Of a stretch of 35,783 bases of DNA, positions 1 through 35,783 are shown piece after piece. The notes under the pieces were generated by a model. That model made no database searches. It was not told the origin of the DNA and was given only the letters and a program-made list of their open reading frames with translations. The number at the start of each line of letters is the position of its first letter. The first letter of the stretch is position 1. The position numbers and the translations under genes were made by a program. This DNA is from Planctomycetota bacterium (GTDB lineage Bacteria; Planctomycetota; Planctomycetia; Gemmatales; Gemmataceae): assembly GCA_021325115.1 (NCBI GenBank), contig JAJPHU010000110.1, positions 1 to 35,783 on the forward strand, given 5' to 3'.

Positions 1-24
1 CTGAGGCCGCAGGAGGAGGCTGTC

Positions 25-750
25 GTGATCCACGTCAGCAATTTGACCAAGTATTACGGTGATTATGCGGCAGTTCGCAACGTGTCCTTCGATGTGCCCA
101 AAGGCCAGGTGGTCGGCTTCCTCGGTCCCAACGGGGCCGGCAAGTCTACTACCATGCGTATCCTCGCCGGCTATCTCACGGCCACGTCGGGCCGGGCGAC
201 TATTGCCGGACTCGATGTATTTTGGCAGCCGGTCGAGGTACGGCGGCGCATCGGCTATATGCCGGAAAACTGTCCGCTTTATCCGGAAATGCGCGTCGTC
301 GAATATTTGCGTTTCCGCGCCGGTATCAAGGGGCTACATGGCGGCGAGGCCAAGAAGCGCGTCGAATACGTTCTCGATCGCTGTTGGGTACGGGAGGTTC
401 GCCGGCAGCTCATTGGCACCTTGTCGAAAGGCTATCGCCAGCGTGTCGGCCTGGCAGACGTGTTGCTCAACAATCCGCCGGTGTTGATTCTCGATGAGCC
501 GACGGCAGGACTTGATCCGGGCCAAATCCGCGAGACGCGCAAATTGATCCGCGAGCTGGGGCAGGAACACACCATCCTGCTGTCCACGCATATTCTCTCT
601 GAAGTGGAAGTGACGTGCGATCAGGCCATTATCATCCACCGCGGCCAAGTCGTCGCCAGCGGCCGGCTCGTCGATCTGAAACCGGAAAATCAAAGCCTGG
701 AAGAAATGTTCATTGACTTAATTGAACGCGAAGCCGTGGTTCGTGCGTAG
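25..750 (+). CDS. ABC transporter ATP-binding protein (GldA-like)
   Basis: Walker A GPNGAGKST, signature-like LSKGYRQRVGLADVLL, Walker B VLILDEPTAGLD; GTG start preceded by aggaggagg SD-like sequence at 11-19. Confidence 0.93.
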   Translation: MIHVSNLTKYYGDYAAVRNVSFDVPKGQVVGFLGPNGAGKSTTMRILAGYLTATSGRATIAGLDVFWQPVEVRRRIGYMPENCPLYPEMRVVEYLRFRAGIKGLHGGEAKKRVEYVLDRCWVREVRRQLIGTLSKGYRQRVGLADVLLNNPPVLILDEPTAGLDPGQIRETRKLIRELGQEHTILLSTHILSEVEVTCDQAIIIHRGQVVASGRLVDLKPENQSLEEMFIDLIEREAVVRA

Positions 751-755
751 AGAAA

Positions 756-805
756 CCAGCCCGCCATGCCCGCAGCGGCTATCCTTTGCGGGCACGGCAG
801 GCTGG
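756..805. repeat. 19-bp inverted repeat in the intergenic gap of the ABC operon
   Basis: CCAGCCCGCCATGCCCGCA (756-774) versus TGCGGGCACGGCAGGCTGG (787-805): 17/19 complementary. Confidence 0.8.
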
Positions 806-818
806 TGGAGAAAGGCAT

Positions 819-1883
819 ATGTTCAACAATCTCAGCCTCAACGGGCGCGAATGGCTGACGCTAACACTGCTGATCGTCCTCCTCGTCAGCGCGGCACTTG
901 GTCTGGTGTGGATGGCAGTCGGTCTGTTTCGCGCGCGCAGCTTAATTCGCCGTGAATTCAGCGCCTATTTTCTGTCACCGATCGCCTACGTGGTGCTGGT
1001 CGTTTTTCTGTTCGTCACGGGCGATCTGTTCGCCACCACGCTGGGTCTCTTAACGGCCAAGGGGCCAGTGGGCACGGAATCGCCCATGCAGACCATGTTC
1101 GGCGATCGGCTGTTTTGGCTGGTGTTTCTGTTCATTCCGCCGCTGTTGACCATGCGACTATTCGCCGAAGAGCGCAGCAGCGGCACGTTGGAAATGCTCA
1201 TGACGGCGCCCCTGCGCGATTGGCAAGTTGTGTTGTGTAAATATCTGGCTTGTCTGGCATTCTATACCGTGTTATGGCTGCCGACCTTGCTCTATCTGCC
1301 GGCCTTGCTCGGCGCTCAGGCACCGGTTTTCCATAATGCCTGGACGGCCCAGAGTATTTCGTTCGTCGCCGGGCTGGCGTGCATGCTGATCGGTCTGATG
1401 CTGTTGTTGCCGCACCTGGGTACGATGGCGCGGCTGGTATCGCTGACGCTGATCGTCCTAGGCGGTGCAGCGGCCGGCGCCGGCGGTTGGCTGCACTATC
1501 ATGCTGAGGGACCGCATTTATTCGAGGTGCCCGTGTTGCTCGATCCGTATCCGGTGCTGTGGACCTATGCGGGTATGTTCCTGGCCGGGGCGATGTTTCT
1601 GGCCATCGGTCTGTTTATCAGCAGTCTGGTACGCAATCAGATGGTGGCAGCCATCCTCGCCCTGGCAGTCGGCCTGGTCTTCATCGGCAGCGGCTTTTGG
1701 CGGCCAGAGTTGGCCGGCTCAAATCTCTACAACCTTGTCTACTTTTTCAGTGTGCCGCTGCATTTTGACCGCGCCTTCACACGCGGCTTGCTGGATACGC
1801 GCCCCCTTATCCTGTACGGCAGTACGGCCCTGTTCTGCTTGTTCCTCACGGTTCGTAGTCTGGAGGCCCGACGATGGCAATGA
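819..1883 (+). CDS. ABC-2 type transporter permease (GldF-like)
   Basis: Multiple TM segments; RREFSAYFLSPIAYVVLVVFLFVTG and RLFAEERSSGTLEMLMTAPLRDWQVVLCKYLA are typical of GldF/ABC-2 permeases; ATG at 819 favoured over the upstream alternative start at 786, which lies in the inverted repeat. Confidence 0.9.
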   Translation: MFNNLSLNGREWLTLTLLIVLLVSAALGLVWMAVGLFRARSLIRREFSAYFLSPIAYVVLVVFLFVTGDLFATTLGLLTAKGPVGTESPMQTMFGDRLFWLVFLFIPPLLTMRLFAEERSSGTLEMLMTAPLRDWQVVLCKYLACLAFYTVLWLPTLLYLPALLGAQAPVFHNAWTAQSISFVAGLACMLIGLMLLLPHLGTMARLVSLTLIVLGGAAAGAGGWLHYHAEGPHLFEVPVLLDPYPVLWTYAGMFLAGAMFLAIGLFISSLVRNQMVAAILALAVGLVFIGSGFWRPELAGSNLYNLVYFFSVPLHFDRAFTRGLLDTRPLILYGSTALFCLFLTVRSLEARRWQ

Positions 1884-4741
1884 CCTCCTGGTTATTCTGG
1901 TCGCGCCTGCATTTTTTGGTCCGCCTGCTCGGCTTGACTGGCGGCTTGCTCGCCTGCGGTGCTGGCGTCTTCGCTGCTGTGCGTGGCGAGTTCCGTGCTC
2001 TCCACGCTGCCGCTGACTTGCCACAAGCCTGGGACACCGGCACGGCCCTGGTGCAAACTGCCTGGCAAGCGCCGCAACAGAACCTGGCCGTGCTCCTGTG
2101 CCTGGCCGGCGCAGCGGCAGCGCTGTTTACGCTACTCATCGAGTTGCTCGTGATTCTCGCCTTCACCGCGACGCGCCGTAGTGCCTTCGGGTTCAATGCC
2201 GTGGTGCAGGGCATCTTGGCCGCCATCGCGCTGGTGGCGATCAATCTGTGGTCGTATCATCACTTTGTCCAGGTGGACTTCACACGCGATCGGCAATTCA
2301 CATTGCCGGAAGAAATTCGCAACGATCTGATCCAGCTGCATCCGGGCAGTCAAACCACCATTATTGTCTACAATCGCCACAAGGTCTTCGGCTTGATGCC
2401 GGACAAGCCGCAAGACGATTACGATTCCGCTGCCGAGCGCAAGGTCATCGAGAAAGTCCACGATCTGGTCGAACAATTCCGCACCATCGGTCCGCACATT
2501 CGAGTGGAAGTGCTCGATACCCAAGCGCGCGATTACAAATTCAAAGAACGCCTCCAAGAGGTGACAGAAACAGTGGCGAGCGGGGTTGCAGCAGCATCCC
2601 GAGTGAGCGAAGATGCCGAGATGCTGCGCAAAATGATCGAAGCCGCTCCGGAAAATAGCTTATTTTTCTGTGGCCGGGAGAACGACAAACTGCGTGTCCA
2701 ACAGCTGAGTTTCAACGACTTCTATCTCCTGGACAAAACGTTGTCGCAAGACGATCACGACGGCCGCGGCAATCTCGTTTTGCTTTATCAGGGCGTCGAG
2801 CCGTTCGCCCATCGCATCCTGCGGCTGGGTGAAAAGAAGCCACGCATCGCCATCGCCACCATCCATGAAGTGCTTTCGACCGGCAGCCAGCGCGACATCG
2901 GCCTGCGCGGCCTGCGCAACGCTCTGGAGGCGCGCGGCTTCGACGTTACGGACATCATCTTGAAGAAAGAAGGCAATGGCCCCCTTGGTTTGGAACCAGC
3001 TGTCTATTCGCTTGAGGAAAGCACTCTGGAGGGTTTGAAGCGCACGCAGCGGTTCTACGAGAACGATCTGGAGAAATTGCAAAAAGCTCGCAAGGAAACG
3101 GAACAGGAACGCGCCGTCTGGGAAAAAGCAGCTGAAGACGAAAAGACGCGGGCATCGCTGTTGAAACAAATCACCGATCAGGCGGTGAAGCGGGCCCAAG
3201 ACTATGCCCAGCAGGTCCAGCTAGTGGATGCGACGATTCAGCAGTATCGCCAGGCGTTGCTTAATCCGCCTTCGGATGCTGCCAAGGTGCGCTTGCAGCG
3301 GGAGTTGGCCCAATTGCAAGAAATCAGACCGCAATTAGCTGAATTGCGTGATCTGTGGCAAGACGCCATCACCGAGAGTGCGGCTCGCGATAAGCTGCTA
3401 CGCCGGGTCATCCGGGAGAACGTAGAAGATCTCGATGAGGATCTTCAGCATCTCGACCAGGCCCTTTCGGATTATCGGCAGCGGCTGGCGGCGACGCGAG
3501 CCGACATCGCCAAGATGAACGAGCCGAAGCTGGAAGAGCAACGCCGCATGACCGACCTCAAGGCCAAGCTGCAACGCTTGCTGGCGGATTGTGATTTACT
3601 GATGGTGCCGCGCATGACGCTGCGTAATACGGCCAACCGCTTCAGTAACATTGCTCCGCAAGTTTATCCCCTTGATCCGGCGCAGGTGGAGGCGATCAAG
3701 GAGTTCCTCAAAGCGGGCAAACCGATCTTGGCCTGTTTCGGTCCGCTGAATTGGCCGCAGGAAATCGGCATCGACGAGCCGCGGCCGGATGGCCTGGAAG
3801 AGCTGCTCACGCAGTTGGGCGTGAAGATGCTCAAACAAACGGTGCTGTTCGATGCCGAAGAACAGGGCTTCGCCGAGAATCGCGCCGGCCTGACCATCGC
3901 CGGTGCCAGCGTCGAAATCCCGCCGTTAATTTGGGACTGGCGCGCGCGCGACAGTCTGCCGCCGGGGAGCATGGACATTTCTCGTCCCCCCAATCGCATC
4001 CGTGCGGCCCTTCGCCTGATGGCGCGCGGCCTGGGCAAGGAAGAAGCGCTGGACATTCGCATCCGTGATCCGCGTCCGGTCTACTATGTGCCGCCTGAAC
4101 CACCCAGCCTGCGTCCTCTGGCCGTCGCCTCCCTGGCCGCGCCGGCGCAGCCCAACTGGACGGCGCTGATGCTGTCTTTGAGTGCACTCCAGCGAGCGCT
4201 GGATACCGCTGCCGAGCAACTGCCTATGGACCCGGTTTTCCTTATGACCAGTCCGCAAAGCTGGAATGAGGATCAGCCTTTCCCCACCGATGGCCGTATT
4301 CCCCAATTCGAGCAGCCGCAGCGCGATCAGGACAAGCGCAAGCAGCTAAAGCCGGCCGTCACAGGACTGGAGACGCGTCGTCGGGGACCGTTTCCCATTG
4401 GGGTGGCCGTGGAAACGACGTTGCCGCCCGACTGGTATGCCAGCGCAGCGGACAAACCGGCGCGAGTTCGCTTGGCAGTCATCGGCCAAGGCGGTTTCTT
4501 CACCGGCAAGGAACTGCCGGCGGCGCAAGAAAAATTGTTTGTCCAGACCATCAACTGGCTACTGGGCCGCGACGATCGTTTGCCGCGCGACGAACATCTG
4601 TGGAGCTATCCGCGCGTCAACGAGGCCATCCCTCCTGATTCGCCGACGGAATACTTGTGGTTGTGGGGCGCTCGCCTGGGTTTGCCTGTGTTATTTCTTT
4701 ATCTTGGGTTTGTCGTCGTGCTGTTCCGGCGCTTGCGATAA
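1874..4741 (+). CDS. Gld-type ABC system auxiliary protein (GldG-like) with long central coiled coil
   Basis: Two N-terminal TM segments, VDFTRDRQFTLPEEIRNDL / IIVYNRHKV motifs, C-terminal TM; overlaps the upstream permease stop; central Glu/Lys/Gln-rich heptad region. Confidence 0.82.
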   Translation: MAMTSWLFWSRLHFLVRLLGLTGGLLACGAGVFAAVRGEFRALHAAADLPQAWDTGTALVQTAWQAPQQNLAVLLCLAGAAAALFTLLIELLVILAFTATRRSAFGFNAVVQGILAAIALVAINLWSYHHFVQVDFTRDRQFTLPEEIRNDLIQLHPGSQTTIIVYNRHKVFGLMPDKPQDDYDSAAERKVIEKVHDLVEQFRTIGPHIRVEVLDTQARDYKFKERLQEVTETVASGVAAASRVSEDAEMLRKMIEAAPENSLFFCGRENDKLRVQQLSFNDFYLLDKTLSQDDHDGRGNLVLLYQGVEPFAHRILRLGEKKPRIAIATIHEVLSTGSQRDIGLRGLRNALEARGFDVTDIILKKEGNGPLGLEPAVYSLEESTLEGLKRTQRFYENDLEKLQKARKETEQERAVWEKAAEDEKTRASLLKQITDQAVKRAQDYAQQVQLVDATIQQYRQALLNPPSDAAKVRLQRELAQLQEIRPQLAELRDLWQDAITESAARDKLLRRVIRENVEDLDEDLQHLDQALSDYRQRLAATRADIAKMNEPKLEEQRRMTDLKAKLQRLLADCDLLMVPRMTLRNTANRFSNIAPQVYPLDPAQVEAIKEFLKAGKPILACFGPLNWPQEIGIDEPRPDGLEELLTQLGVKMLKQTVLFDAEEQGFAENRAGLTIAGASVEIPPLIWDWRARDSLPPGSMDISRPPNRIRAALRLMARGLGKEEALDIRIRDPRPVYYVPPEPPSLRPLAVASLAAPAQPNWTALMLSLSALQRALDTAAEQLPMDPVFLMTSPQSWNEDQPFPTDGRIPQFEQPQRDQDKRKQLKPAVTGLETRRRGPFPIGVAVETTLPPDWYASAADKPARVRLAVIGQGGFFTGKELPAAQEKLFVQTINWLLGRDDRLPRDEHLWSYPRVNEAIPPDSPTEYLWLWGARLGLPVLFLYLGFVVVLFRRLR

Positions 4742-4756
4742 AATGCGGTTTCTGAA

Positions 4757-4790
4757 CGGGCGAGCAGGGCGTGTCAACGCCCCGACGGCC
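4757..4790. repeat. GC-rich palindromic repeat (GGCGAGC..GTGtcAAC..CCCG family)
   Basis: GGGCGAGCAGGGCGTGTCAACGCCCCGACGGCC; shares pattern with the reverse complement of 23010-23039. Confidence 0.6.
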
Positions 4791-4855
4791 TCTATTGGGG
4801 CATTCCCCTGCCCCGCTTGCCAAATGGGAAATCGCTTTTCAGAGGAGATCGCCAC

Positions 4856-7800
4856 ATGAATCTCAAGACGACTTTCATGCTGCTGGTGCTGGCCGGCGCT
4901 GGCGTATTGTTATGGTGGTATGGCAATCCGCCCTTGCCGCCTGCTTTGGATCTCGCTCCGCGCCCGGCTGCTGTCCAGGAGAAAGGCACACGCGACTTTC
5001 TGGAGGCGCTGCATCCGGACAAGATCCAACGCCTTGAGATCCATGCACCCAGCGGTATCACCGAATTGACTCACAAAGCAGATGGCCAATGGGGACTTCC
5101 GGGCAACTGGCCCGTTCGCCGTCTGGAAGTCGAACAGCTTGTCGACTTGCTTACGAACTTGCGTTCGCGTTTCCAGCCGCAGCCTCTTCACGATGACAAG
5201 GATTTGCTGACTTTCGGACTGGCTCATCCGCCTGTCACGGTAGCGATCCGCACCGAAGGCGAAGAGCATACGCTGGCTTTCGGAGAAGCACAGAGCGACA
5301 ATCTGGAAAATCGCTTCTCCCGCGACACCTACGTCCGTCTGGATAAAAAACCGGAGGTAGTGCGTCTGGCGCCGGGCCTAATCGCCGCGCTCGATAAACC
5401 GACCGATTACTACCAGGAGCGGCGCCTTTTCGAGAAGGAAACCATCAGCGGCGAGGATCGCCGCGATACCGTCGAGCAATTGCACGCGCGGAGCCTGACC
5501 ATCGAAGAGAAGAAGACGGCTGGCGTGCGCTTCACCGTGGTGCGTTCGGGCAAGTCCTGGAAAGAGGCGGAGTTGGCCGAGCCGGTACGCGATCGTCTCG
5601 ACGACGAGGCGCGTAAGGCGCTGTTGGCCGGTGTGCTCGATCTGTGGGCTGAACAATTCGTACCTGCCGGCAGCGGCGGCGTTTCGCCGTGGCTGTGGCA
5701 CGTCCATGCTTGCTGGGATGCCGCTTCGCTGGCTACCGACTTGTTCTTCGCCACACAAGGCGGCCTGCTGGTCCGCGCCGGCTTGACCAATCCCGAACGT
5801 ATCATCATAGCTAAAAATGATAGAGGCGATACGGTTACTCTTCTTATCGGTTCTGTCTCCAGTCGCCGTCAGCGCCTGGCGCCGGCGCCGCAGCCGCCGG
5901 GCATGTTTGGGAGCATGTCGCAGCAACGCCTGACGACCGTGACGGAAGAATATCGCTACGCCAAATTGCAATACAACGATCAGATCTTCGAGATCAAGGC
6001 CGATAAGCTCAAAGACATATTCGTCGCCCTCGATAAGCTGCGCGATAGCCGCATCGCCCGCTTCAACAGCGCCGACGCCCGCCGTGTCGAAATCCAACAC
6101 GGCGACGAAGCAATCGTCCTGGAAAAAGACAAAGACAACTGGAAGCTCGTCAAACCCTTTAGCGCCGAGGCCGACAACAGCAAGGTGACGGACCTGCTAA
6201 CCAAGCTGTCCGACCTGCAAGCGCACGGCAAAGATATTATCGATAAAGACGATCCTAAAAAATATGGATTCGACAAGCCAGCTATAGTGAAAGTCACCAT
6301 TGAGGAAGAAAACAAGGGGGAGGACCGACATCCCGCCGGTTCCACCGAGAAAAAGACGCGGACGCTGACCGTACGTGTCGGCAAGCATGACACGGACAAG
6401 AAAAAATTGTACGTCATGGCCGACGATTGGCCGCGCATCAATGCTGTGGACGATAGTCTGGCACCTCTGATCCAGCGTTCGGCATTGGCCTATCGCGGCA
6501 AGCGCTTGTTCGATTTCAACGCCGCCGATGTGGCCAAAATCACCATTGACAACCAGGGCCAAAAACTGACACTCGAGCATGATAAAGATTCTTGGCATCT
6601 TATAAGTCCGGTTAAGGCAGAGGCAGATACGGCACGGGTCGATCAACTCCTTGCCGACTTGGGGCACCTGGAAGCGGCTGAATTCGTCACAGAGGAGCCG
6701 AAACAAAACGAGTTGGAAGCTCAGTATGGCCTCGGCAAACCATCGATCACGGTTCGCATCGAATTCACGGACAAGAAAAAGCCGGCCAAGGAAGTGCATG
6801 TCGGCAAGGCACGCGGCGGCAAGAGCGGCTATTTTGCCCGCGTGGCTGATGGCGGGCCAGTCTTCGCCATCAACGAGGAGTTGCACAAGCAGTTGACACG
6901 CGACTCATTGAGCTATCGGCCACAAACGCTGTGGCAATTGCTGCCAGAGGAAATCGAATCGCTGCGTGTCCACAAGGCGGGACAGAAAGAATACACCCTA
7001 ACGCGCTCCGATAAGGAGTGGAAGATCAGCGGTCCTTTCGAAGCGCAGGCTTTTGGCGAGAGCGTGCAGAAAATGACAGCGGAGTTGCTCGCACCAAAGG
7101 TCGAAAACTACATTGCCCACGAGACGAAGGATCTGGCGGAGTACGGTTTGGACAAGCCGGCACTGACCGTCCACCTCAAGCCCGTTCTTGCGAAAAACGA
7201 CAAGGAGCATACGCTGCTAATCGGCAAGCCGGTGCGTTCCCACGCAGAGCGTGGGAACGCGGCGGATTCATACTATGCCAAGCGTGGCAACGATACAGCG
7301 ATATTTACAATTAGCGCTGCCCTTGTCCGCGCCGCCGACCGCGGAGCCCTCGATCTGCTCGATACCAAACTTTTGAGTCTCGATACAGCAAAGGTGGAGC
7401 GCGTACGTTCGCAAACGGGCGACCAGTCGTTGACACTGGAGCGTTCCCACCCGGAGGGAGGAAACGAGAAGGCTGGCTGGCAAGTGACAGAATCGCCGGC
7501 AGGTGCGTATCCGGCCGACACCGAGGCAGTGGCATCGCTAAGCTCCGTATGGGCGAACTTGCGCGCCCAGCGTTTCGCCGATTATGGCAAAGGCGTCGAA
7601 TGGGCGAAATATGGGCTGGCCAAACCGGCTGTCCGCATCACCGTGCGAGCGGGAAAGGATGAGCATGTTCTCGCTCTGGGCAAGCCGGTCGAAGGCCAAC
7701 CGGGTGCGCGTTATGCCCGCATCGATCAGGGGGTGGGAGTAGCCGTGCTACCGCCGGAGACGACTCGTTTGATGGAGCGCAGCTATCTCGATTACGTCAA

Positions 7801-9121
7801 GCATGATCTCCTGAAATGCGATGCTGCTGCGGTTACGGCGCTCCAGCGCCGCATGGGAGCGAAAGATTTAGAAGTTGCCAAGAAGGACAATGGCTGGAAC
7901 ATAGTCAAGCCTCTCAAAGAGAAAGCTGACGATCAGGTAATGCAGCAATTGTTGCAGCAACTTTGCAATCTACGCGCCGAGCAAATCGCCGCTTATCCTT
8001 ACCCTCGTTCTCACACGGAGCGTGGGAACGAAAGGGATGCGTTCGGACTGGATAAACCATCGGCCCTCGTTACGATCCAGCTGAAACGTTCTCGCACAGA
8101 GCATGGGAACGAAGGGGATGGACCGAGTGAACACATCATCAAGTTGGGTAAGCTAGCAGGCGAAAGCGGCGAGCGTTTCGCTTTGGTGGACGATGGCAAA
8201 GTGGTAGCTGTGCTGCCAGCGTCGCTATCGGAACAGCTGGTGAGCGCGCCGTTGGCTTTCCGCGATCGTACTATCGCTCACTTTGGCGAGGCTGACCGTC
8301 TGCAATTAGATCGCGGGCCGCGCCATGCTGTTTTCCGCAAAGTTGAGGGTTCGTGGAAACTGACCGAACCGCTGCAAGGCGACGCTGAGCAAGATCTGCT
8401 CGATGATTTTCTTGGCCGTCTCACCCGGCTGCGCGCCGCTGCCTTGGTGGCCGAAAAGCCCGATACGGACACCTTGAAAAAGTATGGACTCGATCGTCCC
8501 GAAGCGCAGTGGCGCGTGCAATCGGGTGATAAGGAAGTGCTGAACTTGCTCGTCGGCAACAAGGAAGCGAAAGGTGAACGGCGCTATGCCAGGCTAGCCA
8601 GGGGCGAACTTGTGTTCCTGCTCGATTCGCACTTGAGTCAGAAGGTGCTCGATGAATATCGACCGCGCACCGTGTGGACGCCACCACTGGATGCGGTGGA
8701 TATTGAATCTCTGAATTATCGCTATCACCGTGCTTCGTTTTTGCTGGAGAAAACCGGTTCGACCTGGCAGGCGACAGGCAAGCCGGACGCCAAGATCAAT
8801 ACGGCGACGGTCGAAGACACACTGGCAGCGCTGGCTGGCCTGAAGCTGAGCCGCTACGCCGTGGACAAGGACGCCAACCTGGCCTTGTTTGGACTCGATA
8901 AACCAGAGCTGATCCTGGAAATTGCCACACGCTCCGGCAAGCGCGTGCTGCACATTGGCAATGGAGAAAGTAACTCCAAGGGCCGCTATGCTCGTGTTCC
9001 CGATAATGACCGCAGCGGCGTTTTCGTGCTCGACGAAGAGACGTGTACACGGCTCCTGCGCGATTTGAGCGCGTTCGGCCGGCCGCCGGCACGATCAACT
9101 ATGCAACCGGTGGCGCATTAA
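4856..9121 (+). CDS. DUF4340-repeat protein (1421 aa)
   Basis: N-terminal TM (MNLKTTFMLLVLAGAGVLLWWYG) and eight recurring FGL/YGLxKP motifs with HTLxxGKP strands; ATG at 4856 after agaggag SD-like sequence. Confidence 0.88.
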   Translation: MNLKTTFMLLVLAGAGVLLWWYGNPPLPPALDLAPRPAAVQEKGTRDFLEALHPDKIQRLEIHAPSGITELTHKADGQWGLPGNWPVRRLEVEQLVDLLTNLRSRFQPQPLHDDKDLLTFGLAHPPVTVAIRTEGEEHTLAFGEAQSDNLENRFSRDTYVRLDKKPEVVRLAPGLIAALDKPTDYYQERRLFEKETISGEDRRDTVEQLHARSLTIEEKKTAGVRFTVVRSGKSWKEAELAEPVRDRLDDEARKALLAGVLDLWAEQFVPAGSGGVSPWLWHVHACWDAASLATDLFFATQGGLLVRAGLTNPERIIIAKNDRGDTVTLLIGSVSSRRQRLAPAPQPPGMFGSMSQQRLTTVTEEYRYAKLQYNDQIFEIKADKLKDIFVALDKLRDSRIARFNSADARRVEIQHGDEAIVLEKDKDNWKLVKPFSAEADNSKVTDLLTKLSDLQAHGKDIIDKDDPKKYGFDKPAIVKVTIEEENKGEDRHPAGSTEKKTRTLTVRVGKHDTDKKKLYVMADDWPRINAVDDSLAPLIQRSALAYRGKRLFDFNAADVAKITIDNQGQKLTLEHDKDSWHLISPVKAEADTARVDQLLADLGHLEAAEFVTEEPKQNELEAQYGLGKPSITVRIEFTDKKKPAKEVHVGKARGGKSGYFARVADGGPVFAINEELHKQLTRDSLSYRPQTLWQLLPEEIESLRVHKAGQKEYTLTRSDKEWKISGPFEAQAFGESVQKMTAELLAPKVENYIAHETKDLAEYGLDKPALTVHLKPVLAKNDKEHTLLIGKPVRSHAERGNAADSYYAKRGNDTAIFTISAALVRAADRGALDLLDTKLLSLDTAKVERVRSQTGDQSLTLERSHPEGGNEKAGWQVTESPAGAYPADTEAVASLSSVWANLRAQRFADYGKGVEWAKYGLAKPAVRITVRAGKDEHVLALGKPVEGQPGARYARIDQGVGVAVLPPETTRLMERSYLDYVKHDLLKCDAAAVTALQRRMGAKDLEVAKKDNGWNIVKPLKEKADDQVMQQLLQQLCNLRAEQIAAYPYPRSHTERGNERDAFGLDKPSALVTIQLKRSRTEHGNEGDGPSEHIIKLGKLAGESGERFALVDDGKVVAVLPASLSEQLVSAPLAFRDRTIAHFGEADRLQLDRGPRHAVFRKVEGSWKLTEPLQGDAEQDLLDDFLGRLTRLRAAALVAEKPDTDTLKKYGLDRPEAQWRVQSGDKEVLNLLVGNKEAKGERRYARLARGELVFLLDSHLSQKVLDEYRPRTVWTPPLDAVDIESLNYRYHRASFLLEKTGSTWQATGKPDAKINTATVEDTLAALAGLKLSRYAVDKDANLALFGLDKPELILEIATRSGKRVLHIGNGESNSKGRYARVPDNDRSGVFVLDEETCTRLLRDLSAFGRPPARSTMQPVAH
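6318..6346. repeat. In-frame palindromic element, GGnAGGACnGACATnCC family
   Basis: GGGAGGACCGACATCCCGCCGGTTCCACC aligns with reverse complement of 20875-20904; encodes GEDRHPAGST. Confidence 0.5.
7234..7260. repeat. In-frame palindrome, copy 1 (RSHAERGN)
   Basis: GCGTTCCCACGC-AGA-GCGTGGGAACGC, perfect 12-bp arms. Confidence 0.95.
7442..7466. repeat. In-frame palindrome, copy 2 (RSHPEGGN)
   Basis: CGTTCCCACCC-GGA-GGGAGGAAACG, same 11-3-11 layout with two stem mismatches. Confidence 0.8.
8006..8030. repeat. In-frame palindrome, copy 3 (RSHTERGN)
   Basis: CGTTCTCACAC-GGA-GCGTGGGAACG. Confidence 0.9.
8087..8111. repeat. In-frame palindrome, copy 4 (RSRTEHGN)
   Basis: CGTTCTCGCAC-AGA-GCATGGGAACG. 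Confidence 0.9.
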
Positions 9122-9177
9122 ACGAGCCGGAAGCGTAAGCGACGGATGCTTTGCCGTTGCTTACGCTTCCGGCTCGT
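9122..9177. terminator. Long hairpin between convergent genes (bidirectional terminator-like / REP-like)
   Basis: ACGAGCCGGAAGCGTAAGCGACGG (9122-9145), 8-nt loop, CCGTTGCTTACGCTTCCGGCTCGT (9154-9177); 23/24 paired; directly follows the DUF4340 stop. Confidence 0.75.
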
Positions 9178-9190
9178 TCGTCGATGCAAT

Positions 9191-10132
9191 TCAAAAAGCA
9201 ATACTGCGCTCTCTCAGATAGTGCGCCAAGCGGTCGGGCACGTCGGTAGTGATGCCATCCACACCCCAATCGAGCAGACGCTGCCAGTGTTCGGGTTGGT
9301 TGACCGTCCATGGCAGCACGCGCGCCCCAACCGATTGCACTTGCCGCACAATCGCTTTGTCGAGGAATAGATAACCCGGACAATACACCTGTGCCTCAGC
9401 ACGTTCGATCAACTCCGCCGGCGCCGCCGGCGCCGTCTCGGCGATGAGTATTGCTCCTGTCAGTCCCGGCTCCATCTGCCGCAGCAGGCGGACGCAGCGA
9501 TGGTCGAAACTGCGCACGGTGGTGCGTGCGATGACATTCCAACGCCGCACCGTCTCGACGATGCGCTCTTCCAGTAAGCCCGGCATTGTGCCGTCGTAGT
9601 GATCGTTGATGGTTTCCGGATGGAACGGCACACGTTTCAGCTCTAGATCGAATAGCACATTCCGCGCCCGCTGTCGCTGTCTCTCTGACTTGCCGGCCTG
9701 TGCTCCCAACTCTCCGGCATAGTCCGCCGCGAATTGCAGCAGCTCTTCCAGAGTCGGAATGCCATAGGGATGCAGTCCATGCTGTTCGGCAAAGAGAGCA
9801 GCCAGCGGTGTGACGGCGACTCGTTGATCAGGGAAACGGCGCGGGTCAGGATTGCCATCGGCGCGATAGCCGCGCAACTCGGCCAGCGTGAATCGGCTCA
9901 CCAGCGGCGGTACCGCAGAAGGAGCGGCCAATTCCGGATGGAGCAGCGTGCAAGGCGGATCGCATAGCAGAGGATCGTGACAAAGAACAACGACGCCGTC
10001 GCGCGTCAGATGCACGTCGGTCTCGACACTGCGAACACCGGCATCGAGAGCGGCCTCAAACGACGGCAACGTGTTTTCTGGATAAAGGGCGCGGGCACCA
10101 CGATGGCCCTGCAAGTTAAACAACGTGGACAT
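9191..10132 (-). CDS. Glycerophosphodiester phosphodiesterase family protein
   Basis: GHRGARALYPENTLPSFEAALDAGVRSVETDVHLTRDGVVVLCHDP is the GDPD signature. Confidence 0.93.
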   Translation of the reverse strand: MSTLFNLQGHRGARALYPENTLPSFEAALDAGVRSVETDVHLTRDGVVVLCHDPLLCDPPCTLLHPELAAPSAVPPLVSRFTLAELRGYRADGNPDPRRFPDQRVAVTPLAALFAEQHGLHPYGIPTLEELLQFAADYAGELGAQAGKSERQRQRARNVLFDLELKRVPFHPETINDHYDGTMPGLLEERIVETVRRWNVIARTTVRSFDHRCVRLLRQMEPGLTGAILIAETAPAAPAELIERAEAQVYCPGYLFLDKAIVRQVQSVGARVLPWTVNQPEHWQRLLDWGVDGITTDVPDRLAHYLRERSIAF

Positions 10133-10150
10133 CGTCTTGGCTCAGCGCGG

Positions 10151-10184
10151 AAAAAACCTCGCGGGAGTCTTCACTCCCGCGAGG
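10151..10184 (-). terminator. Rho-independent terminator-like hairpin
   Basis: CCTCGCGGGAGT (10157-10168) / ACTCCCGCGAGG (10173-10184) perfect 12-bp stem; T6 follows on the minus strand (A6 at 10151-10156). Confidence 0.75.
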
Positions 10185-10312
10185 CATCAGGAAGAAAAGG
10201 TCGTTTTGAACCGAGAGCGCGTGCAAGCTCTCGACCCATAATATATGGGTACGGCAACGACTGCGGATCGTCAAGGTGAGCTTTTTTGCTTTCTGCCATC
10301 TTGGCTGCGCGT

Positions 10313-10386
10313 CGAGCGTAGCAAGGCCCACCAGGAGTCGTCGCAGTCGTAGGGTGGGGGGGGCGAGTGTAACAAGGCCCACCAGG
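10313..10386. repeat. Two copies of a 23-nt repeat, CGAGYGTARCAAGGCCCACCAGG
   Basis: 10313-10335 and 10364-10386 differ at two positions; the second is preceded by GTAGGGTGGG, able to pair with CCCACC. Confidence 0.85.
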
Positions 10387-10391
10387 TGGTC

Positions 10392-13118
10392 TTATTTACC
10401 CAGTGCCGCCTGCGCTGCGGCCAAGCGGGCAATCGGCACGCGGAACGGGCTGCAACTGACGTAATTCAGACCGATTTTGTGGCAAAATTTGACGGTATCG
10501 GGATCGCCGCCGTGTTCGCCGCAGATGCCAATCTTCAGATCACTGCGCGTGGACCGGCCTTTTTCGACACCCATTTTCATCAAGCTGCCGACGCCGTCCA
10601 CATCGATCGATTGGAATGGATCGCGCGGCAACAGGTCGCGCTCCAGATAGTGGCGGATGAAGCTGCCGTAATCATCACGGCTCATGCCCAGGGTCGTCTG
10701 CGTTAGGTCGTTGGTACCGAAGCTGAAGAACTGCGCCTCCTTGGCAATCTGATCGGCCACCACGCAAGCGCGTGGCAACTCGATCATCGTACCGACGAGA
10801 TAGGTCACGCTAACGCCCTTCTCGGCAAAGACTTTCTTGGCAGTCTCATGTACGATCTTGGCCTGTTCGCGCAATTCGGGCAGGAAGCCGACCAATGGGA
10901 TCATGATTTCCGGCTCGACCTTGATGCCGGATTTCTGCACGTTGCAGGCGGCCTCAAAGATGGCCCGGCACTGCATCTCGGTGATTTCCGAGTAAACGAT
11001 GCCCAGCCGGCAGCCGCGAAAACCGAGCATCGGATTGAACTCGTGCAGCGCCTTGACGCGCTCGGCAATCTTCTCCGGCGCAACGCCCAACTCTTTGGCC
11101 ACTTCGGCCTGGCCCTTGGCGTCGTGCGGCAAAAACTCGTGCAGCGGCGGATCGAGCGTGCGAATCGTCACCGGCAAGCCGTTCATGGCCTTGAATAAGC
11201 CTTCGAAATCTTGACGCTGATACGGCAGCAACTTCGCCAACGCTTTCTTGCGTGCTTCCGGCGTGTCGGCGAGAATCATTTCACGCATCGGCTGAATGTG
11301 ATCGAAGAACATATGTTCGGTTCGACATAATCCGATGCCTTCGGCACCGAAGGCGACGGCCTGGCTGGCCTGGCCGGGCAAGTCAGCGTTGGTGCGAATG
11401 CGCAGCTTACGCACCTCATCGGCCCACTTCATCAGCTCGGCGAACTGTTGATAGACGCGCGATTGCTCTGGCTTCAGCGTCTTGTCGATGAGTACCTGCA
11501 CGACTTCGCTGGGCTTGGTCGCCACTTGGCCGGCAAGGACTTCGCCCGTGAAGCCGTCAATCGACAGCCAATCACCGTCCTTGAGGACTTTATCGCCGAC
11601 GCTGACCGTGCCTTGGGTGTAGTCGATGTTGAGGGCGCCGCAGCCGACGATGCATACTTTGCCCATCTGTCGGCTGACCAGTGCCGCATGGCTGGAAGCA
11701 CCGCCAAAAGCGGTCAGGATGCCGTCGGCCGCCTGCATGCCGCGAATGTCCTCCGGGCTGGTCTCGCGGCGCACCAGGATGACATGGCCGTCCGGTGTGC
11801 CCTTGTGCTTGTGGACCCATGTTTCCGCGTCCTCCGCATGAAACTTGATCCGTCCGCAGGCGGCGCCCGGCCCGGCGTGAATGCCCTTGGCCAGAAGCCG
11901 GCCTTCGCCGATGGCCTTGCGCTTCGATTCAGGGTCAAATACGGGTTGCAACAGTTGATTCAGATCGTCGGGTGGGATGCGGCGGGTCGAGAGCGCCTCT
12001 TCTTTACTGATGAGTCCCTCTTGCACCATGTCCACGGCGAAACGGACGGCAGCGAAGCCAGTGCGTTTGCCATTGCGCGTTTGCAGCATCCACAGCTTGC
12101 CCTTCTGGATGGTGAACTCGATGTCCTGCACATCGCGGTAGTGTTTCTCCAGCTTGGTGCGGATCTCTTCCAGCTGCTTGTACACCTCCGGCATGTCTTT
12201 TTGTAGTTCGGCGATCTTTTTTGGGGTGCGAATGCCAGCCACTACATCTTCACCCTGAGCGTTGAGGAGATATTCGCCGTAGAAGACTTTTTCGCCGGTG
12301 GCTGGATCGCGTGTGAAGGCAACGCCGGTGCCGCTATCGTTGCCCATGTTGCCGAACACCATTGAGCAGATGTTGGCGGCGGTACCCCATTCGTGCGGGA
12401 TGCTGTACTGCCGCCGATAAACAATGGCGCGTTCGTTCATCCATGAGCCGAACACAGCGCCGATCGCCTGCCACATCTGCTCGTGGGCGTCCTCCGGGAA
12501 GTCCTTGCCGGTGCGCTCCTTGACCGCTTTCTTGAAACGCTTGACCAGTTCCTGTAAGTCGGCCGTGGTCAGTTCCGTATCGAGCTGAACACCCTTGGCA
12601 TGCTTCAGCTCGTCCATGATTTTCTCGAACGGATCGATCTCGTGCTTGTCCTGCGGCTTGAGGCCGAGCACCACATCGCCGTACATTTGCACGAAACGGC
12701 GATACGTGTCCCAGCCAAAGCGCTCGTTACCGGTCTTGTCGATGAGTCCCTTCAAGGTGGCCTCGTTGAGACCGATATTGAGCACAGTGTCCATCATGCC
12801 CGGCATGCTCTCGCGGGCTCCGGAGCGGCAAGAGACGAGCAATGGATTTTTCGGATCGCCGAGTTTGGCGCCCATGACTTCTTCGGTCTTGCGGAGGGCG
12901 GCGTCGACCTGGCCTTTCAACTCCGGGGGATAGGTGCGATTATTGGCGTAGTAGTAGGTGCAGACTTCGGTAGTAATGGTGAACCCGGCCGGCACCGGCA
13001 GGCCGATGTTGGTCATTTCGGCAAGGTTGGCACCCTTGCCGCCGAGAAGCTCTTTCATATCGGCGCGGCCTTCCGCTTTGCCACCGCCAAAGAAATAAAC
13101 ATATTTGCGTTCTGCCAT
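10392..13118 (-). CDS. ppdK: Pyruvate, phosphate dikinase
   Basis: [73 protein letters not shown] at 13118 (ORF extends to 13133). Confidence 0.97.
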
Positions 13119-13247
13119 GCTAACCGGCCTCACAAAAAAGGACTTGCGGCGGCGCCAGTGCCGTCGCCAGTAAACTCAGTTCATTGCAGGCAATGTACGA
13201 ATCGCGTGAGGTGCGGGCAATGTGGTCCATTGGTGCGGCCAGGCGAA

Positions 13248-14069
13248 TTACTGATATTTCACACTCGCCCGATCGAGAATACGTTTGAAAGCAGCGACGG
13301 CCTGGGGAAACAACTCCGGTCCGGTGACACCGCCGGTCGGGCCGCCGCCGAGCAAGTGCGGTTCCAGCGTGGCGAAACCGTCATAGGAGGGTGCGGCGTC
13401 GGCGATGACTTCCGGGATGCGCCCCTGACCTTCGCCGGCCAGGCAGCCGTGCGTTTGGCCAGCGATCCAGTCTTTGATGTGGAAATGCGCCGTCCACGGC
13501 TTCGTCATTTGCCAGCCCTGCCACGGATCGTAACCACAGAAGACGTAATTGGCCGCATCATAGACGGCGCGCAGGTGCGGACTGTTGATGGTCTGGAGTA
13601 AATCGACGACGCGGTGCGGATCGTCGCCGTAGATGTTGTGTTCGTTTTCGTGCAGCAGGCGCACGCCGGCCTTTTCGGCGCGGCGTGTCTTCTCCGCCAT
13701 TCGGACCATGACCTCGTCGCGCCAACGCGCCCAGTCGTTGCCCGCCGGTTTGTAGTAGCTGAAAACGCGAATATTCGGTGTCTCAAAAATCTTACATAGC
13801 TCGATGGCTCGCTCGAAACGCTTCAAGTGCGGTTCAAAGGGCTGATCGATTTGGACCTTGCCGATAGGTGAGCCGATGGCACTGAGGTGGAAGCCGTGAC
13901 GCTCGAGCAGCGATTTCAGCTCGCTCACTTGCAGGTCAGTCAGGTCGAGAACGTTGGTCTTCAGGATCGAGCGCAGCTCAATATGGCGGACGCCGCAGGA
14001 GCGGAGTACGTCGATTTGTTGTTGGGGGTCCGGCGAAATTTCATCGGCGAAGGCACTGAGGGTGAACAT
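13248..14069 (-). CDS. Sugar phosphate isomerase/epimerase (xylose isomerase-like TIM barrel)
   Basis: SAFADEISPDPQQQIDVLRSCGVRHIELRS, LLHENEHNIYGDDPHRVVDLL, VYDAANYVFCG, HFHIKDW. Confidence 0.85.
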   Translation of the reverse strand: MFTLSAFADEISPDPQQQIDVLRSCGVRHIELRSILKTNVLDLTDLQVSELKSLLERHGFHLSAIGSPIGKVQIDQPFEPHLKRFERAIELCKIFETPNIRVFSYYKPAGNDWARWRDEVMVRMAEKTRRAEKAGVRLLHENEHNIYGDDPHRVVDLLQTINSPHLRAVYDAANYVFCGYDPWQGWQMTKPWTAHFHIKDWIAGQTHGCLAGEGQGRIPEVIADAAPSYDGFATLEPHLLGGGPTGGVTGPELFPQAVAAFKRILDRASVKYQ

Positions 14070-14131
14070 GTCGATTTATCCTGAAATTTTCGGTTTTCAG
14101 AGAGATCAACCTTCCGAAAGCCGAAAAACGG

Positions 14132-14704
14132 TTAAGCTTGCGTCTGGCCCGGTTGCCAGAGGATGTCATCGTGGCCGTTATTGTTGTAGATACGCGCCAG
14201 TACAAAGAGGAGATCCGATAAGCGATTCAGATAGACGATGACCTGCGGATTGACTGTTTCCCTATGGGCCAACGCCACCACTTCGCGCTCCGCACGGCGG
14301 CAAACAGTGCGGGCCAGATGGCACCAGGCGGCTGCCCCCTGGCCACCGGGTATAATAAAGCTCCTTAAAGGTGTCAAATGAGCATTCAGCCGATCAATAG
14401 CTTTCTCCAGTCGCTCGGCCTGTTCGGCCCGGATGCGCAGATGAGCACCGGGTTTCTCATCGGCGGATTGCGGCAAACACAGGTCGGCACCTACGTCGAA
14501 CAGATCGTTCTGGATGCTGCGGACCAGCTCGATCTCAGCTGCTTGCGGGCAGTGGCTAGTTAGCAGGCCGAGGACCGCGTTCAATTCATCAACGCTGCCG
14601 TAAGCAGCGACACGCTGATGATCCTTGGATACGCGCGTGCCGTCTCCCAGTCCGGTCTCGCCCTTATCACCGGACCGGGTATAGATGCGAGACAGATAAA
14701 CCAT
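14132..14704 (-). CDS. Cob(I)yrinic acid a,c-diamide adenosyltransferase, PduO type
   Basis: RIYTRSGDKGETGLGDGTRVSKDHQRVAAYGSVDELNAVLG and FIIPGGQGAAAWCHLARTVCRRAER. Confidence 0.93.
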   Translation of the reverse strand: MVYLSRIYTRSGDKGETGLGDGTRVSKDHQRVAAYGSVDELNAVLGLLTSHCPQAAEIELVRSIQNDLFDVGADLCLPQSADEKPGAHLRIRAEQAERLEKAIDRLNAHLTPLRSFIIPGGQGAAAWCHLARTVCRRAEREVVALAHRETVNPQVIVYLNRLSDLLFVLARIYNNNGHDDILWQPGQTQA

Positions 14705-14736
14705 GATAGGCTCCTCCAGGTGCGCTTTTTCGGTTG

Positions 14737-16146
14737 TCATTTTTTCGCCGGCATCTGATGCACAGCCAGGCCGTACAGCGATTCGGCAGCTTCCATGAGG
14801 GTTTCTGACAACGTTGGATGGGCGTGCATGGTCATGGCCAGGTCGCGGGCCGATGCCGCCATCTCGATGGCCAACATCGCTTCGGCAATCATCTCGCCGG
14901 CACCGGCGCCAACAATGCCAACGCCCAAGACGCGATCTGTCTCCGGATCGACGATCAGCTTGGTCAGTCCCTCCGTGCGATCGAGGGTCATGGCCCGGCC
15001 GGAGCCGGCCCACGGGAAGCGCACGCGCTTGATCTCACGGTTACTGCGCTGGGCCTCGGTTTCGGTCAAGCCGCACCAGGCCACTTCCGGATCGGTGAAG
15101 ACAACGGCCGGCACAGCCCGAGCATCGTAAACAGCCGGTTCGCCAGCGATGACCTCGACAGCAATTTTGCCTTCATACGTGGCTTTGTGCGCCAACATCG
15201 GCTCGCCGGCCACGTCGCCAATGGCATAAATGCGTTCCGCCGTCGTCCGCCGCCGCTCATCGACTTGGATGAACCCTCTCTCGTCGCTTGCGACGCCGGC
15301 TTTGTCCAGGCCGAGATCACGGCTATTGGGCCGACGCCCGACTGCCACCAACACGCGCTCAAAGATCGGCTGCTTGTCGGCGACATCTTCGCCTTCCAGC
15401 GTCACTCGGATGCCTTGGGGCGTCTCTTCCAGCCTGGAAACTTTCGTTTTGAGGTAGATTTTGTCAAATATATTCGACAGCCGCTTGTGCAGAGGCAGCA
15501 CCAGATCGCGGTCGCAGCCGGGCAAGAGGCCATCGGTCATCTCAACCACTGTGACTTTGCTGCCCAGCGCAGCGTAAACGTAACCCATCTCCAGGCCGAT
15601 ATAGCCGCCGCCGACGACGAGCAGGTGCGGCGGCACATCTTCCAGTTTCAGCGCTCCGGTCGAATCCATGACGCGCGGACTGGCCAGGTTCAAACTCGGC
15701 GGCACAGCCGGTACCGAGCCGGTGGCCACGATGCAGTTCTCGAAGCGATAGCGGCCGCGTCCTGCGACTTCGATGGTGCGGCCATCGATAAATTTGCCGC
15801 GCCCGGTGACGTAATCGATTTTGCGCGCTTGGGCCAAGCGGCCGAGGTTGCCGGTCAGCGTCTCGACCACTCGTTGCCAATGACCGCGCACGCCGTTGAT
15901 GTCGATCTTCGGCTGTCCGAAGGTGATGCCGATGTGGGCGGCATCGCGAGCATCGGTGAGGAGTTTGGCGGCGTGCAGCACCGCCTTGGAGGGAATGCAG
16001 CCGACATGCAGACAGGTGCCGCCGGGTCGTTCACGCGCATCGATGAGCGTGACTTTCATGCCCTTGTCGGCGGCCAAAAACGCTGCCGGATAGCCGCCGG
16101 GGCCGGCGCCCAAGACGGCCAGTTGCGTTTCGATGACATCAGCCAT
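14737..16146 (-). CDS. lpdA: Dihydrolipoyl dehydrogenase
   Basis: GAGPGGYPAAFLAADKG, GGTCLHVGCIPSKAVLHAAKL, GGGYIGLEMGYVYAALGSKVTVVE, HAHPTLSETLMEAAE; ATG at 16146. Confidence 0.95.
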   Translation of the reverse strand: MADVIETQLAVLGAGPGGYPAAFLAADKGMKVTLIDARERPGGTCLHVGCIPSKAVLHAAKLLTDARDAAHIGITFGQPKIDINGVRGHWQRVVETLTGNLGRLAQARKIDYVTGRGKFIDGRTIEVAGRGRYRFENCIVATGSVPAVPPSLNLASPRVMDSTGALKLEDVPPHLLVVGGGYIGLEMGYVYAALGSKVTVVEMTDGLLPGCDRDLVLPLHKRLSNIFDKIYLKTKVSRLEETPQGIRVTLEGEDVADKQPIFERVLVAVGRRPNSRDLGLDKAGVASDERGFIQVDERRRTTAERIYAIGDVAGEPMLAHKATYEGKIAVEVIAGEPAVYDARAVPAVVFTDPEVAWCGLTETEAQRSNREIKRVRFPWAGSGRAMTLDRTEGLTKLIVDPETDRVLGVGIVGAGAGEMIAEAMLAIEMAASARDLAMTMHAHPTLSETLMEAAESLYGLAVHQMPAKK

Positions 16147-16169
16147 GTTCTTTGTCTCCATCCCTGTCT

Positions 16170-16355
16170 TCAACTGATGAGCGTATCGTAGTCCGCATGG
16201 GAGCCAATCCCGAACCGCGAGATGGTGTCGCCTTCCAGGAATTCCAAGGGTCGCCATCCCAGATCGATGCGAACCGAATACACATTTGCCTGACCGTGAA
16301 TCGGCTTGAAGTGCAAACCGGGATGAGCCGGGTTGTCTCGCCACATCGGTTTCAT
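16170..16355 (-). pseudogene. N-terminally truncated ParE/RelE-like toxin remnant
   Basis: WRDNPAHPGLHFKPIHGQANVYSVRIDLGWRPLEFLEGDTISRFGIGSHADYDTLIS resembles the C-terminal two thirds of ParE-like toxins; the usual WFWIGSHADY is RFGIGSHADY. Confidence 0.65.
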
Positions 16356-16376
16356 CGTAGGCAGCTTTCCACTTGA

Positions 16377-17681
16377 TTACAGCAACATCATCAGCGGGTT
16401 TTCCAGCAATTCCGCCAGGCGGCGTGTGAAGCGGGCGGCGGCGGCGCCGTCGATAACGCGGTGATCGTAAGACAGCGATAGCGGCAGCATTAGGCGTGGC
16501 ACGATCTGGCCGCCGCGCACTACCGGCTCCAGGCGGCTGCGCGACAGGCCAAGGATCGCTACTTCCGGCCAATTGATAATAGGAGTAAACGCAGTGCCGC
16601 CGATGCCGCCGAGGTTGGTGATGGTAAAGGTGCCGCCCTTCAGCTCTGCCGCATCGAGCTTGCGCTCACGGGCGCGCTGGGCGACGGTGTTCAGCTCCTC
16701 GGCCAATTCGCGGACATGTTTCTTATCCACATCACGCAGCACCGGCACCAGCAAGCCGCCTTCCGTATCCACGGCGACGCCGAGATGATAATAGCGCTTG
16801 AGGATTAGCTTGCCATTGGCCAGGTCAATGCTAGCATTAAAGGTCGGAAATTCGCGCAAAGCGACGGCGCAGGCTCGCAGCACAAAGGCCGTCACGGTCA
16901 ATTTCGGTCCCTTGCTCTCGGCCTGCTGTTTGCGGAACGCTTCCAGGTCGGTGATATCGGCAAGATCATGCTGCGTGACGTGGGGGATGAGGCTCCAGGC
17001 CAAGCTCATCTGCCGGGCCGTCGCCCGGCGCACGGCGCCGAGCGGTTGGGCTTCAATCGGTCCCCATTCCTCGAAGTTGGGCAAAGGTGGTGGCTGAATA
17101 CCCGGTCCGGCCCCAGGCGCCGCCGTTGCCGCCCCCGAGGCGAGTTGGCGGACGTACTCCTTGATATCCTCTTCGACGACGCGACCATGCCGGCCGCTGC
17201 CCCGCACCTGCCGCAAATCGACGCCCAACTCGCGGGCCAGGCGGCGCGTGGCCGGACCCGCCGGAACAATCTTCTCCTGCGCCGGCGGCGGCGCCGGCGA
17301 GGGACGTTCGATGACCGGGGGCTGCGGCTTGTGCAACGGCGGTACAGCGACAGGCCGAAGAGGCGGCGCAGACGGCGCCGGCTCTTTCTTGGGAGCCGGC
17401 AACGGTTCGGCTTTCGCTGTCGGGGCGGCGGCGGGCTGCTCGCCGTTGCTCTCGATAATACAGTATACCTGACCGATGCTGATTTGATCGCCCGGCTTGA
17501 CGAGGATCCTGGCGATGCGGCCGGCCATCGGCGACGGCACTTCCAATGCCGCCTTGTCGGCCTGCACTTCCAAGAGCGGCTGGTCCTTGGCCACCACATC
17601 GCCCGGCGACACCTTGACCGCGTTGACCTCGACGGTGTCAACGTTCTCCTTGAGCGCTTGCAGCTTGATCTCACTCGCCAT
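16377..17681 (-). CDS. aceF: Dihydrolipoamide acetyltransferase (pyruvate dehydrogenase E2)
   Basis: Lipoyl domain VQADKAALEVPSPMAGRI, Pro/Ala linker, subunit-binding domain ATRRLARELGVDLRQVRGSGRHGRVVEEDI, catalytic LSLSYDHRVIDGAAAARF. Confidence 0.95.
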   Translation of the reverse strand: MASEIKLQALKENVDTVEVNAVKVSPGDVVAKDQPLLEVQADKAALEVPSPMAGRIARILVKPGDQISIGQVYCIIESNGEQPAAAPTAKAEPLPAPKKEPAPSAPPLRPVAVPPLHKPQPPVIERPSPAPPPAQEKIVPAGPATRRLARELGVDLRQVRGSGRHGRVVEEDIKEYVRQLASGAATAAPGAGPGIQPPPLPNFEEWGPIEAQPLGAVRRATARQMSLAWSLIPHVTQHDLADITDLEAFRKQQAESKGPKLTVTAFVLRACAVALREFPTFNASIDLANGKLILKRYYHLGVAVDTEGGLLVPVLRDVDKKHVRELAEELNTVAQRARERKLDAAELKGGTFTITNLGGIGGTAFTPIINWPEVAILGLSRSRLEPVVRGGQIVPRLMLPLSLSYDHRVIDGAAAARFTRRLAELLENPLMMLL

Positions 17682-17696
17682 CGTGTTTGGATCCTA

Positions 17697-17805
17697 CAAA
17701 AATGAACCCAGAGACCCAGAGAAGAGAAAAGTTAAAAAAGAGATAAGGAATCTTTCGTTGGTTTCCCTTTTCTCTTCTTCTCTGTGTCTCTGTGGTTCGT
17801 TTTTA
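17697..17805. repeat. Long imperfect inverted repeat, AACCACAGAGACACAGAG type
   Basis: tgaacccagagacccagagaagagaaaag pairs with cttttctcttcttctctgtgtctctgtggttcg. Confidence 0.85.
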
Positions 17806-17810
17806 TGATA

Positions 17811-20615
17811 TTAAGCCCGCATGGGGCTGACTTTTTCCGGGTCGATGCCGAATTTCTGGATGGCCTGCTGCACCAGGGCCGGTTTGACGGCGCCGCGTTG
17901 GGCCAACTGCCACAGGGTGGCCACGGTGATGCACTCGGCATCGACCTCGAAATGACGCCGCAAGGCGGGCCGGGTATCGCTGCGACCAAACCCATCTGTA
18001 CCTAGCACAAACAATCCGCCCGGCACCCATCGGCTAATCATCTCCGGCACCTGCCGCATATAATCACTGGCTGCCAAGAAGACGCTATTTGGCTCGCTGC
18101 CCAGGAGTTGTTGCAGGTAGCTCCGTCGCGGCGGTTGTTCGGGGTGCAGCATGTTCCAGCGTTCCGTTTCCAAGGCCTCGCGGCGCAGTTCACGATAACT
18201 CGTAGCGCTCCACACGTCAGCGTTGATGCCGAAATGTTCGGCTAACAACTCCTGCGCCCGCAGGGTATGCAATAAGATCGGCCCGCTACCGAACAAGTGG
18301 ACCTTGGGCAGCGTCCCCCCCTTTCCCCCTCCAGAGCGGGAGAGGGAACCCGCACGGAACTTGTACAAACCCTTGAGAATGCCGTCGGTCACACCGTCAG
18401 GCATCGCCGCCATTGGATAATTTTCGTTATACAGCGTGATGTAATAGAAGTGGTCCTCCGTCACTTCTTCGTACATGCGGCGAATGCCATCGCGGAGGAT
18501 AACGGCCAACTCGTAGGCATAGGCCGGATCGTAGCAAATCAGGCTCGGTACCGTCGAGGCGAGCAGATGGCTGTGGCCGTCCATATGTTGGAGACCTTCG
18601 CCGGCAAGCGTGGTGCGGCCAGCAGTGGCGCCGAGCATAAAGCCCCGAGTCCGCATATCAGCCGCCGCCCAGATCAAATCGCCAATGCGCTGGAAACCGA
18701 ACATCGAGTAGTAGATGAAGAACGGAATGGTTGGAACGCCATGCGTGGCGTAGGCAGTACCGGCAGCGATGAACGAGGACATCGAACCGGCCTCGGTGAT
18801 CCCCTCTTCAAGGAGCTGGCCATCCTGCGCTTCACGGTAGGCTGCTGCCTGATACTGGGCATCCACCGGCTCATATAGCTGGCCGACGTTGGAATAAATT
18901 TTATACTTGGAGAAGAAACCATCCATGCCGAAGGTACGTGCTTCATCGGGAATGATCGGCACGATCCACTTGCCCAGCTCTTTGTCCTTTAGCAAGCGAT
19001 CGAGCATGTCCACGAAAGCGATGGTCGTGGACAGCGCCTTGTTGCCGCTACCCTTGGTGTAGTTTTGTACGAACTCGACCGGAGGCGCTTTCAAGGGCGG
19101 ACATTTGACCTGGCGCACCGGCAGATAGCCGCCCAGCTCCTTACGCCGCTTGCGTAGATATTTCATCTCGTTGGAGTCTTCCGGCGGCTTGTAGAAACCG
19201 ACCTTGTTAACCGTCTCATCAGAGACGCTCAGACCGAAGCGATTGCGGAACTCCAGGAGATACTTGGCATCGAACTTCTTGACCTGATGAGCGACGTTCT
19301 TGCCCTCGCCGGCCTCGCCTAGCCCGTAGCCCTTGACGGTGTGGGCCAAGATAACCGTCGGCTGGCCGCGATGCTCCACTGCCGCTTTGTAGGCCGCGTA
19401 GACTTTCACCGGATCATGTCCGCCGCGCTTGAGCTTGGTCAGCTGCTCATCGGACAGGTTCTCAACTAATTTGAGCAATTCGGGATATTTACCGAAGAAA
19501 TGTTCACGAATATAGGCACCGCTTTCGACGGTATATTTCTGAAATTCGCCGTCTACGACTTCGCCCATGCGCTGCACCAGCAGACCGGTCTTATCGCGTT
19601 CCAGGAGGGGGTCCCAATCGCTGCCCCAGATGACCTTGATGCAATTCCAGCCAGCGCCGCGGAAGGTCGCCTCCAGCTCCTGGATGATCTTGCCGTTGCC
19701 ACGCACCGGGCCGTCCAATCGCTGCAAGTTGCAATTGATGACCCAGATGAGGTTGTCGAGCTTCTCGCGCGAGGCCAGAGTGATCGCTCCCAGCGTTTCC
19801 GGCTCATCGCATTCGCCGTCGCCGAGGAAGGCCCAGACTTTTTGCCCCGCTGTCTTTTTCAGGCCGCGATGCTCCAGGTAGCGATTGAACCGCGCCTGGT
19901 AAATGCTCATGATCGGGCCGAGACCCATCGACACCGTGGGAAACTGCCAGAAATTTGGCATCAACCAGGGGTGCGGATACGACGACAAACCGCCGCCTTC
20001 CCGCAATTCGCGACGGAAATTGTACAGTTGCTTCTCGGTGAGTCGGCCTTCCAAAAAGGCGCGGGAATAGAATCCAGGCGAGGCGTGGCCCTGGAAATAT
20101 ACCAGGTCCGGTCCCTCCGGATGCTCCGGTCCCTTGAAGAAATGGTTGAAGCCAACTTCGTATAAGGTTGCCGACGAGGCGAAGGTAGCGATGTGGCCGC
20201 CGATGGTCGAATCTTCTTTGTTGGCGTGAACAACCATGGCCATGGCGTTCCAGCGGATCAGGCTTTTGATGCGGCGTTCCAGCTCGCGGTTGCCGGGAAA
20301 GAGCGGTTGCCGCGATAGCGGGATAGTGTTGATATAGGGCGTATTGGCAGTGAAGGGGATTTCTACGCCGCTGCGGACGGCCTTGTTTTTCAATTGACTG
20401 AGCAGGAATTGACCGCGTTCTTCGCCGCTGGTTTGCAAGACAGCATCAAGAGCATCGAGCCATTCCTTAGTTTCGACCGGGTCGATGTCGCGCACGCCGT
20501 CGCGGAGGGCGGCTTCGACGTGGCCGTTACTTCCATTCGTGAGCAGGCCATTTTCCCCATCGCTGCGAACCCCCGGCTCAACGTTTCGGCTGCTCCCGCG
20601 AAGACTATCTGCCAT
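17811..20615 (-). CDS. aceE: Pyruvate dehydrogenase E1 component, homodimeric type
   Basis: GGHIATFASSATLYEVGFNHFF, WAFLGDGECDEPETLGAITLASREKLDNLIWVINCNLQRLDGPVRGNGKIIQELE, RTTLAGEGLQHMDGHS. Confidence 0.97.
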   Translation of the reverse strand: MADSLRGSSRNVEPGVRSDGENGLLTNGSNGHVEAALRDGVRDIDPVETKEWLDALDAVLQTSGEERGQFLLSQLKNKAVRSGVEIPFTANTPYINTIPLSRQPLFPGNRELERRIKSLIRWNAMAMVVHANKEDSTIGGHIATFASSATLYEVGFNHFFKGPEHPEGPDLVYFQGHASPGFYSRAFLEGRLTEKQLYNFRRELREGGGLSSYPHPWLMPNFWQFPTVSMGLGPIMSIYQARFNRYLEHRGLKKTAGQKVWAFLGDGECDEPETLGAITLASREKLDNLIWVINCNLQRLDGPVRGNGKIIQELEATFRGAGWNCIKVIWGSDWDPLLERDKTGLLVQRMGEVVDGEFQKYTVESGAYIREHFFGKYPELLKLVENLSDEQLTKLKRGGHDPVKVYAAYKAAVEHRGQPTVILAHTVKGYGLGEAGEGKNVAHQVKKFDAKYLLEFRNRFGLSVSDETVNKVGFYKPPEDSNEMKYLRKRRKELGGYLPVRQVKCPPLKAPPVEFVQNYTKGSGNKALSTTIAFVDMLDRLLKDKELGKWIVPIIPDEARTFGMDGFFSKYKIYSNVGQLYEPVDAQYQAAAYREAQDGQLLEEGITEAGSMSSFIAAGTAYATHGVPTIPFFIYYSMFGFQRIGDLIWAAADMRTRGFMLGATAGRTTLAGEGLQHMDGHSHLLASTVPSLICYDPAYAYELAVILRDGIRRMYEEVTEDHFYYITLYNENYPMAAMPDGVTDGILKGLYKFRAGSLSRSGGGKGGTLPKVHLFGSGPILLHTLRAQELLAEHFGINADVWSATSYRELRREALETERWNMLHPEQPPRRSYLQQLLGSEPNSVFLAASDYMRQVPEMISRWVPGGLFVLGTDGFGRSDTRPALRRHFEVDAECITVATLWQLAQRGAVKPALVQQAIQKFGIDPEKVSPMRA
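18323..18348. repeat. In-frame palindrome within aceE
   Basis: TTCCCCCTCC-agagcg-GGAGAGGGAA; encodes part of SLSRSGGGKGG. Confidence 0.7.
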
Positions 20616-20636
20616 AATGCTACTCCCATACGATTC

Positions 20637-20682
20637 CGTTTGTTCTTCTGCCGTCTATGCGTTTGTTCTTCTATCGTCTATT
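20637..20682. repeat. Tandem 23-mer upstream of aceE
   Basis: CGTTTGTTCTTCTGCCGTCTATG / CGTTTGTTCTTCTATCGTCTATT, ending 22 nt from the aceE start. Confidence 0.85.
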
Positions 20683-20740
20683 TTAATCGTATTGGCTTGT
20701 CAGAATAGGTGAAGTTCCTGCCTGATCCGAGCAACAGAGT

Positions 20741-20849
20741 ATGCCGCCAGATTGGCGGCATGTAGGAGGGCTTACGTGCGAGCGATCCTTTCCCTTCTCT
20801 TTAAAGAGAAGGGAAAGGACGCAACTCCGCTTGCTCAAATCTGGCGGCA
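20741..20849. repeat. Nested palindromic element upstream of trpB
   Basis: ATGCCGCCA/TGGCGGCAT hairpin (20741-20761), outer TGCCGCCAGATT (20742-20753)/AATCTGGCGGCA (20838-20849), inner perfect 34-bp palindrome TCCTTTCCCTTCTCTTT/AAAGAGAAGGGAAAGGA (20786-20819). Confidence 0.85.
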
Positions 20850-20874
20850 CCCCCGAACAACAGGAGCGGAATGG

Positions 20875-20904
20875 GGTGGGACAAACAGGAATGTCTGTCC
20901 TACC
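20875..20904. repeat. Palindromic repeat GGTGGGACAAACA-GGAA-TGTCTGTCCTACC
   Basis: 13-bp arms, two mismatches. Confidence 0.85.
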
Positions 20905-21004
20905 CTATTCAGCTTCTCATACTGAGTGGCTTGACCTCCATCCCCAGATGGCTACCTTGATAAATAATATGTCTCAACGGATCAAGCCCTCTCACGAGAA
21001 CACC

Positions 21005-22210
21005 ATGTCCTCTGCTTTCGCCAATCTGCCGGATGTCCACGGTCGCTTCGGGCCATATGGCGGACGCTACGTCCCGGAAACACTCATGGCCGCCCTGGCA
21101 CAGCTCACGGCCGAGTATGAGAAGGCACGCAGTGATGCTGGTTTTCAGCGTGAGTTCGAACATTACCTGAAAACCTACGTCGGTCGGCCGTCGCTGCTGT
21201 ATTTCGCCGAGCGGCTGACCAAAGAAGCAGGCGGGGCACGTATCTACCTCAAGCGCGAGGACATGAACCATACCGGCGCGCACAAAATCAACAATTGCAT
21301 TGGGCAGGCCTTGTTGGCCAAGCGCATGGGCAAGCCACGCATCATCGCCGAGACGGGGGCAGGACAGCACGGCGTCGCCAGTGCCACGGCGGCGGCACTG
21401 TTCGGCTTGACCTGCCAGGTATACATGGGCGCGGAAGACGTACGGCGGCAAAAACTCAACGTCTTCAAGATGAAGGCGCTCGGGGCCACCGTGACGCCGG
21501 TGGCCAGCGGGAGCCAGACCCTGCGTGACGCTATCAACGAGACGCTGCGCGACTGGATGGCCAACGTGACCAACACGCATTACATCATCGGCAGCGTCGT
21601 CGGACCCCATCCTTTTCCGATGATTGTCCGCGATTTTCAAGCGATCATTGGCCGTGAGGCGCGGCAGCAGTGTTTGGAGCAGACGGGCCGTCTGCCGGAC
21701 GTGGTGGTGGCCAGTGTCGGCGGCGGCAGCAACGCGGCGGGGATCTTTTATCCATTCCTCGGCGATGCCTCTGTCGAGCTGGTCGGCGTCGAGGCGGCCG
21801 GACGCGGTAAAGGGCTGGGCGAGCACGCCGCCACCCTGAGTTATGGCAAGCCGGGGGTGCTGCACGGCTCGTTCAGTTACGTATTACAGGATGCCGATGG
21901 ACAGACGGCTCCCGTGCATTCGGTGTCGGCAGGACTGGATTATCCGGGCGTTGGGCCAGAGCATAGTTACTGGAAGGATAGCGGCCGAGTACACTATACC
22001 AGCGTCCGCGATGACGAGGCATTGCAGGCGTTCTTGACCTGTTCGCGGCTGGAAGGCATTCTGCCGGCTCTGGAGACGGCCCATGCTGTGATCGAAGGAA
22101 TGCGTCTGGCCGCCAAGCGGAAACGCGAAGAGGTAGTGGTGATCTGTTTTTCCGGCCGCGGCGATAAGGATTGCTACGAAGTGGCACGCTTGCAGGGCGA
22201 AGAGATTTGA
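21005..22210 (+). CDS. trpB: Tryptophan synthase beta subunit
   Basis: [76 protein letters not shown]; start placed at 21005 (20969 possible) rather than the ORF start at 20741, which lies in a repeat. Confidence 0.95.
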
Positions 22211-22214
22211 TGCC

Positions 22215-23048
22215 ATGAACCCAATTGATGCGTTATTTCAGCGCCTTCGCTCTCAAGGCCACAAGGCTTTCATCCCCTTTCTGACAGCTGGCGATCCCGA
22301 CCTTGCCGCCACGGCACGGCTGGCCCGCACCTTGGCCGACCAGGGCGCGCATCTGCTCGAGATCGGCTTCCCCTATAGCGATCCCATTGCCGATGGCCCG
22401 GTGATTCAGGCATCGTACACTCGTGCCTTGGAGCGTGGCGTGCATGTCGAAGACATCTTCGCTGCTGTATCTCAGTTCGCTGTCCCAGATACGCCGCTGC
22501 TTGCGATGGTCTCGTATAGTCTTATCCATCGCCGCGGTGCGGAGGCCTTCCTGCAACGGGCGGCTGCAGTTGGTTTCAGCGGCGCCATCGTGCCCGATCT
22601 GCCGTTGGAGGAATCGGAGACACTCAGCCGTTTGGCTGTCCAGCGCGATTTCAAGCTGATTCATCTGGTCACGCCGACAACGCCGCGCGAACGTGCCCGC
22701 GCCATCGCCCAGCGTTCGACCGGCTTTCTCTACTGCGTCAGTGTCACCGGCATCACCGGCGAACGCGATCGGCTGCCGCCGGAATTGCTGGAGCAGCTGG
22801 CCTGGCTGCGGCGACAGACCGATTTGCCATTGTGCGTCGGTTTTGGCATCAGCCGGCCGGAACAAGTCCACATGCTGCGCGCGGTCGCTGATGGCATCAT
22901 CGTGGGCAGCGCTTTTGTGCGCCAGCTGGAAAAGGCTGGTCGCCAGTCGCTCGACGCGATCAGCGCGGCCATCGGCGAACTGGCGCAGTCGCTGGCCGCA
23001 GCGCTCAATCCACCGGGAGGTTCACGTCCCCCGCTCGCCATAGGGTGA
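22215..23048 (+). CDS. trpA: Tryptophan synthase alpha subunit
   Basis: FIPFLTAGDPDLAATARLARTLADQGAHLLEIGFPYSDPIADGPVIQASYTRAL, GFSGAIVPDLPLEES, VSVTGITGER. Confidence 0.96.
   Translation: MNPIDALFQRLRSQGHKAFIPFLTAGDPDLAATARLARTLADQGAHLLEIGFPYSDPIADGPVIQASYTRALERGVHVEDIFAAVSQFAVPDTPLLAMVSYSLIHRRGAEAFLQRAAAVGFSGAIVPDLPLEESETLSRLAVQRDFKLIHLVTPTTPRERARAIAQRSTGFLYCVSVTGITGERDRLPPELLEQLAWLRRQTDLPLCVGFGISRPEQVHMLRAVADGIIVGSAFVRQLEKAGRQSLDAISAAIGELAQSLAAALNPPGGSRPPLAIG
23010..23039. repeat. GC-rich palindromic repeat forming the trpA 3' end
   Basis: CCACCGGGAGGTTCACGTCCCCCGCTCGCC; encodes NPPGGSRPPLA; related to 4757-4790 in reverse complement. Confidence 0.6.
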
Positions 23049-23054
23049 GATGCT

Positions 23055-23843
23055 ATGTCCAAGGAGCGCAAGAAACGACGCCACATCGAACGGGAATTCG
23101 GTGTGCCGTTCGCCGGAGAAATCCTCGATCCGGGCGCGTGGACGCAAACGGCCCTCAAGAAACTGCCGGCCGAAGGGCCGCTCGATCTGCTCACTCTCTT
23201 TGGTCGTTCGGCGCCTTTGGTGGTCGATCTCGGTTGCGGCAATGGCCGTTTTCTGCTCGGCAGTGCCGTGTGGCGGCCAGACCATGATCATCTCGGCATT
23301 GACATTCTGCCGGTCGTGATTCGCTATGCCACACGGCGGGCCAATCAACGCGGCTTACCCAATATCCGTTTCGCTGTCTGTGATGCTGTGCGCCTGCTGG
23401 AGCGCTATTTGCCTCCGCACAGCGCCACCGAGATCCACTGCTACCATCCCCAACCTTATTATGAACCAAGCCAGGTTCACTTGCGTCTGGTCACGCCGCG
23501 TTTTCTCGTCCTGGTGCATCGAGCGCTCGTGCCCGGCGGTTCTTTTTTCATTCAGACAGACAATCTCGGTTATTGGCGTTACATCCGCGACATAGTGCCG
23601 GTTTTCTTCGACTTCTATGAGCGCATCGGCCGCTGGCCGGATGCGCCGAAAGGACGAACGCGGCGCGAGATCATTGCTTTGCGCCGTGGTCTGCCTGTCT
23701 TCCGCGGTTGGGGCACGGCACGGCAAGGGCTGAGTGAACCAGAAGCACTGCGTTGGGCAGAAACGTTGCCGCCGCCGTTGTTCGACGCCGACCGACGCTT
23801 GCGGGAATTGGATGAGTGGGAGAAAAAGGGACTCCGCATTTGA
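23055..23843 (+). CDS. trmB: tRNA (guanine-N7-)-methyltransferase, TrmB family
   Basis: VVDLGCGNGRFLLGSA, HLGIDILPVVIRYATRRANQRGLPNIRFAVCDA, PGGSFFIQTDNLGY. Confidence 0.83.
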   Translation: MSKERKKRRHIEREFGVPFAGEILDPGAWTQTALKKLPAEGPLDLLTLFGRSAPLVVDLGCGNGRFLLGSAVWRPDHDHLGIDILPVVIRYATRRANQRGLPNIRFAVCDAVRLLERYLPPHSATEIHCYHPQPYYEPSQVHLRLVTPRFLVLVHRALVPGGSFFIQTDNLGYWRYIRDIVPVFFDFYERIGRWPDAPKGRTRREIIALRRGLPVFRGWGTARQGLSEPEALRWAETLPPPLFDADRRLRELDEWEKKGLRI

Positions 23844-23962
23844 CATTATTCCCTTCATGACCTAGGGTACAACAGACCCCCGAATCCGAGCGATGCCCTC
23901 CATTGCATCCTTGCGATACTTGCGCCGGAAACCTCTCCCGTCTGCCTTACGGAACATGAACG

Positions 23963-24376
23963 ATGCGATCTCCTCAGTTATTGCGGCGCGGCGCTTCGCT
24001 TGTTGAGTTTGCTGTAGTGGCGCCCGTGTTTTTTCTCATTGTGTTGGGGCTTATCGAAATTGGCCGGGCTTGTATGGTGACGGAGTTGCTGACAGAAGCT
24101 GCGCGGCATGCCTGTCGGCAAGGCGTCATCGAAGGCACCAGTTCCAGTGCCATTCAATCGGCCGCCGCCAACTACCTGAGTAGCGTGGGCATTAACAGTG
24201 AATCGATCAACGTGTACGTCAATGATGCGCCGGCCGGCTCCACCAATGTATCGGCTATGCCGGCTTATACCGAAATCACCGTGGTGGTAACTGTGCCGAT
24301 CGCCGATGTGGCCTGGACACCTATCAAGTTTGTGACCGGCAATTTGGCCGGTCAATATACCATGCGGCGGGAATAG
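23963..24376 (+). CDS. TadE-like pilus assembly protein
   Basis: RRGASLVEFAVVAPVFFLIVLGLIEIGRACMVTELLTEAARHACRQGV. Confidence 0.87.
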   Translation: MRSPQLLRRGASLVEFAVVAPVFFLIVLGLIEIGRACMVTELLTEAARHACRQGVIEGTSSSAIQSAAANYLSSVGINSESINVYVNDAPAGSTNVSAMPAYTEITVVVTVPIADVAWTPIKFVTGNLAGQYTMRRE

Positions 24377-24391
24377 AAAGAGACCACTATC

Positions 24392-24865
24392 ATGCAGCTG
24401 CGAAATTTCCTTCATTCACCTGTTTCTTTGCGACAGCCGCGCTCAGCCGTCGCTGCCGTAGATATGGCCTTTATTGTCCCCGTCCTTGGCCTGTTTATGC
24501 TGGGGATGTTTGAGCTGAGCCGCGGCATCATGGTAAAGCAGATCCTTACCGACGCCGCGCGTAAAGGCTGCCGCACCGGCATCGTCCAGGGGTTCGGCAA
24601 CAGTGACATCGTCAATGATGCTACCGACATCATGCGCGACAATGGTTTCAACAGCACCCTATTTAATCCGCCGACCATCGGCGCTATTAATATCACTATC
24701 ACCGACCCCAATGGGAATACCTTATCCGATGCCATGAATGCTCCATCCGGCAGCACATTATCCGTGCAGGTCGCCATTCCTACCACGTCGGTGAACTGGA
24801 TATCGTATTATTTTTTGACCAAGAACATGGTTGAGTCAGATATCGTGGTTATGATGAAACAATAG
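24392..24865 (+). CDS. TadE-like pilus assembly protein (second copy)
   Basis: RSAVAAVDMAFIVPVLGLFMLGMFELSRGIMVKQILTDAARKGCRTGIV. Confidence 0.85.
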   Translation: MQLRNFLHSPVSLRQPRSAVAAVDMAFIVPVLGLFMLGMFELSRGIMVKQILTDAARKGCRTGIVQGFGNSDIVNDATDIMRDNGFNSTLFNPPTIGAINITITDPNGNTLSDAMNAPSGSTLSVQVAIPTTSVNWISYYFLTKNMVESDIVVMMKQ

Positions 24866-24881
24866 AAAAGGAACGCAAACT

Positions 24882-26216
24882 ATGACATTTCGCATTTTTG
24901 TTTCCAGAAATCGCCGCGCTGCCGTGGCGCCGATGGCTGCTCTCCTCATGACATTTTTGGTGGGCATGTTAGCGTTCTCCATCGACATCGGCTATATCTG
25001 CTCTGTACAGGCAGAATTGCAAAACGCTGCCGATGCTGCTGCCCTGGCCGGCGCCCAACAACTACAAGACCCTTTCGTCGCCTATTATTCTCCCGGTCAG
25101 ACACAACAACAACAGATCTATCTCATGGTAACAACCGATACTACCAATCCAGCCAGTCCTATCCCCACTGCTCAACGCTATGCTGCTTACAATCAAGCAG
25201 GCGGAGTCTACATTCAGGTACCGGCTACCGATATTAGCTTCAGTTACTACGATGGCACAACATTCTCCGCGCCATCTTATAGTAATAGCTTGTTTCCTAA
25301 TACGGTCACAGTGAAGACCCGCCGTGATAACGTTGCCAACGGTCCTCTCGGCTTGTTTTTTGGAAAGATATTCGGCATTTCTACAATAAACTTGACCGCT
25401 ACTGCCAGCGCTACCATTTTCAACGGCAATATGACCAGTGCCACAAATACGCCGCCGTTTTCTACCTCAGGAAGCAGTTCGGGAAGCAGTTCAGGAGTTA
25501 CAATAAATGCCCATATCCTACCGGTGGCGTTGGATGTAAACGTATGGACAAATTTCGCTAACGGAAATTTATCGTCGCCCTGGGTGGTAGGAAGTATTAC
25601 TACGGGACCGAACGGTTTGCCACAATTGCAGGTTTATCCCTTCGGAACCAATACACCCGGCAGCTTCGGCTTGATCGATGTTGGCATCCCTTCCAATAAC
25701 ACTCCGGCTTTCCGCAATTGGATCGACGATGGCTCGACTCCCAATGATATTGCCTATTTGTTGGACAACCAATTGCTGCCGGTTTCACCGAGTGCTCCGG
25801 CACCATGGAAATGCGGTCCTGGTTTGAAATCTACCCTGGTCAGTAACTTCCAATCGGTGATCGGTGTGCCAAACGTTATACCGTTGTTCCAGCCGGTCAG
25901 CCCGGCTCCTAATTCGCCCAGCCCCGGCTCTAACTACGTCGCGGCCAGCAGTACAGGACAAAATGCCACCTATGCCGTTATTGGCTTTACCGGTGTTACC
26001 ATCACTCAAGCCAACAGCAACGGCAGCAACATGATTATCTCCATTCAGCCAAAGGCTATCGTCGATCCGACCGCTGTCATCCCGAATCCTTTACCAGCGG
26101 CGACGATCAGCCAACAATCTTCCTTCAGCACGCAAACCTCGTTCAACTCCTCCGGCACACAAACCGCTTTCGGCCCGGTGTATACCACGTTCGTGTCGGC
26201 CAAGTTAACACAGTGA
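24882..26216 (+). CDS. TadG-like pilus assembly protein
   Basis: RRAAVAPMAALLMTFLVGMLAFSIDIGYICSVQAELQNAADAAALAGAQQL. Confidence 0.87.
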   Translation: MTFRIFVSRNRRAAVAPMAALLMTFLVGMLAFSIDIGYICSVQAELQNAADAAALAGAQQLQDPFVAYYSPGQTQQQQIYLMVTTDTTNPASPIPTAQRYAAYNQAGGVYIQVPATDISFSYYDGTTFSAPSYSNSLFPNTVTVKTRRDNVANGPLGLFFGKIFGISTINLTATASATIFNGNMTSATNTPPFSTSGSSSGSSSGVTINAHILPVALDVNVWTNFANGNLSSPWVVGSITTGPNGLPQLQVYPFGTNTPGSFGLIDVGIPSNNTPAFRNWIDDGSTPNDIAYLLDNQLLPVSPSAPAPWKCGPGLKSTLVSNFQSVIGVPNVIPLFQPVSPAPNSPSPGSNYVAASSTGQNATYAVIGFTGVTITQANSNGSNMIISIQPKAIVDPTAVIPNPLPAATISQQSSFSTQTSFNSSGTQTAFGPVYTTFVSAKLTQ

Positions 26217-26244
26217 CGCGTTGATCCTCTCCGCATTTTTTCCG

Positions 26245-26287
26245 GGCTGCGAGGGCAAGCAAACGCAGGATGCTTGCCCTCGCAGCC
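26245..26287. terminator. Strong hairpin downstream of the tad genes
   Basis: GGCTGCGAGGGCAAGC (26245-26260), 11-nt loop, GCTTGCCCTCGCAGCC (26272-26287), perfect 16-bp stem; no adjacent T-tract on the plus strand. Confidence 0.65.
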
Positions 26288-26367
26288 TCGTTGTTGCGCA
26301 CCGCGCCTTTCCGCTACAATGGGCGGAAGGCACGATACCTTTTGTGAATCGATGAGGAGCGAAGATC

Positions 26368-26493
26368 ATGAACAGCAACAGTGAACGACTGGAGCTCCCC
26401 GATTCGAGTCCTTTCCTCGAAAACTGGCTTCGATTCCCGCAAGAGGAGTTAGCCAAGTACCGGGGCAAACAGGCGCCAATCTGGCCCATTTAA
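26368..26493 (+). pseudogene. Truncated DUF5678-like small protein (41 aa)
   Basis: MNSNSERLELPDSSPFLENWLRFPQEELAKYRGKQAPIWPI; gatgaggagcgaag SD-like sequence upstream; ends where a DUF5678 core would begin. Confidence 0.45.
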
Positions 26494-26693
26494 TGGTTCG
26501 CTACCCCCAGATCACTTTGCGACTCACGGATGGTGTGGAGGGGCGCGAATGGCCAGCGTGGGTAGGCTTCTCTCCAAGCATCCAACGCCCCTTGTTCGGC
26601 TTCACCGGTTTTCTCCAATTCGTCACCGCCATCTTTCACGGTGACCGTGAGCAAGTCGAGTTGGCGGTCAACCGCCTGTATCCGGGAACGTGA
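26493..26693 (+). pseudogene. C-terminal fragment of a probable aspartyl-protease-like protein
   Basis: MVRYPQITLRLTDGVEGREWPAWVGFSPSIQRPLFGFTGFLQFVTAIFHGDREQVELAVNRLYPGT; start overlaps the preceding stop (TAATG). Confidence 0.4.
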
Positions 26694-26728
26694 GCCGCCT
26701 GTTCAGCGGGAATAACCCCTGCTGCTTA

Positions 26729-29626
26729 CTACAACTGTTCGAGCAATTCCGGCGGCGCCTCGCGGGTGCCTTTGCACCTGGGATACTTGGCGCAGCCGAG
26801 GAAATAGCCCTTGCGCGAGCTGCGCAGTTTCATGGGGCCGCCGCATTCCGGACACGGTTCGTCCACTTTTACGTCCGGCACGGTCTTTTTCGGCGGTGCC
26901 GGCAGCCGATCTTTCAGCTTCTCTTTCATCTCCGGGGGCAGCGGCTTGGTGCTGCGGCACTTCGGGTAGTTGCTGCAACCCAGGAACGGGCCGCGAAAGC
27001 CCTTCTTGACCGCCATCGGCGAACCGCACTTGTCACAGACGATGCCGGTATCGATCGGCTGGATGGGATTGCCCTCGGCGTCCACGTCCTTGGCATTTTT
27101 GCACTTTGGATAGCCGGTACAGGCCAAAAATGGGCCGCGGCGGCCCTGGCGAATCACCATCGGCTGGCCACACTTCTCACAGATGTGCTCGGTCGGCACA
27201 GCGGACAGAACCGGCTTGCCGTCCGGGCCAAAGCTCATGGTCGTCTTGCATTCGGGATAGCCGCTGCAACCGAGGAACGGACCAGATTTGCCCATGCGTT
27301 GGAGCATGGTCTTGCCGCAGGTCGGGCACGTGTATTCCGTCTCGACCGGCTGCGGTCGGGCCTCTTCGCCCTCTTCCGGCTTGATGTAATTGCAAGGCGG
27401 ATCTTCCTTGTAGCCGGAGCAGCCTACGAAGTAGCGATGTGTCTTCTTGCTGTAGTTGCGGATTAGCGGTCTGCCGCATTGCGGGCACATCTCGCCGGTT
27501 TCAACGCCGCCGCGCAAGGTCGGCATTTTATCCTCAGCTGCCTTCAGCGCTTCGGAGAACGGTCCCCAGAACTCGTTGAGCACTTCGTTGTAGCGCGCTT
27601 GTTTCGTCTCGATCTGATCGAGTTCTTCCTCCATGTGGCTGGTGAATTTCAGGTCCATGACTTTGGGGAAATGCTCGATGAGCAGATCGGTGACTTCCTT
27701 ACCGATCTGGGTGGCGTAAAAGCGACGATCCTTTACCTCGATGTAGCCGCGCTCCGGCGAGGTGATTTTGTGAATGGTGGTGGCATAGGTGCTGGGCCGG
27801 CCGATGCCTTCTTTTTCCAGGGCCTTAACCAGCGAGGCTTCGTTGTAGCGTGGTGGCGGCTGGGTGAAATGCTGGCTGGCGGTCAGGTCGAGACGAACGA
27901 GGTCCTGCTGTTCGCGCAACGGCGGCAGAGTGGCGTTCTCCTGCTTGCCGGCCGGCGGCAGCACCTTGCGATAGCCGTCGAATTTTAGCACCTTACCCTG
28001 GGCCTTGAACAACCCCTTACCACTCCCGGACGGTCGCGGCTCCGAGGGAGGCGCGGCCTCGACTTCGACATTGGTGACAGCGAAGACGGCCGGGGCCATC
28101 TGACTGGCGACAAAGCGCTGGTAGATGAGCGTGTACAGCTTCAGTTGATCGCCGTGCAGGCCGAGCTGGGCGACGCGCTCCGGTGTGTACGACAGATCCG
28201 TTGGGCGGATGGCCTCGTGGGCCTCTTGAGCGCTCTTACCGGAGGCGTAGGTATGCGGCTTGTCCGGCAGGTAGGCGGAGCCGTAGTTGTCGTGGATGTA
28301 AGCGCGAACGGCTTGCAGCGCTTCGGCGGAAACGCGCGTGCTGTCGGTACGCATGTAGGTGATGAGGGCTACAGAACCTTCGCTGCCCAGATCGACGCCT
28401 TCATAGAGACGCTGGGCTGTCTTCATAGTGCGCTCGGCGTGAAAGCGCAGACGCAAAAACGCCTGCTGCTGAAGCGTGCTGGTGGTGAACGGTGCGTGCG
28501 GCTTCTCGGCGCGGTCCTTCTGCTCCAGCTTGGCGACGGTGTACTTGGCCTGTTCGAGCAAACGCGCGATGCGCGTTGCTGTCTCTTCGTTGGCGGCCTC
28601 GAACTTTTTGCCGTCCCACTCGGCCAATTCGGCGAGGAAGGCAAGACCCTGAGCCGAAAGTGTTAGCGACGACCCTGCGGCCGGCGCGGACGCTTCCGGC
28701 TCGTTTGCCGGAGCGCCTTTGGTTTTCGCCAGCACCACGGAGAGCGGTTTCGGCTCCATTGGCAGCTCGGCGTCTGCCGGCGCCAGCAGCGCCGTGATCT
28801 TCCAATATTCCGAAGGCACGAAGGCCTCGATTTCGCGCTCGCGATCGACCACCAGACGCAGGGCCACCGACTGCACGCGGCCGGCGCTGGAACGCCGGGC
28901 CACTTTCTTGCTCAACAGGCCACTGAGCGGAAAGCCAACGACGCGATCGAGAATGCGCCGTGCCTCCTGAGCTCGAACGCGGTCCATGTCGATCTTGCCC
29001 GGATGAGCCAGGGCGTGCTGTACCGCTGCGCGCGTGATTTCGTTGAAGGTGATACGGAAAACGCGCGGATCGTCGTCTAGCCCCAGGGCGTCCTCGATGT
29101 GCCAGGCAATGGCTTCGCCCTCTCGGTCGGGGTCGGTGGCCAGGTAAATGTGATTTGACTTGGCTGCTTCACGCTTCAATTCGGTCAAGATCTCCTTGGC
29201 GCTACGGCGGCGTCCGGCGCCCTTGCCGTTGCTCTCAGCGCGATCGACAACCACATAGGTCGGCACCCAGCCGGCGTCGATGTCGATGCCCGCCACTTTC
29301 TCGCCCGGTTTGCGGCGGCGCGGCAAATCGCGGACGTGGCCATAGCTGGCCAACACTTTGAAGTTGCTGCCGAGATACTTATTGATGGTCTTGGCCTTGG
29401 CTGGCGATTCAACGATGACGAGATCTTGCTTACCTTTGCTGTCGCTCTTCCTCGTTGCCAAACTCTGTTTGGCAACATCGCGGCTGCTCTTTTTCCTCGT
29501 TGCCAAACTCTGTTTCTGTTTGGGAGCGTTACTCAAGCGCGAGCGGCTTTTGGTTGTCGCTTTCTTGGTGCGGCTGACCGTTCGCGGAGCTTCCTCTTGG
29601 ATGGCTTGCTTCTTGCGTGCGGGCAC
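26729..29626 (-). CDS. topA: DNA topoisomerase I with five C-terminal zinc ribbons
   Basis: LVIVESPAKAKTINKYLG, LATDPDREGEAIAWHI, YMRTDSTRVS, GRPSTYATTIHKI; five CxxC...C zinc ribbons; GTG start at 29626 after cagggaga, excluding an ORF extension encoded by an intergenic repeat. Confidence 0.95.
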   Translation of the reverse strand: MPARKKQAIQEEAPRTVSRTKKATTKSRSRLSNAPKQKQSLATRKKSSRDVAKQSLATRKSDSKGKQDLVIVESPAKAKTINKYLGSNFKVLASYGHVRDLPRRRKPGEKVAGIDIDAGWVPTYVVVDRAESNGKGAGRRRSAKEILTELKREAAKSNHIYLATDPDREGEAIAWHIEDALGLDDDPRVFRITFNEITRAAVQHALAHPGKIDMDRVRAQEARRILDRVVGFPLSGLLSKKVARRSSAGRVQSVALRLVVDREREIEAFVPSEYWKITALLAPADAELPMEPKPLSVVLAKTKGAPANEPEASAPAAGSSLTLSAQGLAFLAELAEWDGKKFEAANEETATRIARLLEQAKYTVAKLEQKDRAEKPHAPFTTSTLQQQAFLRLRFHAERTMKTAQRLYEGVDLGSEGSVALITYMRTDSTRVSAEALQAVRAYIHDNYGSAYLPDKPHTYASGKSAQEAHEAIRPTDLSYTPERVAQLGLHGDQLKLYTLIYQRFVASQMAPAVFAVTNVEVEAAPPSEPRPSGSGKGLFKAQGKVLKFDGYRKVLPPAGKQENATLPPLREQQDLVRLDLTASQHFTQPPPRYNEASLVKALEKEGIGRPSTYATTIHKITSPERGYIEVKDRRFYATQIGKEVTDLLIEHFPKVMDLKFTSHMEEELDQIETKQARYNEVLNEFWGPFSEALKAAEDKMPTLRGGVETGEMCPQCGRPLIRNYSKKTHRYFVGCSGYKEDPPCNYIKPEEGEEARPQPVETEYTCPTCGKTMLQRMGKSGPFLGCSGYPECKTTMSFGPDGKPVLSAVPTEHICEKCGQPMVIRQGRRGPFLACTGYPKCKNAKDVDAEGNPIQPIDTGIVCDKCGSPMAVKKGFRGPFLGCSNYPKCRSTKPLPPEMKEKLKDRLPAPPKKTVPDVKVDEPCPECGGPMKLRSSRKGYFLGCAKYPRCKGTREAPPELLEQL
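28019..28051. repeat. In-frame topA repeat encoding PPSEPRPSGSG
   Basis: Minus strand cctccctcggagccgcgaccgtccgggagtggt; imperfect palindrome. Confidence 0.55.
28650..28705. repeat. In-frame full stem-loop in topA related to the 9122-9177 hairpin
   Basis: ACGCTTCCGGCTCGTT (28690-28705) is identical to part of the right arm at 9122-9177; opposite arm GAGCCGAAAGTGTTAGCGACG (28651-28671) pairs 16/21. Confidence 0.8.
29448..29528. repeat. Two palindrome copies in the topA N-terminal extension
   Basis: TTCCTCGTTGCCAAACTCTGTTT at 29448-29470 and 29493-29515; first continues as perfect GTTGCCAAAC-TCT-GTTTGGCAAC. Confidence 0.9.
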
Positions 29627-29657
29627 TGCCCATCTCCCTGTTGAAGTTCTAAGTTCA

Positions 29658-29707
29658 GAGTTCGGAGTTCTGCGCTTCAAATTCTCTTGCTCAAGAACGC
29701 CGAACTC
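29658..29707. repeat. Inverted repeat upstream of topA
   Basis: GAGTTCGGAGTTCT (29658-29671) versus AGAACGCCGAACTC (29694-29707), 13/14 paired. Confidence 0.75.
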
Positions 29708-29841
29708 AGGTTGTGTTGCGGACCAGACTCGCTACAATCACCACTTTGGACGAAGTCCGCCTCTCACCCATACTATAGCTTTGCGCCGGCTGTCAAGTCC
29801 GGCAGCATTCTGCGGACGGACGGATTGACCTAAAGCGAGGA

Positions 29842-32601
29842 ATGCCAATGGCCTTTCATCCTTTTAAACACTTCCGTAAGCACCAGAAAGTCTACCTGGC
29901 GGCTTTGACAATCCTGACGATGATTATCTTCGTCGCCCAGTTCGGCGCCGGCGATCTCTTTACCACCCTCCAACGCCGGATCGCCCTCGCTTTCCACCAC
30001 GGCGACAAAGTGCTAACCCTGTACGGCAAGACCATCTACGCCGACGAGTTGGAGAAGCTCCGCCAGCAGCGGCAGTTGGCCAGCGAGTTCCTCCTCTATG
30101 ATGTCGCGGGCAACATCGATTCCCCTCTGCAAAAAGCGCTCGCCGACTATCAGAAGCGCTTCCAAAAGAAGGGCGCGAACGACCCGACGACCCCGGTGGA
30201 AAATGCCTTCACGCAGATGTCCACAGCAATCAGCCTGGTCCGCGATGCTATCGCCAACAATGCACCGTCAGATCAACGCCTGCAGCCGCTGCGAAACACC
30301 CTGGCCTCCATTCAATCGCAATTGGCCAAGACGGATGCCCAGAATAAAGGTCAATACTATGCTCTCGATGCCATCGCTACAAGCTTGGCCTTGCAGATGT
30401 GGTTCGTCGAGCATCCACAATGGGCGAATTCTTCCTATTTCGGCGGCTCGCTTCGTACCGAAGACCTGTTGGATTTCCTGATCTGGAAGCATCAGGCCGA
30501 TCGACTTGGCATTGTGCTGACGCCGGCTGACGTTTGCCGCGAGGTCAACCGCGCCTGGGGCAACGGCGACTATCTCCCGGCCGATGGCAAACTTGATACC
30601 AACGAATGGGTCGTGACGTTCTTCCGTTCTAATAGCAAAATTCACAAAAACCTGACGCCGCATGATCTCCTGAGCGCTCTGACCGATGAGTTCCGCGTGC
30701 TCATGGCCAAGGAAGCGCTGCTCGGCTCGGCTTCGGGCGTCCGCGGCTACCGGGAATCGGTAGACGGCATTCACGTCAGTCCGTCTGCAGCCACGCCGGA
30801 TGAATTTTACAGATATTTTCAGGAACAGCGCACCACCCTGTCCGTGAGTCTGTTGCCGATCTCGGTGACGAACTTCGTGGCTGAGGTGAAGAAGAAAATG
30901 CAGCCGACAGAGGCCGATCTGCGCAATCTCTATGAGCGTTACAAGAACGATGAGCCGTCGCCGGCGCGGCGACAACCCGGCTTCAAGGAGCCGCGCCGCA
31001 TCAAGGTGGAGTATTTCCGTTATCGGTTGGAAGGTCCGTTCGCGCAGAAATTGGCGGCCAAGGCCGTCGAATTGTTGCCGCTCTTCCGTATCGGCCAGCC
31101 GGCTTCGGCGTTCGCTGCGGGCGGCGGTCCCGCCTGGGCGGCCAGCATCGCCGGCTACGCCGATCTCGATATCGCGCTCCGCTCTCTGTATGAGAAATAT
31201 CGGGATGAAGCCCGGCAATTCGGCTGGACCTACGAGTTTCCCGATCCGCGCACGGCGGAGCTGCGAGCCTCGGCGGCCACCGTGGGCCAGCTGATGGGCA
31301 GCCTCGGTACCGGCGGCACCCCTCTGACCGGGCCAGTCAGTTGGCTGGCTACCAACGCCTTGTATGCCCGCAATACGATGGCTGCTTACGCTTCCACTGT
31401 GTTGGCCGGGGCCAGTTCGACGCCGCTGCCCGCTCTGACTTTGCCCCTGTCCCTGTACACTCCGCAGCCGTTCGACAGCGTCCGCGAGCAATTGAAGGAG
31501 CGCTTCCAGAACATGCTGGCCAGGAACCTGATGGAGAGCAATCTGGCCACCCTGCGCAAAGATCTGGACAAGGTGTTGGCCAGCCGTTCCCGGGAGAAGC
31601 TGGCAGAGCTGCTCAAGAAAGCTGCTGCCGAATACGGCATCGAGAAAGTCCACATTATGACGGAAGCGCAAACGCAGCAGGAGATCCTCGATCATCCCGA
31701 CCCGGCGCTCGAAGAGTTGCGCCAGGCGTATGAAAATTCGGTGGAAAACCCCTTTGAGTCATTGGCTTTCTTTGGCCCAAGGGAAAGCCGTCCCGATTTC
31801 GTCTCGGCGCTCTTCCACAGCTTCGAGCCGACTCCGCAGGAACGCCAATTCGAGCAACTGTTGAAGCAAGAACGGCCATGGCGCACCAAACAATTCCATT
31901 CGTTTTCCCGCGATGAGATTTGGGTGTTCTGGCGTGCCGAGGATAATCCGGCGCATGTCCGTCCTTTCAACGCGGTGCGCGGCGAGGTGGAACAAGCCTG
32001 GTATCTGGAGCAAGCCCGCAAGCTGGCGCGTGACAAAGCGCAGCAGATCAACGCGGAGTTGCAAAAACAACATCTCGCACCAGATGCCGCCGTGCAATTC
32101 CTCGTCCAGCAGAACCTGGGACCTGTCTTCCGCCTGGACAAGGTGTCGCACCTGACGGCGCCAGAGTTTAACTTGCCCGGAGCGAAGTTCCGCACTGCCG
32201 ATTATCGTCCCTATGTGCCGCCCAAAGAATTCATCCCTTATCCGCCGTCGGATTTCGTGGCTCAGCTTTTGCATCTGAAGAAGCGCGGGGATTCCTTGGT
32301 GATGGCGGACAGGCCTGTCAAACATTTCTATGTGGCGGTGTTGATGGAAGATCCGCAGCCGCCGGAGCGTAAGGAATTTTACGATGCCTACAGTCAGTCG
32401 AGCCTGGCCCATCTTGATTTGCTGCCGGCCCAGCAGGAGCCGTTGTGGTATCAGATGATGGCGGAGCGTCAGCGCAAGTACGATCGGCAAGTGCTGGAAC
32501 AATTGCGGGCCGAAGCCACCAAGGATCTCCAGGACGGCGAGTATGTCCTTCCCGAAAGTATCCGTAACCGTGGTGAATCTACCCGCGACTTCGAGGAATG
32601 A
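29842..32601 (+). CDS. Large membrane-anchored protein, possibly SurA/PpiD-like
   Basis: Single N-terminal TM (KVYLAALTILTMIIFVAQFG) then long soluble region with an early GKTIYADELEKLRQQRQLA segment like SurA N-terminal domains; ATG at 29848 equally possible. Confidence 0.6.
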   Translation: MPMAFHPFKHFRKHQKVYLAALTILTMIIFVAQFGAGDLFTTLQRRIALAFHHGDKVLTLYGKTIYADELEKLRQQRQLASEFLLYDVAGNIDSPLQKALADYQKRFQKKGANDPTTPVENAFTQMSTAISLVRDAIANNAPSDQRLQPLRNTLASIQSQLAKTDAQNKGQYYALDAIATSLALQMWFVEHPQWANSSYFGGSLRTEDLLDFLIWKHQADRLGIVLTPADVCREVNRAWGNGDYLPADGKLDTNEWVVTFFRSNSKIHKNLTPHDLLSALTDEFRVLMAKEALLGSASGVRGYRESVDGIHVSPSAATPDEFYRYFQEQRTTLSVSLLPISVTNFVAEVKKKMQPTEADLRNLYERYKNDEPSPARRQPGFKEPRRIKVEYFRYRLEGPFAQKLAAKAVELLPLFRIGQPASAFAAGGGPAWAASIAGYADLDIALRSLYEKYRDEARQFGWTYEFPDPRTAELRASAATVGQLMGSLGTGGTPLTGPVSWLATNALYARNTMAAYASTVLAGASSTPLPALTLPLSLYTPQPFDSVREQLKERFQNMLARNLMESNLATLRKDLDKVLASRSREKLAELLKKAAAEYGIEKVHIMTEAQTQQEILDHPDPALEELRQAYENSVENPFESLAFFGPRESRPDFVSALFHSFEPTPQERQFEQLLKQERPWRTKQFHSFSRDEIWVFWRAEDNPAHVRPFNAVRGEVEQAWYLEQARKLARDKAQQINAELQKQHLAPDAAVQFLVQQNLGPVFRLDKVSHLTAPEFNLPGAKFRTADYRPYVPPKEFIPYPPSDFVAQLLHLKKRGDSLVMADRPVKHFYVAVLMEDPQPPERKEFYDAYSQSSLAHLDLLPAQQEPLWYQMMAERQRKYDRQVLEQLRAEATKDLQDGEYVLPESIRNRGESTRDFEE

Positions 32602-32630
32602 CAGAAACCGAACTGCGTGCTTGCAGCGCT

Positions 32631-35600
32631 CTAGCTTGGCTGCCTGGGCGGCCCCGGGTCGAACCAATGATAAATCGCCGGTACGACCACAAGGGTCAAG
32701 AGCGTGCTGGTGACCAGGCCGCCGATCACGACGGTGGCCAGCGGACGCTGCACCTCGGCTCCCGCTGTCGTCGAGATCGCCATCGGGATGAAACCGAGCG
32801 TCGCCACGCATGCCGTCATCAGTACCGGACGCAGACGGCTCATGGCGGCCTGGTAAACCGCCTCGTGGACGGACATGCCCTCTTCGACGTGCGTGCGGGC
32901 GGCAGCGATCAAGACCAGGCCGTCCAGCACCGCCACGCCCGACAGACAGATGAAGCCGACCCCGGCCGAGATACTGAAATCGAGTCCACGCAGGTACAAT
33001 GCCAGGATGCCACCGATGGCCGCAAACGGCACAGCCAGGAAGATCAGCAAGCCGAGCCGTACCGAATGGAACGTTCCGTAGAGCAAAAGGAAGATGAGCA
33101 CAAGGGTCACAGGCGTAACGATGGCGAGCCGCTTGGCGGCTGATTGCAGGTTCTTAAACGTGCCGCCCCATTCCAGGTAATAGTCCGGCGGCAGAGGAAC
33201 ATCGGCGGCCACTTGACGCTTGGCCTCGGCGACGCAGCTAGCGAGGTCGCGGCCGCGGACGTTGGCCTGAATCAACGCGCGGCGGCGGCGGTCCTGACGG
33301 TTGATCTCGTAAACGCCATCTTCCATGCGAATGTCGGCGAGATCCTCCAGAGGGATCATGCGGCCCTTGAGGTCGCCGATCTTCAGCTTGCGGATCACCT
33401 CCATGTCGTTGCGGTAAGTCGGCCCATAGCGGACCTGGAGGGCGAAACGCCGTTGATCGACAACGACCTGGCCGACCGTCGCTCCGCCCAGCGCTCGCAC
33501 GGCATCGAGGACCTGTACCGCGTTGATGCCGTAGCGAGCGATCCGTGCCCGATCGACGATCACCCGCAGATACGGCAAGCCCTCGATCGGGCGAACGGCG
33601 ATGTCCGTCGTTCCCGGCACTTTCCGCAACGAGGCAGCGATGGCATGGGCCTTCTCATCCAGCACTTTCAGGTCGTCGCCGTACAACGTGATGCCCAGAT
33701 CTGCCCGCACCCCTGCAATCATCTCGTTGAAACGATTCTCGATCGGTTGCGTGAAGTTCAACTCGCTTCCGGGAATCATTTCCTGACACGTCTTCTCCAC
33801 TTCGCGAATCATTGCCTCTTTGTCCTTGACACGCTTCCAGGTCTCGTATTCGTTCAGGAAGATGAGGACGTCTGTCTGGTTCACAGGGGCCGGATCAATG
33901 CCGATCTCCGGGCGTCCGGTTCGGCAGACGACCGAGCGAATTTCATCCGGATAGCGCTCGAGCAGGGCACGCTCCAGGCGCAGGGTCTGCTCGATACCCT
34001 GCGACAGAGAAGCGCTGGCCGGACGCAACAGAACAACGAGGAGGTCGCCCTCGTCCAGCTTGGGAATAAACTCGCCTCCCAGACGGAGGGCAAGCGGCAC
34101 GGTCAATCCCAGGGCAGCGAGGGCGAGACCGGCGACCAAAAGCGGGTGAGCGAGGATGCCTCTCAGGAGCGGATCGTAGAGCCGTTTGGCCCAGCGGATC
34201 ACCCAGGTCTCTTTTTCGTGGGCACCTTTGGCGAGGAAGAACGAGGCCAACACCGGCGTCGCTGTCAATGACAACAACAACGAGCCGGTCAGGGCGAAGA
34301 TGAGCGTCAGGGCCATCGGTCGGAACATCTTGCCTTCGACCCCTTCCAGGGCCAGGATCGGCAGATTGACCAGGGTGATAATGGCCACGCCGAAGACCAC
34401 CGGTTTGCGCACCTCCAACACGGCATCACGGACGATGTCCAGAACGGAGCGATCGGGCAACCGGCCATGCGCCAGGCGGCTGACGCAGTTCTCGATGACG
34501 ATGACAGAGCTATCGACGATCAGACCGAAATCGATGGCGCCAAGGCTCATCAGGCTGCCGGCGATGCCGAAATAGAGCATCAGATTGCCGGCGAAGAGCA
34601 TCGAGAAGGGGATCGCTGCCGCCACGATCAGCCCCGCCCGCAAGTTGCCCAACATGATGAGCAGCACAACGATGACCAGCACGGCCCCTTCGGCCAGGTT
34701 GTGGGCGACCGTATCGATCGCTTTGACAATCAAGGTACTGCGGTTGTAAAAGGCATCGACGATCACACCTTTGGGACGGAGCCGGGCGCGGATTTCTTGG
34801 AGTTTTTTTTCGATGCGGCCGACTACCACGCGGGCGTTCTCGCCCATCAGCATATAGACGATGGCGGTAGCTGCTTCGCCTTTGCCGTCGCGGGTGACGG
34901 CGCCGCGGCGGATCATCGGCGCGTTGACCGAGCGGCCGACGTCGCGGATGTAAATCGGCGTGCCTTCGGGCGTGGCATCGAGCACGACGTTATCCATATC
35001 TTCAAGGGTACGGATCAGGCCTTCGCCGCGCACGATGCGGATTTCCCCGTTGTTTTCGGTGTAGCCGCCGCCAGCGTTGCTGTTATTCTGGCGGAGAACA
35101 TCGAATACCTTGTTGATGGGGACATTGCGCGCCATCAGGCGATAGGGGTCGATTTGCGCCTGATAGGTCTTCAGCTCGCCGCCGAAGGAATTGACCTCGA
35201 TGACGCCGGGAACGCTCTTGAGCGGCATGGCCACTTCCCAATCAAGGATAGTCCGCAATTCCATCAGCGACAACGGATGGGGATTATCCGGCGCATTCTT
35301 GACCTCGAATTGAAAGATCTCACCCAGGCCGGTGGCGATTGGTCCCATTTCGGGCTGGCCGAATCCCGGCGGGATGGCGGCCCAGATTTGCGGCAACCGT
35401 TGGGCGACCTGCTCCCGCGCCCAATAGATGTCGGTCCCCTCTTCGAAAATCACCCATACCACCGACAGTCCTTGTTGCGAAACCGAGCGTACTTCTTTTA
35501 CTTTTGGAATGCCATTGATCCCATATTCGACGGGAATGGTGATGAACTGCTCGACTTCCTCTGGCCCCAGCGCCGGGGCGTCGGTCAGGACGTTGACGAG

Positions 35601-35735
35601 AACGGGACTGATGTCGGGCAGGGCGTCGATCGGCAGATGCAAAGCCGACCAGACGCCGCCGACGATCAAAGCGACAAGCAGCAAAAGGACGAAGGCACGA
35701 TGGTCCAGGGCGGTACGAATCAGGCTATCGAACAC
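32631..35735 (-). CDS. Heavy-metal efflux RND transporter, CusA/CzcA family
   Basis: LPIDALPDISPVLVNVLTDAPALGPEEVEQFITIPVEYGINGIPKVKEVRSVSQQGLSVV, GAIDFGLIVDSSVIVIENCVSRL, GFICLSGVAVLDGLVLI. Confidence 0.95.
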   Translation of the reverse strand: MFDSLIRTALDHRAFVLLLLVALIVGGVWSALHLPIDALPDISPVLVNVLTDAPALGPEEVEQFITIPVEYGINGIPKVKEVRSVSQQGLSVVWVIFEEGTDIYWAREQVAQRLPQIWAAIPPGFGQPEMGPIATGLGEIFQFEVKNAPDNPHPLSLMELRTILDWEVAMPLKSVPGVIEVNSFGGELKTYQAQIDPYRLMARNVPINKVFDVLRQNNSNAGGGYTENNGEIRIVRGEGLIRTLEDMDNVVLDATPEGTPIYIRDVGRSVNAPMIRRGAVTRDGKGEAATAIVYMLMGENARVVVGRIEKKLQEIRARLRPKGVIVDAFYNRSTLIVKAIDTVAHNLAEGAVLVIVVLLIMLGNLRAGLIVAAAIPFSMLFAGNLMLYFGIAGSLMSLGAIDFGLIVDSSVIVIENCVSRLAHGRLPDRSVLDIVRDAVLEVRKPVVFGVAIITLVNLPILALEGVEGKMFRPMALTLIFALTGSLLLSLTATPVLASFFLAKGAHEKETWVIRWAKRLYDPLLRGILAHPLLVAGLALAALGLTVPLALRLGGEFIPKLDEGDLLVVLLRPASASLSQGIEQTLRLERALLERYPDEIRSVVCRTGRPEIGIDPAPVNQTDVLIFLNEYETWKRVKDKEAMIREVEKTCQEMIPGSELNFTQPIENRFNEMIAGVRADLGITLYGDDLKVLDEKAHAIAASLRKVPGTTDIAVRPIEGLPYLRVIVDRARIARYGINAVQVLDAVRALGGATVGQVVVDQRRFALQVRYGPTYRNDMEVIRKLKIGDLKGRMIPLEDLADIRMEDGVYEINRQDRRRRALIQANVRGRDLASCVAEAKRQVAADVPLPPDYYLEWGGTFKNLQSAAKRLAIVTPVTLVLIFLLLYGTFHSVRLGLLIFLAVPFAAIGGILALYLRGLDFSISAGVGFICLSGVAVLDGLVLIAAARTHVEEGMSVHEAVYQAAMSRLRPVLMTACVATLGFIPMAISTTAGAEVQRPLATVVIGGLVTSTLLTLVVVPAIYHWFDPGPPRQPS

Positions 35736-35783
35736 GGTGCCTTTCTCCTGCTAACTCGCTCGCTCCTCGGGGCGTTAACGCAA

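Follow-up and report, generated by a model that had tools for sequence, protein, structure and literature searches.

In-gene copies of a probable REP/REPIN-like mobile palindrome in a Planctomycetota genome favour one reading frame and protein loops

Four palindrome copies in a DUF4340 gene

The window, a 35,783-nt stretch of DNA, carries at 4817..9121 on the + strand an intact open frame of 1434 aa with eight DUF4340 stretches (PF14238). Four palindromic elements lie within this gene, all in forward orientation and all at codon phase 0 of ORF 4817-9121, as an earlier note on this DNA had described. Copy 1 (7235..7259, + strand; CGTTCCCACGC-AGA-GCGTGGGAACG) encodes RSHAERGN at aa 807-814, copy 2 (7442..7466, + strand; CGTTCCCACCCGGAGGGAGGAAACG) RSHPEGGN at aa 876-883, copy 3 (8006..8030, + strand; CGTTCTCACACGGAGCGTGGGAACG) RSHTERGN at aa 1064-1071, and copy 4 (8087..8111, + strand; CGTTCTCGCACAGAGCATGGGAACG) RSRTEHGN at aa 1091-1098. 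The 11/12-3-11/12 palindromic layout that the note had assigned to all four holds for copy 1, which forms a perfect 12-3-12 palindrome when taken as 7234-7260, but copies 2-4 pair imperfectly: 9 of the 11 core pairs, read from the sequence, are kept in copy 2 (a degenerate palindrome), 9 plus one G-U pair in copy 3, and 7 plus two G-U pairs in copy 4. Direct translation of copy 1 agrees that no stop occurs in any of the six frames. The chance expectation for palindrome copies was 0.00 (100 dinucleotide shuffles).

All four octapeptides are absent from the three same-genus orthologues (L031, L032 and L033; 79, 63 and 63% identity), and the alignable, more distant family members lack them as well; palindrome and RSHxERGN residues are missing together at every site. 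Relative to the 79% orthologue, the four copy sites are the four largest insertions in the DUF4340 gene, with net differences of +7, +7, +8 and +8 codons at copies 1-4. Copy 2 occupies a beta-hairpin loop (LTLE[..]W) in place of KKGDV/KKNNV, copy 3 lies in the loop preceding the FGLDKP segment, where orthologues read YP-AQDL/AKDL, and copy 4 falls in a loop between strands of the predicted model. An AlphaFold2 run on residues 700-1140 (pLDDT 88.8, pTM 0.81) placed all inserts (model residues 108-115, 177-184, 365-372 and 392-399) in loops between secondary-structure elements, with copy 2 beginning on the final residue of a strand. Values of pLDDT below 50 were confined to model residues 110-115 and 396-401, covering most of the length of copy 1 and the end of copy 4. 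The short-loop placement proposed from the sequence is therefore loop-exact in both the orthologue alignment and the structural model. Because the four sites do not correspond to one another in the DUF4340 fold, the copies did not arise from one duplicated unit, and duplication of a DUF4340 unit as their source is ruled out.

Genome-wide distribution and reading-frame bias

The element core reads CTCGTTCCCANGC-NGA-GCNTGGGAACGAG. In the 5.6-Mb draft genome (383 contigs, 93.7% complete), the pattern given in the earlier note matched 59 times forward and 47 times reverse at ≤3 mismatches, with palindromes counted on both strands; these approximately 100 matches compare with 0 for a reversed-pattern control. 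Further copies thus exist, and neither this search nor the orthologue comparison, both of which the note had suggested as checks, refutes its reading of the repeats as inserted DNA. A census of 1.22 Mb, about a fifth of the genome, used a simple in-house gene caller (coding density 0.82) and yielded 122 copies at ≤4 mismatches. Of these, 70 lie in called genes and 52 are intergenic, a gene/intergenic ratio that is not unbiased because contigs were picked mainly around known copies. Some intergenic copies show 15-19 bp arms.

Forward phase 0 (fwd0) was by far the most frequent frame among the 70 in-gene copies (fwd0 36, rev0 11, fwd2 7, rev2 7, rev1 5, fwd1 4), among the 61 retained at ≤3 mismatches (fwd0 34, rev0 9, rev2 6, fwd1 4, fwd2 4, rev1 4), and when each gene contributed one copy (fwd0 23, rev0 8, rev2 6, fwd1 4, fwd2 4, rev1 3; chi-square p=1e-6). 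The fwd0 copies translate as RS(H/Q)(A/T)E(R/L/H)GNE, and 34/61 copies at ≤3 mismatches read as the RSHAERGN/RSQAELGN type. The opposite orientation in the same phase, which gives RSHALRGN and thus an AL rather than an AE peptide, was rarer (p=0.011); in phases 1 and 2 both orientations were about equally frequent, indicating no general strand bias. Base composition by codon phase was ruled out as the source of the phase bias: G occurs more often at codon position 1 (0.363) than at position 3 (0.324), and insertion after G therefore cannot yield it.

Mismatches in fwd0 copies favoured third codon positions (15% vs 6-7%), compared with 11% vs 9-10% in intergenic copies, a marginal difference (p=0.028). 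The arms paired equally well in fwd0 (78.5%), other-frame (79.1%) and intergenic copies (80.2%), and no relaxation of pairing in coding copies was therefore detectable. The hydropathy of flanking protein by frame showed a trend without significance (p=0.16). Some hydrophobic-frame copies sit in hydrophobic or signal-like segments (L083, L110 and L076). Insertion into pre-existing hairpins was also considered and rejected, as flank complementarity did not, overall, significantly exceed that of shuffled sequence (p=0.10).

Insertion sites in other genes

For copies inside genes, the two flanks were joined, searched against the three same-genus genomes and then aligned. A same-genus orthologue was available for 28 in-gene sites, including the four window sites, and 23 of these are clean insertions; outside the window, 19 of 24 sites are clean absences in the orthologues. 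The hosts include an ATP sulfurylase, an RND pump, a sensor histidine kinase and a cytochrome-c protein. In the ATP sulfurylase, VALV-RSHAEQGN-EEIVGSL corresponds to VALV-NPQ-NAIVGSL in the orthologue. One site (L083, VPTFRVGT) is also occupied in the nearest relative (G002) and empty in the other two same-genus genomes, a sharing that shows vertical inheritance. At four of the 28 sites (L090, L093, L108 and L110), gene and orthologue do not differ in net length; these copies may be old, degenerate or coincidental. Most insertions add less than the 25-27 nt of the element itself (e.g. +9, +12, +15, +18, +21 and +24 nt, lengths subject to alignment uncertainty at 63-79% identity), and insertion thus seems to displace some of the native loop (about 0-18 nt).

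The element in related genomes

The element was found in 13 of 294 genomes of the phylum searched, mostly in 1-4 copies, and is patchy within the family. Among the best-scoring copies of three relatives (G001, G003 and G032), most lie between genes, and many are arranged as -/+ pairs at a distance of 78-124 bp with inner hairpins, in the layout CTCGTTCCCACGC-TCC-GCGTGGGAACGCACG...inner hairpin...inner hairpin...GTGCGTTCCCACGC-GGA-GCGTGGGAACGAG. Two inverted hairpins at short spacing, the arrangement of a REPIN, are thus present in all three. No GTAG tag was found in the flank profiles of intergenic, fwd0 or other copies, and the 11-bp stem, 3-nt loop and paired CTCGTTC/GAACGAG ends differ from a CGTC-tagged REP, in which an unpaired CGTC at one end accompanies an 8-9 bp stem, a 4-5 nt loop and a short tail. 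Apart from the missing GTAG or CGTC tag, the putative parent element in the relatives has a REPIN architecture. Most hairpins in the window's genome are single, with few inverted pairs, and internal in-gene copies make up 24/55 vs 10/90 in the three relatives (≤1 mismatch, best copies of the relatives; p=1.3e-5).

Comparison with known palindromic elements

Protein-coding mobile palindromes had been described chiefly in Rickettsia and in a small number of other bacteria. Rickettsia palindromic elements (RPE, 105-146 bp) and the coding palindromes of Wolbachia are in-frame palindromic insertions (PMC2229807, summarising Ogata 2000-2005). The planctomycete family resembles them as palindromic mobile DNA that lies in frame in many unrelated proteins, occurs between genes as well and leaves the gene preserved (PMC2229807); RPE-like behaviour is seen in its presence both between (52) and inside (70) genes and in the empty orthologue sites at 23/28 in-gene copies. 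However, the unit entering genes is only 25-27 nt (8-9 residues), has another sequence and occurs in another phylum, its parent element in relatives is a four-hairpin pair, and insertion seems to replace some target bases. Homology to RPE families is unlikely, judged by the 25-27 nt length and the different phylum.

Intragenic REPs carrying GTAG or CGTC tags occur in frame in Opitutus, Rickettsia and Thauera, and tagged families are also reported from Planctomycetes (PMC3733652). Like the present element, these are 20-40 bp hairpins that are mostly intergenic, often inverted dimers and sometimes in frame in genes (PMC3733652), but the flank profile of the planctomycete element lacks an unpaired GTAG/CGTC tag or CCA-type tail, and its hairpin has an 11-bp stem and a 3-nt NGA loop. 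Dimers or groups account for the majority of the tagged intragenic inserts (PMC3733652), whereas the planctomycete ones are nearly all single. REPINs were defined in Pseudomonas fluorescens, where the extragenic space was studied and singlets were treated as non-functional remnants (PMC3116915). Both systems have closely spaced pairs of inverted hairpins that enclose a spacer, along with singlets (PMC3116915), but in the planctomycete single hairpins dominate, more than half of the copies in the census, with its contigs picked mainly around known copies, lie in genes, and no linked RAYT was found. The PARCEL repeats of Mollicutes are likewise short palindromic coding repeats spread among proteins (PMC2996958), but are described as intragenic tandem repeats, in contrast to the dispersed, single planctomycete copies. 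No relevant publication on the palindrome itself emerged from a literature search. The planctomycete family is different from RPE, tagged REPs and REPINs in sequence, tag, coding-unit size and single-hairpin state.

Alternative explanations and mechanism of spread

Since the source is a 383-contig draft, the in-gene copies might be metagenome-assembly artefacts built from repeat hairpins, an explanation with next to no credibility given open frames at dozens of sites with net lengths of 3n, differences among the copies themselves, and the L083 copy in the same place in an independent genome (G002). Selection for the peptide rather than the DNA, with RSHAERGNE gained adaptively as a functional motif (a binding, sorting or processing tag), would fit the strong frame and orientation bias, the suggestive codon-position constraint and the identical nonapeptide in unrelated proteins. 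This is very improbable, however, as the palindrome is intergenic 52 times and present in all other frames, is mostly intergenic and often in hairpin pairs in relatives, occupies loops that are variable among orthologues, and has hosts as diverse as cytoplasmic enzymes, membrane pumps and kinases. Spread within the DUF4340 gene from one original mobile insertion by local duplication or gene conversion, which the earlier note had also raised, draws some support from copies 3 and 4, which are mutual best matches when the 25-nt element is compared together with the next 12 nt on its 3' side (30/37, top of 120), and from the low probability of four copies in a single gene (rough Poisson P~1e-6, or ~0.004 corrected for ~4600 genes). 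However, the copies occupy different, non-equivalent loops of the fold, copies 1 and 2 differ from copies 3 and 4 at diagnostic positions, and several other genes likewise carry 2-4 copies each, leaving conversion an improbable source of all four.

With regard to the mobilising enzyme, an IS200/IS605-type Y1 transposase (RAYT/TnpA-REP) could move the hairpin in trans, as in classical REP/REPIN systems; such a mechanism would be compatible with a mobile palindrome and is suggested by the REPIN-like inverted pairs in relatives and by Y1_Tnp genes in most family genomes, including G001, G003 and G032. It is nevertheless doubtful, because the flank profile has no GTAG or CGTC tag, target bases seem to be deleted on insertion, and the hairpin was absent from the flanks of 18 inspected loci with Y1_Tnp matches in related genomes, a subset of their Y1_Tnp genes. 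Moreover, the window's genome, the most copy-rich one, has no clear Y1_Tnp gene in its 93.7% complete draft, where the sole match is a partial domain inside another frame. The partial domain and the hairpin-free loci together disfavour a RAYT as driver.

The four copies are best explained, with a probability of roughly 0.87, as single hairpins of a REP/REPIN-like mobile palindrome that is dispersed through the genome and has repeatedly entered genes. The element occurs as dispersed repeats, which in relatives lie mostly between genes and are often arranged as the two inverted ends of a four-hairpin unit. Copies inside genes are recent arrivals in loops or variable segments and show a strong bias to a single frame out of six. 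The proposal of a coding-tolerant element spreading into protein loops is thus well supported by the empty sites, the loop placement and the genome-wide copies. As the consensus has no stop in any of the six frames, an in-frame insertion would leave the host gene open. Purifying selection would then keep mainly RS(H/Q)AE(R/L/H)GNE copies, a charged, turn-like peptide probably tolerated in loops, and would purge copies in the hydrophobic frames (FPRRAWE and VPTQSVGT). Insertion may involve partial loss of the native loop, and given net gains (commonly 9-24 nt) below the 25-27-nt element length, repair or recombination through template switching or microhomology would fit at least as well as clean transposition. 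A more speculative scenario, which we consider rather unlikely, is that this lineage moved a REPIN-like element from intergenic pairs to single loop-replacing hairpins, with the 27-nt unit, nine codons that are stop-free in every frame and polar in one orientation, being selected as coding DNA and multiplying as a harmless loop via loop-for-loop replacement rather than ordinary transposition.

Collectively, these analyses add a lineage of Planctomycetota to the bacteria with in-frame palindromic insertion, a phenomenon best known from Rickettsiales, and provide a quantified signature of selection, in which one of six frames and one orientation are strongly preferred. The group supplies recent loop insertions for which empty sites serve as controls and, because relatives keep the hairpin mostly between genes, a natural comparison by which to follow the conversion of extragenic repeats into coding sequence.

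The frames upstream of the DUF4340 gene, together with the gene itself, occupy positions 25-9121 of the window on the forward strand and look like an ordinary gliding-type ABC transporter operon; the upstream frames include an ABC_transp_aux-like protein, assigned from a weak Pfam match under the cut-off. Elsewhere in the window, a sister palindrome with different arms, TGTTGCCAAACAGAGTTTGGCAACG, lies on the reverse strand at positions 29453-29477, in phase 2 of the ORF at 26729-29680, and the peptide KQSLATR occurs twice near it.

In some intergenic copies of the hairpin family (L068:9819, L082:2060, and L095:1022), complementary flanks lengthen the palindrome arms to 15-19 bp, a pattern resembling insertion into a hairpin or terminator. 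Across all copies, arm extension by complementary flanks reached no significance.

Within genes, the 1842-aa frame of locus L106 contains three hairpins (L106:1104-1272), including an inverted pair spaced 92 bp apart and an extra inner hairpin, and this arrangement is apparently a complete REPIN-like unit translated in frame. On contig C3 of the window's genome (G000), a 777-aa open frame (L141:334-2664) with a DUF1156 domain at its N-terminus harbors a Y1_Tnp (REP-associated transposase-like) domain, also in frame. In-frame palindromes GGCACAGGCTTTCTAGCCTGTGC / CACAGGCTGGAAAGCCTGTGCC flank the Y1_Tnp domain, and the 777-aa frame carries additional in-frame copies of this palindrome as well as in-frame copies of a PHPSPLPGGEG-type repeat. 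The palindrome is almost missing from the rest of the 1.22 Mb read. Possibly, L141 represents an entire REP-transposase-REP unit inserted in frame into a methylase-like gene.

Two in-gene copies of G000 translated in a hydrophobic frame, L083:1730 and L100:9246, appear to be shared with G002, the nearest relative, at the same position (L288 and L264, respectively), with the peptides VPTFRVGT versus VPTFRLGT for the former and LIPMLRVET versus LVPTLRLGM for the latter. The L083 copy is missing in the other two relatives, and the L100 comparison covers G002 only. Given this apparent in-place sharing with G002, from which the tested phase-0 copies are absent, both hydrophobic-frame copies look older than the tested phase-0 copies.
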